A DNA stretch of 55,999 nucleotides from an uncultured Kiritimatiellota bacterium (GTDB lineage Bacteria > Verrucomicrobiota > Kiritimatiellia > RFP12 > DVOR01). The translations under genes and the position numbers were made by a program. Numbering within the stretch: the stretch's first letter is position 1; each line of letters starts with the position of its first letter. The notes beneath the pieces were generated by a model. It saw only the letters and a program-made list of their open reading frames with translations. It was not told the origin of the DNA and made no database searches. Of the stretch, positions 1 to 55,999 are shown in pieces. The DNA lies in assembly GCA_944389545.1 (NCBI GenBank), contig CALXMT010000015.1, positions 1 through 55,999 on the forward strand. Direction: 5' to 3'.

Positions 1-1
1 A

Positions 2-77
2 TCGCGCCCCCCTCCTTAGGAAACCTTATCGCAACATCCCCGAGACTACCCCCGCGCGATTACTTTTCGATTTGGCG
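2..77 (+). repeat. Left copy of window-terminal inverted repeat
   Basis: This 76-bp stretch is the reverse complement of positions 55924-55999. I count four mismatches, at positions 6, 8, 14 and 33. Identity stops abruptly after the GGCG ending at 77. It may be a dispersed element at which an assembly ended, or a true inverted terminal repeat; the sequence alone does not decide. Confidence 0.9.
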
Positions 78-133
78 TTAGGCGGCAGGGATTGATGATG
101 GGCGTGACAAAAAGGTGGCGCGCGGTGGAATTA

Positions 134-142
134 TGTTATACT
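134..142 (+). promoter_or_regulatory. Extended -10 promoter, leaderless start
   Basis: TGTTATACT is an extended -10 box (TGn plus TATACT) ending 6 bp before the ATG at 149. No convincing -35 box lies 16-18 bp upstream. The spacing puts the predicted transcription start at or next to the A of the start codon. Confidence 0.6.
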
Positions 143-148
143 ACAGGC

Positions 149-727
149 ATGAACCTGATGAAACAACGGTATGTGAAGAAGACGTTGTTGCTGGCGTTCC
201 TGGCCGTGGCCGGGATTCTGGTGGCGGAGGTCTTTCAACGTTTTTACAAAGAGTCCGCAGAGGACCTCTTGCATGAGTTGCGGGCCGAGCAACAAATGAC
301 ACAGACGATGGAGGTGAACGGTCAGACCGTGATGGCTGACGTGTGGCAGTTGCCGCCGACCTCGAGCGCCGATCCCTTGCGCAAAACGGACGAACGCTTG
401 CTGGTGGTGGGGAAGACGGTCTATGTCTTCCATGAGGATGTGCGCCCGATGATGGGGGACGCCGACTGGCCCTCGGATTTGCCGGCGTGGGATTTCAAGC
501 CCGATTACGTGGTGGACGCCGGGACGGCGCGCTTCGTGAGTGGCGTGTCGACGGAGTCTCCCGAGCGGCTCATGGAGATTTTGTCAGAGCGTGCCTTGGC
601 GAAGGCGTGGAAACCGTTGGGCGGAAACGTTTGGCAAAAGGGCAATGAGACGTTGTTGGCGCATGCGGCGGAGTCCAAGCGAGGCACGGAAGCCGTCATG
701 ATCATCAAGAGGATCCCTAGACAATGA
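149..727 (+). CDS. Single-pass membrane protein at head of Tad operon
   Basis: Unrecognised protein of about 192 residues. Near its N-terminus a hydrophobic segment (about residues 13-29, TLLLAFLAVAGILVAEV) follows basic residues, so it is probably anchored in the inner membrane with the rest outside the cytoplasm. The remainder is hydrophilic with no known motif. It is the first gene of the Tad export cluster and its stop overlaps the start of cpaB (ATGA), so it is probably an accessory pilus-assembly factor; that is inference from position. ATG 149 was chosen because it sits just after the promoter; ATG 158 in the same frame is an alternative. The open frame continues upstream to 92, which would read through the promoter. 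Confidence 0.7.
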   Translation: MNLMKQRYVKKTLLLAFLAVAGILVAEVFQRFYKESAEDLLHELRAEQQMTQTMEVNGQTVMADVWQLPPTSSADPLRKTDERLLVVGKTVYVFHEDVRPMMGDADWPSDLPAWDFKPDYVVDAGTARFVSGVSTESPERLMEILSERALAKAWKPLGGNVWQKGNETLLAHAAESKRGTEAVMIIKRIPRQ

Positions 728-1518
728 AGCAGAAGATTATTTTGGCGGTTTCGGTGGTCGTGGGGCTTTTGGCGGCGTTTCTGACGCGGACGTACATTGC
801 CTCGCGCGAGCGTGCGGTGGAAGAGGAATTGGCCCTGCTCAACCAAAAGTTCAAGAAGGTGGACGTGGTGGTGACAATAGAGAACTTGGCACCTGGGACC
901 ACGTTGGAAGCAGAGGATTTGCGCGTGTTGGCGGTGCCGGAAAACGCGCTGAGTTCGCAGACCATCCGGGCGACACCGGGAATCGAGGTGCGCCTGGTCG
1001 GGCGGACGCTCGCGACGGCTGTAGAAAGAAGGAGACCGTTGCAGTGGAGCGACATCGAGGGTGGGGCGCCGACGCCCTCCGGGCTCGCGGATCAGGTGAA
1101 GCGTGAGTGGCGCGCCATCTCGGTGTCGGTGAACGGCGCGGCCAGCGTGAGCAATATGGTGCGCCCTGCGGATCACGTGGATGTGTTGGGCACCTTTTCA
1201 TTGCCGAGCAAGACGGTGCCGGGGGCGACAGAGATGGTGACGCGGACGCTCCTGCAGGATGTCTTGGTCTTGGCTACGGGGCAACAGACGGCGCAGTCGC
1301 TCTCCGAGGGCGGAAACTATTCGTTGGTGACGTTGGAGGTCTTGCCGCACGAAGCGGAGGTCTTGACCTTTGCCGAGCAGATGCGCGGGCGTTTGACTTT
1401 GGTCTTGCGCAATCCCAAGGACCAGACCTACGTGAAAGAGCTCAAGGACTTGGATTTCAGCCAAATCCGATCCGACCTGGAAGCGCTGAATCAGCAACGC
1501 CAGAAGAAGTTGAAATAA
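724..1518 (+). CDS. cpaB: Flp pilus assembly protein CpaB/RcpC
   Basis: CpaB-family periplasmic pilus assembly protein, 264 residues. It has an N-terminal membrane anchor (IILAVSVVVGLLAAFL), then an SAF-type domain (ENLAPGTTLEAEDLRVLAVP) and a RcpC-like region (ISVSVNGAASVSNMVRPADHV, then a long beta-rich stretch). In Tad systems CpaB works with the outer-membrane secretin CpaC. The downstream FHA-TadA, TadB and TadC genes agree with this call. Its start overlaps the previous stop by 4 bp, so the two are probably translationally coupled. No secretin or pilin gene is present in the window. Confidence 0.9.
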   Translation: MKQKIILAVSVVVGLLAAFLTRTYIASRERAVEEELALLNQKFKKVDVVVTIENLAPGTTLEAEDLRVLAVPENALSSQTIRATPGIEVRLVGRTLATAVERRRPLQWSDIEGGAPTPSGLADQVKREWRAISVSVNGAASVSNMVRPADHVDVLGTFSLPSKTVPGATEMVTRTLLQDVLVLATGQQTAQSLSEGGNYSLVTLEVLPHEAEVLTFAEQMRGRLTLVLRNPKDQTYVKELKDLDFSQIRSDLEALNQQRQKKLK

Positions 1519-1534
1519 AGCCGGTGAGGGAACC

Positions 1535-3208
1535 ATGGAGTATCTCATCACGTTGGCCATCCCCGGACAACCCGTACGGCAGATTCCGATGCCGTGTGGG
1601 GCTTATGTCATTGGGCGCGGGGCTTCATGCGCGCTGCGCATTGAGGATGCAAGCGTCAGTGAACTGCACGCGAAGCTGATTCTGACGCCCAGCGATGCGT
1701 GGGTGGAGGATTTGGGCTCTTCCAACGGGACGGTGGTGAATTCGCAGGTCATCACAGACGCCACGCGATTGTCCCCGGAGGCCATTGTCTCGATTGGCTC
1801 GACCGTCTTTCGCGTGCAACCCCGCACGGTTGCACCGGCACCGCCTCCGCCGCCCCCCGCGCCGCCTTCTCCGCCCGCAGAGCCGACTCCGCCACCGACT
1901 CCGCAAGTCGACCGTCAGCAGGAGTTGCGCACGCAGGTGAAGGAGCAACTCCATGCGGAGCTGGTCAAGCGACTTGACCTCAAGCGCCTGGCCACAAGCG
2001 AGATTTCCGCCGATGAGCTGGGCCGCCGCGTGCGTGAGACCTTGCGCGCCATCCTGTCTGAGGTGACGGCGCGCGGCGCTTTGCCGCAAGGGCTTGACCC
2101 AGACAGCTTGGTGGAAGAGATTTACAACGAATCGGTGCGCTTGGGCCCTGTGGAGCGCTTCCTGGCCGATGATTCCGTGACGGAAATCATGATCAACGGC
2201 CCGCGGCACGTCTATGTGGAGCGGCGCGGCAAGCTGGAGCTGACAGACCAGACCTTCATGGACGAGGCCAGCGTCATGGCCGTCATCGAGCGCATCGTGG
2301 CCCCCTTGGGGCGCCGCATCGATGAGAGCCAGCCCTATGTGGACGCCCGTCTGCCCGACGGTTCGCGCGTCAATGCGATTATTCCGCCGCTCTCGCTCAT
2401 CGGTCCCTGCGTGACCATCCGAAAGTTCGCCAAGCGTGTGCTGACGGCAGAGGACTTTGTGCGCATCGGCACGTGGACGCCGGCCATCGCGGACTTCTTG
2501 AGTGTCTGCGTGCGGTTGCGCAAGAATATCATTGTGGCCGGCGGCACGGGCTCAGGCAAGACGACGCTCTTGAACGTTCTCTCCGGGTTCATCCCGCACA
2601 GTGACCGTATCCTTACCATCGAAGACGCCGCGGAACTGCGTCTGAATCAACCGCACGTGGTGCGCTTGGAGGCGCGTCCGCCGAACATCGAGGGAAAGGG
2701 CGCCGTCACCATCCGCGATCTCGTGCGCAACGCGTTGCGTATGCGTCCGGACCGCATTATCGTCGGCGAATGCCGCGGCGGCGAGACGTTGGACATGCTT
2801 CAGGCCATGAACACGGGCCATGACGGCAGCCTCACCACCGTCCATGCCAACAGTCCGCGCGACGTCATCAGCCGTCTGGAGACCATGGTGCTCATGTCGG
2901 GCGTGGAGTTGCCCAGCCGCGCCATCCGCGACCAAATCGCCAGCGCCGTGGACATCATTGTCCAGGAAGCCCGCCTGGCGGATGGCTCGCGCCGGATTGT
3001 CGCGGTCTCCGAAATCACCGGCATGGAGGGACAACAGATTGTCATGCAGGATCTCTTTGTCTTCCGGCAAACAGGCATTGCCCCCGATGGCCGCATCCTA
3101 GGTTCGCTCACGGCGACAGGCGCGATGCCCACCTTCTTCGACACCCTCTCGGCGCGCGGCATCTCGCTTGACCCGGCGCTCTTTCAACCCTCTGGAGGCG
3201 CCGCCTGA
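1535..3208 (+). CDS. tadA: FHA domain-TadA/CpaF pilus ATPase fusion
   Basis: Secretion ATPase of the Tad/CpaF type, 557 residues, that powers Flp pilus assembly at the inner membrane. The first 90 or so residues form a forkhead-associated phosphothreonine-binding domain ([22 protein letters not shown]). A proline-rich linker (about 100-125) leads to the ATPase with Walker [10 protein letters not shown] near residue 335, an acidic [11 protein letters not shown] box and the TTVHANSP motif. TadA proteins usually have no FHA domain, although FHA proteins can be encoded next to secretion systems. The fusion suggests that a Ser/Thr kinase signal gates the motor (inference). A GAGGGAA ribosome site precedes the ATG. 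The stop overlaps the tadB start (TGATG). Confidence 0.93.
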
Positions 3209-4092
3209 TGACCATGCTCGCTTGGGTCGCCGTGTTGCTCACCGGTGTGGCCGCCGGGGGCTTGGCGTGGCTGATCATCTCCTCCTTCGCGGAGGGGGCG
3301 CGTTCCGCCGCGGACACCTACGAGGACGAGATGGCGCGCACGTTGGAATCCATGTTCCTCTTCGTGCCGGCGCGGCGCTTGGTGGAGTTGGGATGGATGG
3401 CCGCGGGCGTGGTTTTCATGGTGGCGATGCTGCCTTTTTGCCGCTTGGAGCCGCCGTGGGTCTTGCCCGTGGGCATGGCGGTGGCGCTTGTCTTGGCCGC
3501 AGGGGCCTTCTGCCTGCCGCGTGTGGTGGTGAACTGGTTGCGGACCCGCCGTCTGGAACGGTTCAATCTGCAGTTGCTCGAGGCCTTGCCGATGATGGCC
3601 AACGCCCTGCGCGCCGGTTTTTCCATCAATCAGGCCTTCGAAAGTGTCGCGGAGGGTACGGATGCTCCCATGAGCCAGGAGATTTCGCTCTTCCTGCAAC
3701 AGTTGCGCGTGGGTGTCTCCTTCTCCGAGGCGCTTGCCGCGTTGGATGAGCGGGTGGGGAGCGAGGATCTCACGTTGGTCTGCACGGCCATCGACATCGC
3801 GCGGCGTTCCGGCGGCAATCTCACCGAAATTTTCGATAGCATCGCCGAGACTATCCGCGCACGCCTGCGCATCCATCAACACGTGCGCACCCTGACGGCG
3901 CAGGGTCGCCTCCAAGGCCTTATCATCGGCGCGATGCCCTTCTTGTTGGGAATCGGCATGGCGATCTTCAAGCCCAATCTCATGTTGCCTTTCCTGGGCT
4001 CGTTGATTGGTGTCATCACCGTTGTGGCGGTCACGTTGATGGTCGCCCTTGGCGCTCTGCTCATTCGCAAAATCGTGAACATCGATGTCTGA
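3208..4092 (+). CDS. tadB: Tad inner-membrane platform protein TadB
   Basis: TadB-like member of the type II secretion F family, 294 residues; with TadC it makes the inner-membrane platform on which the TadA ATPase acts. Hydrophobic helices lie at about residues 5-28, 65-110 and at the C-terminus. The cytoplasmic T2SSF region reads LLEALPMMANALRAGFSINQ and continues to RRSGGNLTEIFDSIAETIR, the family signature. It is coupled to tadA by a TGATG overlap and lies 6 bp before tadC. Order and length fit a conventional Tad cluster. Confidence 0.9.
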   Translation: MTMLAWVAVLLTGVAAGGLAWLIISSFAEGARSAADTYEDEMARTLESMFLFVPARRLVELGWMAAGVVFMVAMLPFCRLEPPWVLPVGMAVALVLAAGAFCLPRVVVNWLRTRRLERFNLQLLEALPMMANALRAGFSINQAFESVAEGTDAPMSQEISLFLQQLRVGVSFSEALAALDERVGSEDLTLVCTAIDIARRSGGNLTEIFDSIAETIRARLRIHQHVRTLTAQGRLQGLIIGAMPFLLGIGMAIFKPNLMLPFLGSLIGVITVVAVTLMVALGALLIRKIVNIDV

Positions 4093-4098
4093 CGTGCC

Positions 4099-4986
4099 AT
4101 GAACGTGGTCTACTGGCTTGCGCTTCTCTGTTGGACCCTCTGCGTGGCGGGTCTGGCGTGGTATATCTTGGGCTATGCCACGCAAATCACCTATGTCACC
4201 TTGGCCGATGGCCGTCGTCAGGAACGGTCGCTCCCGCTCCTCTTCCGACTGCTCCTGCCGCTCGCGCCCAACCTCGATCCGCTCCTGCGCAAATCCGCCT
4301 TCGCCGCCAATGCGCAAGCCGCCGCGTGGCAACTCACCGCCGCGGGCTTCGAAGGCTTGCTCTCCGGCAGGGAGTTCTTGGCCATCAAGATGCTCCTGCC
4401 GTGCGTGACCGCGCTCTTGCTGGCATTGTTCTTCATCCCCTTTGGGGCTGAGGCCTTCCCCTTCTGGCTCATCGGCGTGTTGCTGGCCTGGGCCTGGCCG
4501 CTCCACTGGCTCAAGCAGGCCCGCGCTAAGCGTGCCAAGAGCATCGTCCGCGCGCTTCCCTTCGTGCTTGACCTGCTCACGCTCTCCGTGGAGGCCGGGC
4601 TCGACTTCATGGGCGCCGTGCAACGTAACTGCGAGCGTCGCAAGATGGACCCGCTCAACGAGGAACTCTTGCGGATGCAACGCGAAATCCAAATCGGCAC
4701 CACCCGAAAGGTCGCCCTGCGCAACCTCTCCGAGCGTGTCCGCATCCCGCAGGTGCGCACGCTCTGCACCGCCCTTATCCAGGCAGAGGAGTTGGGTGTG
4801 AGCATCGGGTCCATTCTGCGTATCCAGGCGGACCAAATGCGTCAAGACCGCTTTGAGCGGGCCGAGAAACTCGCACACGAGGCCCCCACCAAGATGCTCT
4901 TCCCGCTCTTGCTTTTCATCTTCCCGGCCACCATCATCGTCTTACTGGGGCCCCTGCTTGCCAACATCTTGGGAGACTTCCTATGA
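4099..4986 (+). CDS. tadC: Tad inner-membrane platform protein TadC
   Basis: Second T2SSF-family platform protein, 295 residues. It has an N-terminal helix, two central helices (about 94-125), the conserved cytoplasmic stretch LPFVLDLLTLSVEAGLDF and MFPLLLFIFPATIIVLLGP at the C-terminus, as in TadC. It forms a heteromeric platform with TadB. The stop overlaps the start of the PL8 lyase gene by 4 bp, so the pilus genes and the secreted enzyme appear to be read as one transcript. Confidence 0.9.
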   Translation: MNVVYWLALLCWTLCVAGLAWYILGYATQITYVTLADGRRQERSLPLLFRLLLPLAPNLDPLLRKSAFAANAQAAAWQLTAAGFEGLLSGREFLAIKMLLPCVTALLLALFFIPFGAEAFPFWLIGVLLAWAWPLHWLKQARAKRAKSIVRALPFVLDLLTLSVEAGLDFMGAVQRNCERRKMDPLNEELLRMQREIQIGTTRKVALRNLSERVRIPQVRTLCTALIQAEELGVSIGSILRIQADQMRQDRFERAEKLAHEAPTKMLFPLLLFIFPATIIVLLGPLLANILGDFL

Positions 4987-6974
4987 GTCTGCTGAAACGT
5001 TTGGCCCTGATGCTTTTCGTTCTGGTCTGCGGCACGACTGCGTCGGCCGCGGACGCCATCGACTTCAAGCTTCTGCGCGAACGCGTGACCGCGGACCTCG
5101 CCATCGGCGTTGACTGGGCCAAGGCCGTTCCTCAGGCCGAGGCACACGCCGCCGCCATGACCCCGCAAGGCGCTTGGTCCAACATCGACTACGCCAACCG
5201 TCACATCACCGTGTGGGCTCCGCGCAAACACCTAGAGCGCCTGCGCTCCATTGCCCTCGTCTTCGGAACGAAGGATTCCGGGAAATTCCAAGACCCGGCC
5301 TTGCGTGATGCCCTCTTGCGTGGTTTGACCCATTGGCAAAAGGCCCATCCCCGGTCGAAGAACTGGTGGTTCAATCAAATCCTCACGCCGCGGCTCTTGT
5401 GCGAAACCCTGCTCTTGGCTCAAGCCGGAGGGGTGGGGGTGGACGACCTGCCTCCGGGGCTTCTTGATCGCTGGGCCAAAGAGGGTGGGGACCCTTCGAA
5501 GAAGGCCTTCAACACCACCGGTTCCAACCGCATGGCCCTCGGCGAGCATTGGGCCTATCGGGGCATCTTGACCGGAGACCCGAAAGTGCTCCAAGTCGGA
5601 CTCGACGCGCTCTTCTCAACGCTCTGTTTCACCGATGCGGAGGGCCTTCAGCGTGACTTCTCCTTCCATCAGCATGGCCCGCAACTCTATCTTGGCAATT
5701 ACGGTTATGAATGGCTCAGCTTGGCCGCCAAATGGCTTGCCTATGTCGGTGGCACGCCTGCCGCGCCGACTGCCGAAAGCGCCGCGTTGATTCGCGACTA
5801 CGCCTGCCGCTCTTTCTTCCCGGCCATCCGTGGCGAGTGGTTCCTCTTCAACGTCATCGGCCGTCAACAGGCCAGTCGTCCCGGCGATCCTCGCGCCCGT
5901 AAGGCGTTGCCCATCTTGCGTCATCTTGCCGCGGCCTTCCCGGCAGACAAGGAGACCTTTGAGGTCTTTGCCCAACGCATTCAACTTGCCCCTGACGCCC
6001 CGCCGCCGGAAGCGCAATCGACCGTCTACCCATGCTCCGACTACGCCTTGCAGGTTCGTCCCGCCTTCACCTTCGATGTCCGCGCCAACTCTGCCCGTAC
6101 CGCACGTTGCGAGTGGGGCAACAATGAAAACCTGCTGGGCCACTATCTTTCCGAGGGCTCGACCGGGTTTGTCGCACGTGGCGATGAGTATGCTGAAATT
6201 GCCCCGTTGTGGGATTGGTTCAAGGTCCCTGGTACAACCGTCGTGGACAAGGGGCGCGACAAGGCTATTCCGCGCGGCAAGCCGTGGGGACGCCTCGGTT
6301 CCGCCACCTTTGTCGGCGGTGTGGACGGGGTAGGGAGCCTCGCCTTCGCCTATCGCCGCGACAAAGAGACACCCGGACGTTTCGCGTGGTTTGCCTTCGG
6401 CGATGTCGCCGTTTGCCTCGGCGCCGGGATTTCGTCCACAGGAGAATCCCCGCTCGTCACCACCATCGACCAATGCTGGCGGCATGACCCTATCCCGGAG
6501 CAAGCGCTCAAGCAAGGAGCCTTGTCGACGCCCGCCACCCTCGTCCATGGTGCCTTCCGTTACACGGTTCCTAAGCAGTCCGCCACCCTCCGCGTCTCCC
6601 TCGACAAACGCGAAGGTTCCTGGAGTCGCGTCAGTGCTGCGGAGAAGAAGCGTGTCTCCGGCGAGGTCTTCACCCTCTGGCTTGACCATGGTCCGGCGCC
6701 GGAAGATGCCACTTATGCCTATCTTGTCTCTCCTGCCGTGGCAAAGGTCCCCAAGGTCGAGATTCTGGCCAACACGCCGGACCTCCAGGCCGCTCAAGAC
6801 GACGAAGGCCGTGTGGCCATCGTTGCGCATAAGGCCGGCACCTTCACCGTTGGCAATCGCACCTTGACCACCGAGCGCCCCTGTGTCGCGCTCTTCACGA
6901 AGGAAGACGGCTTCGTCTTCATCGACCCGGTGACCGGGAAGAAGGACTTTGCCTGTTCGCTCACCCAACCTTGA
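4983..6974 (+). CDS. Secreted polysaccharide lyase, PL8-like
   Basis: Probable extracellular lyase of the PL8 superfamily (hyaluronate, chondroitin AC, xanthan lyases), 663 residues. A signal peptide spans about residues 1-22 (ends TTASAADA). The alpha-toroid domain carries NWWFNQI near 126, TTGSNRM with the probable catalytic Asn near 182, then HQHG and YLGNYGY near 228-242 supplying His and Tyr. The beta-sandwich follows, with the family-typical GNNEN, LSEGSTGF and VPGTTVVDKG. The substrate cannot be fixed from sequence; acidic host or algal glycans are likely. It overlaps tadC by 4 bp, an unusual partner for a pilus operon. Confidence 0.87.
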   Translation: MSLLKRLALMLFVLVCGTTASAADAIDFKLLRERVTADLAIGVDWAKAVPQAEAHAAAMTPQGAWSNIDYANRHITVWAPRKHLERLRSIALVFGTKDSGKFQDPALRDALLRGLTHWQKAHPRSKNWWFNQILTPRLLCETLLLAQAGGVGVDDLPPGLLDRWAKEGGDPSKKAFNTTGSNRMALGEHWAYRGILTGDPKVLQVGLDALFSTLCFTDAEGLQRDFSFHQHGPQLYLGNYGYEWLSLAAKWLAYVGGTPAAPTAESAALIRDYACRSFFPAIRGEWFLFNVIGRQQASRPGDPRARKALPILRHLAAAFPADKETFEVFAQRIQLAPDAPPPEAQSTVYPCSDYALQVRPAFTFDVRANSARTARCEWGNNENLLGHYLSEGSTGFVARGDEYAEIAPLWDWFKVPGTTVVDKGRDKAIPRGKPWGRLGSATFVGGVDGVGSLAFAYRRDKETPGRFAWFAFGDVAVCLGAGISSTGESPLVTTIDQCWRHDPIPEQALKQGALSTPATLVHGAFRYTVPKQSATLRVSLDKREGSWSRVSAAEKKRVSGEVFTLWLDHGPAPEDATYAYLVSPAVAKVPKVEILANTPDLQAAQDDEGRVAIVAHKAGTFTVGNRTLTTERPCVALFTKEDGFVFIDPVTGKKDFACSLTQP

Positions 6975-7004
6975 CAAGCGTTCTTTTGGAAAGGAGTGTC
7001 CCCC

Positions 7005-8294
7005 ATGATACCGCAATGGTTCATTGAAACGAAACGTGATGGACACGAGCATCCCGAGGCGGATTTGCGCGAATGGGTTCGCGGCGTTGCCGATGGGACG
7101 CTTCCGGATTACCAAATCGCCGCCTGGCTCATGGCCGTCTATCTCAATGGCCTCAACGAGACGGAGACCGCGATTCTCACCGACGCCATGATGCGTTCAG
7201 GCGATTGCCTCTCGTGGGATCTCTCCATTCCCACCGTGGACAAACACTCAACCGGAGGGGTGGGGGACAAAATTTCTTTGCCGCTCGCGCCGGTTTGTGC
7301 GACCCTTGGCCTGGCCGTGCCCATGATTTCGGGGCGTGGGCTTGGCCTCACCGGTGGCACCCTTGATAAACTGGAGAGTATCCCCGGCTTCAATGTCCGC
7401 CTCTCCGTGGAGGATTTCCGCCGTCTCGTTGCCGAGGTCGGCTGTTGCCTCATCGGCCAGACCGACTCGCTCGCCCCCGCGGATCGACGGCTCTATGCCT
7501 TGCGCGATGTCACGGCCACGGTTCCCAGCATCCCGCTCATCACCGCCTCCATTATGAGCAAAAAGCTCGCCGAGGGTGCCCATTGCCTCCTCTTCGATGT
7601 CAAGTTCGGCTCCGGCGCCTTCATGCGCACCCAGGCCGACGCCCATCGCTTGGCGGATTCCCTTATCGCCACGGGCCGTCGCCTTGGCCGCGTCTGCCGT
7701 GCCCTCATCACGGACATGGATCAACCGCTTGGCCGCACCGTTGGCAATGCCCTTGAAGTCCAAGAATCTCTGGAGGTTTTGCAGGGCAGGGGCCCGTGGG
7801 ATGTTCGTGCCCTCGTCATTGAAGAGGCGGCCCATATGGCCCTGTCCGCCGGTCTGTTTGCCGACCTTCCCCTAGCCCGTCAGGCCGCTGCGAAAACTTT
7901 GGACGATGGGTCCGCCTTGGCCAAGTTCCGGCAAATGGTCATTGCTCAGGGCGGTCGTCCGGACGAGCCTTTGCCGAAGGCCAAGATCCGTCTGCCCGTG
8001 CCGGCCCCGTGTGACGGATACGTTGCCCATGTCGATGCCGAGACGATTGGCCGTGTCGCGCTTGAGCTCGGAGCCGGTCGCGTCAAGGTCACCGACACCC
8101 CAGACCCGGCCGCGGGGTTGGATTGTCTCCTGCAGCAAGGCGAGCGCGTCGACCCCGGTCAGCCGATCTGCTTTCTCTGCGCCGACACGGAGGAACGCGC
8201 CGCGTCTCTCATCGAAAAAACACGCTCCGCGTTTACCCTCGCTGCGACCCCGCCGCCGGAGCGACTCCTCATCGCTGAGACTATTGTCGCTTGA
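7005..8294 (+). CDS. deoA: Thymidine/pyrimidine-nucleoside phosphorylase
   Basis: Phosphorolysis of thymidine, deoxyuridine or uridine to base plus (deoxy)ribose-1-phosphate; cytoplasmic, 429 residues. The family signature SGRGLGLTGGTLDKLESIPG lies near residues 106-125, with DKHSTGGVGDK in the phosphate/K+ site and the C-terminal beta-rich domain. DeoA and the broader-specificity Pdp cannot be separated by eye. ATG 7005 was chosen over GTG 6996 because the ribosome site AAGGAG (6991-6996) is properly spaced only for 7005. The deoC gene at 30.5 kb would handle the deoxyribose phosphate. A rho-independent terminator follows. Confidence 0.93.
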   Translation: MIPQWFIETKRDGHEHPEADLREWVRGVADGTLPDYQIAAWLMAVYLNGLNETETAILTDAMMRSGDCLSWDLSIPTVDKHSTGGVGDKISLPLAPVCATLGLAVPMISGRGLGLTGGTLDKLESIPGFNVRLSVEDFRRLVAEVGCCLIGQTDSLAPADRRLYALRDVTATVPSIPLITASIMSKKLAEGAHCLLFDVKFGSGAFMRTQADAHRLADSLIATGRRLGRVCRALITDMDQPLGRTVGNALEVQESLEVLQGRGPWDVRALVIEEAAHMALSAGLFADLPLARQAAAKTLDDGSALAKFRQMVIAQGGRPDEPLPKAKIRLPVPAPCDGYVAHVDAETIGRVALELGAGRVKVTDTPDPAAGLDCLLQQGERVDPGQPICFLCADTEERAASLIEKTRSAFTLAATPPPERLLIAETIVA

Positions 8295-8343
8295 GTCAAC
8301 GACAAATCACCGAAATGGACTGCCAAAACACCCTTTAAGCGTG

Positions 8344-8380
8344 ACGCGTGGGCAAAACCCACGCGTTCTTTCGTTCTCTT
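8344..8380 (+). terminator. Rho-independent terminator after deoA
   Basis: A perfect 9-bp stem (ACGCGTGGG / CCCACGCGT) with a CAAAA loop is followed by the pyrimidine-rich tail TCTTTCGTTCTCTT. It lies 50 bp after the deoA stop. Confidence 0.8.
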
Positions 8381-8586
8381 CAAATTTGCTTTATCTCCAT
8401 GCGTAGACTTAAAATATGCAATCTGTAAACAACAGAACTGCGCTTATGCGACATACGCTATAGCGTCTCGCGACCTCCTCTCCTACGAACGAAGGCCCTA
8501 CAGAGGCAGTTGTTTTCGCTACTTTTGGGGCTATTTTCTCGAAAATCGCTACCGGATCTCATCGTCACGATTCTAAAATCTTCCTC

Positions 8587-8697
8587 AGACCACTATAGGG
8601 TCTCGCACTGGACCACTATAGGGTCTGATCATGGACCCCTATAGGGTCTCTCACGCAACCCTATAGGGTTTGACCCCGGACCCTTATAGGGTCTGAC
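8587..8697. repeat. Phased palindrome array 1 (5 units)
   Basis: Five copies of a near-palindrome with the core ACCCTATAGGGT, usually extended to GACCCTATAGGGTC. Their TATA centres start at 8594, 8617, 8640, 8662 and 8685, a constant 22-23 bp period. Variable 5-7 bp linkers, often TGA/TG-rich, separate them. Both flanking halves vary in a compensating way in some units (ACCC with GGGT, AACCC with GGGTT). No coding frame uses it. A second array of the same type lies at 54683-54850. Confidence 0.93.
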
Positions 8698-8735
8698 GAT
8701 AGAGCCTAACGAGAACCAGGCGAGTCTAGCGAACT

Positions 8736-8992
8736 TTCCACGAAGACACGAAGGGGTCAAGGGCCTGGGCACAAGGGGCGGCTAGCGCCGCCCCGAAGAA
8801 CAGAGCGTGCAGGCCCGGAGGGCCAAACCTTCCACGGCCACAGAGAACGGAACGCGCGATAAGCTCGCGACGGGCGAAACCTCTGAGAGAACCCAAGCCT
8901 CCAAGCTCCTACACTTCCAAACTTCCAATCTGCACTTCACCGTTCGGTGCGGTACGCCTTACTAACGTGCCCATCCCTTGTGCCTCATCCCT
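8736..8992 (+). repeat. Dispersed repeat F, copy 1, interrupted
   Basis: The two outer parts (8736-8772 and 8933-8992) together match the continuous copies at 21725-21815 and, inverted, 29614-29710: CACGAAGACAC... GGGCAC then CACTTCACCGTTCGG... GTGCCCAT. Here 160 bp separate the halves, and CAC is present on both sides of the break. Confidence 0.8.
8773..8932 (+). mobile_element. Composite hairpin element inserted in repeat F
   Basis: The extra 160 bp has the same module order as 32989-33125: a GC hairpin (8775-8794, a palindrome of 20 bp), a degenerate AGAACAGAG-type tract, a second GC-rich hairpin region, and finally a CCAAGCCTCCAAGC tract ending in CTTCCAAACTTCC. It is bordered by a CAC duplication. 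There is no open frame, so any movement would need a helper in trans. Confidence 0.6.
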
Positions 8993-9004
8993 ACTCCATT
9001 GGTA

Positions 9005-9134
9005 AAGCGCGAAACGGAGGGCGGCGGTCGCGGTCAGCGGCGTAGCCGCAGAGCGACCGATGGAGCCCGAAGCGGTTCGCGCCCACCCTTGCGTCTTTGC
9101 GGTCTCTCCCCGTTTCTTCTGACAATGCTAGGCG
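9005..9134 (+). repeat. Dispersed palindromic repeat E
   Basis: Starting GCGCGAAACGGAGGGCGGCGG and folding back at CGGTTCGCGCC, this is nearly identical to 28239-28360. It contains the inner hairpin CAGCGGC...GCCGCAG and ends in TCTTTGCGG, the same end as the family D elements. Confidence 0.8.
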
Positions 9135-9206
9135 AATTGACAATCCCATGCAGCTGTGTAACAATGAAGACAATCAATGCTGGACATTCACCGAAGGAAT
9201 CCGTCT

Positions 9207-9836
9207 ATGGCAAAGCATGATGAACCCAAGTGGTTGAGTTGGGCGAAGGAGTTGCAGTTTCTGGCCCAGGCAGGCTTGACCTACACCAAAGATCCCTTTG
9301 ACAAGGAGCGCTTTACGCGTATCCGTGAGATTGCGGCCGAGATGATGGCGGAGGGAAGCGGACTTTCTGTGGAGCAAGTCAAGGGACTGTTCTGCAACGA
9401 GGTCGGATTCCAGACGCCGAAGTTGGACACCCGCGCCGCCCTCTTCGACGACACTGTCCGCATCCTCTTGGTACACGAAAACGATGGCCGTTGGTCGCTT
9501 CCGGGAGGATGGGTTGATGTCGATCAAAGTATTGCCGCCAACGCGCTTAAAGAGGTTCGCGAAGAGGCGGGATTGGAGGCTGAATTCGTCCGCCTCATCG
9601 CGTTGCACGATTGGCACCGGCGTAACGTTCGCGCGGCGGCCTGGAATGTCTGCAAGGCCTTCGTGCTCTGCCGCCCGCTCGGTGGTTCCTTCAAACCCAA
9701 CACCGAGACCATCGGTATCGGCTGGTTTTCCCTGGAGGCCCTCCCACCCCTCGCTACAGAGAAAAACACGCAGGAACAAATCGCGCTCTGTTTCGCCGCC
9801 CACGCCGACCCAAATTGGGTGCCGCCCGTTGATTGA
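9207..9836 (+). CDS. Nudix hydrolase with N-terminal helical domain
   Basis: Nudix pyrophosphohydrolase, 209 residues. The first 70 or so residues match the helical domain found before some ADP-ribose pyrophosphatase-type Nudix proteins (KWLSWAKELQFLAQAGLTY). The Nudix box reads GGWVDVDQS...EVREEAGLEAE at about residues 102-124. The likely substrate is ADP-ribose or a related nucleotide sugar, by family resemblance. ATG 9207 is preceded by AAGGAAT at a good distance; the earlier in-frame ATG 9177 has none. Confidence 0.85.
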   Translation: MAKHDEPKWLSWAKELQFLAQAGLTYTKDPFDKERFTRIREIAAEMMAEGSGLSVEQVKGLFCNEVGFQTPKLDTRAALFDDTVRILLVHENDGRWSLPGGWVDVDQSIAANALKEVREEAGLEAEFVRLIALHDWHRRNVRAAAWNVCKAFVLCRPLGGSFKPNTETIGIGWFSLEALPPLATEKNTQEQIALCFAAHADPNWVPPVD

Positions 9837-9857
9837 GCGACGTATATTAAGATTGTT

Positions 9858-10379
9858 ATGGGAAATGTGCTCTTAATTAGACAAGAAACGCCAGCAGATT
9901 ATGACGTAATCCATCGGGTGGTGCAAGAGGCCTTTGCCTCTGCCGCACATCGCGATGGTACAGAGCAGGACTTGGTCGCCGCGCTTCGCAAAGGAGATAC
10001 GTACATTCCGGAATTGGCGCTGATGGCCATTCAAGGCGAGACAATCGTCGGATATATCCTTTTTACCCGGGCGACCATTGAGGGGCGCCCTATCCTGGCG
10101 CTTGCGCCGTTGGCCGTTTTGCCGAAAGTCCAACGTCAAGGTATTGGTTCGGCGTTGGTGCGTGAGGGACATCGCATTGCATCGGCAATGGGATTTGAGT
10201 GCAGTGTCGTCTTGGGCGATTCTGCCTATTACGCACGATTCGGCTACGCCCCCGCGTCTCGCTTCGGCATTCAAGCCCCCTTCTCGGTCCCAGACGAGAA
10301 CTTCATGGCGGCGAAGTTGCGTCCAGATGCAACGTTACCTGCCGGTGTGGTTCGCTATGCCGCGGCCTTCGGGCTCTGA
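9858..10379 (+). CDS. GNAT N-acetyltransferase, YhbS-like
   Basis: GNAT-fold acyl-CoA transferase, 173 residues. It carries the acetyl-CoA pyrophosphate loop QRQGIGSALV (about residues 94-103), followed by ECSVVLGDSAYYARFGY, the pattern of the YhbS-type subgroup. The acceptor is unknown. It lies 21 bp after the Nudix stop and an AT-rich TATATTAAGAT box sits just upstream of the ATG, so it may have its own promoter. Confidence 0.85.
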   Translation: MGNVLLIRQETPADYDVIHRVVQEAFASAAHRDGTEQDLVAALRKGDTYIPELALMAIQGETIVGYILFTRATIEGRPILALAPLAVLPKVQRQGIGSALVREGHRIASAMGFECSVVLGDSAYYARFGYAPASRFGIQAPFSVPDENFMAAKLRPDATLPAGVVRYAAAFGL

Positions 10380-10504
10380 TGCAACGCAGTAGTGTCCGAA
10401 GAAAAATAAGAGGTTCGCGAGGGACTGCCAGTGTTGAAACTGCAAATTCTGCAAATTTTGGTAAATTTAGTGTGTGCTACCGCACGCAGAACACTCTAGG
10501 GAAG

Positions 10505-10602
10505 TTGAGAAGTTTAGCGGCTTGAAGGTTTGCTCTTCTCGGAACCTCGCCCGTCGCCCCGTAGGGGCGTTCTGTTCTCTGTTCTCCGTTCTCCGTTCTC
10601 CG
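10505..10602 (-). repeat. Composite hairpin-heptad element, copy 2
   Basis: Inverted relative to 32989-33125. It has a GAAG..GGCTTGAAGG tract, the linker CGGAACCTCGCCCGTCG, the hairpin CGCCCCGTAGGGGCG (10555-10569), then repeated 7-mers of the GTTCTCY type (10570-10602). The terminal hairpin seen in other copies is missing here. It marks the left edge of the accessory island. Confidence 0.75.
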
Positions 10603-10635
10603 CTCATGGCTCCTCCCGAAGGGAGGTCGCGCCCC

Positions 10636-11091
10636 ATGAGCTGGCTCACCACCGCCGACCTGCCGCCGGCCCCCTCCGGGACCACCTCCGAGGCCGACGA
10701 GCAGGCCGCCATGACCCACACCGCCCACGACGTCAAGCCCTCCTACCAGGAGAAGAGCGGCGTCTCCAACATCGGCGACCTCTCGTACCCTTGGGGCGTC
10801 GGCCTCACCACCCAGGAGGTGGAGGACGAGTGGGAGCTCGACGGCTTCGACCTCGCCGCCGCCCAGGACTTCGTCGCCCGCCCGGCCACCACCACCTCCA
10901 CCGTCTCCGTCATCGACCTCGGCGACGGCGGCCCCGTCGTCGTCCTCTACTTCCGATACGTCTCCGCCCGCTCCACCGTCACGCGCTCCTTCACCCGCTC
11001 CACCGACGCCAACTCCTACAAGATCCTCCTGCGCAAGACCACCCAGACCACCACCGCGCAGAAGCTCTCCGAGCTCACCCCCGAGGAGTGA
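10636..11091 (+). CDS. Phage-like hypothetical protein
   Basis: Protein of 151 residues, not recognised. Its codon use is extreme (Ala, Thr, Ser, Asp with C at third position), like the MuF gene that follows and unlike the host genes around. It is acidic in the first half and Thr/Ser-rich later, with no membrane segment. A GGGAGGT ribosome site precedes the ATG. Its place directly before a minor head protein gene suggests a phage structural or head-assembly role (inference). Confidence 0.6.
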   Translation: MSWLTTADLPPAPSGTTSEADEQAAMTHTAHDVKPSYQEKSGVSNIGDLSYPWGVGLTTQEVEDEWELDGFDLAAAQDFVARPATTTSTVSVIDLGDGGPVVVLYFRYVSARSTVTRSFTRSTDANSYKILLRKTTQTTTAQKLSELTPEE

Positions 11092-11110
11092 CGCCCATTG
11101 AAGGCGGTTC

Positions 11111-11146
11111 GCCAAGCCTCCAAAACCTCCAAACTTCCAAACTTCC
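11111..11146 (+). repeat. CCAAGCCTCC tract ahead of the MuF gene
   Basis: GCCAAGCCTCCAAAACCTCC followed by AAACTTCC repeats. The same tract recurs at 8893-8927, 16440-16471 and, inverted, at 28133-28160 and 48143-48168. Here it ends just before the start codon of the MuF gene, replacing any ribosome site. Confidence 0.75.
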
Positions 11147-11147
11147 G

Positions 11148-12716
11148 ATGGAGTCCAAAGCCGCCGCCAACCTCCGCCGCAACGCAGCCAAGACCGCCGA
11201 GCAGATGCGCCGCCTGGTCGCCCAGGCCGTGCGCGAGGCCAAGGCCGCCATCGACGCCGGCCTCAAGGCCAAGGCCGCCCTCACCGCCGCAGGCCGCGCC
11301 CCCATCGAGGCTCAGATCGACGTCGCCTTCCGCCAGAAGCTCCAGGCCAAGCTCCAGGAGGCCCTCGACGCGCTCTCCACCAAGTCCGCCCAGTCCGGCA
11401 ACGAGGAGGCCATCCGCCAGGCCGCGGCCAAGGGCGAAATCATCCCCCGCTTCTCCCCGGAGTACCTGCAGGCCTACCTCGCCCGCATCTCCCCCAAGAA
11501 CGCCCCCGCCCTCGCCGCCGTCTTCACCCAGAGCATGAGCGCCTCGGCCAAGGAGGCCCTCCGCCTCGCCGCCGTCGACACCTTCCGCGCCGCCGCCGCC
11601 ACGGGCCTCACCACCCGCGAGCGCATGAAGCTCCTGCAGGAGAACTGGGCCCGGCGCGCGCAGGACACCAACCCCTTCCGATTCGTCGACCGCGCCGGAC
11701 GCCGCTGGGAGAACGCCCGCTACGTCCAGATGCTGGCCCGCACCACCGCCCAGCGCGTCCAGACCGCCGCCTTCTGCGACTCCATGCTCCAGGGCGGCTA
11801 CCCGCTCGCGCGCATCTCCAACGACAGCGGCACCCTCCAGTGCGGCGTCTGCTCCGCCTGGGAGGGGCGACTTATCGACCTCACTGCCGGGAACCTGTTC
11901 AAAAAGTACGGCGCCGTCCCCCTCCGCGCCGCCCGCGAGGCCGGCGTCTTCCACCCCAACTGCACCCACCGCCTGGAATACCTCTCCCAAACGGAATACC
12001 CCAAGGGCGCGTGGGACGAGTTCGCCGACCGCGTCGGCGAGCCAGGCGCCTTCGGCGACCCCCTCAAGACCAACGCCGGCGCGGAGTCCGCCGCCGCCGC
12101 CAAACGCCGCGCCGAGGCCGCCGCCAAGGCCGCCGAAGAACGCGCCAAGCGCGAGGCCGAGGAGGCAGACAAGACCGCGCGCAATCTCCGGCTCATCGAG
12201 AGAAGAGCACGTGAAGCAGAGGCTTTTGGGCTGGAACCGGAGCAGTATGAGACGCTGCGGGATATGGTCACGCGTGCGGTATTGTTCGGAACGCTCGAAG
12301 GGGAACCTGTAGACTTCGGCAAGGTTGACGAATTGGCAAGTGCCAAAATTGCGTCGGTCACCGGGATAGACGTGAAATCCTTCCGAGTCACCGTCACAGA
12401 CGAAGATATCCGCCATGCAAGAAATCGGCATGGGAAACGTCACTTCTTCAAGTCAAAAAAGGACGCAACACGGTACACGATTGTGGGAGAGAAGACGAAG
12501 TCCCAGAAAGAACTTGCACCGCACGATTATCTGTCTATCCTAAAAGACATCCAAGGTTGCGAGAATGTGACCCTCGGCACAAATGAAAATCGGACAGGAG
12601 ATCTTTCGATAAGAGTCCTCACGAAAGACGGGACAGTGGAAAGAACAACGGTGGCTATCGTCGACAAGAAGCTGAATGTCATACGCTTCAAAACAATGTG
12701 GAAGAAAACACCCTAG
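11148..12716 (+). CDS. Phage minor head protein (MuF-like) with nuclease toxin
   Basis: Protein of 522 residues. Residues 1-330 resemble phage minor capsid protein 2/MuF: an Ala/Lys-rich helical start, then TTAQRVQTAAF, CGVCSAWEGRLIDL and FHPNCTHRLEYL, the usual Cys/His cluster. A coiled Ala/Glu/Lys linker (about 315-350) leads to a C-terminal domain resembling the phage Barnase-EndoU-ColicinE5-RelE-like (PBECR) nucleases: TVTDEDIRHARNRHG near 410-425 and a beta-rich end VAIVDKKLNVIRF. MuF proteins with toxin tails are known polymorphic effectors. Base composition drops sharply near 12190, where the toxin part begins. No immunity gene follows on this strand. Confidence 0.75.
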   Translation: MESKAAANLRRNAAKTAEQMRRLVAQAVREAKAAIDAGLKAKAALTAAGRAPIEAQIDVAFRQKLQAKLQEALDALSTKSAQSGNEEAIRQAAAKGEIIPRFSPEYLQAYLARISPKNAPALAAVFTQSMSASAKEALRLAAVDTFRAAAATGLTTRERMKLLQENWARRAQDTNPFRFVDRAGRRWENARYVQMLARTTAQRVQTAAFCDSMLQGGYPLARISNDSGTLQCGVCSAWEGRLIDLTAGNLFKKYGAVPLRAAREAGVFHPNCTHRLEYLSQTEYPKGAWDEFADRVGEPGAFGDPLKTNAGAESAAAAKRRAEAAAKAAEERAKREAEEADKTARNLRLIERRAREAEAFGLEPEQYETLRDMVTRAVLFGTLEGEPVDFGKVDELASAKIASVTGIDVKSFRVTVTDEDIRHARNRHGKRHFFKSKKDATRYTIVGEKTKSQKELAPHDYLSILKDIQGCENVTLGTNENRTGDLSIRVLTKDGTVERTTVAIVDKKLNVIRFKTMWKKTP

Positions 12717-12824
12717 GGAAAGCGGGCCTATGAAATCCCAGGCCATACGTCCGAAACCGGGCCTTCCCCAAGATGTCTGACTACATTGTCCTACATCCGC
12801 GCGCGAAATGCAAGCATTATTCAA

Positions 12825-14729
12825 TCAGCCCTTCAGAATGTCCATGAAGGTCTTGTTTCGGGCGTTGGCTTGACAGGCTATCCAAGAGACGTCGATGACC
12901 GTCACAACGGCGTTCACCAAGTCAGAGTCCATGAACTTATAATACGCGCTTGGTATCCCATCCGTGTTGACAACCGGCCGATAACTGTGGACACGCAACG
13001 CATGCCTGAAGTCATCATCGAAGGAAGTCACAACATATCCCCATATCCTCGACACCTTCCCTAGGATTTCACGGATATAGGCGATGTTCTCGGGAAGCTC
13101 AGTGATGGACTTCTTCTTCTCATCTTTGTCAGCATGGCAACCTTTGAGCTCAATGACCAGAGCGTCTCCACCATTGGCATGATCGGGAGTGTCGAAAAAG
13201 ACAAAAAGGTCAGGTCTGGCATTGTCCTTTGTCGGCAGGGTGTCCTTACCAAGTGCTTTGCGAATCGCAGCGATCGTCTTGTCGCTCGCCGCGTAAAGAT
13301 AATTCATGAACGCGTCATCCAACAGCCACAGATTGGTCAGCTTATGCCTTTCGCAATCCGTCCCATGAGCCTCCGTTCGCATCGGCATGAGCAGATCGTG
13401 AAGACGCTTCTCTTTCGCCGTGGGATCGTCAGGCAAGAGCGCGAACGCATCGATGATCGCCTGACGGTAAAGGATATACTCGGCCAACTCGATATGAGCC
13501 ATCTCAGACACCTTCGCCGCCTTCTCGCAAAACACAGCGTCAGGCGTGTTGGCCTTTCCAATCAATTTATGGAAGTCGTTGCGAACCCTGTCCCTCTCAG
13601 CCAGAAACGCCTCCCTGGCGCTGTCCAGCAAAGCATCCTTCTTCAAGACGACGCCCGACTTGGCCGAACGGATGTAGCGTGCCAGCGCAGGGGCCTCATC
13701 AATGGCTGCACGAATAACAGCCTCGTTTATCGCATCGATATCCGGATAGGCGGCTTTGACGATTGGCATCGCACATTCGGATGCTGCTCTGCCGATTTCA
13801 TCAAGCGACGCGAACGACTCTTTGTCAATCGCGAAAGCAGTTCTGTCCTCATTGACATTCTCATCCAGATAATCGCCAGAGACAAGTATGACAACCGCAT
13901 GATTGCCTTTTAGGTTTTCGATTCCGGAGAGTTCACCAACCTTCGAGACTTCACGACCGTTCGCGCAAAACCAAGCACAACTTTTTTCAGCCGGCCTGGT
14001 CAAGACGCATGAGCGCATCATAAACTCCGTGTTTACATTTTTAACATTGAAGGTCGTTTCCTTAATCTCTTGAATGTCGCCATAAAGGATGCACTCCTTC
14101 TTCCCAGAGGGCGACAGAATCGTCATAGAACCGTCCGGCATGGACGATTTGAGTAACACGATGCGCGGCAAAAAATGGTCGAAAACACGGTCTGCAACCT
14201 CTTTGGCTGAATAGGAGGGGAACTCCTTCTTCGTGTAAAGCTTTCCTCTTCCCAAAAATGTGAATGTTGTCCTCTTCACACCCGTCTCCTTATGAACCGT
14301 GAAATCGGTTTCATCGTTGAACTCACGTGTGAAATGAAGCGTAACGTGCTCGTCTCCCGTGAAGCTGTCAATGTCCACGTAATCGAAAACAACAAGTGCC
14401 TTGAAGCGTCCGCTTCCTTTCCCTCCAACCTCTTTGCGATTGTCTGTGTAAAGTTCGGAGAAAGCCCCTCTGTTCTTCTTCGTGAACCCTTCTCCATCAT
14501 CCGTTACGGAATAGCCTAAGAGCGGCTTAGGATTGATGCCATCAAACCCACTTTTATCTTCAATGAGTTCAATCTCTATTTTCTTTGCCCCTGCATCCAG
14601 CGCATTTGCGACGGCCTCAAAAAGTGGTTCTAGAAAACTCGCGTTCTTGAACTGTTTCAACACGCCTCTGATGTTCGACTTCATGGCTCCTCCTTCTTCG
14701 GAAAAGCATAGCGGATTCTGAAGACTCAT
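12825..14729 (-). CDS. GHKL ATPase-PD-(D/E)XK nuclease protein
   Basis: Probable single-gene defence or DNA-repair protein, 634 residues. The N-terminus has all GHKL (Hsp90/MutL/MORC-type) ATP-site boxes: FEAVANALDAGAKK (N box), VTDDGEGF (G1) and GGKGSGRFKALV (G2). The middle is helical. Near residues 501-526 a RPDLFVFF...DALVIELKG pattern fits a PD-(D/E)XK nuclease core. GHKL ATPases joined to nucleases are known from restriction-type systems; this pairing is my reading of motifs. Codon use is lower in GC than in flanking genes, suggesting transfer. Two starts have good ribosome sites: ATG 14729 (GGAGGTG) and ATG 14684 (GGAGGAG). Confidence 0.75.
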   Translation of the reverse strand: MSLQNPLCFSEEGGAMKSNIRGVLKQFKNASFLEPLFEAVANALDAGAKKIEIELIEDKSGFDGINPKPLLGYSVTDDGEGFTKKNRGAFSELYTDNRKEVGGKGSGRFKALVVFDYVDIDSFTGDEHVTLHFTREFNDETDFTVHKETGVKRTTFTFLGRGKLYTKKEFPSYSAKEVADRVFDHFLPRIVLLKSSMPDGSMTILSPSGKKECILYGDIQEIKETTFNVKNVNTEFMMRSCVLTRPAEKSCAWFCANGREVSKVGELSGIENLKGNHAVVILVSGDYLDENVNEDRTAFAIDKESFASLDEIGRAASECAMPIVKAAYPDIDAINEAVIRAAIDEAPALARYIRSAKSGVVLKKDALLDSAREAFLAERDRVRNDFHKLIGKANTPDAVFCEKAAKVSEMAHIELAEYILYRQAIIDAFALLPDDPTAKEKRLHDLLMPMRTEAHGTDCERHKLTNLWLLDDAFMNYLYAASDKTIAAIRKALGKDTLPTKDNARPDLFVFFDTPDHANGGDALVIELKGCHADKDEKKKSITELPENIAYIREILGKVSRIWGYVVTSFDDDFRHALRVHSYRPVVNTDGIPSAYYKFMDSDLVNAVVTVIDVSWIACQANARNKTFMDILKG

Positions 14730-14810
14730 TCAACACCTCCGAATAAAATCGAGAAGCATGCGCGCTGTGGTAGGCGTGTCAGTCCATTGTCGCGGGCTGA
14801 CACCCTCAAT

Positions 14811-14828
14811 CGCACCCCGCTGACGCCA
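14811..14828 (+). repeat. CGCACCCCGCTGACGC repeat, copy 1
   Basis: Matches 15201-15216 exactly over 16 bp and 17391-17406 over most of its length. All three copies lie in non-coding gaps of the island and have the same orientation. Confidence 0.7.
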
Positions 14829-15200
14829 AAAACAAAGGCCGGCGGTCAATCCGCCCGGCCCGTCTTCGCCCTGCCAGTGCGCCAGCGTTCGGCGGGCACC
14901 CGCCCGGGATTCGCTGCACCCTCGCGGGTGGTCGCGGCGTCTCCCTTGGTCCTGCCGGCTACGCGGTGGGTCTTCGGCCTGTCAGGTGTATGCCCGGCCT
15001 TGGAGCCCCGGTAACTGTGTCGCCTGCTCACGGTGGTTGGCTGTGTCGCGTTTTCCCTTACGCGCCCTGTCTCGATGGGGTTTCGCCGCCTTTGTCGCGG
15101 ATTCCTGCGCTATCCTGTGCGTGTTTGTCGGGCCGTCGGTGCCGCCGGGCCGGTCGGCAAGGCCCGCGCCACACGGCGCGAAACCCCTGCCACCCCCAGG

Positions 15201-15216
15201 CGCACCCCGCTGACGC
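15201..15216 (+). repeat. CGCACCCCGCTGACGC repeat, copy 2
   Basis: Second direct copy, 390 bp from the first, shortly before the Panacea gene promoter. Confidence 0.7.
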
Positions 15217-15254
15217 GCGTGAAAACGTGCCCGGTTCCCCATAACCGCTAACTT

Positions 15255-15263
15255 TGCTATAAT
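15255..15263 (+). promoter_or_regulatory. Extended -10 promoter of Panacea operon
   Basis: TGCTATAAT, a perfect extended -10 box. A leader of about 15 nt with AGGAG (15271-15275) precedes the ATG at 15285, so this transcript has a normal ribosome site. Confidence 0.65.
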
Positions 15264-15284
15264 GATGCGCAGGAGAACCAACCT

Positions 15285-15878
15285 ATGCGCACGCCCACCA
15301 AGCTTGAAATCGCCAAGATTATCGAGGCCATCGTCTACCTCGTCTCCCGGTCGAAGGATCGGAAGATGAGCAAGCTTCATTTGCTCAAGATGCTCTTCTT
15401 CGCCGACCGCTGGCACTTGAGAATGTATGGACGCAGCGTCACGGGGGACATCTACTATGCCATGCAGTACGGCCCTGTCCCCTCCGAGTGCAAGCGGGTC
15501 GCGGAGGGGCGCCCCTCTCTGGACATGGGCGAGGCGCTCTCCGGTGCGTTGGCCTTCCCGTGCAAAAACATCGTCCATGCGCTTCGGGGCGAACGGCGCT
15601 CCGCGCTCTCGGACTCGGACGTTGAGGCGCTCGAGGCGGCACGCGGCGTGGAGAGGCGGGAGCGCGACCTCGTCGCCTTCTCGCACGGGTTCCCGGAGTG
15701 GCAGAAGCATGAACACGCCATCAAAGACGTCCAGTGCAAACGTAAACGGATGGATGGCTTGGACTTCTTCCTCGACGCACCCAAAGGCAGCGAATATTGC
15801 CCGGCCGACGCCGAGCGTGTCGCGTGTGCCAGAGAGGCTTACCTCGAGCACGAGGCCGCGGAGCGGATGCTGGGATGA
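15285..15878 (+). CDS. Panacea-domain (DUF4065) antitoxin
   Basis: Panacea/SocA-like protein, 197 residues. The core KLHLLKMLFFADRWHLRMYG followed by SVTGDIYYAMQYGPVP is diagnostic of the domain. Panacea proteins are known as antitoxins able to neutralise many unrelated toxins in PanAT systems. The domain covers about residues 8-140; the C-terminal part (to 197) is more variable and charged and may bind the toxin. The stop overlaps the start of the next gene (ATGA), as expected for an antitoxin-toxin pair. Confidence 0.85.
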   Translation: MRTPTKLEIAKIIEAIVYLVSRSKDRKMSKLHLLKMLFFADRWHLRMYGRSVTGDIYYAMQYGPVPSECKRVAEGRPSLDMGEALSGALAFPCKNIVHALRGERRSALSDSDVEALEAARGVERRERDLVAFSHGFPEWQKHEHAIKDVQCKRKRMDGLDFFLDAPKGSEYCPADAERVACAREAYLEHEAAERMLG

Positions 15879-16324
15879 GCCGCGTATCCAAGTCTGCCTT
15901 CCTCTTTACCCTCCGCCAAGGCTCGGTCTATTACCGGCAGGACCGAGGGCTGTCAAGCCCGGAGCCGCACTACTTCATCGTCTTGTCGCGGAACAACAAG
16001 AGGGATGCCGGCATTGTCCTCACCGTCGTGACCTCGCAGGTGGACAAGTGCAAACGGCGTGCCGAGACCATGCGTCTCGCACCGGAGTCGTTGGTGGAGA
16101 TTGCCGTCGGCGAACATCCGAACCTGACCAAGCCGTCCATCGTGGACTGCAACGCGATCTTTGTCCGCACGGCCGACCACATCCACGCCACGCTTGACCC
16201 TGCCAAAGGCGCGGCCATCGCCCCTTTGGGGGACGCGCTCCTCGCCCGGATCCTGGACGGCGTCCGTGCGGCCGAGCTCCCGCAGGACATCAAAGCGCTC
16301 ATCCTCGGCGACCTCGGCGAGTGA
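15875..16324 (+). CDS. Candidate toxin, MazF/PemK-like fold
   Basis: Protein of 149 residues translated from an ATGA overlap with the Panacea gene. The start LRQGSVYYRQDRG...PHYFIVLSRN and the following beta-rich TVVTSQVDKCK resemble the SH3-like barrel of MazF/PemK endoribonucleases, though similarity is weak and I cannot assign catalytic residues. The C-terminal third is helical (GDALLARILDGVRAAE). Role inferred mainly from pairing with a Panacea antitoxin. Alternatively it may be an uncharacterised small phage protein. Confidence 0.6.
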   Translation: MSRVSKSAFLFTLRQGSVYYRQDRGLSSPEPHYFIVLSRNNKRDAGIVLTVVTSQVDKCKRRAETMRLAPESLVEIAVGEHPNLTKPSIVDCNAIFVRTADHIHATLDPAKGAAIAPLGDALLARILDGVRAAELPQDIKALILGDLGE

Positions 16325-16377
16325 CTCGCCGGATTTTCGCGCGGTTTGCGTATTTTCGCCGCGCCTAACCCGCCGAC

Positions 16378-16471
16378 ACTGGCGGCGATGAGGCTGAAAG
16401 GCCGCCCGCCGAAAAAGAAAGGCGAGGCGCCAGGCAACGCCAAGCCTCCAAGCCTCTAAGCTTCCAAACTT
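16378..16471 (+). repeat. Composite hairpin element, partial copy
   Basis: A hairpin region (CTGGCGGCGATGAGGC... GGCCGCCCGCC) and then the CCAAGCCTCCAAGCC tract ending CTTCCAAACTTCC, the same order as 32989-33125. It fills the gap between two convergent genes. Confidence 0.55.
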
Positions 16472-16481
16472 CCTGGGCGCG

Positions 16482-17021
16482 TCAGCGCCCAAGCCACTTC
16501 TGCAGCCGTGCAGGAAACTCCTTCGCGGCCTGCTGCACCGCACGCAGGATATACTTGTCGTCCGCCCGCGCCCCCTTCGCCACCGTCCCGGGCCCGCGCT
16601 TCCGCCACGTCTTCCCCTTCTCGTCGTGGATTCGCTTGGCGTACTTCCCGGCCTCCGCGTTCGCCGCCACGTAGACCTCCGCGTCGAGGTTCAGACCCTT
16701 CCCCAACAACCGCCACTGGATGCTCCGCATCAGCCCGCCCGGCGCCCGACGCGAGTGCGAATTGGGATTCCGCCGCGCCTTCCCGAGATCCTGATACCTG
16801 TTGAACGCCCGGATGGAGGCCCTGCCGGAGCCGTGCTTCGCCACCCAGTCACGCTTCCGATGTGCCTTTGCCTGAGCATCCGTCGGGGACTTCGGCGCGT
16901 TCGCCACGGCATCCTTCCACGCCTGCTTCCCCGCGTCCTGCATCGCCCGCTCCACGGCCTTCTGCACCGCCGGCGCGCCCTTCTTCAGGGCGACCAGAAA
17001 CTGCTGCAGGCTCAGGTTCAT
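16482..17021 (-). CDS. Phage tail-completion protein, HK97 gp10-like
   Basis: Protein of 179 residues resembling HK97 gp10-family head-tail/tail-completion proteins: an N-terminal helix (LQQFLVALKKGAPAVQKAVE), then DWVAKHGSG, SRRAPGGLMRSIQWRLL and an AKRIHDEKGKTWRKRGPGT loop followed by a C-terminal amphipathic helix. The call rests on this general pattern. The ATG at 17021 overlaps the upstream gene's stop by 4 bp; the reading frame is open further upstream without a better start. Codon use is strongly GC-biased like the MuF gene. Confidence 0.6.
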   Translation of the reverse strand: MNLSLQQFLVALKKGAPAVQKAVERAMQDAGKQAWKDAVANAPKSPTDAQAKAHRKRDWVAKHGSGRASIRAFNRYQDLGKARRNPNSHSRRAPGGLMRSIQWRLLGKGLNLDAEVYVAANAEAGKYAKRIHDEKGKTWRKRGPGTVAKGARADDKYILRAVQQAAKEFPARLQKWLGR

Positions 17022-17353
17022 CGCCCACCACCCTGCCCGCGACGCAACGCCGCCCAAGCACTAAAATAGGCCCAGTCCCGCGCCGTCCCATCGTGCACCG
17101 CCGCCTTGAAGTTCGTATAGTCGATGTCCATCGCCTCCTTCGCCAAAACCATCTGCCACAGCTCCTTGCCCAGGTCCATTCGAAATGGGTAGTCACACCC
17201 CGGCGACTCCACAATCCTCGTCACCATTTCCAGCCCGTGCACTGCGCGCAACCGCTCCAGATCGCCCCGGAACCGCGCCCGCAGGTGAATCACCCCGGGC
17301 TTCCCCCAGTGCTCCACCGCCGAGAAAAAACCGCTCTTGCAGAATAACCACAT
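17018..17353 (-). CDS. Small conserved MWLF-family protein
   Basis: Protein of 111 residues. It begins MWLFCKSGFFSAVEHW and contains LRARFRGDLERL, CDYPFRMDL and IDYTNFKAAV, a layout I recognise from a widespread uncharacterised bacterial and phage family starting with MW(I/L)F. Function unknown. ATG 17353 is preceded by AAAGGAG at the right distance; GTG 17362 in the same frame lies too close to that site. It is translationally coupled to the gp10-like gene. Confidence 0.65.
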   Translation of the reverse strand: MWLFCKSGFFSAVEHWGKPGVIHLRARFRGDLERLRAVHGLEMVTRIVESPGCDYPFRMDLGKELWQMVLAKEAMDIDYTNFKAAVHDGTARDWAYFSAWAALRRGQGGGR

Positions 17354-17390
17354 AATGCTCACTCCTTTCAGTCGTTCCTAAAGTCTACCA

Positions 17391-17406
17391 CACCCCGCTG
17401 ACGCCC
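17391..17406 (+). repeat. CACCCCGCTGACGC repeat, copy 3
   Basis: Third direct copy of the motif at 14811 and 15201, at the right edge of the island and 27 bp before the composite hairpin-heptad element. Confidence 0.65.
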
Positions 17407-17432
17407 TACAGCCCTAGCTCCAACTGCACGCC

Positions 17433-17500
17433 GTCGCCCCGCAGGGGCGCTCCGTTCTCTGTTCTCCGTTCTCTGTTCTCCGGGGCGGCAGAGCCGCCCC
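17433..17500 (-). repeat. Composite hairpin-heptad element, copy 3
   Basis: Hairpin CGCCCCGCAGGGGCG (17435-17449), repeated GTTCTCY heptads (about 17452-17481) and hairpin GGGGCGGCAGAGCCGCCCC (17482-17500). Same orientation as 10505-10602, so the two copies bracket the accessory island as direct repeats. Confidence 0.8.
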
Positions 17501-17522
17501 TACGGCAATGGCCCCACCCTTT

Positions 17523-17531
17523 TGGTATCAT
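17523..17531 (+). promoter_or_regulatory. Extended -10 promoter, leaderless start
   Basis: TGGTATCAT ends 7 bp before the ATG at 17539. There is no ribosome site between them. Confidence 0.6.
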
Positions 17532-17538
17532 TGTCGTT

Positions 17539-18675
17539 ATGAAACTGACAGTAGCGGCGGCGATGATTGTGGATGCGGAAGGTTCCGTGCTGTGCGTACG
17601 GCGCGGCGCAAAGGGATTCCCTTCCACGGCAAACAAATGGGAGTTTCCGGGCGGGAAGTTGGAGCCCGGTGAGACGCCCGCCCAGGCGGCGGTACGCGAA
17701 GTGCGCGAGGAGTTGGGCCTGGAAATTGAGGCGCTGGCCGAATGCGCGGCGGTGCATCATGTCTATCCGGAGTTCTCCATCACGTTGCACGGTGTGCTTT
17801 GCGCGCCGGTGGATGGCGGGAGCCCCTCCCCCACCCTGCGCGAACATACGGATTTCGATTGGTGTCCGCCGGACAAACTGTGGCGGCATGATTTTGCGGC
17901 GGCGGACACGCCGTTGCTTGTCCACCTGCGCGAACGTTTCTTTGGCAGCCATTTAAAGACGGAGACCTTTGGGCGTCACGCCCACTTCCTGCAAGCCTGC
18001 GCCAGCACGAACACCGAGCTGTTGACCTTGGCCGAGGCGGGTGCACCGGAAGGTACGGTGGTGGTGACGGAGGAGCAATCCGCAGGACGTGGACGCCTGG
18101 GGCGTTCGTGGGCCACGGCCCCCGGGCAGAGTCTGGCTTTTTCGCTCTTGGCGCGACCGAAGGCCCCGCCGGAAGTGGCCGCGACCTTGCCGCTCGTGGC
18201 CGGATTGGCCGTCGCGACGGCCCTGCGTGTGCGCGGGTTTGACGCCGGACTCAAGTGGCCCAACGATGTGCTCATAGACGAACGCAAGGTGTGCGGTATC
18301 CTCTGCGAAGCGCAGACGTCCGCAAAGGGCATCGAAGGCATTGTGGTCGGCATCGGCGTGAATACGGGGGTGGTGCCGGAGGCTTTGGCCCACCGTGCCG
18401 TGGGCCTGGGTGGCGTTGACCGTCTTGTCCTGTTGACGGAGCTGTGCGCGGCGTTTGAGACGCTCTATGCGCGCTGGTCCAAGGGCGGCCTGCCGGCCCT
18501 CCGTGCAGAACTCGACGCGCTCGATTGCAAGCGTGGCAAGACCATCCTGGTGCGTCCCGCGGGCGGGACGATTGAAGGACTTTCGCGCGGTATTCGCGAT
18601 GACGGCGCCCTGTTGTTGGACCGGGAGGGCACCATCGAGCCCATCCTTTGCGGGGAGATTGCGCAATGGGACTGA
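17539..18675 (+). CDS. MutT-type Nudix fused to biotin protein ligase
   Basis: Two enzymes in one chain of 378 residues. Residues 1-140 are a MutT-like Nudix hydrolase with an intact box from GGKLEPGE to REVREELGLE (about 38-62), suited to cleaning oxidised dGTP. Residues 150-378 are a BirA-type biotin-[carboxylase] ligase: EEQSAGRGRLGRSW near 175, KWPNDVLID near 239 and VVGIGVNTG, with a C-terminal SH3-like cap. BirA's DNA-binding domain is absent, so it is a group I ligase and cannot repress biotin genes. I know of no standard family with this fusion. The frame is continuous, so this is not two genes. It overlaps the next gene by 10 bp. Confidence 0.9.
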   Translation: MKLTVAAAMIVDAEGSVLCVRRGAKGFPSTANKWEFPGGKLEPGETPAQAAVREVREELGLEIEALAECAAVHHVYPEFSITLHGVLCAPVDGGSPSPTLREHTDFDWCPPDKLWRHDFAAADTPLLVHLRERFFGSHLKTETFGRHAHFLQACASTNTELLTLAEAGAPEGTVVVTEEQSAGRGRLGRSWATAPGQSLAFSLLARPKAPPEVAATLPLVAGLAVATALRVRGFDAGLKWPNDVLIDERKVCGILCEAQTSAKGIEGIVVGIGVNTGVVPEALAHRAVGLGGVDRLVLLTELCAAFETLYARWSKGGLPALRAELDALDCKRGKTILVRPAGGTIEGLSRGIRDDGALLLDREGTIEPILCGEIAQWD

Positions 18676-19391
18676 GACTGACTGCGCTTGCACTCTTTGC
18701 CGCCGCGCCGCTCTGGGCCGCGGAAGTTTTTGTCGAAGGCCCGGACAAGCCAATTCCGCCATTGACGCAGGAGGTGACGGCGCTTCACCTGCGTGCCATC
18801 GGCGTGGAACGCGTGGCCTCGCTCCGTATCCCGGCATCTGTGCGCGAACTCAGCTTGATTGCCAATGGAATCAAGGCCTTGCCGGAAGGCCTTGTTCCGC
18901 AGGGCATCACCCGACTGTGGCTCGCCGACAACGCCTTGAGCGCCTTGCCGCCATCGGTCTCGGATTGGACGCAGTTGGAGTATCTTAATCTGGATCGCAA
19001 TCGTCTGACGGCGTTGCCCGACCTCTCGCGCACGCGATTGCGCTGGCTTCGCCTCAACGGCAATCGTCTCACCGCCCTGCCGCCCCTACCCCACACCGTG
19101 GAACGCCTCTATTTGGCGGACAACGCCCTTACGGAAACACCTGCAAAACCGACCGCCCTCCGCCATTTGGTCCTGGCCGGCAACCCCATCAAGACAGTGC
19201 CGGACGACTTGGGCGCCGGGCTGGAATGGCTCGACCTCTCCCGCACCGACATCACGCGTCTTCCCGCCGATCTCTCCTCCTGGCGCACCCTTAAGGTGCT
19301 CAATCTCGCCCGTTGTCCCCTTCCCGAGGCCGAGAAAGACCGCATCGCCGCCGCCTTCAACCCCGCCCACACCACAGTCCTCTTCCAATGA
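18666..19391 (+). CDS. Secreted leucine-rich repeat protein
   Basis: Protein of 241 residues with a short signal peptide (about 1-19, LTALALFAAAPLWAAE). About seven leucine-rich repeats follow, of the type L..L.L..N.LTALP (YLNLDRNRLTALPD, WLRLNGNRLTALPP, RLYLADNALTETP). It probably binds protein or glycan ligands outside the cytoplasm; no enzymatic domain is seen. The ATG lies inside the 3' end of the MutT-BirA gene and its stop overlaps the U32 gene, so all three are coupled, for reasons the sequence does not explain. Confidence 0.8.
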   Translation: MGLRLTALALFAAAPLWAAEVFVEGPDKPIPPLTQEVTALHLRAIGVERVASLRIPASVRELSLIANGIKALPEGLVPQGITRLWLADNALSALPPSVSDWTQLEYLNLDRNRLTALPDLSRTRLRWLRLNGNRLTALPPLPHTVERLYLADNALTETPAKPTALRHLVLAGNPIKTVPDDLGAGLEWLDLSRTDITRLPADLSSWRTLKVLNLARCPLPEAEKDRIAAAFNPAHTTVLFQ

Positions 19392-21718
19392 ACACACTTC
19401 CTGAATTGCTTGCTCCGGCGGGGTCGTTTGATGCCGCGCTGGCGGCGTTCGCCTATGGGGCGGACGCGATTTATCTGGGGTTGAGCCGTTTCTCCGCACG
19501 AGCGGACGCGGCGAATTTTGCGGAGCCGGAGTTGCGGCAAATCGTGGCCTATGCGCACAACAAGGGACGCAAGGTCTATGTCACGCTGAACACGCTGTTG
19601 GAGACGCGGGAACTGTCGGAGTTGACCGATTCCCTGGCGTTGTTGGACGAGGTGGCCGTAGATGGCGTGATTGTGCAGGACTTGGGTCTGGCCGCATGGA
19701 TACGGCGGGCCTTCCCGCGTTTGCCGCTCCATGCCTCGACGCAACTGGCCTGCACCTCGACCGCCGGGGCGCGGGCATTGAAGGAACTGGGATTCGTGCG
19801 CGTGGTGACGGCACGTGAATTGGGGTTGCAGGAGGCGACGGAGATTGGCCGTCAGGCGGGGGTGGAAATTGAGGTCTTTGTCCATGGCGCGCTCTGCTAC
19901 AGTCTGAGCGGCCTGTGCCTCTATTCCTCGCTCACCACGGGACGGAGCGGCAACCGGGGACGTTGCGCCTATTGCTGTCGGCAGCCCTTCACGCCGGAAG
20001 GCGGCGAGGCGTGTCATCCCTTCTCCATGCGCGACTTGGCGTTGTTGGACGAGGCGAAACGTCTGCGTACCGTGGGCCTGGCATCGCTCAAGATTGAGGG
20101 ACGCATGAAGAACCCGCTCTATGTGGCCGCCGTGACGGATTTGTACCGTCATGCCCTTGACGGCGACCTGTCGGCGGAGGCCCTCCAAGCCAAGGCAGAT
20201 GATCTGCGGACCATTTTCTCGCGTCCATGGACGCATCTCTACGCGGACGGTCCGGCGAAGGCCGAAGACATCATCGATGCCCGCAGTGTGGGCCATCGCG
20301 GACAGCCCATCGGCACGGTGTTGCGCGTGGTGCGGGATATGGACGGTGTGCGGTGGATGGCCTTTGACACGACGCGGGCCCTCGAACGCCACGATGGGTT
20401 GCAGGTGGACTTGCCGGGACGCCCGGTCGGGTTCGCGGTGGATCGTCTGCGCGATGCCCGCACCAAACGACCTGCCATCACGTTGCCCGCCGGGGCACGC
20501 GTGGAGGTGGCCCTACCACGAGAGGTGGGCGAACTGCCCCGCGGTGCGACCGTCTGCCACTCTGCCTCGCAAGCCGTACGGCGGGCTTTCCCAGTACCAC
20601 ACCCGAGAGAGACGGAGCTTCGCCAGTTGCGTCCCGCCGATTTGACCTTGACTCTCGCTCCGGATGCGCTCACGCTCTCCGGCAACGGTCAGACCGTGTG
20701 TCAACCCGCGACGTTGGGGCCTGCGAAGAACCCCGCGGGCACACGTGCCGCCGCGGAGCGTCACCTGGGAAAACTCGGCGAGGATGGCTTCTTCCTGCGC
20801 TCCCTGACGGTGAACGATCCGCAAGGGCTCTTCGCGCCGCCTTCGTTGCTCAATGCCGCCCGTCGTGCTTGGGCTGAACAGGCCGGAAAGCCGACCTCGC
20901 GCCCCACCCCGCCGCCGCCCTTGGCCGCAGCGGTGCGGACTGTGCACACCGCCGTGACGCCTACTTACTCCGTGAAGGTGGCTGCATGCCAACCCCCGTC
21001 GTTGTTGGGCGAAGAGATGCCCCGCGAAGTCATCCTGACCCTTGCGCCGGACACGAGCGCGGCGGAGGTCGACGCCTGGCTTGGGGCCGTGCCGCGTGAA
21101 CACCTTCGTTTGGCCCTGCCCGTGGCCTTACGCGACGAGGACCTTGGCGCGATGGCGGCGCTCGTAGGGCGTTTGGCCGACCGTGGTTTCAGACGTTTTG
21201 AGTGCGCGGATTTGACCTCCTGGCAACTGCTTCGCGATTTGCAACCGGCCTGTGATGCCTTTGAGATTTCCGCCGATTGGACGTGGTATGCCGCCAACGC
21301 CGAGGCCGTGCGTTTGCAGGAGAGTTGCGGCATTGCCTTTGGCGTAACGGGGCCGGAGGCCAATCTGCCCAACCTGCTGACGTTACCCGAGGAGTCGCCG
21401 CGCGAGGTGTTGGTCGCCGGGTTTGTGCCGCTCTTCATCGCCGAGACGCCGCCGTTGCTCCCCCACCCCGATGGCGCACGGTTGAGCGACCGCACCGAGG
21501 AACCCCTGCGTATCGTTCGGTTGGGCCGCCATTGGGTGACCTTCTCGGAACGGCCGTGGAGCGCGACCGATTATCTCCCGGAACTGGCGCGCAATGGGTT
21601 TGGCCGGTTGCGCGTGGATGTGTCTTGGGCCGGCCGGGAGCCTCCGTGCCGCACGTGGCGCGACCTGTTGTCCACATCGATGCCCTTCCCCTCGCATTTT
21701 GCGGAACCGCGCCTGTAG
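19388..21718 (+). CDS. U32-family RNA hydroxylation protein, RlhA/TrhP-like
   Basis: Peptidase U32 family, 776 residues, with DUF3656-like C-terminal parts. The U32 signature EVFVHGALCYSLSGLC lies at about residues 161-176, followed by GRCAYCCRQPF and CHPFSMRDL, giving cysteines for an iron-sulfur cluster, and KIEGRMKNPLYVA. Family members RlhA and TrhP hydroxylate 23S rRNA or tRNA using prephenate as oxygen source pathway; the length and C-terminal extension favour the RlhA type. Older annotations call these collagenases. ATG 19388 overlaps the LRR gene stop. Confidence 0.85.
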   Translation: MNTLPELLAPAGSFDAALAAFAYGADAIYLGLSRFSARADAANFAEPELRQIVAYAHNKGRKVYVTLNTLLETRELSELTDSLALLDEVAVDGVIVQDLGLAAWIRRAFPRLPLHASTQLACTSTAGARALKELGFVRVVTARELGLQEATEIGRQAGVEIEVFVHGALCYSLSGLCLYSSLTTGRSGNRGRCAYCCRQPFTPEGGEACHPFSMRDLALLDEAKRLRTVGLASLKIEGRMKNPLYVAAVTDLYRHALDGDLSAEALQAKADDLRTIFSRPWTHLYADGPAKAEDIIDARSVGHRGQPIGTVLRVVRDMDGVRWMAFDTTRALERHDGLQVDLPGRPVGFAVDRLRDARTKRPAITLPAGARVEVALPREVGELPRGATVCHSASQAVRRAFPVPHPRETELRQLRPADLTLTLAPDALTLSGNGQTVCQPATLGPAKNPAGTRAAAERHLGKLGEDGFFLRSLTVNDPQGLFAPPSLLNAARRAWAEQAGKPTSRPTPPPPLAAAVRTVHTAVTPTYSVKVAACQPPSLLGEEMPREVILTLAPDTSAAEVDAWLGAVPREHLRLALPVALRDEDLGAMAALVGRLADRGFRRFECADLTSWQLLRDLQPACDAFEISADWTWYAANAEAVRLQESCGIAFGVTGPEANLPNLLTLPEESPREVLVAGFVPLFIAETPPLLPHPDGARLSDRTEEPLRIVRLGRHWVTFSERPWSATDYLPELARNGFGRLRVDVSWAGREPPCRTWRDLLSTSMPFPSHFAEPRL

Positions 21719-21724
21719 AGAAGA

Positions 21725-21815
21725 GCTCCACGAAGACACAAAGGGACGCAAGGGCTTGGGCACTTCACCGTTCGGCCTTACGGCCTCACTACCGTGCCCA
21801 TTCCTTGCGTCTCTC
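21725..21815 (+). repeat. Dispersed repeat F, intact copy
   Basis: CACGAAGACACAAAGGGACG through TTCACCGTTCGG and CACTACCGTGCCCATTCC to GCGTCTCTCG. It occupies the gap before the yrdC-like gene and is inverted at 29614-29710. Confidence 0.85.
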
Positions 21816-21860
21816 GTTTTTTGCATCTTGCATTTTCCCGGAATAGTATTGGGTGAACTA

Positions 21861-21869
21861 TGCTACAAT
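21861..21869 (+). promoter_or_regulatory. Extended -10 promoter, leaderless start
   Basis: TGCTACAAT ends 7 bp before the ATG at 21877, with no ribosome site in between. Confidence 0.6.
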
Positions 21870-21876
21870 GGCACAT

Positions 21877-22440
21877 ATGAAGCTTCTTCCATTCAATGAA
21901 ACAAATGTTGCAGTGGCCGCCGAGATAGTGAAGACGGGAGGGGTCGTGATTGTGCCGACGGAAACGGTCTATGGCGTGGCGTGTCACCCGGACTTTCCGG
22001 AGGCGTTGGAGCGGATTCGCAAGATGAAGGGACGCGACCGGGACAAGCCTTTTCAACTCTTGGCCTCAAGCGTGGAAGCGGTGTGGACGGACGGTGCGGC
22101 GCGTTCCCCGGCGGCTGAGCAAGCGGCGGCCAACTGGCCCGGCGCGTTGACCCTGGTGTTGCCGACAACCAAGGGACACACGGAGGGTTATCGCGTGCCC
22201 GACCTGCCGCTTCTGCAACGCCTCATTGCCCTGTGCGGCGGCCTGTTGCGATGCACGAGCGTCAACCTGAGCGGGGAGCCTCCGGCGAAGGACGCCCGCG
22301 AGGCCGCGGCGGTCTTGGGCGAGGCGGTCGACCTGGTGTTGGATGGCGGCCCGGCGCGGTTGGGCGTGGCCTCGACCGTTGCGGCGCTTGGCGCTGATGG
22401 CTCCGTCACCATCCTGCGGCAAGGCTCCGTGCAGGTGTAA
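21877..22440 (+). CDS. tsaC: Threonylcarbamoyl-AMP synthase (YrdC/Sua5 family)
   Basis: Makes L-threonylcarbamoyladenylate from threonine, bicarbonate and ATP, the first step of tRNA t6A synthesis; 187 residues, single YrdC domain. The core GGVVIVPTETVYGVAC (about 21-36), RKMKGRDRDKPF, WPGALTLVLP and SVNLSGEP are all present. A YciO-type paralogue is possible but the KGRD motif and length fit TsaC. TcdA, a later enzyme of the same modification, is encoded at 52.6 kb. The start follows the leaderless-type promoter. Confidence 0.88.
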   Translation: MKLLPFNETNVAVAAEIVKTGGVVIVPTETVYGVACHPDFPEALERIRKMKGRDRDKPFQLLASSVEAVWTDGAARSPAAEQAAANWPGALTLVLPTTKGHTEGYRVPDLPLLQRLIALCGGLLRCTSVNLSGEPPAKDAREAAAVLGEAVDLVLDGGPARLGVASTVAALGADGSVTILRQGSVQV

Positions 22441-22456
22441 AATTGACGAGGAACGC

Positions 22457-24451
22457 ATGAAGCATAAAGACGAAGATGAGCTTTCGTTGTTCGGCGGCGC
22501 GGAAGAACGCGTGCGCGGCGAGGGGAAGTTGGACGTGGTGCGCCTCTCCTTCGAGGGGGCGGAGACGCTGACCTGGCGGGAGCTCTTTGAGGGATTCGAT
22601 TCGTTGCGGGCCATCACCTACTCCTCCGGCATCGGTTTCGCCTGTCAGTTGATTAACCTCTTCGAGGACGCCGAGGTCATCTTTGGGTGTGAAGAGGTGA
22701 TGTCCTTCTCCTTGCAGGAGGTGATGGCGTATCAAAGCAAGACCTTAGAGCGGCTGAAGGAGACGGCCGGCAAGGCAAAGGTGGATTTGGTGGGCCGCAT
22801 CGAGGCGGGGACGTTGCGACTCTTCGTGGCGCGCGAGGCGCTCTCGCACGAGAAACTCTATCTGCTCTCGGCGAAGGATGGACGCAAGCGCGTGGTGATG
22901 GGTTCGGCCAACCTCTCCTTCGCGGCCTTCGGCGGCATCCAGCGCGAGAACATCTGCTACGTGGACGGCGAGCGGGCTTATGACTGGTACGCCGGGGTCT
23001 ATGAGCAACTGAAAGAGGCCAGCACGGACCAGATTGCGCGAGAGGCGTTGGTAATCGCGGACGCAGGGGAAAACCTCGAGGCCCTGCCCATCGCGGAGAC
23101 GATTCGCGTGCGCAACGCGTTGGTCATCGAGCCCGTGACGGAGGCCAAGGACGAAGTGCGCTTCATGCTGGACGTGCGCAACCTGGCCACGAAGCTCGCG
23201 CCCTCCGTGCCGAAGCCGGACAAAAAGGGCAAGGTCATCCTCTCTCCCGAAAAGGTCAAGACGATTCGCCGGCAGGTCTCTGCCGACCTGGCCAAGGAAC
23301 GGGAGGTGCGCAGCGAGTATCCCAAGCTCGAGATCTTCCAAGACGAAGGCATGGTGCGCCTGAACGATGTGACGCTCGACCTCGCGCCGCCGGAGGAGGA
23401 CATCGCCCACGATGTGTCGCTCTTCCTGAAGTACATGGACGGCTACGAGAAGTTTCACGGCGACGTAGAGGGGATGCAGCGGCGCTACTTCGAGTTCGCC
23501 AACTGGTTCTTCTGCTCGCCCTTCATGGCCGTCATGCGCGACATGGCCGTGCGTCACAACCAAAACCTCCTGCCCTACCCTGTCTTTGGACTGGTCTACG
23601 GACAAAGTAAGGCCGGCAAGACGAGTTTCTTGGAGACGCTCCTCAAGATGATGATCGGGCAGAAGACCAAGCTCGCCGCACCCGAGTTCACCCGCTCGAG
23701 TATCGAGGGACTCAAGCGCACGGTCAAGGGCGCGCCCATCATCGTGGACGACCTCACCAACACACGCTTCAACCAACACGCCATCGAGACCATCAAGAAC
23801 GACGACTTCGGCATCTCCGAACGTCTGGTGCACTATCCCGCCGTCGTCATCAGTGCGAACGAGGACGTGAAGGCCGTCGCGCCGGAGGTCATCCGCCGCA
23901 CGGTCATCTGCCGCGTCCAAGCCGGCCTCACGAACACTGAGGTCATGCGCAGTAGCATCGTCCGCACCGTCCAACGCGAGATTGGCACCGCGCTCTACCG
24001 AGACTACCTGCGTCGTATGATGGAGGTCGTCTCGGGCTTGCTTGAAGAGATGAAGGACGATGCCTCCGAAAGCGCACCGGATATCCTCGCAGAATCCTCG
24101 CGTATCCTGGTGGACCTCTTTGCCGCTCACACCCCCACCCTGCCGGATTACGTCCGCCCCCTCACCCTCGACGACTACTTCAGCGAGAAGGTCACCGGCA
24201 GCTACGCCATCAAGACCATCCGCACCGCTTGGGAGACCAACCGCGCGGCCTTCGACGTCTCTGAGCGCTTCAACCGCCTCCAGTACAACGCCGGCGCCAC
24301 CTGGGAGGCCGACCGTATTCTCAAGGAACTCCCCGAGACCCTCGAGGCGCGCAAGTCCCGCGAATTGGTCATCATGAACTTGGCCGAGGCCCGCACCTTC
24401 TTCGACCTCTCCTTCCGCAAACCGCTCCTTGACCGCCTCCTGCGGCGTTGA
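22457..24451 (+). CDS. PLD-like nuclease fused to P-loop NTPase
   Basis: Protein of 664 residues that I cannot place in a named family. Residues 30-190 form a phospholipase D-like domain with one HKD-type motif: HEKLYLL at 131 and GSANLSFAAFGG near 149-160. Such single-motif domains act as dimeric nucleases. After a linker, a P-loop NTPase carries VYGQSKAGKTSF near 378-390, Walker B APIIVDDLTN near 426, a sensor-like VISANED and paired arginines (EVIRRT), a layout like superfamily 3 helicases. It follows the tsaC gene by 16 bp with GAGGAA before the ATG. Defence or repair of DNA is the likely field (inference). Confidence 0.75.
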   Translation: MKHKDEDELSLFGGAEERVRGEGKLDVVRLSFEGAETLTWRELFEGFDSLRAITYSSGIGFACQLINLFEDAEVIFGCEEVMSFSLQEVMAYQSKTLERLKETAGKAKVDLVGRIEAGTLRLFVAREALSHEKLYLLSAKDGRKRVVMGSANLSFAAFGGIQRENICYVDGERAYDWYAGVYEQLKEASTDQIAREALVIADAGENLEALPIAETIRVRNALVIEPVTEAKDEVRFMLDVRNLATKLAPSVPKPDKKGKVILSPEKVKTIRRQVSADLAKEREVRSEYPKLEIFQDEGMVRLNDVTLDLAPPEEDIAHDVSLFLKYMDGYEKFHGDVEGMQRRYFEFANWFFCSPFMAVMRDMAVRHNQNLLPYPVFGLVYGQSKAGKTSFLETLLKMMIGQKTKLAAPEFTRSSIEGLKRTVKGAPIIVDDLTNTRFNQHAIETIKNDDFGISERLVHYPAVVISANEDVKAVAPEVIRRTVICRVQAGLTNTEVMRSSIVRTVQREIGTALYRDYLRRMMEVVSGLLEEMKDDASESAPDILAESSRILVDLFAAHTPTLPDYVRPLTLDDYFSEKVTGSYAIKTIRTAWETNRAAFDVSERFNRLQYNAGATWEADRILKELPETLEARKSRELVIMNLAEARTFFDLSFRKPLLDRLLRR

Positions 24452-24480
24452 GTCCTGTGACCACTTCCTTAAAAAGACGC

Positions 24481-24511
24481 TTGACGTGGTGCGCACTCCA
24501 GGGTTTACACT
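24481..24511 (+). promoter_or_regulatory. Possible promoter of nickel-Lar operon
   Basis: TTGACG (24481-24486) with TTTACA (24504-24509, 17-bp spacing) or TACACT (24506-24511, 19-bp). A 19-bp spacer would suit activation by a MerR-type protein. AAAGGAAT precedes the ATG at 24546. Confidence 0.45.
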
Positions 24512-24545
24512 AGTTCCCATCTTCAATCATTGAAAGGAATCAGCC

Positions 24546-25271
24546 ATGCACATGGAAACTGCTTTGGTGTCAACAGCCGTCGGGGCCACGATGTGGGGGC
24601 TTTCCTCCACCTCCTTGGGTGCCGCGTTGACAAAGATCGGCAAAGAGAAGCTCCCCCTCATGGTCGGGGCGGGTGCGTTCGTCTTCGGCGCGCAGATGAT
24701 GAACTGCGCCATCCCTGCCACGGGCGCGAGCGGCCACTTGGTCGGCGCCGTCTTCCTGACCGCGCTTGTCGGCCCCTGCGCGGCCTTCGTGACGATGGCC
24801 GCGATTCTGCTCATCCAGTGCCTCGGCTTCAATGACGGCGGCTTCCTGGCCTACGGCGCCAATCTCTTCAACATGGGCCTCATCGGTTGCCTGTGCGGCG
24901 CCATCGCCTTCCGCGGCGGCCAAAAGTCCCCCGCCTCGACGATGCTCCGCGCCATGGTCGCTTCGGTGGTCGCCTTGCAACTCGGCGCGCTGGCCGTCTG
25001 CGCCGAAGTCGCGCTCTCGGGCATCAGCACGCTCCACATGGGCGACTTCCTCACGGCGATGCAACCCATCCACCTGGCCATCGGCGTGGGCGAAGGCTTG
25101 CTGACCGGTCTCCTCCTGGTGGCGGCTCAGGCGCGCGTCTTCTCGTGGAAGACCCTCACTGCCTCCTTCGCCCTCTGCGCGGTCGTCTTGGTCTTTGGCC
25201 TCTCCACCTTCGCCTCCACCGCGCCCGACGGCCTGGAATGGTCCATCGAGCGCGCCACCATCCAAGAGTGA
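24546..25271 (+). CDS. Nickel/cobalt ECF transporter permease, LarMN/NikM-like
   Basis: Substrate-binding membrane subunit of a CbiM/NikM-type nickel or cobalt importer, 241 residues. The mature N-terminus MHMETALVS supplies the Met-His metal-binding pair; FGAQMMNCAIPATGASGHLVG, QCLGFNDGGFLAYGANLFNMG follow the family closely. The C-terminal TFASTAPDGLEWS contains the PDGLE element of CbiN/NikN, so M and N are fused. The next genes need nickel, which makes nickel the likely substrate. The ATPase (Q/O) subunits are not in the window. Confidence 0.88.
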   Translation: MHMETALVSTAVGATMWGLSSTSLGAALTKIGKEKLPLMVGAGAFVFGAQMMNCAIPATGASGHLVGAVFLTALVGPCAAFVTMAAILLIQCLGFNDGGFLAYGANLFNMGLIGCLCGAIAFRGGQKSPASTMLRAMVASVVALQLGALAVCAEVALSGISTLHMGDFLTAMQPIHLAIGVGEGLLTGLLLVAAQARVFSWKTLTASFALCAVVLVFGLSTFASTAPDGLEWSIERATIQE

Positions 25272-25275
25272 CGCC

Positions 25276-25971
25276 GTGGACATCGCCGACCTCGGTTTCG
25301 CCCGTTTGGACCTCTCCCGCCCACGCCGCACCGGCATGGGCGAGACCATCTACTGCCCCGGCAAAACCGCCGAGCAGTTGGTCGCCATCCTACGGGCCTT
25401 CGCCGAGGCCGACCAAGCCGTCCTGGGTACGCGGTGCACACCTGAACAGGCCCGCGCCGTGACCGAGGCCGGCCTCGCGGCGGACTATGACGCCACCGGC
25501 CGCACGCTCATCTTTGGGACCACCCCTACCCCAACGCTCGGTCGCATCATCGTTCTCACCGGCGGCACCGCAGACGTCCCCGTGGCCGAGGAGGCTGCGC
25601 GGACGGCGGCCTTCTTCGGCGCTGAGGTTACCCGGTGTTACGATGTCGGCGTCGCGGGGCTCCATCGTCTGCTTGGCCGCCTCGATGAGGTGCGCGCGGC
25701 GGATGTCATCATCGCCGTGGCGGGGATGGAGGGCGCGCTCGGCAGTGTCGTGTCCGGACTTGTCGAAGCCCCCGTCATCGCCGTCCCGACCTCCGTCGGC
25801 TACGGCGCGGCCTTTGAGGGGCTCGCCCCCTTACTTTCCATGCTCAACTCGTGCGCCGAAGGCCTCGCCGTCGTGAACATCGACAACGGCTTCGGCGCGG
25901 CCGTCATGGCCTGTCGTATTCTTCGCCTCGCCAATCGAAAGACCTCCCATGCAGACCCTGCTCTACCTTGA
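25276..25971 (+). CDS. larB: LarB, pyridinium-3,5-biscarboxylate mononucleotide synthase
   Basis: Carboxylates and hydrolyses nicotinic acid adenine dinucleotide to begin nickel-pincer nucleotide synthesis; 231 residues. Resembles PurE-like carboxylases: GETIYCPGKT near 23, VLTGGTADVPVAEEAA, VAGMEGALGSVVSGL and VPTSVGYGA. GTG 25276 was chosen because it lies 4 bp after the previous stop; an upstream ATG would sit well inside the permease gene. The 3' end overlaps larC by 23 bp. Confidence 0.9.
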   Translation: MDIADLGFARLDLSRPRRTGMGETIYCPGKTAEQLVAILRAFAEADQAVLGTRCTPEQARAVTEAGLAADYDATGRTLIFGTTPTPTLGRIIVLTGGTADVPVAEEAARTAAFFGAEVTRCYDVGVAGLHRLLGRLDEVRAADVIIAVAGMEGALGSVVSGLVEAPVIAVPTSVGYGAAFEGLAPLLSMLNSCAEGLAVVNIDNGFGAAVMACRILRLANRKTSHADPALP

Positions 25972-27151
25972 CGGTTCCTGCGGCATCAGCGGTGACATGA
26001 CCGTCGCCGCTCTCCTTGACCTTGGTGCCGACCGTGCCAAACTTGATGCCGCCCTCGTGCCTCTCGCCGCCGAAGGCCTGTCCTACGAGATTTCCCGCAA
26101 GGCCTCCCACGGTCTGGCCGGTTGCGACTTCGATGTCCATCTTCCCGAGCACCATCACCACGAAGGCGAACACCACCATCACGACCATCGTCATTTGGCC
26201 GACGTGGAGCACGTCCTGGGCCATCTCCCGATGACCGACCGCGCCCGCGCCATCGCCCTGCGGACCTTCCGTATTGTCGCCGAGGCCGAAGCCAAGGCCC
26301 ACGGGGTTCCCCTCGAGGAGGTCCACTTCCATGAGGTCGGCGCGCTCGATTCCATCGCGGACATCGTGGGCGCGGCCGTTCTCTTCGATGACCTCGGTGT
26401 CCAAGAGTGCGTCGTCACCCGCTTCTGCGAGGGCACCGGCACCGTTGTCTGCGCCCATGGTGAACTGCCCGTCCCTGTGCCCGCCACGCTCAACGTCGCC
26501 CAGGCTCACGCCATTCCCCTTGAGATTACCGCCGTCCGCGGCGAACGCGTCACACCCACCGGCATTGCCCTTGCCGCCGCGCTCCGCACCCGCGACACCC
26601 TCCCGGCCCCCTTCACCGTCGCCAAGGTCGGGGTCGGCCTCGGCAAACGTGACATCGGCGCGCCCAACGCCCTCCGCGCCATGCTCATCCAAGCCGATGG
26701 CCCCGCTGAACGTCTCCACGTGCTCGAGGCCAACATTGACGACTCCACCGGCGAGGTCCTTGCCGCCGCCGCGGAACATCTCCTCGCCCTCGGCGCACGC
26801 GATGTCTGCTTCATCCCCTGCACCATGAAGAAGGGACGTCCCGCCGTCATCATCCAAATCCTTGCTGACGAGTCGCTCCTCCCCACCCTCACCGAGACGC
26901 TCTTCCGCGAGACCACCACCATCGGCGTGCGTTCCTATCCCGTCACGCGCACTGTCATGGCCCGCGAGTCCGTCACGCTCCACACCGCCATCGGCGACAT
27001 TGCCGCCAAACGGTGCACCCACGGCGACCTCACGCGCGTCTATCCGGAATACGAGAGTGTCCGCGCCGCCGCCCAAAGTGCCGGCGTCTCCCTCCCGGAG
27101 GCCTTCGCCATCGCCCAGTCCGCTGCACAGGCCCTCGCCGCCCAACCATGA
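25949..27151 (+). CDS. larC: LarC, nickel insertase for pincer nucleotide
   Basis: Inserts nickel into the pincer nucleotide in a CTP-dependent reaction; 400 residues. It begins YLDGSCGISGDM, typical of LarC, and near residues 67-82 has the histidine-rich metal stretch HHHHEGEHHHHDHRH. VHFHEVGALDSIADIVGA and NIDDSTGEV are also conserved. In Lactiplantibacillus plantarum LarC is made by a ribosomal frameshift between two frames; here it is one uninterrupted frame. The stop overlaps the larE start (ATGA). Confidence 0.92.
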   Translation: MQTLLYLDGSCGISGDMTVAALLDLGADRAKLDAALVPLAAEGLSYEISRKASHGLAGCDFDVHLPEHHHHEGEHHHHDHRHLADVEHVLGHLPMTDRARAIALRTFRIVAEAEAKAHGVPLEEVHFHEVGALDSIADIVGAAVLFDDLGVQECVVTRFCEGTGTVVCAHGELPVPVPATLNVAQAHAIPLEITAVRGERVTPTGIALAAALRTRDTLPAPFTVAKVGVGLGKRDIGAPNALRAMLIQADGPAERLHVLEANIDDSTGEVLAAAAEHLLALGARDVCFIPCTMKKGRPAVIIQILADESLLPTLTETLFRETTTIGVRSYPVTRTVMARESVTLHTAIGDIAAKRCTHGDLTRVYPEYESVRAAAQSAGVSLPEAFAIAQSAAQALAAQP

Positions 27152-27948
27152 CCCCAGACCTGGCGCGCCTACTGGATTGGTTTCGCCCCCATGCCGCGGG
27201 CGGTGTCGCCCTCGCCTACTCCGGTGGTATCGACAGCGCCGTGCTCCTCGCCGCGTTGGCCACACTTCGCCATGAAAGTGACTTCCCTTGTGTCGCTCTC
27301 ACCCTGAGTACGCCGCTTCAACGGTGCGCCGAAGTCGATGAAGCCCGTGTCTTGGCTGAAGGTCTTGGTGTACCTTGGCGGAAAATCGAGGCCAACCCGC
27401 TTGCAGAACCTGCCGTCGCCACCAACGCGCCCGACCGTTGCTATGCCTGTAAACGCCTCATAATGGCCCGACTCCGTGAGGTCGCGCAGGGCTTTACCCT
27501 CTTGATTGACGGCACCAATGCCGATGACCGCCGCGCCACCAACCGTCCCGGTCTTCGCGCACTCGATGAACTTGGCGTCCGTTCGCCTCTCGTCGAACTC
27601 GGTCTGACCAAAGCCACCGTCCGTGCCCTCGCCCGCGAACTTGACCTGCCCGCGCCCGACCGCCCTGCCACCCCCTGCCTCGCCACACGTTTCCCCTACG
27701 GCACACCGCTCACCGAGGCCCGCCTCCGCCGTATCGAGACCGCAGAGAATTGCCTTCGCGCGCTTCTCCCAACGATTCGCGACCTTCGCCTCCGCGACCA
27801 CGGCGACCTCGCTCGCATCGAGGTCCCCGCCGCAGACTTTCCCCTTGTCCTCGACCGTCGCGAGGCCATCCTCACCGCCCTCCGTCCCCTCGGTTATCGT
27901 TTCGTCACCCTCGACCTCGCCGCCTTCCGCTCCGGCTCTTTCGATTGA
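27148..27948 (+). CDS. larE: LarE, sulfur transferase for pincer nucleotide
   Basis: ATP-dependent sulfur transferase that converts the two carboxylates of the LarB product into thiocarboxylates; 266 residues. The PP-loop AYSGGIDSAVLL lies near residues 23-34, and GTNADDRRATNRPGLRAL is conserved. Cysteines occur as CYAC (about 97-100) and PATPCLATRFP (about 176). The single-cysteine enzyme of L. plantarum sacrifices its sulfur, whereas three-cysteine forms can hold an iron-sulfur cluster; this protein fits the second type. Last gene of the operon; no larA lactate racemase is nearby. Confidence 0.9.
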   Translation: MTPDLARLLDWFRPHAAGGVALAYSGGIDSAVLLAALATLRHESDFPCVALTLSTPLQRCAEVDEARVLAEGLGVPWRKIEANPLAEPAVATNAPDRCYACKRLIMARLREVAQGFTLLIDGTNADDRRATNRPGLRALDELGVRSPLVELGLTKATVRALARELDLPAPDRPATPCLATRFPYGTPLTEARLRRIETAENCLRALLPTIRDLRLRDHGDLARIEVPAADFPLVLDRREAILTALRPLGYRFVTLDLAAFRSGSFD

Positions 27949-27994
27949 GCAGCCGCCTAACGAGTGGTGGCAGGAGAACTTTTTTGGGGCAGTA

Positions 27995-28362
27995 CCAATA
28001 GTGTCCGGGGAAGTTTTTCCGCGAAGACGATTTGGCGTGGAAACCCGGCGGGCTCCATCGCTCCCGTTGGTCACGCCGCCCTTGGGATTTCCACGCTATC
28101 GTGCCCCTAAAGGGGCGCTCAAAGGGGGATAGAAGTTTGGAAGCTTGGAGGCTTGGAAGTTAGCCGTGGAAGGATCGCGCTTTGCGCTCCCGGGCTTTTT
28201 TGGTGGGGCGTTGCCCCACACCTCGGCTATAAATGACAAGGCGCGAAACGGAGGGCGGCGGGCGCGGTCAGCGGCAAAGCCGCAGAGCGACCGATGGAGC
28301 CCGAAGCGGTTCGCGCCTCACCTCGCGTCTTTGCGGTTCCCTATTTCCCTCGACAGTATTGA
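27995..28362 (+). mobile_element. MITE-like element, family D, 368 bp
   Basis: Begins CCAATAGTGTCCGGGGAAG and ends in an imperfect inverted version (TCTTTGCGG... CGACAGTATTGATT). The left 113 bp reappear inverted at 42714-42832. The right part (28239-28360) equals repeat E at 9005-9134. A composite hairpin fragment (28133-28219) lies between, so the element looks assembled from nested pieces. It fills the whole gap between larE and the aldo/keto reductase gene together with about 100 bp of leader. Confidence 0.65.
28133..28219 (-). repeat. Composite hairpin element fragment
   Basis: Inverted tract GGAAGCTTGGAGGCTTGG, then a spacer and the hairpin GTGGGGCGTTGCCCCAC (28202-28218). The same order occurs at 48143-48190. 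Confidence 0.65.
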
Positions 28363-28461
28363 TTCAGTACGGGACGGGAAAAATAACTTAAAAAGTACTT
28401 GTGGTGGAGTTCGCTCCATGACTTATCCTTGTGGTGTTTTCTTCAAGGAAAGGAGTCTATC

Positions 28462-29610
28462 ATGACCTTCAACCGGCGTTCATTCTTGGCCGCGGCGGCC
28501 TGTTCCGGTGCGGCGGTGGCTGTGGGGAAACCCGCGGTGGCGCCCATTGTGGCAACGGCCCGTCCGGTGGGCACGCCCCCTGCGGGCTCACGCGTGTTGA
28601 TGCCGCACCGACGCGTCATCGGTCGCGGTGAGGCCGCGATGGAGGTCTCCTCCATTGGCTTTGGTTGCATGGGAATGAGCTTCCTGCGCGGAACGCACCC
28701 GGACCGCAAGACGTGCATTGAGCTCATCCGCCACGCAGTGGAGCAGGGCGTGACCCTCTTCGACACGGCAGAGGCTTACGGTCCTTTTGAGAACGAGGAA
28801 ATCGTGGGCGAGGCGTTGCGTCCCTTCCACGGCGAAATCCCGCTCACCACAAAGATTGGCTTCACCTACGAAGGTGCGCGTTACACGGGTGTCAGCAGCG
28901 ACCCCAAAGTGCTCCGTGCGGCGTTGGAGAACGCGTTGCGACGTTTCCACACCGACTGCATGGACTTGGTCTACATCCACCGACGTGACCTCACCCGCCC
29001 CATCGAGGAAGTGGCCGAGACCATGTTGGGCTTCAAGAAAGAAGGCAAACTGCGCCGTTGGGGTCTCAGCGAAGTCAGCGGCGGCACCCTCCGCCGCGCC
29101 AACGCAGTCTTCCCCGTGACGGCATTGCAGAGCGAATACAGCCTGACGTGGCGCGAGCCGGAGACCAACGGCGTCTTCGCGGCGTGCGCAGACCTAGGCG
29201 TGGGCCTCGTCAACTTCGGACCGATTGCCAAGGGCTTCCTGGGCGGTTTCGTGAACGAGTGCACCATCTACGTGGACACGCCCGTGGACAACCGCAAGAC
29301 CTTCCCGCGCTATACGCCCGAAAATATCCGCAAGGCGTTGCCGTTGCTGGCCGCGCTCGAGGAGTTTGGCAAGTCGCGCGGCGTGACGGTGCCGCAGTTG
29401 GCGCTGGCCTGGTGCCTGGCCAAAGCGCCGTGGATTGTCCCCATCCCGGGAACTTGCCGCCTGGCGCACCTGGAGGAAGACCTGCGCGCGGCCTCGATTG
29501 CGCTCTCGGCGGACGAAGTCGCGGCCTTGGACGCCCTGACGCTGGCACACCCCGTGGCTGGTGACCGCTATCCGCCCTCCGAGGACGCGCGTGTCGACCG
29601 CGAACCATAA
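28462..29610 (+). CDS. Tat-exported aldo/keto reductase
   Basis: NADPH-dependent oxidoreductase of the aldo/keto reductase family, 382 residues. A twin-arginine signal (NRRSFLAAAACSG, residues 4-16) is followed by a processing region around 25-35, so the enzyme should be exported folded with its cofactor. The barrel shows FDTAEAYGPFENEE (Asp and Tyr), TTKIGF (Lys) and VYIHRRD (His), the catalytic tetrad. ATG 28462 follows AAAGGAG. Substrate unknown. A MerR regulator follows in the same direction, a common pairing. Confidence 0.88.
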   Translation: MTFNRRSFLAAAACSGAAVAVGKPAVAPIVATARPVGTPPAGSRVLMPHRRVIGRGEAAMEVSSIGFGCMGMSFLRGTHPDRKTCIELIRHAVEQGVTLFDTAEAYGPFENEEIVGEALRPFHGEIPLTTKIGFTYEGARYTGVSSDPKVLRAALENALRRFHTDCMDLVYIHRRDLTRPIEEVAETMLGFKKEGKLRRWGLSEVSGGTLRRANAVFPVTALQSEYSLTWREPETNGVFAACADLGVGLVNFGPIAKGFLGGFVNECTIYVDTPVDNRKTFPRYTPENIRKALPLLAALEEFGKSRGVTVPQLALAWCLAKAPWIVPIPGTCRLAHLEEDLRAASIALSADEVAALDALTLAHPVAGDRYPPSEDARVDREP

Positions 29611-29613
29611 CCG

Positions 29614-29710
29614 GCAGAAACGCAAGGGATGAGCACGGTAGTGAGGTGCAAACGCGCCGAACGGTGAAGTGCCCAGACCCTTGCGTTCTTTTTGTGTTTT
29701 CGTGGAGACC
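29614..29710 (-). repeat. Dispersed repeat F, inverted copy
   Basis: Reverse complement of the 21725-21815 copy, with AACGCAAGGG, GAGCACGGTAGTGAGG and GCCGAACGGTGAAGTGCCC recognisable. It lies between the reductase and regulator genes. Confidence 0.85.
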
Positions 29711-29763
29711 TTTCGTAGGAAGCGGTTTTATGCAATAATAAAGGCAACGAAAGGAGACAGGGC

Positions 29764-30246
29764 ATGACCATCCATGAAGTCGCTGAGCGGACGGGGCTGA
29801 CCCCGGACACATTGCGTTGGTATGAGAAGATTGGGTTGTTGGCACCCGTGCGCAAAACAGGCGGCAAGCGCAACTATTCTGAACGCGAGGTACGCTGGAT
29901 TGGCTACATCAAGTGCATGCGTCGTGCCGCGCTCCCGGTCGATGCCATCCTGGAATATATCCGCATCTACCGCAAGAACGCGCCGGATTCCAAGGCCAAG
30001 CGCCGCGCCATCCTAGTGGAACAGTATGAACTGCTGAAGAAGGACCTGGAGGAACGCCAACAGGCCCTCGAGTATCTGCGTCTGAAGATTGATTGGTTCG
30101 ATGGCCGCGTGGCCGACCTGGAGGCCGCATTAAAGAACGTCGCCTCGGACACCCTCCTCTCCGGCGACCCCGAGCTGGCCGACGAGTCCCACGCCCGCGC
30201 CTCCGGCATCGCCCCCGCCATCCGCCACCCCAACGAAAAGCGCTGA
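29764..30246 (+). CDS. MerR-family transcription regulator
   Basis: MerR-type regulator, 160 residues. The winged-helix start TIHEVAERTGLTPDTLRWYE and KIGLLAPVRKTGGKRNYSE is textbook. A coiled-coil dimer helix follows (KAKRRAILVEQYELLKKDLEERQ, about 78-115). No cysteine cluster for metals is seen; the only cysteine is in KCMRR. Relatives beside aldo/keto reductase genes usually control them in response to stress. GAAAGGAGAC precedes the ATG, and TATGCAATAAT upstream is a probable -10 box. Confidence 0.9.
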   Translation: MTIHEVAERTGLTPDTLRWYEKIGLLAPVRKTGGKRNYSEREVRWIGYIKCMRRAALPVDAILEYIRIYRKNAPDSKAKRRAILVEQYELLKKDLEERQQALEYLRLKIDWFDGRVADLEAALKNVASDTLLSGDPELADESHARASGIAPAIRHPNEKR

Positions 30247-30282
30247 GTGCTTTTGGGTGGAAATGTTGGGGACACAGAGCGA

Positions 30283-30395
30283 AACAAGAAGAAGGAACCG
30301 CAGATGTTCCGTCGCTTCGCTAGGAAGACCTTACGGTATCTCACAGATTTGGGCCGATTTGGGGTCGGCTACCGCCGACAGGACTGCCAGATTAT
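30283..30395 (+). repeat. Dispersed repeat G, copy 1
   Basis: GTTCCGTCGCTTCGCTAGG through ACAGATTT and GACAGGACTGCCAG. It matches, inverted, 43845-43965, with a different central hairpin (GGTCGGCTACCGCCGACA here). Confidence 0.75.
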
Positions 30396-30425
30396 TGGAA
30401 ACGCATTAAGGTTACAACGAAAGAA

Positions 30426-30454
30426 TAGAGGGATGGGCTTTGGCCCGTCCCTCT
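30426..30454. terminator. Bidirectional terminator between merR and deoC
   Basis: AGAGGGATGGGC and GCCCGTCCCTCTT form a 12-bp stem with one mismatch and a short TTTG loop, in the gap between convergent genes. The minus-strand tail is only weakly T-rich. Confidence 0.6.
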
Positions 30455-30465
30455 TCAAATGCGGC

Positions 30466-31143
30466 TCAGAGGCCGAGGGCGGTGCACTCGGCGGGGGTGA
30501 GGAGGGGGAGGACGGAGCCGACGCCGAGGCGGGCGCAGCCTTGGGCCAGGTAGGCTTCGGCGTCTTCGCGGGTGCGGATGCCACCGGAGGCTTTGACCCG
30601 GATGCGGCCCTGGGCGGCATCGAGAAGAATCTGCGCGGACTCGTGGGTGGCGCCGCCCTGCGGGGCGAAGCCGGTGGAGGTTTTGACAAAGGCGGCCCCG
30701 GCTTCGATGGCGCAGTCCACGCCCAGACGCATTTCGGTCTCGGTCAGCAGCGCGGTCTCAAGGATGACCTTCACATGGAAGGGACGCACGGCGTCGACCA
30801 CGGCGCGGATGTCCCGCACCACGGCCTCCGCGTCGCCATCTTTGAGCGCGGCAACGTTGACAACCATGTCAATCTCCTCCGCGCCCTCGGCAACGGCGAG
30901 CTGGGCCTCAAGGGCCTTGACGGTGGGGTGGACGTTGCCGTGGGGGAAGCCGACGACGGCGGCCACGGCGGTGGCGCTTCCCTCCAGCAAACGCGCGGCC
31001 AAGGGCACATCCACGCTCTTCACGCAGAGGCACCCCACCCCGGCGGTACGGCACAGCGTGGCGGCCTGGACGAGGCTCTCGTGGCCGAGTTCGGGTTTGA
31101 GGATAGCGTAATCGAGGGTCTTGAGGAAGGCGGCGGTTTCCAT
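30466..31143 (-). CDS. deoC: Deoxyribose-phosphate aldolase
   Basis: Cleaves 2-deoxyribose-5-phosphate to acetaldehyde and glyceraldehyde-3-phosphate; 225 residues, the normal length. The Schiff-base lysine is in FVKTSTGF, and VKVILETALL and VKASGGIRT hold the other catalytic residues. VVGFPHGN and EIDMVVNVAALKDGD are conserved. ATG 31143 begins 1 bp after the stop of the mutarotase gene, so the operon runs minus: secreted protein, FmdB, mutarotase, deoC. With the nucleoside phosphorylase at 7 kb it completes deoxynucleoside breakdown. Confidence 0.95.
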   Translation of the reverse strand: METAAFLKTLDYAILKPELGHESLVQAATLCRTAGVGCLCVKSVDVPLAARLLEGSATAVAAVVGFPHGNVHPTVKALEAQLAVAEGAEEIDMVVNVAALKDGDAEAVVRDIRAVVDAVRPFHVKVILETALLTETEMRLGVDCAIEAGAAFVKTSTGFAPQGGATHESAQILLDAAQGRIRVKASGGIRTREDAEAYLAQGCARLGVGSVLPLLTPAECTALGL

Positions 31144-31144
31144 G

Positions 31145-32020
31145 TCAGTCCTTATGGAGCGTGGGTTGGAGACGAAGGGTGAGGACGTGCGCCTCGCCGG
31201 GAGCCAGGGTGATTTGCCCGCCCACATGATGGGGATTCGCGGGTTCCACGCAGACGAAGTGGCGCGGCCCCTCCAAGGGCACATCGCCCAGGCCGCAATC
31301 CAACGCGGGGTGCCACACCACAACAGCCGAGGCATCGTCCGCCGCGAGGGCAAGGTCGCGTCCCATCACGGGGTCGCGCAGGAGAGCGACGACATCGGTC
31401 TGCGGATAGACGACGTCATGCGTGGCATCGTCGACAAAGCGGAGCGGGCCCTCCTGCCCCGCGCCAACGAGCGTAACCTCGCGGGCATCGCCGACGCGCA
31501 GATAGGTGTGCAGGGCCTCGCCGAAGGTGAAGGGCGCATCGTCCAGATTGCGCGTCTGGAGGTCGACGGTGAGGGTTTCCTCAAGCGTGACAGTGAGGGT
31601 GAGCTGATAGCGGTAGGGCCACGCGGGGTCTGTGGCGTCGGCCTCCGTGAGAATCAGCGTGAGCTCGGTGCGTTGGGCGTCAACCTCAGACCTGGACACG
31701 CGCCACAGCGCGCGTCGGGCGAACCCGTGTGAAGGCGTGCCCGCGGGCATCCCCTCAGGTGCCTTGCCGAACCACGGCCAACAGACAGGGATACCGCCGC
31801 GGATGGCCTTGCCATGGGTAAACTCGGCCAAAGGACTCAACCACAGGGCGTCCTGAAACCCCGGCGCGCGGTAACTCAACACCTGCCCGCCGTAGAGCGA
31901 GACTTCGCAGGAGCCGCGCGGACCGACCAAAACCGCCAAGGGGTCGCCACCGGGGCCTTCGCGGAAGGCGATGCGCCCGGGCACGCCGAAACGACGGTTC
32001 AAGAAAAGGAGTTCTTCCAT
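31145..32020 (-). CDS. D-hexose-6-phosphate mutarotase, YeaD-like
   Basis: Aldose 1-epimerase superfamily, 291 residues. It resembles YeaD-type glucose-6-phosphate mutarotases: LYGGQVLSYRAPG near 43, AIRGGIPVCWPWFG near 73-86, HGFARRALW, FTFGEALHTYLRVGD and FVCVEPAN with the catalytic Glu. Interconverts alpha and beta anomers of hexose phosphates in the cytoplasm. The start ATG 32020 is 5 bp from the FmdB stop. The frame is open upstream to 32164 but without a ribosome site. Confidence 0.9.
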   Translation of the reverse strand: MEELLFLNRRFGVPGRIAFREGPGGDPLAVLVGPRGSCEVSLYGGQVLSYRAPGFQDALWLSPLAEFTHGKAIRGGIPVCWPWFGKAPEGMPAGTPSHGFARRALWRVSRSEVDAQRTELTLILTEADATDPAWPYRYQLTLTVTLEETLTVDLQTRNLDDAPFTFGEALHTYLRVGDAREVTLVGAGQEGPLRFVDDATHDVVYPQTDVVALLRDPVMGRDLALAADDASAVVVWHPALDCGLGDVPLEGPRHFVCVEPANPHHVGGQITLAPGEAHVLTLRLQPTLHKD

Positions 32021-32025
32021 GGCAA

Positions 32026-32277
32026 TCAATAAAGCTTTTCGAAGGCGCCCTTGTCGACGCGTTTGAGTTTGTGGAAGCCCGCGGCCTTGGCGCGGTCGTC
32101 GAGCTTGGATTTGCTGCGTCCGAGGGCCGGCGCGGCGATGAGCTTTACGAGGGGGGCCCCGCACGCAGGGCAGTTGGTCAGCGGCGGGTCGTCCAGGCGG
32201 CGCATGGCCTCAAAGGGCTCACGGCACTTATCGCACCCCTGCGCGGGGTCCTTGGCTTGGTAATCATACATCGGCAT
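32026..32277 (-). CDS. FmdB-type zinc ribbon protein
   Basis: Small zinc-ribbon protein of 83 residues. It starts MPMYDYQAKD, the FmdB-family pattern, with CDKC and CPAC pairs that would bind one zinc. The rest is basic (GRSKSKLDDRAKAAGFHKL). The role of this family is unclear; regulation or RNA binding has been suggested. Its ATG overlaps the previous gene's stop (TGATG). Confidence 0.82.
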   Translation of the reverse strand: MPMYDYQAKDPAQGCDKCREPFEAMRRLDDPPLTNCPACGAPLVKLIAAPALGRSKSKLDDRAKAAGFHKLKRVDKGAFEKLY

Positions 32278-32969
32278 CACGGTTCCTCCGGCAGAGCCTT
32301 GACGGCCTTGGCGACCGCCTCGGCCACGCGGTCGACCAGAAGGCTAGGCTCCATGGGCGAAGTCTGCGGGTTGGCGTCGTCCAACCGCGCCTCGATGTCC
32401 ACGGAGACCTCCACCGGTTCGGTGAGCAGGATGTCGCCGCTGACGTAGTCCGAGACCACGACCGCCAGATTGATCGTGGCGCGGCCCCGAACCTCCAACG
32501 GCAAGGTGATGGATGGCGCGGGCGGCTGAAGCGTCTCGGAATAGTCCAAGACCCGCACGGCGATGGCGCGGGGTGGAATGGCGGCCTTTGCGGCGGTACG
32601 CTGAAGGTCGTCCAAGGGACCCCGCAGGATAACCGGCACCCCGGCCTCGCGGAAGGCCGGCAAGAGGGCGCCCCGCAGGATGGCGCAGTTGTTTTGCATC
32701 GTTGCACCGGCGATGACCTCCGGACCAATGAGCATCAACTTAAGGTCAATGGGCTGCCGCGTCACCATCGCCGACCACTGCACGGAAGGCTGAAGCCCCG
32801 GCAACAAACCAGGCGCCGCAGGCGCAATCGACTCCGCGCGCAGGGTGCACACGGCGGCCTCCGGCTTTCCGGCCTCCCAGAGCACCGGGCCAATGGCATA
32901 GCGCGGCGCTTCCGCGGCCCCCGCCGCCACGCCAACGCAACACAACAACAAAGCAAGCAAACGTTTCAT
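32277..32969 (-). CDS. Secreted protein of unknown function
   Basis: Protein of 230 residues with a signal peptide (LLALLLCCVGVAAGAAEAP, cleavage about residue 19). The mature part is rich in Ala, Val and Leu with alternating hydrophobic residues (VRGRATINLAVVVSDYVSG), so probably beta-structured. No family recognised. First gene of the minus-strand operon; the ATG lies 6 bp from an extended -10 box and has no ribosome site. Confidence 0.7.
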   Translation of the reverse strand: MKRLLALLLCCVGVAAGAAEAPRYAIGPVLWEAGKPEAAVCTLRAESIAPAAPGLLPGLQPSVQWSAMVTRQPIDLKLMLIGPEVIAGATMQNNCAILRGALLPAFREAGVPVILRGPLDDLQRTAAKAAIPPRAIAVRVLDYSETLQPPAPSITLPLEVRGRATINLAVVVSDYVSGDILLTEPVEVSVDIEARLDDANPQTSPMEPSLLVDRVAEAVAKAVKALPEEP

Positions 32970-32975
32970 GGCGCT

Positions 32976-32984
32976 ATTATAACA
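32976..32984 (-). promoter_or_regulatory. Extended -10 promoter, leaderless start
   Basis: On the minus strand TGTTATAAT ends 6 bp before the ATG at 32969. Transcription should begin at the start codon. Confidence 0.65.
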
Positions 32985-32988
32985 CAGT

Positions 32989-33125
32989 GGGGTGGCTTTG
33001 CCACCCCGGAGAACGGGAAACAGAGAACAGAGAACGGAGAACAGAGAACAGAACGCCCCTGCGGGGCGACAGGCGAGGCTCCGGGAAGAAGCCAAGCTCC
33101 ACGTTTCTAAGCTTTCAACCTCCCA
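32989..33125 (+). repeat. Composite hairpin-heptad element, fullest copy
   Basis: Hairpin GGGGTGGCTTTGCCACCCC (32989-33007), GAGAACR heptads (33008-33052), hairpin CGCCCCTGCGGGGCG (33054-33068), linker CGAGGCTCCGGGAAGAAG, then the CCAAGCTCC...CTAAGCTTTC tract. This order is kept in the other copies, which argues for one modular element. Confidence 0.8.
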
Positions 33126-33131
33126 TTAACT

Positions 33132-33338
33132 GCCAATAGTATCCGGAGAAATCGAAGCCTCCTTTTCCGCGAGAACGCCAGTGCGCGCGAAGCCTGATGG
33201 GCTAACGCCGGTCGCTTTGCGGGCTAAACGCCCGCTGATCGCTCCCTCCCGCCCATCGTCTTCGCGCTTGGGCCGTCTTAAGAAAACCTTTCCTGCAAGA
33301 TTCGCGTCTTTGCGGAAAACTTCCCCGGACAGTATTGG
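33132..33338 (+). mobile_element. MITE-like element, family D, 207 bp
   Basis: Terminal inverted repeats: CCAATAGTATCCGG and TTTTCCGCG on the left, GCGGAAAACTTCCCCGG and CAGTATTGG on the right. The interior contains hairpins such as GCGGGCTAAACGCCCGC and is shared, inverted, with 48318-48464. No open frame. Confidence 0.72.
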
Positions 33339-33373
33339 GACATGGCTAAGTTTTGGCGAAAACAGGGCAGGTG

Positions 33374-33382
33374 TGGTAGAAT
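33374..33382 (+). promoter_or_regulatory. Extended -10 promoter, short leader
   Basis: TGGTAGAAT ends 10 bp before the ATG at 33393; any leader is 3-4 nt at most and lacks a ribosome site. Confidence 0.55.
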
Positions 33383-33392
33383 AAGCGGCACT

Positions 33393-34214
33393 ATGAAGAC
33401 GGAATTTCCCATCGCATTGAAGCGACCTTTGGTTGTGTTTGACATCGAGGCCACGGGCTTGTCGCCCAGGGCGGATCGCATTTTGGAGTTGGCGGCGTTG
33501 CGGCTGAACCCGGACGGAACGCGTGACGACCGCGTGTGGCTGTTGAACCCGGAGATGAAGATCCCGGTGGAATCGATTGCCATCCATGGCATTACGGACG
33601 CGGAGGTGGCGGACTGCCCCACCTTTGCGGACAAAGCGCTGGAGATTTACTCCTTCTTTGAAGGGTGCGACCTGGGCGGTTTCGCGGTGGGTTACTTCGA
33701 CGCGCAGATCCTGAACGAGGAATTCCTGCGTTGCGGCATCAAGACCTTCCACCCGGAAGCCCGCGCGATGGTCGACGCGCAGAAGATTTACCACAAGCGC
33801 GAGCCGCGCGACTTGACGGCGGCGCTGAAGTTCTATTGCGGCAGGGATTTGGGCGACGCGGCACACGGCGCGTTGGCGGATGCCGAGGCGACGTTGGAAG
33901 TGTTGGCCGGCGAGATGGAACGCTATCCCGACCTGCCGCGTGACGTGGACGCGCTGGACAAGCTGTTCAACCCCGTTGACCCGCTGAACGTGGACCGCAT
34001 GGGCAAATGGCGCTGGGTGAACGGCGAAGTGACGGTGAACTTCGGCAAGAAGAAGGGCACCAAACTGAGCGACCTGATGGCAGATCGGTTGGACGGCCAT
34101 TCCTTCTTGAAGTGGATCGCGCGCAGCGACATGCCGGAAGACACGCGGGCGGTGGCGGAGAACGCGTTGCGCGGGTATCTGCCGACGCTCGGTGGCGGCA
34201 CGAAGCAAGCATAA
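33393..34214 (+). CDS. DEDDh 3'-5' exonuclease, DnaQ family
   Basis: Exonuclease of the DnaQ/epsilon type, 273 residues. Catalytic motifs are VVFDIEATG (ExoI, Asp and Glu, residues 14-22), GGFAVGYFDAQIL (ExoII) and HGALADAEAT (ExoIII, His and Asp near 158). The C-terminal 70 residues carry GKKKGTKLSDL and FLKWIARSDMP, a small extra domain seen in some stand-alone exonucleases. Probable proofreading or repair role. The acyltransferase gene follows after 11 bp. Confidence 0.9.
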   Translation: MKTEFPIALKRPLVVFDIEATGLSPRADRILELAALRLNPDGTRDDRVWLLNPEMKIPVESIAIHGITDAEVADCPTFADKALEIYSFFEGCDLGGFAVGYFDAQILNEEFLRCGIKTFHPEARAMVDAQKIYHKREPRDLTAALKFYCGRDLGDAAHGALADAEATLEVLAGEMERYPDLPRDVDALDKLFNPVDPLNVDRMGKWRWVNGEVTVNFGKKKGTKLSDLMADRLDGHSFLKWIARSDMPEDTRAVAENALRGYLPTLGGGTKQA

Positions 34215-34225
34215 GGAGGCGGACG

Positions 34226-35053
34226 ATGCGGGACGTCACGGAGTTCATGCGGCAATTCAAGGAAACGGGTGCGTATCGCACGCCGCCGGAACGGCTCGGG
34301 AAGCCGCATCGAAACGGGCTGCTGACGTCGCTGACCTTCAACACGCGGGCGTTGCTCGGATCGATGATTCGCGGAAGCTGGCTGGCCGGCCGAGGTATCT
34401 TCACGGACGAGCGGTGGATGGAGTGCGGGTTTCACCTCTTCTGGGAGACGGAACGGTTGGGGACGGAGGTCATTCTGGAGGGCTTTGACCACCTGAAAGG
34501 CGTGGGCCCGGTGGTGATTGTCTCCAACCACATGAGCCTGTATGAGACCTTTGCCTTTCCGCCGTTGATGCTGGCCTTTGTGGACGATGTGGCCATCGTG
34601 CTGAAGGAGTCTCTGCTTAAGATTCCGTTCCTGGGGAGGACCTTCGGCACGCGCAAGACCATCCCGGTGGGCCGGGCCGATCCGCGGCAGGACCTCAAGA
34701 CGGTGTTGGAGCTCGGGGAAAAGTTTATCCTAGAGAAGCAATCCTCGGTGTTGCTTTATCCGCAGGGGACGCGCCAGCCCTTCTTCGACTGCCACCATTT
34801 CAACACGCTTGGGGTGAAGTTGGCGCAGAATGCGGGCGTGCCGGTGGTGCCGGTGGCCGGGCAGACGACCTTCCTGGGCATGGGCAAGTACACCAAGGAC
34901 TTTGGGCCGGTGGACACCTCCGTGCCGGTGCGTTTCGCATGTGGACCGGTCCTGCCGGTGACACGCACGACGGCTAAAGCCGTGCAGACACAGTGCGTCG
35001 ACTTCATTGCCTCCAAACTGGAGGAATGGGGCAAACTGGAGGTGCGCCGGTGA
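34226..35053 (+). CDS. Lysophospholipid acyltransferase, PlsC-like
   Basis: 1-acyl-glycerol-3-phosphate acyltransferase-like enzyme, 275 residues. The active-site box reads VIVSNHMSLYETF near 93-105, which gives H-x4-E in place of the usual H-x4-D; LLYPQGTRQPF matches the substrate-binding block. It should act at the inner membrane in phospholipid or lipid A-type acylation. AAGGAGG precedes the ATG. The stop overlaps the GTG of the esterase gene. Confidence 0.82.
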   Translation: MRDVTEFMRQFKETGAYRTPPERLGKPHRNGLLTSLTFNTRALLGSMIRGSWLAGRGIFTDERWMECGFHLFWETERLGTEVILEGFDHLKGVGPVVIVSNHMSLYETFAFPPLMLAFVDDVAIVLKESLLKIPFLGRTFGTRKTIPVGRADPRQDLKTVLELGEKFILEKQSSVLLYPQGTRQPFFDCHHFNTLGVKLAQNAGVPVVPVAGQTTFLGMGKYTKDFGPVDTSVPVRFACGPVLPVTRTTAKAVQTQCVDFIASKLEEWGKLEVRR

Positions 35054-35916
35054 AGCGGATTTTAACGGCTCTGTTCTGCGCATTCTGCCTGGCGATGCCG
35101 GCGGCGGCGCAGTTTTCCCTCACGGAGTGTTTCCGCGCGGAGACCATCAAGAACGACCGCGGGGAGACCCTGCCGGTACGCGTCTGGCGGAAGTATGACA
35201 AGGCCGATTTGCCGGTGCCGGTGGTGGTGATGCTCCACGGGAGCGGCCAGTGCGGCACAGACAACATCAACCAGCTCGGAGCCTTCGGCGCGCTCCACCA
35301 CGAAATCCTCACGAACACGGATCTGCCGCCCGCGCTGTGGGCCATCCCGCAATGCTCGCAGTTGAATCCCTGGATTCGGTCGATCGCCTTTGAGGAGACG
35401 TATCGTCAGCCGCGTTACCCCGCGCCATCGTTGCGCTTGGTGAAGGAATGGTTGGATGACCTGATTGAGCAGGGCATCGCAGACCCCGAGCGGATTTACA
35501 TCGGCGGATACTCGCTGGGTGGATTCGGCACCTGGGATGCCATCCAGCGTTGGCCGAACTACTTTGCGGGGGCGCTCCCCATTTGTGGAGGCGGCTCCGT
35601 GCAGGAAGATCCGGTGAAACACGCGGCCACGACCTCCATCTGGGTCTTTCACGGTTCCGCGGACGGCGCAGTGCCGGTGGCCTGTTCGCGGCGGATGGTC
35701 GCGGCCCTGACGAAAATGGGCATGACGCCGTTCTACACGGAGTATAACGGCGAGGGTCATGAGGTCTGGGGGCACGTTTTCCGAGACTCCGCGGTGTGGA
35801 GGTGGCTCTTCCGTCAGCGGCGCGGGAAGCCCATGGCCGCGACCCCGGACTCCGAGGACGATGGCTTCATGGACGCTTTTCTGCAACAACTCAAAGCTTA
35901 CGTGACGCCGAGCTGA
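35050..35916 (+). CDS. Secreted alpha/beta-hydrolase esterase
   Basis: Esterase of the alpha/beta-hydrolase fold, 288 residues, with a signal peptide (ILTALFCAFCLAMPAAAQ). The oxyanion start VVVMLHGSGQCG, nucleophile GGYSLGGFG (Ser near 163), Asp in GSADGAVP and His in GEGHEVW form the triad. It resembles carbohydrate or feruloyl esterases of CE1 type and PHB-depolymerase relatives. Starts with GTG in a 4-bp overlap with the acyltransferase stop. Confidence 0.85.
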   Translation: MKRILTALFCAFCLAMPAAAQFSLTECFRAETIKNDRGETLPVRVWRKYDKADLPVPVVVMLHGSGQCGTDNINQLGAFGALHHEILTNTDLPPALWAIPQCSQLNPWIRSIAFEETYRQPRYPAPSLRLVKEWLDDLIEQGIADPERIYIGGYSLGGFGTWDAIQRWPNYFAGALPICGGGSVQEDPVKHAATTSIWVFHGSADGAVPVACSRRMVAALTKMGMTPFYTEYNGEGHEVWGHVFRDSAVWRWLFRQRRGKPMAATPDSEDDGFMDAFLQQLKAYVTPS

Positions 35917-35954
35917 GGCGTACGCGGCAGTTATCTCAAAGAAGAGGTTTCGAA

Positions 35955-37013
35955 ATGGTCAAAATCAAGATTGTCGGTGCCACCGGTTATGGCGGGATTG
36001 GACTGATTGAGCTTCTGTTGGGTCACCCGGAAGCACAGATTGTCGCACTTGTGGCACGCGAGGACGTGGGCAAACGTATCTCGGACATCTACCCGCACCT
36101 CGATGGCTTCTGCGACCTGCCCATCCTGGATGCGGCCGACCCGCGTGCGGCCGATGCAGAGGCGGACATTGTGGTCTTCTCGACGCCCGACCGCGTGGGC
36201 ATGTTCGAGGCCGGGAAGGTGTTGGCGCAGGGCGCGAAAGCGTTGGACTTCTCCGGTGACTTCCGCTTCACCACGCCCGAGGCTTACGCCGATTACGCCA
36301 CGCGCCACGGCAAGGACCCGCAGCATGCCGCGCCCGAGCTCCTGGGCAAGAACGCCTATGGCCTTGCCGAACTCCACCGCGAGGAAATCAAGCAGGCGCC
36401 CGTCGTCGGCAACCCCGGATGCTTCGCCTGCAGTTGCATCCTGGGTCTGGCGCCGGCCGCGAAGGCGCGTCTCTTCGACCCCATGAGCGTCATCTGCGAC
36501 TGTAAGACGGGCGTCTCCGGCGCAGGCAAGAAGCTGGCCGCTACCCACCACTTCCCGTCGCGCTACGAGAACATGAACGCCTACAAGCTGGCAGGACACC
36601 AGCACGTCTGCGAGGTTGAGCGTGAGCTCGGCCTGCAGTATGGCAAAGAGGTGCGCCTGACCTTCACGGCCCAGGTGGTGCCGCTCTGCCGCGGCATCAT
36701 GAGCACGCTTTACGCCCAGCTCCTGCAGCCGATCACCGAGGCCGACGCCGTCGCGCTTTATAAAGAATTCTACAAGGATTCGCCCTTTGTGCGGGTCTAT
36801 GGTTCCACCGCGCCCATCGGGACGAACTGCGTCTCGCGCACGAACTTCTGCGACCTGGTGGTCAGCGTGGACGCCCGTACCGGCCGCCTGCGTGTGGTCT
36901 CTTACATCGACAACTTGATGAAGGGCCAGGCCGGCTCCGCGCTCCAGAACATCAACCTGATGGCCGGCTTGCCCGAGACGCTCGGCTTGATGCGTTCCGG
37001 CATGTACCCCTGA
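35955..37013 (+). CDS. argC: N-acetyl-gamma-glutamyl-phosphate reductase
   Basis: Third step of arginine synthesis, NADPH-dependent reduction of N-acetylglutamyl phosphate; 352 residues. The Rossmann start VKIKIVGATGYGGIGLIELL and the active-site Cys in VVGNPGCFA (about 152) are clear, as are SGDFRF and the C-terminal VVSYIDNLMKGQAGSALQN. No other arg genes are near. Separate from the esterase by 38 bp with GAAGAGG upstream of the ATG. Confidence 0.96.
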   Translation: MVKIKIVGATGYGGIGLIELLLGHPEAQIVALVAREDVGKRISDIYPHLDGFCDLPILDAADPRAADAEADIVVFSTPDRVGMFEAGKVLAQGAKALDFSGDFRFTTPEAYADYATRHGKDPQHAAPELLGKNAYGLAELHREEIKQAPVVGNPGCFACSCILGLAPAAKARLFDPMSVICDCKTGVSGAGKKLAATHHFPSRYENMNAYKLAGHQHVCEVERELGLQYGKEVRLTFTAQVVPLCRGIMSTLYAQLLQPITEADAVALYKEFYKDSPFVRVYGSTAPIGTNCVSRTNFCDLVVSVDARTGRLRVVSYIDNLMKGQAGSALQNINLMAGLPETLGLMRSGMYP

Positions 37014-37023
37014 GGAGACCCCC

Positions 37024-38019
37024 GTGAAGAAACCCGCACCGAAAGCCTCCCCCACCCCGAAGGCCAAGCCCGCCGCCAAACACGCCGGGCTTGGGCGCGG
37101 GTTGGACGCCCTTATCGCCCACCCCGAGCCCGTTGCCAAGGGAACGGTCCGTCCGCCCATCGCGGCCATCGCCAAACCCGCCGCGCCGGCCAACGAACGT
37201 CTCGCGGGGAGCGTCCTCACCGTCCCCGTCACGGAGATTGTCCGTTCGCCCTGGCAACCGCGTCAATCCTTCGATGAGAACGCGTTGCGCGAGCTCGCCG
37301 ACTCCATCAAGGCAAACGGCATCATCCAGCCGCTCGTCTGCCGCAAGTTGAGCGATGGTCGCTTCGAGCTCATCGGCGGTGAACGCCGCCTCCGCGCCGC
37401 AGGTCTCGCCGGCCTTACGCACGTCCCCGTCATCCTGGTGGAGGCCGAGGACCGCAAGGCCGCTGAGCTCGCCATCGTTGAGAACATCCAGCGCGCCGAC
37501 CTCAACGCCATCGAAGAGGCCGAGGGATACCGCACGCTCGCGGACCGTTTCGGACTGACTCAAGGCGAGGTGGCCGAGCGCGTGGGCAAGGCCCGCCCCA
37601 CCATCGTCAACGCCCTCCGCCTGCTCGACCTGCCGGACGAGACGAAGGCCATGGTCGCCGATTGGCGCCTCTCCCCCGGTCACGCGAAGGTCCTCCTGGC
37701 CCTCGCCCGCACCGAAGACCGTATCCGTCTGGGCCGCCGCGCCGTCTCCGAAAACATGACGGTTCGCGCCCTCGAGCGCGCCGTGGCCCAGCTCGCTTCG
37801 CCCGTCACGCCCAACCGAGCACCCAAGAACGACCTGCCGGCGGCCTACCTGCGCGACCTCACCGACCGTCTTCACGGACATTTCGGGACCGCCGTGCGTG
37901 TCACCCCGGGACGGACGTTGCCCAACGGGCGCCATGCCAAGGGCACGATTGAGGTCGACTTCTACGACAATGCCGACCTCGATCGCATCCTCGATATCCT
38001 CGGTGTGAGGATGGATTGA
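37024..38019 (+). CDS. parB: Chromosome partitioning protein ParB
   Basis: ParB-type CTPase that loads on parS and spreads to organise the origin region; 331 residues. After a basic, Pro/Ala/Lys-rich start comes GLGRGLDALI, then GERRLRAAGLAGL, ENIQRADLNAIEEAEGY and the helix-turn-helix LTQGEVAERVGKARPTIVNA (about 181-200). GTG start 8 bp after GGAG. parA is not adjacent and no classical parS (TGTTTCACGTGAAACA) was seen in the window. Downstream M28 gene starts 1 bp after the stop. Confidence 0.94.
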   Translation: MKKPAPKASPTPKAKPAAKHAGLGRGLDALIAHPEPVAKGTVRPPIAAIAKPAAPANERLAGSVLTVPVTEIVRSPWQPRQSFDENALRELADSIKANGIIQPLVCRKLSDGRFELIGGERRLRAAGLAGLTHVPVILVEAEDRKAAELAIVENIQRADLNAIEEAEGYRTLADRFGLTQGEVAERVGKARPTIVNALRLLDLPDETKAMVADWRLSPGHAKVLLALARTEDRIRLGRRAVSENMTVRALERAVAQLASPVTPNRAPKNDLPAAYLRDLTDRLHGHFGTAVRVTPGRTLPNGRHAKGTIEVDFYDNADLDRILDILGVRMD

Positions 38020-38020
38020 C

Positions 38021-38872
38021 GTGGGACGCCGCGGCCTTCTTTGTGCCTGTATCACTCTAACGGCCCTCGCTCTTGGCGTAGGGTGCGATGATGGAACACC
38101 CATCGAACAAGAGCGGGCACTTGGCGAGGCCGCACTCGCCCATGCCGTAGCCCTTTGTGAGGAGCGCCCTTCCCGTCTGGCCGGGCGCGACTCGCGGGCC
38201 GCCGCAGACTGGATTGCCGCGCGTCTGCCGCAGGAGGGCACCCGCGTGGATGCCTTCGAGACGCCTATCGGGACGCTTGCGAACGTGTGGCATTGCCGCG
38301 TGGAGCGTCCCGTGGCCGTCCTGGTCTCGCACTTCGACACCAAGGCCGGCATCCCCGGTTTTGTCGGCGCCAATGACGGCGCCTCCACCACGGGGTTGCT
38401 TATCGCCCTCGCCAACGAGGGCAAGCTCCCTGTGGCCTATCTCTTCACCGATGGCGAAGAATGCCGCGTGGCCTATTCCAACACGGATGGCCTGACCGGA
38501 GCTTGGCACGCGGCCCGATCCGGGCAAATCGACAAGCGGACGCCCATCATTGTTCTGGACATGCTTGGCGACGCCGGGTTCAATCCTTCCCTCGCCGGAA
38601 ACGGTTCCGCCTGGCTCAACGCCTTGGCACGCCGTGCCGCGCAGGAGACCGGCGTGCGGGTTGAAGACGCCGGAGCCATCATCGATGACCACCTCCCCTT
38701 TGTGGCGGCGGGGTATCACGCTATCGACCTTATCGACTTTGACTATGGTCCGGGCAATGCTTGGTGGCACACCGCCGAGGACACCCCCGACAAGCTCAGC
38801 GCCGACTCCCTGGCCCAAACCGCGGCCTTTGTGCGGCGCCTCATCGCCATCTTGGAGCAAAAACACCCATGA
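38021..38872 (+). CDS. Exported M28-like zinc peptidase
   Basis: M28/glutaminyl cyclase-like protein, 283 residues. The N-terminus is a signal sequence with a Cys after ALGVG, possibly a weak lipobox. Metal ligands fit VSHFDTK, GANDGAS, TDGEE, VLDMLGD and WWHTAEDT, in the order of the family. It likely removes N-terminal amino acids or cyclises glutamine outside the cytoplasm. GTG start chosen as the first codon after the parB stop. Overlaps the next gene by 4 bp. Confidence 0.82.
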   Translation: MGRRGLLCACITLTALALGVGCDDGTPIEQERALGEAALAHAVALCEERPSRLAGRDSRAAADWIAARLPQEGTRVDAFETPIGTLANVWHCRVERPVAVLVSHFDTKAGIPGFVGANDGASTTGLLIALANEGKLPVAYLFTDGEECRVAYSNTDGLTGAWHAARSGQIDKRTPIIVLDMLGDAGFNPSLAGNGSAWLNALARRAAQETGVRVEDAGAIIDDHLPFVAAGYHAIDLIDFDYGPGNAWWHTAEDTPDKLSADSLAQTAAFVRRLIAILEQKHP

Positions 38873-39687
38873 TTACCGTCATCCTCAATGTCATCGTGGC
38901 CATTGTCGCGGCTCTGGTGCTCACGTTCACCGGGCTCTCTGCGTGGTACTGGTCCATCCTCTGGGCCGTGCTCATCCTTGTGGCCGGTCAGTTGGCCATC
39001 GGCTGGGTCCTTCGCCGCCGCTTGAGCACCGTCAACGAGCGTGTCCAAGCCGTCATGGTCGCGGCACAGGCCAAGATGCAAGCTAAGGTTCAACGGTGGC
39101 GAACCAAGCAGATGTCCAACCAGAAGGCTGCCGAGGCCGAGCTCGCCAAAGACCGCGATGCCATGATTGCGGAGGTGCAGGCCATCCTCCATCCCCTCGA
39201 GCGCTATCGTCTGTGGATTCCTCTCCTGGGTCGCCAACTCGCCACCATGGAGCTTCAGTTCGCTTGGCAGAAGAAGGATTGGAAGCGCGTGGACACCCTG
39301 TTGCCTCGCGCCCTCCTCGTTGAGCCTATCCTAGTCTGCATGAAACTCGCCCGCCTCTGGCAACAGGAAGCCTCGACAGAGGAGCTGCGTAAAGTTTACC
39401 GCAAGGCCACCCGCCGTGCACGTTACGGTTCCACCGCCCTCATCTATGCCACCTTTTCCTGGATGCTCGTGAAGCGCGGTGAGATTGACGAGGCCTTCAA
39501 AGTCCTCGTTGAGGCCGACAAGCACAACGAAAACGCCACGCTGAAAGCCAATCGTGACCATCTGGCCAACAATCGCCTGGCGCACTTCAGCAACACCGGC
39601 TTCGGCGAGGAGTGGTACGCCCTCTACCTTGAAGAGCCCAAAATTCGCGCCCAGCGGATGCGTCACCCGGGCCGCTACTTCCAATAA
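38869..39687 (+). CDS. Membrane protein with TPR-like cytoplasmic region
   Basis: Protein of 272 residues. Two N-terminal membrane helices (about 3-22 and 26-46) are followed by a coiled-coil (VNERVQAVMVAAQAKMQAKV) and a helical repeat part with TPR-like spacing (WQKKDWKRVDTLLPRALLVEP). No family recognised. It sits in a run of closely spaced genes between an M28 peptidase and a polytopic membrane protein, which may work together at the envelope. Confidence 0.7.
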   Translation: MITVILNVIVAIVAALVLTFTGLSAWYWSILWAVLILVAGQLAIGWVLRRRLSTVNERVQAVMVAAQAKMQAKVQRWRTKQMSNQKAAEAELAKDRDAMIAEVQAILHPLERYRLWIPLLGRQLATMELQFAWQKKDWKRVDTLLPRALLVEPILVCMKLARLWQQEASTEELRKVYRKATRRARYGSTALIYATFSWMLVKRGEIDEAFKVLVEADKHNENATLKANRDHLANNRLAHFSNTGFGEEWYALYLEEPKIRAQRMRHPGRYFQ

Positions 39688-39690
39688 GCC

Positions 39691-41286
39691 ATGGACGACG
39701 CGGACGCTCAGGATGTCTCTCCCGCACAAATCCCGGAGCAACCGCGCCGGGATACACTTCCGCTTCTGCTTGTTCTCTTTCCCTTGGCCGTCGCCCTTGC
39801 GCGTACGCCCTTGGTCGTGGGAATGGTCTTTGCGGCCTTCTGCTTCCTTTCTTGGCAATTCCGTTGCCACAAGGCTTTCCTCCTCACCCTCGGCATTGCC
39901 TTTGCGCTGAGTCTCCTTCTCTTCACCGGCGCCACCATCCATTACGACGTCGACAACTACCTCGGCCCGCAAATCCGCCTCTTCTCCCTCCCCTTCGGTG
40001 TCCAGCCAGATGGCTTCTATAGCGAGCCGCACTGCCGATTACCGCAAGGTTTGGCTTGGTACGGCGCCGCGCTCTTTCGCCTGACCGGGAGCATCGACCT
40101 AGGACAATCAGCCTTCTTCCTCTTCTTCGTCGCCGCGTGGCGTACCCTTCGCGTCGACCTCACGCGCCTGCAAGCCGCGCTCCTGCTCATCGCCCCGTCC
40201 GCCCTACCAAGCGTATTCAACCTTATGCCAGACGGGTGCGTCTATCTTCTGCTTATCCTTGCACTTTTCGCTCTCCGCCGCGGGGACTTCTGGCTTCCCC
40301 TGACCGCCGCCGCCCTCGCAAGCGTTCTCAAAGTCTCCGCGTGGGTGCCCACGGCCCTCATCGCCCTCCTACTACTCTGGCGTTTCCCCCGCCGTTTCTG
40401 GCAAATCGGCCTAGTCGCCCTCGCCACCCTCCTCCTTGTCTTCCCCACGCTCCACTTGCTCTATACCGGCGGCCTCAACACGATTTCGAGTGACTTCTCC
40501 AGCGTAGCGAACGACGACGCCCGAACAATGGGGTGGTTCGCCCGTATACTCTACGTCCACGTCGGCCATTGGACGACCTCCCTTCACCCGCACCTTGGCC
40601 CGCATCTGCTAGGGGTCGATGGGCTGAGTTCCGATGCCTTGGGGCCTATTTTCCGGTTGGTCACCTGGGCTTCGCTTGCGATTCTCGTCTTCTGTCGCAA
40701 ACGTCTCGCCGGTTGGTGGAGCACCTTGGCCCTAGCTTGGCTCAGCGTCCTTATCATCCCCACCGTCTACGTGGGCTACGCTCGCTACGTCCCCCTCCTT
40801 TGGGTCGCCGGCATGCTTCCGCTGGTCTTACGTTTCCCAAAAGTCGCCATCCTGCCCACCATCGCGCTCTTGGGTATTCCCCTGGCGATGCTCGGCTGGC
40901 GCTTGGCGCTCTCCACCGAGGCGGTGATGGTCGCCAACCATGCCACCGCCGTACAATCCAACTACTGGAACGTTCGTGAGACATTCCGCCATATTCCCTT
41001 AACCCAGGAGCAACAACCCCTCTGGAGCGGCTCCTTGCTCTACTCCTATTCCATGCCCGAAGGCATCTTCCCACCCATGCCGCGCCGTCCTTACGAAGGA
41101 CTCCGCAAGACGCCCATGACGGTCAAGGCCGCGGGCGTGCGCGAGTATGCCTTGCGCGAATGGTTGCCCTGGATGCTCACCCATCCGCACACCTATCTGT
41201 TGGAAATCGCCCGCTTCCGCTGGCGCAATTTTGTCACCCTCCTGCGAGGATCGCACGATGGACTTCCGCCCCCTGCACGCCAATGA
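39691..41286 (+). CDS. Polytopic membrane protein, glycosyltransferase-C-like
   Basis: Protein of 531 residues with about ten membrane helices up to residue 415. The layout, with an early loop GATIHYDVDNYL and an RLPQGLAWYG segment, resembles lipid-linked-sugar mannosyltransferases (GT39/GT87-like), but no clear catalytic DD motif can be pinned down. It ends in a hydrophilic domain of about 110 residues. Its 3' end overlaps the DUF2156-GNAT gene by 29 bp. Confidence 0.6.
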   Translation: MDDADAQDVSPAQIPEQPRRDTLPLLLVLFPLAVALARTPLVVGMVFAAFCFLSWQFRCHKAFLLTLGIAFALSLLLFTGATIHYDVDNYLGPQIRLFSLPFGVQPDGFYSEPHCRLPQGLAWYGAALFRLTGSIDLGQSAFFLFFVAAWRTLRVDLTRLQAALLLIAPSALPSVFNLMPDGCVYLLLILALFALRRGDFWLPLTAAALASVLKVSAWVPTALIALLLLWRFPRRFWQIGLVALATLLLVFPTLHLLYTGGLNTISSDFSSVANDDARTMGWFARILYVHVGHWTTSLHPHLGPHLLGVDGLSSDALGPIFRLVTWASLAILVFCRKRLAGWWSTLALAWLSVLIIPTVYVGYARYVPLLWVAGMLPLVLRFPKVAILPTIALLGIPLAMLGWRLALSTEAVMVANHATAVQSNYWNVRETFRHIPLTQEQQPLWSGSLLYSYSMPEGIFPPMPRRPYEGLRKTPMTVKAAGVREYALREWLPWMLTHPHTYLLEIARFRWRNFVTLLRGSHDGLPPPARQ

Positions 41287-42682
41287 ACTCCCCGCGCTCC
41301 GCCACTACGTGGAGCGCAACCCCTTCCGCATGGCCGACAACTCCCTCGGCTTCCTCTTGATGTGGCGCCCCTATGCCCACACTGCACACGCGGAGACCGA
41401 AGGATGCCTCATCCTCCGCACAGCCTACGGCGGCAAAATCCGCTTCGCCTACCCCATCCACCCCGACGCAGACCAAGAGTCCGAGCTCCGCGCCCTCGCC
41501 GCCGTCGAGGCTTGGTGTGTTTCCGAGGGCATCCCCCTCGTACTGGGCACCGTCCCCACCGAGCGCCTTCCCCCCCTCATGCGCCGCTACGGCCGTGACA
41601 TGTCCATCTCCAATCCCCGCACCTGGCGCGATTACCTCTACAACCTCTCTGACTTCGTCGACTACCCCGGGCGCCGTTTCGCCGGCCAGCGCAATCACGT
41701 CTCCAAGTTCCGCCGCGCCTACCCGCAAGCCGTCTATCGCGCGATGACCGCCGCTGATGTCCCCGCCGTCAATGACTTCCTCCGCGAATACGCCGCACGC
41801 CAATACGCCAAGAACTCCTTCCTGGCCAAAGAGGAGCTCCACGCCACCGAGACCCTTCTCTCCATGTTTGACGACCTCTCCCAAGTCGGCGGACTGATGG
41901 AGGTCGATGGTAAAATCGCCGCCATCACCATCGGCGAAGTCATTGGCGACACCCTCATCGTCCACGTCGAAAAGGCTCTTGTCGGCTACGAAGGCATCTA
42001 CCCCGCCATCGCCCAAGCCTTCGCCACCTCCATGCAGCGCCCCGGCCTCGACTACATCAACCGCGAGGACGACGCCGGCGATTGCGGCCTGCGCAAATCC
42101 AAACTCCAATACAACCCCATCCGCCTCGTCGACAAATACGCCGTCACCCCCCGTCGCGTCATCGAGGAACTCGAGGCCCCGCCCGAACTCCTCACCGAAC
42201 GCCTCCTCATCAAGCCCATCCCCGATGCCGACGTCCATCCCTACGGACGTCTCGCCCGTGACCTCGAGCGCAACCGTCACTGGGGCTGGAATTGGCGCAC
42301 GGCTTGGACCGGCGAGGGCGATCCCCGCGATGCCTGGTTCCTCGAAATCGCCCGTACCGACTTCGCCAAGCGCATCGAGCTCGACCTTGGGCTCTACCTC
42401 GGCGACGAACTCGTCGGCGAATGTGTCTTCCACAACTTCACCTACGACAACACCGTCGAGCTCGGCGTCCGCCTCCTCCCCGAACACGAGCACAACGGCT
42501 ACGCCACCGAGGCCATGCGCGCCATGGCCGACTACGCCCTCTGCTACTGGGGCCTCGAAAGGGTCGTCGCCAAATGTTACCGCGACAACCTCCCCTCCAA
42601 GAAGATGCTCGTCGCCTCAGGCCTCCGCCCCGACCACGAAGACGATTCCTTCTTCTACTTCTCCCGCACCGCCAAGAATTGA
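41258..42682 (+). CDS. DUF2156 aminoacyltransferase-GNAT fusion
   Basis: Protein of 474 residues with two acyltransferase parts. Residues 1-290 match the DUF2156/phosphatidylglycerol lysyltransferase C-terminal type (ALRHYVERNPFRMADNSLGF, FAGQRNHVSKFRRAYP, NREDDAGDCGLRKSKLQYNP). Residues 300-474 form a GNAT domain (ERLLIKPI, YLGDELVGECVFHNF, GYATEAMRAMADYAL, NLPSKKMLVASG). Each half is known alone; their fusion suggests a two-step modification of lipid, peptide or sugar. A GAGGAT site precedes the ATG. Confidence 0.85.
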   Translation: MDFRPLHANELPALRHYVERNPFRMADNSLGFLLMWRPYAHTAHAETEGCLILRTAYGGKIRFAYPIHPDADQESELRALAAVEAWCVSEGIPLVLGTVPTERLPPLMRRYGRDMSISNPRTWRDYLYNLSDFVDYPGRRFAGQRNHVSKFRRAYPQAVYRAMTAADVPAVNDFLREYAARQYAKNSFLAKEELHATETLLSMFDDLSQVGGLMEVDGKIAAITIGEVIGDTLIVHVEKALVGYEGIYPAIAQAFATSMQRPGLDYINREDDAGDCGLRKSKLQYNPIRLVDKYAVTPRRVIEELEAPPELLTERLLIKPIPDADVHPYGRLARDLERNRHWGWNWRTAWTGEGDPRDAWFLEIARTDFAKRIELDLGLYLGDELVGECVFHNFTYDNTVELGVRLLPEHEHNGYATEAMRAMADYALCYWGLERVVAKCYRDNLPSKKMLVASGLRPDHEDDSFFYFSRTAKN

Positions 42683-42713
42683 TCCATACTCCACCCGTTG
42701 AGTGCCCCATCGG

Positions 42714-42832
42714 TGGCGCGATAGCGTAGAAATCCCAAGGGCGGCGCGACCGAAAGGAGCGATGGAGCCCACCGGGTTTCCACGCAAAACCGTCTTCACG
42801 GTAAAACTTTCCCCGAACAGAAGTGGCATGAA
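42714..42832 (-). repeat. Family D element arm, inverted copy
   Basis: Reverse complement of 27996-28108 with few differences: ATCCCAAGGGCGGC, GGAGCGATGGAGCCC and GGGTTTCCACGC are shared. It ends in ACTTTCCCCGAACAG, the family D end, 120 bp after the DUF2156-GNAT gene start of the gap. Confidence 0.8.
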
Positions 42833-42925
42833 ACCATGTGCGCTGTCCCCATCGATATTTTTGTTATTTTTTGCTTCCATTCGCGCGCGAAAAGCCGTAT
42901 ACTATAGTCAAGAAGGAGCAAGACA

Positions 42926-43132
42926 ATGGCTGAGAAACCCTTTATTGCCGCGCGTCTGCGCAACCCCGCCGAAGAGGCTGCCGCCAAGCCCGTGAAGGCC
43001 AAATCCAAGACCGATTGGATTGGTGGCGTTGTGGCCATCCTCTCGTTCATCGTGGCCGCCGTCACAACCTTCCTGCTCTACACGGAGTGGGATCAGTTGA
43101 GCCAGTATATCGGTCGTGGGCTCGGCGCTTGA
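42926..43132 (+). CDS. Small single-span membrane protein
   Basis: Protein of 68 residues with one membrane helix (GGVVAILSFIVAAVTTFLLY, about 33-52) after a basic, Ala/Lys-rich cytoplasmic stretch. AAGGAGC precedes the ATG. It overlaps the rhomboid gene, so a partner role for that protease is plausible. Promoter candidate TATACT at about 42897-42902. Confidence 0.7.
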   Translation: MAEKPFIAARLRNPAEEAAAKPVKAKSKTDWIGGVVAILSFIVAAVTTFLLYTEWDQLSQYIGRGLGA

Positions 43133-43788
43133 GTGCCGACCGTTTCCAAGTGTCTCCTGCCACGTGGGGGCTTTGCGGCCTCTGCGTGGGTGTTTTCTTG
43201 ATTGGCCTTGCCGCTCAATTTGTGCCGCCCCTGCATCGCATGGGCGGCGATTTTGTTTGGGGGCAAGCGCTGAATACCCTGTTCGCCTTGCGCCCGGAGA
43301 GCGTGGGCCTGGGTGCGGTGTGGCAGGCGCTGACGTACGCGTTGCTTCACGGCACTGGCATCCACTTACTTATCAATGTCGTGGGTTTGGCCATCACCGG
43401 CGCAACGTTGGAGCGTTTGCTTGGCGGGTGGCGTACGCTCACGCTCTTTGCGTTGGGTGCGGCGGCAGGTGCGTGTGGGTTTTTGGGAAGCCTGTTGCTT
43501 GATCCACGTTTGCCAGACTTTGGCACCTGCGTGGGTGCCTCGGCAATCTTGACGGCGTGCATCGGCGCTGCAACGACCTTGGCCTGGCGTGAAAAGGTCA
43601 CCCTGTGGGTGGCCGTCTTCCCCATCCGACTCCGCGCAGGCTGGCTCTTCCCGCTCTTTTTACTCTTCTCGCTTAGCGAAATGTTTCTCTGGCCGACCGT
43701 CACCGCCTATGGCGCCCATCTTGGCGGTTGGGTAATCGGCCTGTTGCTTGGCGTCGCATGGCGCAATCAGGTCCAAAGCGAGACCTGA
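43129..43788 (+). CDS. Rhomboid-family intramembrane serine protease
   Basis: Protein of about 219 residues with six membrane helices. HGTGIHLLINVVGL provides the first His/Asn block, TCVGASAILTA the G-x-S nucleophile (Ser near 145) and GAHLGGWVIGLLLG the catalytic His. The start is uncertain: TTG 43129 overlaps the upstream stop by 4 bp, GTG 43150 is the alternative. No ATG is available in frame between them. Confidence 0.85.
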   Translation: MSADRFQVSPATWGLCGLCVGVFLIGLAAQFVPPLHRMGGDFVWGQALNTLFALRPESVGLGAVWQALTYALLHGTGIHLLINVVGLAITGATLERLLGGWRTLTLFALGAAAGACGFLGSLLLDPRLPDFGTCVGASAILTACIGAATTLAWREKVTLWVAVFPIRLRAGWLFPLFLLFSLSEMFLWPTVTAYGAHLGGWVIGLLLGVAWRNQVQSET

Positions 43789-43844
43789 GTGACCGAGCCC
43801 AACACAAACCCAAAGCTCTCGAAGGGTGCTTGACGCAAGAAAGA

Positions 43845-43965
43845 GAGCCTTGGCAGTCCTGTGTGCGCTAGCACGCCCATAAATCTGCTCAAAATCTGTG
43901 TTCCCGAAGGTCTTCCTAGCGAAGCAACGGAACAATCTGCGGGTTCTCTTGCGTCGTTCAGTCCC
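43845..43965 (-). repeat. Dispersed repeat G, inverted copy
   Basis: Matches 30283-30395 inverted: GGCAGTCCTG, AAATCTGTG and GGTCTTCCTAGCGAAGC are shared. The inner palindrome TGTGCGCTAGCACGCCCA differs from the other copy. It fills most of the gap after the rhomboid gene; the remaining 85 bp contain the promoter of the next gene. Confidence 0.75.
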
Positions 43966-44032
43966 CTGAGTCACCCTTTCCCCCAGGTACTATTGTTCCC
44001 CGGCAGATTGCAATGCAAGGGGACGGGAATTA

Positions 44033-44041
44033 TGGCATAAT
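44033..44041 (+). promoter_or_regulatory. Extended -10 promoter, short leader
   Basis: TGGCATAAT ends 9 bp before the ATG at 44051, without a ribosome site. Confidence 0.55.
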
Positions 44042-44050
44042 AGAGATGCT

Positions 44051-44401
44051 ATGAAAGGGAATGAAAACGCGAAACGATTAGGCGGCGTACGAAGGGAGGT
44101 CTCCGTCTCGGCGTGTGACACGGAGGCTTTGGTGCGCGTCTCCGCTCAATTCGCCGATTTGGGGTTGGAGTTCGTGCGTCAGCCGACTCCGACCGCCACG
44201 CAAGTGGCGCTGGACAAAGCGGACTGGACCGCTGTCGGCACGGCCATGGGCCGCGTCTATCAAGCCTTGTGTGATCAAGACAACGAAGGAGTCCTGACGG
44301 CGTTGCATACGATTGACACCATCTTGACCAAACATGGCGTCTTGGTGCCGCAGCCCATTCTGCGCCACCCACCGGAAGGAGCGCAGACGCATGGCGAGTG
44401 A
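44051..44401 (+). CDS. Small protein of unknown function
   Basis: Protein of 116 residues, soluble, with a basic start (MKGNENAKRLGGVRREV) and a helical region (TAVGTAMGRVYQALCDQDNE). No family recognised. First gene of a five-gene run ending with glf; its stop overlaps the next gene by 11 bp. Confidence 0.65.
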   Translation: MKGNENAKRLGGVRREVSVSACDTEALVRVSAQFADLGLEFVRQPTPTATQVALDKADWTAVGTAMGRVYQALCDQDNEGVLTALHTIDTILTKHGVLVPQPILRHPPEGAQTHGE

Positions 44402-45002
44402 CAATGCCAAGACGGCCCTACTTTGCGCCTATACGTTGGCCTGCGCCAAGCAGTACGCCAAGGCCGAAGGCTTGATTCTCTCGGACACCGAACTTGCCAA
44501 GACGCCGGAGGCCATGGATCTTTTGGCGCGCATCCGTGTGGAGCAGGGTGACCTCGCCGAAGCGCGTCGCCTCTGGCAAGAAATTCAGTCCTTGCACCCG
44601 GAGCATCGTCCTTCACAACTCGCGCTCCGTAATTTGGACAAACCTCCTCGTAAGCGGCGTAATCGCACCTGGGCCATCATCGTCGGTGTGGCGGTTCTCC
44701 TGGTTGGGTTTTTGCTGGGTGCCTTTTTCATGCATCGGGAGCCAGACCGCATTGCGACCTTCGACTGGTCCACCCTGCCTAATAAGCAGGCCTTGCAGCA
44801 ACTGGAGCAATACCGCGGAAAGGCCGTGCGCATCACACTGGGCTCGGAATACTTGTCCGATCCCAAACGGTCGGCGCATCGCGCCGTGCTCACGGATATG
44901 GTCTCGCAAGCGTTGGGCGTCAAACCGGAATGTGTCTTTCTTGCGCAGGCGCCTGAGGGATTGCCGGCCGGTGCCATTCGTGTGGAGCTCTATCGCAGAT
45001 GA
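44391..45002 (+). CDS. TPR-containing single-pass membrane protein
   Basis: Protein of 203 residues. The first 80 form two helical repeats of TPR type (AKQYAKAEGLILSDTEL, RIRVEQGDLAEARRLWQEI). A membrane helix lies at about 92-113 (TWAIIVGVAVLLVGFLLGAF), followed by an external domain of 90 residues rich in Lys and Arg. GGAAGGAG precedes the ATG. Function unknown; overlaps the patatin gene by 4 bp. Confidence 0.72.
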   Translation: MASDNAKTALLCAYTLACAKQYAKAEGLILSDTELAKTPEAMDLLARIRVEQGDLAEARRLWQEIQSLHPEHRPSQLALRNLDKPPRKRRNRTWAIIVGVAVLLVGFLLGAFFMHREPDRIATFDWSTLPNKQALQQLEQYRGKAVRITLGSEYLSDPKRSAHRAVLTDMVSQALGVKPECVFLAQAPEGLPAGAIRVELYRR

Positions 45003-45817
45003 CGGTGTCGCGACCCAAGATTGGTTTGGCGTTGGGCAGCGGCGGCGCACGTGGCTGGGCGCATATCGGTGTGCTCAGAGCCTTGCGCGAATTGGGCATT
45101 TGGCCTGACATCATCACGGGATCGAGCATCGGTGCAATGGTGGGGGCATTCGTAGCTGCGGATGCCTTCGACAGGCTCGAAAAAGAGCTCGCGACAATGA
45201 CACGGGCACGGATGGCACGCTTCTTCATTGAGGCTCACCTGCCACGCCGAGGCCTCTTCTCCGGGCAGGCTGTGACACAGTGGTTGGAGCGGCCAGACCT
45301 GTTGGGCGTCGTAGACTTCGAACAACTCTCCAAACCATTCGCCGTGGTGGCTACCGACTTGCGCTCCGGTCATCCCGTTGTCTTACGCAAAGGCAACGTT
45401 GCCCACGCCATTCGTGCCTCCATCTCCATCCCGGGACTCTTTGACCCCGTTCCGCACAAAGACGCTGTCTTGATTGATGGCGGTTTCAGCGACCCGGTTC
45501 CGGTCGCCGCAGCTCGGGCACTTGGCGCCGACTTCGTTATCGGGGTGGACATCAACGGTGACCCCGAAGACGCCCCCGTCGTCCGTTCGCCTTCCCTCAT
45601 CGCGACCTTGCTTCAGACCTCCCGCCTCATGGAGCGTACCATCGGAAGACTCACCTTGGCCCAGGCCCCTGCCGATTGCCTCCTCCGTCCCAAGACTGGA
45701 GACATTCAAACGCTCAACTTTGCCGGAGGCCGAGACCTCATTGCCGCCGGAGAAGCTGTCGTATATGCGGCGAAAACCTCCCTTCAAAAGGCTCTAAACC
45801 ATGTTCTCCATTCATGA
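44999..45817 (+). CDS. Patatin-like phospholipase, RssA type
   Basis: Patatin-family lipid acyl hydrolase, 272 residues. ALGSGGARGWAHIGVLRAL holds the oxyanion hole, GSSIGAMVGA (near 41-50) the nucleophilic Ser, and LIDGGFSDPVP the catalytic Asp. It resembles bacterial RssA/NTE-type proteins. Substrate unknown, likely phospholipids. ATGA overlap with the TPR gene and a 17-bp overlap with lepB. Confidence 0.9.
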   Translation: MTVSRPKIGLALGSGGARGWAHIGVLRALRELGIWPDIITGSSIGAMVGAFVAADAFDRLEKELATMTRARMARFFIEAHLPRRGLFSGQAVTQWLERPDLLGVVDFEQLSKPFAVVATDLRSGHPVVLRKGNVAHAIRASISIPGLFDPVPHKDAVLIDGGFSDPVPVAAARALGADFVIGVDINGDPEDAPVVRSPSLIATLLQTSRLMERTIGRLTLAQAPADCLLRPKTGDIQTLNFAGGRDLIAAGEAVVYAAKTSLQKALNHVLHS

Positions 45818-46964
45818 CTACCTCCTTCGCCGACGCGCACGCAAGGCCATGAAGGCCATGCGTGCGACCTTCCGTCTTTACGAGGACACGCTTCCCAACG
45901 ATACGCGCCTCGCGCTCGTCGAACGTTTTGACGATCTTAATGATGCCATCAATGGGCAGAGCGTGAACGATCTCGATGATGTCGTGAAGACCCTCCAGGA
46001 AGAACTCACTGCGACGCTTCCTAAGCCTCGCTGGCCCATGGCGACGGAGTGGTTTGACGTCATCGTCTCCGCACTCGCCGTGGCCTTCTGTTTCCGAGCC
46101 TATTACTACGAGCCCTTCCGCATCCCCACCGGCTCCATGCAACCCACGCTCTATGGGGTCCACGCCGAGCCCGCCGATGGTCCCTCCACGTGGGACAAAG
46201 GTCCCCTGAGTTACCTTAAATGGGCCGTCACCGGGAAAACTTACGAAGAAGCCCGCGTTCATGTCTCCGGTGTCGTCACAGGTTATGGCCCTGGCACCAA
46301 ACCGGGTTACATCTCGCTGATTGTCAATGGACGTGACCGCTACGAACTCCCCGATGACGTAGCGCAAACATTCGCCAAGACCGCACCGAGCCAAGGCGGC
46401 CTCCCGATAGGGACGCGCGTCACTGCCGGGCAGGTGCTCTGGCGTGGGTATGTGAAGAGCGGCGACTTCCTTTTCGTCAACCGGTGGATTTGGAACTTCC
46501 GCCATCCGCGTCTTGGCGAGACCATCGTCTTCTCTACCCGAGGCATCGGCGGAGAGCTTCCTGACAATCAACACTATATCAAACGACTCTGTGGCCGCCC
46601 CGGTGACACCGTCGAGCTCAAGCCTGACGACCCCCACCTCTACGTCAATGGCGCCCCTGCCACCAACCCTAACCGCCTCGAAGAGATCGCTCGTCACGCC
46701 AAGCCTTGGGACGGCGCACCGCCTTATCCCGGTTATAAACCTAAACCGACTGTTGTTGCGGGTCCCAGGGGGGAGCGCATTGACCTTCCGGGTGATGCGC
46801 AAACCTTTACCCTCGGACCCGGTGAGTATCTCGCTCTCGGCGACAACTCAGACAATAGCCTCGATAGCCGTTATTGGGGCAAAGTCCCGGCCAAGAATCT
46901 GCTTGGTCCTGCCACCTTCGTCCACTGGCCCTTCACCTCCCCGCGCTGGGGCAACATTCGCTAA
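45801..46964 (+). CDS. lepB: Signal peptidase I with extended N-terminus
   Basis: Removes signal peptides at the outer face of the inner membrane; 387 residues. The catalytic Ser is in IPTGSMQPTL (S112) and the Lys in YIKRLCGRPGD (K261), with GDNSDNSLDSRYWG near the end. About 80 residues of charged helix precede the single membrane segment (WFDVIVSALAVAFCF), longer than in most family members, and roughly 100 residues are inserted between Ser and Lys. ATG overlaps the patatin gene. Confidence 0.93.
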   Translation: MFSIHDYLLRRRARKAMKAMRATFRLYEDTLPNDTRLALVERFDDLNDAINGQSVNDLDDVVKTLQEELTATLPKPRWPMATEWFDVIVSALAVAFCFRAYYYEPFRIPTGSMQPTLYGVHAEPADGPSTWDKGPLSYLKWAVTGKTYEEARVHVSGVVTGYGPGTKPGYISLIVNGRDRYELPDDVAQTFAKTAPSQGGLPIGTRVTAGQVLWRGYVKSGDFLFVNRWIWNFRHPRLGETIVFSTRGIGGELPDNQHYIKRLCGRPGDTVELKPDDPHLYVNGAPATNPNRLEEIARHAKPWDGAPPYPGYKPKPTVVAGPRGERIDLPGDAQTFTLGPGEYLALGDNSDNSLDSRYWGKVPAKNLLGPATFVHWPFTSPRWGNIR

Positions 46965-46979
46965 CAACAGGAGAGTGTC

Positions 46980-48140
46980 ATGAATCTTCCCGCTTCATCC
47001 GATTATGATGTCCTCATCGTGGGGGCCGGTCCCTGGGGCTGTGTCGTTGCCCGTGAGCTCGCCGAGGCCGGCAAACGCGTCCTGGTGCTTGAGGCCCGTT
47101 CGCTCCCCGGTGGCAACGCCCGCAGCGCCATCGACCCCAAGACCGGCATTGAGTGCCATTGTTACGGCGCCCACATCTTCCACACCTCCGACCAGGGCGT
47201 CTGGGACTACGTCAACCGCTTCATCTCTTTCACGGGCTATCGCCACCGCGTCCTTACCAAGCACGCCGGCCACACCTACTTCATGCCCTTGGGCCTGGCC
47301 CTCGTCAACGCTTTCTACGGCACCGACCTCACCCCCGCCGAACTCCCCGCCTTTATTGCCGCCGAGGTCGCCAAGGCCGGCCTCACGGGCGAGCCCCAGA
47401 ACCTCGAAGAGCAAGCCATCTCCCTCATTGGGCGCCCTCTCTACGAGGCCTTTATCAAAGGCTACACCCAGAAGCAGTGGAACGCCGACCCGAAGGATCT
47501 CCCCTCCTTCATCATCCGCCGTCTGCCCGTCCGTGCCAGCTACGACACCGGCTACTTCTCCGACCCCTGGCAAGGCGTCCCGCTCCAAGGCTATCAAGCC
47601 CTTTATGAGCGTCTCCTCGACCACCCCGCCATCACGGTCCTTTACAACACCGATTACCTCTCGCTCCGCGAGACAATCCCCGCCGACAAGCCGACCTTCT
47701 ACAGCGGCCCCATCGACGCCTATTTCGCCTTCCGCCACGGTCCCCTGCCCTGGCGCGGACTCCGCTTCGAGTGGGAAACCAAGCCGGTCCAGGACTGGCA
47801 AGGCACCACGGTCATGAACTATGCCGATGCCGATGTCCCTTACACGCGCATCCACGAGTTCAAGCATTTCCATCCCGAGCGCAAGGCCGTCTTCGAAAGT
47901 GCCCAAACTGTCATCTGCCGCGAGTTCCCCGCGGACTGGAAACCCGGCGACATCCCCTACTATCCCGTCAACACCCAGGCCTCCGCGGAACTTCTCGCCA
48001 AATACCAGGCCGATGCCGCGCAATGCCCCAACGTCGTCTTCGGCGGCCGCCTCGGCGAATATCGCTATTACGACATGGACAAGGTCATCCGCCGCGCCCT
48101 TGATCAAGCTCACGACTGGCTGGCCCGCCAAACACCATAA
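46980..48140 (+). CDS. glf: UDP-galactopyranose mutase
   Basis: Flavoenzyme making UDP-galactofuranose for surface glycans; 386 residues. The FAD site is YDVLIVGAGPWGCVVARELA with the second block VLEARSLPGGNA. CYGAHIFHTSD, QWNADPKDLP, RYYDMDKVIRRAL are conserved. AGGAGAG lies before the ATG. It is the last gene of the run and suggests galactofuranose in the envelope. Confidence 0.95.
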   Translation: MNLPASSDYDVLIVGAGPWGCVVARELAEAGKRVLVLEARSLPGGNARSAIDPKTGIECHCYGAHIFHTSDQGVWDYVNRFISFTGYRHRVLTKHAGHTYFMPLGLALVNAFYGTDLTPAELPAFIAAEVAKAGLTGEPQNLEEQAISLIGRPLYEAFIKGYTQKQWNADPKDLPSFIIRRLPVRASYDTGYFSDPWQGVPLQGYQALYERLLDHPAITVLYNTDYLSLRETIPADKPTFYSGPIDAYFAFRHGPLPWRGLRFEWETKPVQDWQGTTVMNYADADVPYTRIHEFKHFHPERKAVFESAQTVICREFPADWKPGDIPYYPVNTQASAELLAKYQADAAQCPNVVFGGRLGEYRYYDMDKVIRRALDQAHDWLARQTP

Positions 48141-48142
48141 AG

Positions 48143-48190
48143 GGAAGTTCGGAAGCTTGGAAGCTTAGCTTTTTGGGTGGGGCGTTGCCC
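48143..48190 (-). repeat. Composite hairpin element fragment
   Basis: Inverted tract GGAAGTTCGGAAGCTTGG, then CTTTTTGG and the hairpin GTGGGGCGTTGCCCCAC. Same order as 28133-28219. The next 125 bp hold short GATTGGCTGATTGG repeats and a GTGGGGTGTTGCCCCA partner. Confidence 0.65.
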
Positions 48191-48317
48191 CACTTCCCTA
48201 CTTTGAGCTGATTGGCTGATTGGAAGAATTGGCTGATTGGATGTGTGGGGTGTTGCCCCAAATCCTTTCATGCGCTGTCCTCCCGCGCCCCACTTTACTA
48301 CGTCAATGCGGCTTGAA

Positions 48318-48464
48318 AACGGACCAAGCGTGAAGACTATGGGCGAAAGGGAGCGATCTGTGGGCGTTTAGCCCGTAAAACGACCGGCGCTAGCCCATCG
48401 GGCTTTGCGCGCACTGGCGTCCTCGCAGAAAAATGGCCTTGCCAATTTTCCCGGACACCATTGG
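48318..48464 (-). repeat. Family D element arm
   Basis: Inverted match to the interior and one end of 33132-33338: CGGGCGTTTAGCCCG-like hairpin, GCTAGCCCATCGGGC and CCCGGACACCATTGG. The other terminal repeat is not recognisable, so the copy is truncated. Confidence 0.72.
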
Positions 48465-48567
48465 TTTCGCGCCCACAGGTGCGTTTTTGTGTTCCAATCA
48501 GCTAATCAGCCGAGCGCTCTGATGGAGCGCTCGCGTCTTTGCGGTTCCTACTCTTCCCCTGGCACGA

Positions 48568-49050
48568 TCACTCAATGGAGAGGACTTGGCCGTGGGAGAG
48601 ATGGATAAGGCGTTGGTTGGAAGAGCCGCGGAAGCGGAGCTCAAGGGAACGCTTGGCAATGATGAAGCGACCGTCAACGAGCCAATCAATCTCGTTGAGC
48701 AGGTTTTGGCATTCGGGCTTTTCCCGGAGCTGCTCAAGGGTCCAGCCGGAATAAGAGATGACATCCAAGCCCAGGCGATGGCACCACCGGGCAAGATGGT
48801 AGAGGGGCTCCGGCTGACAGAAGGGCTCGCCGCCTGAGAAGGTGACACCGTCCAGATTCATCCGACTGTGCCAGATTTGCCGCATCAGGGTAAGAATGGA
48901 GACGACACGGCCGCCCTTGAAGTCATGCGTTTGCGGATTGTGGCACCCAGGGCAGTGGTGCGGACACCCTTGCGTGAAGAGAGCAAAGCGGAAGCCGGGT
49001 CCATCGACGATGGACTCGGGAATCGTTCCGGCGATGCGTACTGTGAGCAT
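48568..49050 (-). CDS. nrdG: Anaerobic RNR-activating protein
   Basis: Radical SAM activase that places the glycyl radical on NrdD; 160 residues. The cluster motif CPHHCPGC lies at about 29-36 and the SAM-binding GGEPF near 73. FTQGCPHHCPGCHNPQ is typical. It follows nrdD by 66 bp on the same strand, with a strong hairpin between. The ATG has no clear ribosome site. Confidence 0.93.
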   Translation of the reverse strand: MLTVRIAGTIPESIVDGPGFRFALFTQGCPHHCPGCHNPQTHDFKGGRVVSILTLMRQIWHSRMNLDGVTFSGGEPFCQPEPLYHLARWCHRLGLDVISYSGWTLEQLREKPECQNLLNEIDWLVDGRFIIAKRSLELRFRGSSNQRLIHLSHGQVLSIE

Positions 49051-49067
49051 AGCGTGCGGGGCGTGGC

Positions 49068-49097
49068 ACGGGGAGGGGCGGAAAAGCCCCTCCCCGC
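49068..49097 (-). other. Intercistronic hairpin between nrdD and nrdG
   Basis: GGGGAGGGGC and GCCCCTCCCC form a perfect 10-bp stem around GGAAAA. It lies 20 bp before the nrdG start. Lacking a T tract, it may stabilise or attenuate the transcript (inference). Confidence 0.6.
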
Positions 49098-49116
49098 GAC
49101 AAAGCCGTTGGACGGC

Positions 49117-51429
49117 TTACAGGTGCTTCACGCGGTCGCGGACCTCAGCGGCCTTGGCGTTGTTGAAGCGATCGATGGTGCCGACGAGGTAACCCGTGAT
49201 ACGACGGATACGCTCGAAGTGCGGGCCGCCGTCATCCTCGCGCCGGCCACACTTGGGGCAGACGTCATCGATGATGCCGCGGAAACCGCAGACGGGGTCA
49301 CGGTCGAGGGGATGGTTGACGGAACCGTAACCGATACCACACTTGGCCATGTGGCGGATGACGCGCTCGAAGGCCTCGGGGTTGTCGGCCATCTTGCCGT
49401 TGAGCTCGACGTAAGAGATGTGGCCGCCGTTGGTGAGGGCGTGGTAAGGGGCCTCGATCTCAATCTTGCGGAAGGCCGAGATGGGGAAGTAGACCGGCAC
49501 GTGGAAGGAGTTGGTGTAGTACTCGCGGTCGGTGATCTCGGGAATAACGCCAAAACGCTTGCGGTCGATGCGCACGAAGCGGCCGGAGAGCCCCTCTGCG
49601 GGGGTGCCGATGAGGGTGAAGTTCAGGCCGGTCTCCTGCGAGCAACGGTCGGCGTAGTCACGCATGTGCTTGACGATTTCCAGACCGAGCTGCTGGGCCT
49701 CCTCGCTCTCGCCATGGTGCTTGCCGATGAGGCTCTTGAGCGTCTCCGCCAGGCCAATGAAGCCGAAGGTGAGGGAGCCGTGCTTGATGACCTCGCGAAC
49801 CTCATCGTCCGGGCCGAGCTTCTCGGAGTCAAGCCAGACGCCTTCGCCCATGAGGAAGGGGAAGTTGCGCACGCGCTTGCGGGCCTGCACCTCGAAACGC
49901 TCGAGCAACTGGTCGCGCACGAGCTGGAGCATGTCGTCGAGCTGGGCGTAGAAGGTCTTGATGTTGCCGTGGCTCTGGATGGCGAGGCGCGGCAGGTTGA
50001 TGGAGGTGAAGGAGAGGTTGCCGCGCTTCCAGACCTGCGACTTGGAGGGGTCGTAGACGTTGGTGGCGACGCGAGTACGGCACCCCATGTAGCTGATTTC
50101 CGTCTCGGGGTGACCTTCCTTGTAGAACGCGGCGTTGAAGGGCGCGTCCTGGAAGGCGAAGTTCGGGAAGAGGCGCTTGGCGCTGACCTGGCAGGCGAGC
50201 TGGAAGAGGTCGTAGTTGGGATCGCCCTCATCGAAGCTCACGCCCTTCTTCACGCGGAAGATCTGGATGGGGAAGATAGGTGTCTCGCCATCGCCCAGAC
50301 CGGCCTGGGTGGCCAGCAGGACGTTCTTGATGACCATGCGGCCCTCGGGGGTCGTGTCGGTACCGTAGTTGATGGAAGAGAAAGGCGTTTGCGCGCCCGC
50401 ACGCGAGTGCATGGAGTTGAGGTTGTGGATCAGAGCCTCCATGGCCTGATAGGTCTCGCGGTCGGTCTCCTTAAGAGCATGAGCGCGGGCGAAGTCCTGG
50501 ATGTGGGGAATCTTCTCCTCGGGGATGCCGGCAGCCTTGAGGGCCTCAGCTTCCTTGGCGCGGATCTCGGGATCGGAGGCCTGGCCCATGGTCGGAGGCT
50601 CGGGGAGCACGATGTCGGCGGCGGTCTCGGGGTCGCAGAGCAACTCGATGGCCTCGCGGAGGGCGGCCTTGTAACGGCGGGCATAGGTCAGACGCACGCC
50701 CATGGCCATGGCCAGATCGAAGTTCGGGACGGACTGGCCGCCGTGCTGGTCGTTCTGGTTGGACTGAATGGCGATGCAGGCGAGGGCCGCGAAGGAACGG
50801 ATTTCCTTAGGGGCGCGCAGGAAGCCATGGCCGGTGCTGAAACCGCGCGAGAGCAGGTCCACCAGGTCAATCTGGCAGCACGTCATCGTGAGGCTGTAGA
50901 AGTCGAGGTCATGGATGTGGATGTCGCCCTGCTCATGGGCACGGGCGATGTCCGGGCGCAACATGTTGTCGATGTAGAAGCGCTTGGAGCTCTCGGAGCC
51001 GAACTTCAGCATGGAGCCCATGGCGGTGTCGCCGTCGATGTTCGCGTTCTCGCGCTTGACGTCGGACTCCTTGGCGGAGGAGAAGACGATGTCCGCGAGG
51101 GTCTTCATCAGCTTGGTGTTACGCTCACGGGCACGGGAACGGTCGGCGCGATAGAGGATGTAGCTCTTGGCGGTGTCCGGGTAACCGGCCTCCATGAGCG
51201 TACGCTCCACGGCGTCCTGGATCTTCTCGATGTCGGGCGCCTCGATGGTGACACGGCGCGTGGCGTCCTCGGCCAACTTGTTGGCCAAGGCTTCAAGCTC
51301 AAAGTCGTCTTTGCCGCGCAGCTGCTCGCTGTCACGGGTCTGCGCCAAGGCCTTGAGGATGGCGGTGGCGATTTTCGCGAGGTTGAAGGGCACCTGTCTC
51401 CCATCGCGCTTGATGACGGTCTTGATCAT
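49117..51429 (-). CDS. nrdD: Anaerobic ribonucleoside-triphosphate reductase
   Basis: Class III reductase making deoxynucleotides without oxygen; 770 residues. An ATP-cone starts the protein (VIKRDGRQVPFNLAKI), followed by the barrel with HIHDLDFY and CCQIDL. Near the C-terminus CGFRGIIDDVCPKCGRR gives the zinc site and RRITGYLVGTIDRFN the glycyl radical loop. ATG 51429 was chosen over 51453 because it begins with the conserved MIKTVIKRDG. A promoter with extended -10 lies about 85 bp upstream. Confidence 0.96.
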   Translation of the reverse strand: MIKTVIKRDGRQVPFNLAKIATAILKALAQTRDSEQLRGKDDFELEALANKLAEDATRRVTIEAPDIEKIQDAVERTLMEAGYPDTAKSYILYRADRSRARERNTKLMKTLADIVFSSAKESDVKRENANIDGDTAMGSMLKFGSESSKRFYIDNMLRPDIARAHEQGDIHIHDLDFYSLTMTCCQIDLVDLLSRGFSTGHGFLRAPKEIRSFAALACIAIQSNQNDQHGGQSVPNFDLAMAMGVRLTYARRYKAALREAIELLCDPETAADIVLPEPPTMGQASDPEIRAKEAEALKAAGIPEEKIPHIQDFARAHALKETDRETYQAMEALIHNLNSMHSRAGAQTPFSSINYGTDTTPEGRMVIKNVLLATQAGLGDGETPIFPIQIFRVKKGVSFDEGDPNYDLFQLACQVSAKRLFPNFAFQDAPFNAAFYKEGHPETEISYMGCRTRVATNVYDPSKSQVWKRGNLSFTSINLPRLAIQSHGNIKTFYAQLDDMLQLVRDQLLERFEVQARKRVRNFPFLMGEGVWLDSEKLGPDDEVREVIKHGSLTFGFIGLAETLKSLIGKHHGESEEAQQLGLEIVKHMRDYADRCSQETGLNFTLIGTPAEGLSGRFVRIDRKRFGVIPEITDREYYTNSFHVPVYFPISAFRKIEIEAPYHALTNGGHISYVELNGKMADNPEAFERVIRHMAKCGIGYGSVNHPLDRDPVCGFRGIIDDVCPKCGRREDDGGPHFERIRRITGYLVGTIDRFNNAKAAEVRDRVKHL

Positions 51430-51510
51430 GATTGACTCAATTCTGTTTTGCAAGTTTTATCGTCCGCGCCAACGCCACGCGGCGTTCGACGTTTCGGCGA
51501 AACATTGGGA

Positions 51511-51538
51511 AAGATACCAAATCTACGGCTAAAGTCAA
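51511..51538 (-). promoter_or_regulatory. Promoter of nrdD
   Basis: Minus strand: TTGACT (51538-51533), 16-bp spacer, TATCTT (51516-51511) preceded by TGG, an extended -10. Leaves a leader of about 75 nt. The AT-rich stretch just upstream (51541-51580) may hold an operator. Confidence 0.6.
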
Positions 51539-51779
51539 ACTAGATATATTGTCATCAGAAATCGAATATACAACATTTGGTATGAAACGGTGAAAATGAG
51601 TTTGTCCCTGCAAAGGGCTTCAGACGGTATTTCAAGTGTTTGCACCCCTTTTGACGAGGGCAAAAAAAAATCGCTTGTGGGTCGCCTTCACACCGCGTCC
51701 GGCGATACTCGCGCCAACCGCCATGCCTCCCCCACCCCTCGCAAACCCGCAAAAACCGCGTCAACCTGCTATTTTTCGC

Positions 51780-51808
51780 TTGCAATCCAATCACAAAACC
51801 TCCATAAT
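51780..51808 (+). promoter_or_regulatory. Promoter of HU gene
   Basis: TTGCAA (51780-51785), 17-bp spacer, CATAAT (51803-51808). The leader is about 57 nt with AAAAGGAG ten bases before the ATG. The 440-bp gap from nrdD otherwise holds an A tract (51662-51670) and no gene. Confidence 0.6.
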
Positions 51809-51871
51809 AAAGACATCGAAACGCGGATTCCCCGCGAACCGATTGTCGCAAAGAAAAGGAGTACACGAAAC

Positions 51872-52177
51872 ATGGCTACCAAAAAGAAGGCCCCTGCCAA
51901 GCCCCTCACCAAGGCGCAGATCATTGACGCCGTCGCCGATGCCACGGGTTACACCAAGAAGGCCGTCGAGGACGTCTATGCGGCCCTCACCGACCTGATT
52001 GCCAAGGAGACCAAGAAGACCGCCTTCACGCTCCCCGGTCTCGGCAAGTTCTCCGTCATCGAGCGCAAGGCTCGCACCGGCCGCAACATCCAGACCGGCG
52101 AGCCCCTCCAGATCCCCGCCAAGAAGACCGTCAAGTTCACGGTCTCCAAGCTGATCAAGGACAAGATCCTCGGCTAA
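51872..52177 (+). CDS. HU-family DNA-binding protein
   Basis: Nucleoid protein of 101 residues. The N-terminus MATKKKAPAKPLTKAQ is basic, followed by the HU core (IIDAVADATGYTKKAVEDV, LPGLGKFSVIERKARTGRNI with the DNA-binding arm, KFTVSKLIKDKI). HU bends DNA and shapes the nucleoid. Short lysine- and alanine-rich extension as in many Verrucomicrobiota-type proteins. A terminator follows directly. Confidence 0.92.
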   Translation: MATKKKAPAKPLTKAQIIDAVADATGYTKKAVEDVYAALTDLIAKETKKTAFTLPGLGKFSVIERKARTGRNIQTGEPLQIPAKKTVKFTVSKLIKDKILG

Positions 52178-52200
52178 GGATTCCCGCCAATGCGGCAAAC

Positions 52201-52237
52201 AAAGGCATGGGGCACGCCCCATGCCTTTCCTTTTGGA
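52201..52237 (+). terminator. Terminator after HU gene
   Basis: AAAGGCATGGGG / CCCCATGCCTTT form a 12-bp stem with a CACG loop, followed by CCTTTTGG. Confidence 0.85.
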
Positions 52238-52332
52238 ATGAGAGTGCCTTCCCGCAAATAGTAACGTAGGTGTAACCTAACGGTTAGACGAGCCGTATTG
52301 CGGATTTGACGCACGAAGATTCAACCGAGAAA

Positions 52333-52368
52333 TAAAGAACCCCGGCCTTGCGGTCGGGGTTCTTTTAC
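52333..52368 (-). terminator. Terminator after rpsU
   Basis: AAAGAACCCCG(G) pairs with (C)CGGGGTTCTTT around CCTTGCGGT. It serves the minus-strand rpsU gene and could stop transcription from the other side too. Confidence 0.85.
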
Positions 52369-52383
52369 CGTTTGGCGGAAGAC

Positions 52384-52581
52384 TCACATCTGAGCCATCG
52401 CGGAACGGGAACGGGCACGGATGCGAGCACGCGCGGATTTGCGACGAGCCTTTTCGCAAGGCTTCTCGTAGTAACGGGTCGCACGGAGCTGCTTGATCAG
52501 ACCCTCCTTGTCGAGAATCTTTTTCAGGCGCTTCAGGCCGCGCTCCACGGACTCGCCCTTTTTCAGACGAACCATGATCAT
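52384..52581 (-). CDS. rpsU: 30S ribosomal protein S21
   Basis: Small-subunit protein S21, 65 residues. MVRLKKGESVERGLKRLKK and RATRYYEKPCEKARRKS are the family pattern, with a basic Arg/Ala tail. Two close ATGs exist (52581 and 52575); the AAAGGAGGTG site fits the first. It has its own terminator. Confidence 0.95.
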   Translation of the reverse strand: MIMVRLKKGESVERGLKRLKKILDKEGLIKQLRATRYYEKPCEKARRKSARARIRARSRSAMAQM

Positions 52582-52647
52582 GTTTGCTCACCTCCTTTCG
52601 TTGTCTCCGCCGACACTTCGGCGAATTGGCCGCATAGTATAGCACAA

Positions 52648-53343
52648 TTACTCTGCGAAAGAAAGCCTTTTTATCACATCCGCCGCAAGCAGGAGACCGG
52701 CGGACGCAGTGACCGGCATCAGGGAACCAAGCGGGGCACCGGGAGTCTGTGGCGCGGCGGTTTCCCGAGACCAGACGCAGCGGATGCCTTTAGTGAATCC
52801 GAGGTCGCGGAGTCCCTGCCGCACACGACGTGCCAGGGGACAGACCTGCGTCTTGGAAAGGTCGGTGACGCACAGCGCCGAAGGGTCACGCTTGCGCGCC
52901 GCACCCATCGCCGACCACGCGGGAATCCCGCGACGGAGGCATTCGGCCAGCAGGGCAAGCTTTGCGGGCACATCATCAATCGCGTCCACAACGGCATCGG
53001 GGCGCGCGCGATCAAGCAGGGCACTCACGTTTTCGCTGTCCACCCGCAAACGCTCGGCGGTCACGGAGCAGGTCGGGGCGATGTCACGCAGGCGTTCGGC
53101 GGTCGCGTCGGCCTTAGTGCGACCGAGGGTAGACAGCGCGGCGAAGGGCTGGCGGTTGAGATTGGAAGGCTCAAAAACATCACCGTCCACAAGCCACAGA
53201 TTCCCTACCCCACTGCGGGCGAGCGCCTCTGTGCACGCCCCGCCGACGGCCCCAAGCCCCACCACAAGAATCCGCGCAACGCGAAGCCGCGCCATCGCCT
53301 CGGCACCCAACAATGCTTCCGCTCGCAACAACGTCTCGCTCAT
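52648..53343 (-). CDS. tcdA: tRNA threonylcarbamoyladenosine dehydratase
   Basis: ThiF/E1-like enzyme that dehydrates t6A37 of tRNA to the cyclic form ct6A; 231 residues. VVGLGAVGGACTEALARSG is the nucleotide-binding loop, SNLNRQPFA and DAIDDV are typical of TcdA. Cysteines near SALCVTD and TQVCPLA. Its ATG overlaps the GH20-like gene stop by 4 bp. The t6A enzyme TsaC is encoded at 21.9 kb. Confidence 0.9.
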   Translation of the reverse strand: MSETLLRAEALLGAEAMARLRVARILVVGLGAVGGACTEALARSGVGNLWLVDGDVFEPSNLNRQPFAALSTLGRTKADATAERLRDIAPTCSVTAERLRVDSENVSALLDRARPDAVVDAIDDVPAKLALLAECLRRGIPAWSAMGAARKRDPSALCVTDLSKTQVCPLARRVRQGLRDLGFTKGIRCVWSRETAAPQTPGAPLGSLMPVTASAGLLLAADVIKRLSFAE

Positions 53344-54653
53344 AAATCTGGCTCCAGAAAGTCATGCAGGGACGCATCCAGCTGCGCCCGCGGGCCGCGC
53401 TCCAACCACAGCGCCTCCATCTCGCGTGCCAGACGTGCGCGTTCGTCCGCCAGCCCTGACTCGCCGAGGGCGCGATGAACGGCCAACCGTTGCAATCCCA
53501 ACGCGTGTCGCGCCTCTCTGGCCAACAGGGAATCACCCAATGCCATACCTTCTTTATGCAAAGCGTCCAATTCCTTTAACGTGGCCTGCAAGGCCGTTCT
53601 GTCAAAGGCCGGGGCCTCCGCACGTGGCAGATTATAGGCCCGGAAGAGCAACGTGGAGTTGCCGGCTTCAGCCTTGGCGGTGCGATAGGTGTCGCCCAGG
53701 CGCAACAGAAAATCACCCAATCCTGGCACGCCGACCAGACGGTCAAGGTCATCCATTGTCCTTCCCGCGGCAAGGGCAATGGCGGGCAGACTCACGGCAA
53801 GGGGTTGCCAATGGCCCGCATCGCCCCAATCCACAAGAAGCAGCCCATCCGCCCCGGCGGCCTCGGCCTGACGTAGATTCTCGCGCATATTCGCGGTGCG
53901 GCCACAAAAACTTCGCCACGAGGAAGTGCCCGGCGCGACAAGGGTACGCAACCCCGCGGCCTTGAGCGTCGTCACGCCACCGCCCAAATCATCGTTCGCT
54001 TCGTAACCCCAGACAATCCAGTTGGCATCACCGAGTCGTTCGGCGGCGAGGGGGATGGCCTCGGGGTGACGCAGGAGCATGTCGGCCCAAAATTCAGGCC
54101 GCTTGCCGTGGCGCCGCGCGATGTCGGCCATACGCGAGAGATGGTCAATATAGAGCTGGGCCTTGTCGTGTCCCGCGGAACGCCCCTGGCCCAGATCGAA
54201 GACCTCATCGCCGCCCAGATTCGCCGTATCCGCGTGCGAGAAACACGGCAGAAGCGCCTCGAGCAATCCCTCGGCAAAGGCCACGGCCTCGGGGTCAGTG
54301 GGACAAAGGCCGGTAGGAATCTTTTGGATGCTCCCCCACGGCGTGCGCGCCCCACCCTGCGGCAACTCCGCGAAACGGCGATATGCCGGCAGACGGAACC
54401 ACCGCTCGAAGTGGCCCAAGGTGTTTTGATTCGGCACGAGCATGATGCCCCACGCCGCACCATACGCGCCCAACTCCGCGATCGTCTCTGGCGTGTAAGG
54501 GTCAATGCCGCGCCAGACGGCCTCATGTCCCGGATAGGCAAAGACGTTTTCGAAGTAGAGCTCCAGCCGATTATATCCCAACGCGGCAAGCAAATCGACC
54601 ATCCACTTCAACGTCTCCAAGGAGTAGACGCGATTGCGGGAAACATCCAGCAT
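53340..54653 (-). CDS. GH20-like glycoside hydrolase
   Basis: Beta-hexosaminidase-related hydrolase, about 437 residues from this start. RGVMLDVSRNRVYSLETLKW starts the barrel, and NLGGDEVFDLGQG has the Asp-Glu pair of GH20. ELVPNQN-type block appears as IMLVPNQNTLGHFERW. The start is uncertain. ATG 54653 is the only late ATG, yet homology seems to begin a few residues earlier, and the frame stays open to 54965 through the palindrome array and the purC terminator. No signal peptide is seen from ATG 54653. Overlaps tcdA by 4 bp. Confidence 0.75.
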   Translation of the reverse strand: MLDVSRNRVYSLETLKWMVDLLAALGYNRLELYFENVFAYPGHEAVWRGIDPYTPETIAELGAYGAAWGIMLVPNQNTLGHFERWFRLPAYRRFAELPQGGARTPWGSIQKIPTGLCPTDPEAVAFAEGLLEALLPCFSHADTANLGGDEVFDLGQGRSAGHDKAQLYIDHLSRMADIARRHGKRPEFWADMLLRHPEAIPLAAERLGDANWIVWGYEANDDLGGGVTTLKAAGLRTLVAPGTSSWRSFCGRTANMRENLRQAEAAGADGLLLVDWGDAGHWQPLAVSLPAIALAAGRTMDDLDRLVGVPGLGDFLLRLGDTYRTAKAEAGNSTLLFRAYNLPRAEAPAFDRTALQATLKELDALHKEGMALGDSLLAREARHALGLQRLAVHRALGESGLADERARLAREMEALWLERGPRAQLDASLHDFLEPDL

Positions 54654-54682
54654 CACCCCCCGCCCAAAGGAGTACTTTTGTG

Positions 54683-54850
54683 CCTCACTAAAGGGTGATT
54701 TTGGACCCTTATAGGGTCTCGCCTCGAACCCCTTAGGGTTTGACCACGGACCCTTATAGGGTCTGACCTCGGACCCTATAAGGGTTGATCCCCGACCACT
54801 ATAGGGGTCCGCGAGCCCCCCTTTAAGGGCTGTCGGAACACCCTTGGCGG
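54683..54850. repeat. Phased palindrome array 2 (7-8 units)
   Basis: Palindromic cores of ACCCTTATAGGGT / ACCCTATAAGGGT type. TATA-like centres start at about 54689 (degenerate), 54710, 54732, 54755, 54777, 54800, 54822 and 54845 (degenerate), so the 22-23 bp period holds through all units. Linkers such as CTCG, GACCTC and GATCCCC resemble those of array 1. It lies between the purC terminator and the GH20-like gene. Confidence 0.93.
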
Positions 54851-54856
54851 AGGGCA

Positions 54857-54895
54857 CAAAAAAGCCCCCGGGCGACCGAGAGTCGCACGGGGGGA
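54857..54895 (-). terminator. Terminator of purC
   Basis: Minus strand: CCCCCGTGCGACT, short loop, GGTCGCCCGGGGG, then CTTTTTTG. Strong stem plus T tract, 20 bp after the purC stop. Confidence 0.9.
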
Positions 54896-54916
54896 TTGGG
54901 GCCGCGGGCAGGTCGC

Positions 54917-55831
54917 TCACAGCGTGGGGGCGCACGCCTCGCCCTCGGTCAGGCGACGGTAGCACTCGGCGTAAATGGCCTGCGTCTTGGCGATGACGTC
55001 ATCGGGCAGGGCCGGAGCCGGAGGCTGGTGGTTGAAGTGGATGGAGTCCAGCCAGTCGCGCACAAACTGCTTGTCCATGCTCGGCGGGTTCGCGCCGACG
55101 GCATAGGTGGTCTTGTCCCAGAAGCGGGAAGAATCCGGGGTCAGCGCCTCGTCGGCCAGGATCACGTTGCCGGCTTCGTCCAAGCCAAACTCGAACTTGG
55201 TGTCGGCCAGGATGATGCCACGGGCCTCGGCGTGCTCGGCGGCGGCCTTATAAAGGGCAATGGAGAGATCGCGCAACTTGCCGGCGAGCTCGGCGCCGAT
55301 GTCCTGCGCCATGTGCTCCACGGTCACGGCCATGTCATGGTCGCCGATGGCAGCCTTGGTGGTAGGCGTGAAGAGCACCTCATCCAACTTGGAGGCGTTC
55401 TGGTAACCCGCGCGGAGCAGCTGGCCATTGACCGTGCCGGACTTCTTGTACTCCGCCCAGCCCGAGCCGGTGAGGTAGCCGCGCACGATGCACTCGTAAG
55501 GAACGACCTTCAGCTTACGCACCAACATGGAGCGCCCCTGCAGCTCGGGGAGCGCGCTGAACGGCGCGGGATACTCCGCCACGTTGTCCGTGATAAGGTG
55601 GTTCGGGCAAATCTCCGCGAGCTTACGGAACCAAAAGACCGAGATGCTGTTGAGCACCTTGCCCTTGCCCGGAACACCATCGTCCATAATCACATCAAAG
55701 GCGCTCAGGCGATCCGTCACCACGATGAGCATCTTATCGCCCAAATCGTAGATGTCGCGCACCTTACCCTGGATTTTCTGCGTGCCGGGGACCTCAATCT
55801 CCATCAGCGCGCCGCGTTTGTCAAACTTCAT
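54917..55831 (-). CDS. purC: SAICAR synthetase
   Basis: Joins aspartate to CAIR in purine synthesis; 304 residues, longer than the bacterial average and close to the yeast-type form. KIQGKVRDIYDLGDKMLIV, TDRLSAFDVIMDDGVPGKG, IVRGYLTGSGW and LADTKFEFGLDE are all present. ATG 55831 follows AAGGAG. An extended -10 (TGGTATAAT) lies 27 bp upstream of the ATG. Confidence 0.96.
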   Translation of the reverse strand: MKFDKRGALMEIEVPGTQKIQGKVRDIYDLGDKMLIVVTDRLSAFDVIMDDGVPGKGKVLNSISVFWFRKLAEICPNHLITDNVAEYPAPFSALPELQGRSMLVRKLKVVPYECIVRGYLTGSGWAEYKKSGTVNGQLLRAGYQNASKLDEVLFTPTTKAAIGDHDMAVTVEHMAQDIGAELAGKLRDLSIALYKAAAEHAEARGIILADTKFEFGLDEAGNVILADEALTPDSSRFWDKTTYAVGANPPSMDKQFVRDWLDSIHFNHQPPAPALPDDVIAKTQAIYAECYRRLTEGEACAPTL

Positions 55832-55858
55832 GTCTGCTCCTTGCTGAAAACTTCCCGC

Positions 55859-55867
55859 ATTATACCA
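55859..55867 (-). promoter_or_regulatory. Extended -10 promoter of purC
   Basis: TGGTATAAT on the minus strand. The predicted leader is about 20 nt and includes AAGGAG. Confidence 0.7.
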
Positions 55868-55923
55868 CAACTCCCCGCCCTCCCGCCCACCTGCGTCCAA
55901 GAAAGTAATCGTACCCGGGGAAG

Positions 55924-55999
55924 CGCCAAATCGAAAAGTAATCGCGCGGGGGTAGTCTCGGGGATGTCGCGATAAGGTTTCCTAAGAAGGGGAGAGCGA
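55924..55999 (-). repeat. Right copy of window-terminal inverted repeat
   Basis: Reverse complement of 2-77. Just inside it, 55912-55920 holds a second AAAGTAATCG-type motif followed by TACCCGGGG, a partial direct repeat of the AAAAGTAATCGCGCGGGGG part. Confidence 0.9.

Follow-up and report, generated by a model that had tools for sequence, protein, structure and literature searches.

The phased palindrome array at positions 54683-54850 of the window (the whole 55,999-nucleotide stretch of DNA analysed here) represents a single copy of a DNA element that is dispersed, bounded and about 110-205 bp long. Between 24 and 26 such arrays were found in 706 kb of the genome to which the window belongs (G000) and between 47 and 49 in 716 kb of G003, the relative closest to it, the higher counts coming from a more sensitive chain scan. 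Chains of at least three units occur in every contig read and in none of the reversed contigs; under the more sensitive scan this control gave two weak matches. Exact matches to GACCCNTATAGGGTC number 133 (82 + 51) in the 2.53 Mb genome, and 0 in the backward control. The arrays are tentatively best explained as a multi-site platform for a putative dimeric protein.

The genomes are fragmented drafts, of which about 28-31% was fully read for G000 and G003; the window is contig C15 of G000, a metagenome-assembled genome from Kiritimatiellae. If the sampled density holds genome-wide, the G000 genome would contain about ninety arrays. The initial annotation had spoken of two independent loci; both are real, and their number was understated. 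Four G000 contigs (C29, C32, C37 and C51) start inside an array; assemblies thus appear to be interrupted by arrays, and the counts are probably too low.

Architecture of the element

The window array was recovered by both TRF and the repeat finder, with five core palindromes at 54704-54809. Their centres lie 22-23 bp apart, which bears out the grid described in the initial annotation. The core comprises, with no strand assigned, U1 (54704-54718, GACCCTTATAGGGTC), U2 (54726-54742, GAACCCCTTAGGGTTTG), an edge-type core that lies on the core grid inside the array, U3 (54749-54763, again GACCCTTATAGGGTC), U4 (54772-54786, GACCCTATAAGGGTT), whose polarity is opposite, and U5 (54794-54809, GACCACTATAGGGGTC). 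Two weaker edge palindromes with the end consensus described below flank it, at 54685-54698 on the left (TCACTAAAGGGTGA, weak) and at 54816-54830 on the right (CCCCCCTTTAAGGGC). An outermost unit at 54838-54855 (ACACCCTTGGCGGAGGGC) is doubtful; in other arrays, the information past the edge unit is at background level. The array itself thus stands as annotated, while the proposed count of six clear and two degenerate units is replaced by five core units, two edge units and one doubtful one. The other array of the window, 46 kb away as had been noted, has five core units at 8588-8693, between two plus-strand genes for a pyrimidine nucleoside phosphorylase and a Nudix hydrolase.

Measured in three species, the distance between neighbouring centres is 23 bp in 224 cases, 22 bp in 34, 21 bp in 6 and 24 bp in 2, with a further 8 distances of 44-45 bp that span one degenerate unit. 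The step of 23 bp in the core narrows to 21-22 bp towards the array ends. In the canonical layout, an edge palindrome is followed by three to seven core palindromes (often LS-LL-LS) and a second edge palindrome. Column composition, computed over 324 units, gives 1.0-1.9 bits of information in columns 1-5 from the centre and 0.15-0.5 bits in the linker columns 10-12. Linkers differ within an array, and like positions agree between arrays, which speaks against a recent simple tandem duplication, an outcome that the initial annotation had named as refuting it.

Each palindrome is built from two half-sites, either long (L: TAGTGGTC, TAGGGGTC or TAAGGGTC) or short (S: TAGGGTCTC), the two types being offset by one base. 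Units are S-L or L-L; the S-S combination was seen once, against 28 expected and no fewer than 16 in any of 5000 shuffles. A dimer with limited spacing would give such a deficit. Short halves face outward at the array ends (39 S and 25 L outside, 114 S and 274 L inside; P 2e-6).

Both ends of the array carry the same outward consensus, TAGGGTCTCAGAAAGG followed by the edge palindrome CCCCTTTAGGGG (68 arrays), and thus form terminal inverted repeats. The motif CAGAAA is present at 18% of array ends compared to 0.3% in the background, and the information drops to background about 31 nt past the last core centre. The shared end consensus and this fall-off show that the element is bounded and that the weak outer units are a feature of it, where the initial annotation had seen decay at the edges.

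Distribution, spacing and drift

According to codon-based gene calls made in this analysis, 69 of 71 arrays are intergenic, lying between divergent (19), convergent (18) and tandem (32) gene pairs. These proportions match those of all intergenic gaps of 250 bp or more, with no preference for orientation. Control of neighbouring genes, which the initial annotation had suggested, is accordingly unsupported as a general role, and the window copy lies inside a gene (see the last section).

The mean gap between arrays is 25 kb in G000, 14 kb in G003 and 18 kb in the congener G015, and in all three species the spacing is more regular than expected, a non-random chromosomal distribution of dispersed palindromic sites such as characterises nucleoid sites. 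Against random intergenic placement, the coefficient of variation is 0.50 in G000 (0.84 expected, P 0.002) and 0.49 in G003 (0.89 expected, reached in 0/5000). For G015, where candidate gaps are too few for the intergenic null to be valid, uniform placement alone was used as the null (0.50 compared to 0.86, P 0.013). Even spacing could also arise from insertion immunity.

Among 388 genomes of the phylum, the CTATAG family of palindromes is restricted to G000, G003 and, sparsely, G005. These three species all keep an array at the purC-GH20 junction; its letters differ between them but the 22-23 bp step does not. The congeners G008 (Spyradenecus faecavium) and G015 have palindrome families of their own (AACCCTTAGGGTT and relatives), with other linkers and a step of 21-22 bp, and G080, from another family of the order, has six CCCTWAGGGG units whose step is exactly 22 bp and whose linkers are unrelated. 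In an unbiased autocorrelation of 7-mers, the peaks of G000, G003 and G005 fall at 23/46 and those of G015 at 22/44; TRF output on the congeners was dominated by codon periodicity. Comparison of the junction in relatives, the check proposed in the initial annotation, thus agrees with its view of a maintained structure, the period being conserved while the sequence drifts. No array was found in the samples of four other congeners, G001 (120 kb), G006 (80 kb), G007 (140 kb) and G011 (40 kb), which argues that some congeners can do without the system.

Turnover of array positions between G000 and G003 is high. Three are common to both (purC, C1:154666 and C3:67333), the first also being occupied in G005. 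The syntenic G000 DNA lacks the counterparts of several G003 arrays, and at one G000 site a single unit is retained. In the two shared arrays that can be aligned, substitutions are about three times as frequent as in the flanks (15/310 vs 12/799, P 0.004). Internal indels are absent, and in many of the substitutions both states are permitted ones. Exchange between copies would account for this fast substitution. In G008, at least 10 copies share one flank of 20-25 nt, the unit order and the linkers, and whole arrays have therefore been copied in this genome.

Several further features were seen around individual arrays. In most of the G008 copies read, ATAAGTCCACATCTTTTTCCG precedes the array just outside the conserved end (L302-L306, L277-L299), and many have a GC hairpin outside the array with compensating changes (GAATGGGCCGC/GCGGCCCATTC, GAATCGGCCCC/GGGGCCGATTC). 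At about 178140-178291 of G005:C1 (L251) lies a tandem array of the G000/G003 type with a near-perfect 46-bp repeat, which has arrived or expanded recently; the other G005 arrays are divergent. Two G000 arrays (C3 near 113592 and C4 near 19387; L188, L190) both break off into one 195-bp sequence with 99.5% identity, as though a single mobile sequence had entered each of them. Other dispersed repeats (GTGTCCGGGGAA..., TTCCACGAAGACACGAAGG and GTTCTCC-type repeats of 7-8 bp) form a mosaic in the intergenic DNA, at window positions 8300-9150 and elsewhere, and replace one another at syntenic sites between species.

A putative protein platform and its alternatives

The explanation that we place ahead of the others, while holding it tentatively, is that the arrays, as a dispersed repeat, serve as multi-site platforms for a putative dimeric protein, probably one that organises the chromosome. 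Each palindrome would most likely be the site of a dimer of one putative sequence-specific DNA-binding protein. With a step of two helical turns, adjacent dimers would sit on almost the same side of the helix, and a whole array could load a short cooperative filament or cluster. With a platform every 14-25 kb, outside operons and regardless of gene direction, the likeliest purpose would be to organise the chromosome, with arrays that bridge, compact or mark the nucleoid; control of single genes is less likely. The protein and its sites would have drifted together, hence the palindrome peculiar to each species, and copies would have spread as whole arrays. Three findings weigh against this reading: the turnover of positions between G000 and G003, the lack of arrays in the samples of four congeners, and the faster substitution in conserved arrays. 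That the arrays, set every 14-25 kb, form the DNA half of a previously undescribed chromosome-organising system in Kiritimatiellae, on which a fast-evolving dimeric protein would assemble and whose site sequence is each species' own, is a more doubtful proposal, though a possible one.

This platform resembles MatP/matS, SlmA and Noc, in which sequence-specific dimers organise the chromosome or its division from dispersed palindromic sites, such as the 23 matS and 50 SlmA sites of E. coli (PMC3116907). Those are single sites, whereas each locus here has an array of 4-8, no domain restriction was seen, and the protein is putative only. A step of about two helical turns is also characteristic of plasmid iterons and centromere arrays; however, iterons are direct repeats at one locus, in contrast to palindromes at about ninety loci here. 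We know of dispersed palindromes, but of none combining a fixed two-turn step, symmetric ends, a half-site rule, over-regular spacing and species-wise replacement of the sequence, and no described counterpart in Kiritimatiellae was found in the open-access literature. ParB, the only candidate binder family tested, has a near-universal single orthologue in the congeners and no copy that tracks the arrays, so a ParB or Noc paralogue was rejected as the binder. The window has no parS consensus at up to 3 mismatches and carries a chromosomal ParB gene at 37213-37491.

Next in probability, and a possibility to be taken seriously, is that the arrays are selfish and non-autonomous repeats of a MITE-like or REP/BIME-like kind, each spreading as a whole, with no chromosomal function. 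The palindromes would then be recognition sites of a transposase or host factor, and the even spacing would reflect target immunity or avoidance of insertion near existing copies. The inverted TAGGGTCTCAGAAAGG-CCCCTTTAGGGG consensus and CAGAAA enrichment at both ends, the common flank, unit order and linkers of the G008 copies, the high turnover and the patchy species distribution all favour it. With MITEs the arrays share short bounded bodies, inverted ends, turnover and a lack of coding capacity, but the body consists of phased palindromes, no target duplication or clean empty site was found, array-less syntenic sites holding other repeats, and no parent transposon was identified in searches for the domains PF01797 and PF09299. 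Nor does whole-element copying predict that G080 shares palindrome and step without the linkers. Tn7-like and Mu-like elements, whose ends hold multiple 22-bp transposase sites and which show target immunity (PMC9371665), lend the idea a precedent, but their sites are asymmetric direct repeats and not palindromes; a search for the corresponding transposase domain PF09299 returned no match, with its control also silent.

REP/BIME sequences are likewise short palindromes with many dispersed intergenic copies, often grouped and sometimes within genes (PMC3733652). The arrays differ in being loopless dyads on a strict 22-23 bp step, in their regular spacing, and in showing neither a GTAG or CGTC tag (positions 8-12, 324 units) nor the bias of REP/BIME towards tandem and convergent gaps. 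The RAYT family (PF01797, Y1_Tnp) had no match in G000, G003, G005, G008 or G015, with the control positive in 5 genomes, and a RAYT/REP origin was rejected on this ground. CGTC REPs are also known without a dedicated transposase. The selfish-repeat and protein-platform readings are compatible and do not exclude one another. If the arrays are selfish, their even spacing would be a genomic footprint of target immunity; if a protein binds them, they offer a natural experiment in which a DNA-binding protein has evolved together with about a hundred of its sites, and a route to a nucleoid organiser in an uncultured phylum.

The remaining explanations are all improbable. The transcript of the array folds better than shuffled sequence (z -5.4), as a tandem-hairpin terminator, mRNA stabiliser or attenuator would, but the palindromes are loopless, the best fold pairs units with each other, convergent or downstream positions are not preferred, and matches in Rfam lie far below the gathering scores, with nothing above chance. 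Stem base-pair covariation, the mark of an intrinsic terminator or RNA hairpin, is lacking as well, as the two halves of L-L units do not covary across the dyad at variable positions (34 matches compared to 39.7 expected, and 26 compared to 40.3), which argues for DNA-protein recognition. A single large hairpin was also rejected: the fold of the window array pairs its outer arms, but its palindromic units pair with each other anyway and the half-sites do not covary. Operators of an ordinary transcription regulator, marginally less probable still, would account for palindromic sites that lie partly upstream of genes, yet no promoter is expected at the 18 of 69 intergenic arrays that are flanked by convergent genes, the context is that of large gaps generally, and 4-8 sites at about ninety places far exceed the need of a regulon. 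Least probable is a neutral minisatellite grown by slippage: unit number does vary, and the G005 array described above is a near-perfect 46-bp tandem repeat, but the step is preserved, with indels rare or absent, though linkers diverge, like positions agree between arrays, the ends are defined and the spacing is regular. CRISPR was rejected because the linkers of about 7-9 nt recur between arrays, unlike the unique spacers of similar length in CRISPR. The likeness of CACTATAGGG to T7-class promoters is a coincidence, the sites being palindromic and variants such as CCTTATAGGG equally common. A viral origin was discarded since viral contigs gave three single matches, each an isolated hairpin outside any array; plasmids and phages gave no match.

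The copy within the GH20 reading frame

The window array lies between purC (SAICAR synthetase, PF01259; 54917-55900, minus strand) and the catalytic domain (PF00728) of a GH20-family gene (53340-54920, minus strand). The GH20 frame opens at a GTG at 54920 that overlaps the purC stop, and runs without a stop through a GC hairpin with a T run, then through the array, up to the catalytic domain. The hairpin (54858-54895, minus strand) resembles a terminator and encodes the PP...GGFF motif of the GH20 N terminus, a motif also found in relatives with a longer GH20 N terminus (L045, L046, L048, L049). The placement of the array right after a terminator and before a start codon, given in the initial annotation, therefore does not hold, as hairpin and array are both within the GH20 reading frame.

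The array is open in the GH20 frame in G000, G003 and G005. By comparison, all six frames are interrupted in every one of 41 other arrays of 100 bp or more. Judging by this pattern of stop codons, the purC-GH20 copy is most likely translated as part of the GH20 protein. A GTG-ATG immediately ahead of the catalytic domain may provide an alternative start. Congeners without the array have a short linker at the corresponding GH20 site.

In this respect the copy resembles the Rickettsia palindromic elements (RPEs), palindromic repeats found within protein genes in the reading frame (PMC10969869). That paper does not describe RPEs as phased arrays, and they are known for inserting in frame into genes again and again; here, only the purC-GH20 copy is so inserted, nearly all arrays having stops in every frame. 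It is an example of how such a repeat can become protein sequence.

The GH20 proteins of this genus lack a region of about 100 residues between the GGFF motif and the catalytic domain that more distant relatives possess. The PurC of the window is 95-98% identical to those of L039 (S. faecavium) and L038, and the source genome is close to Candidatus Spyradenecus.
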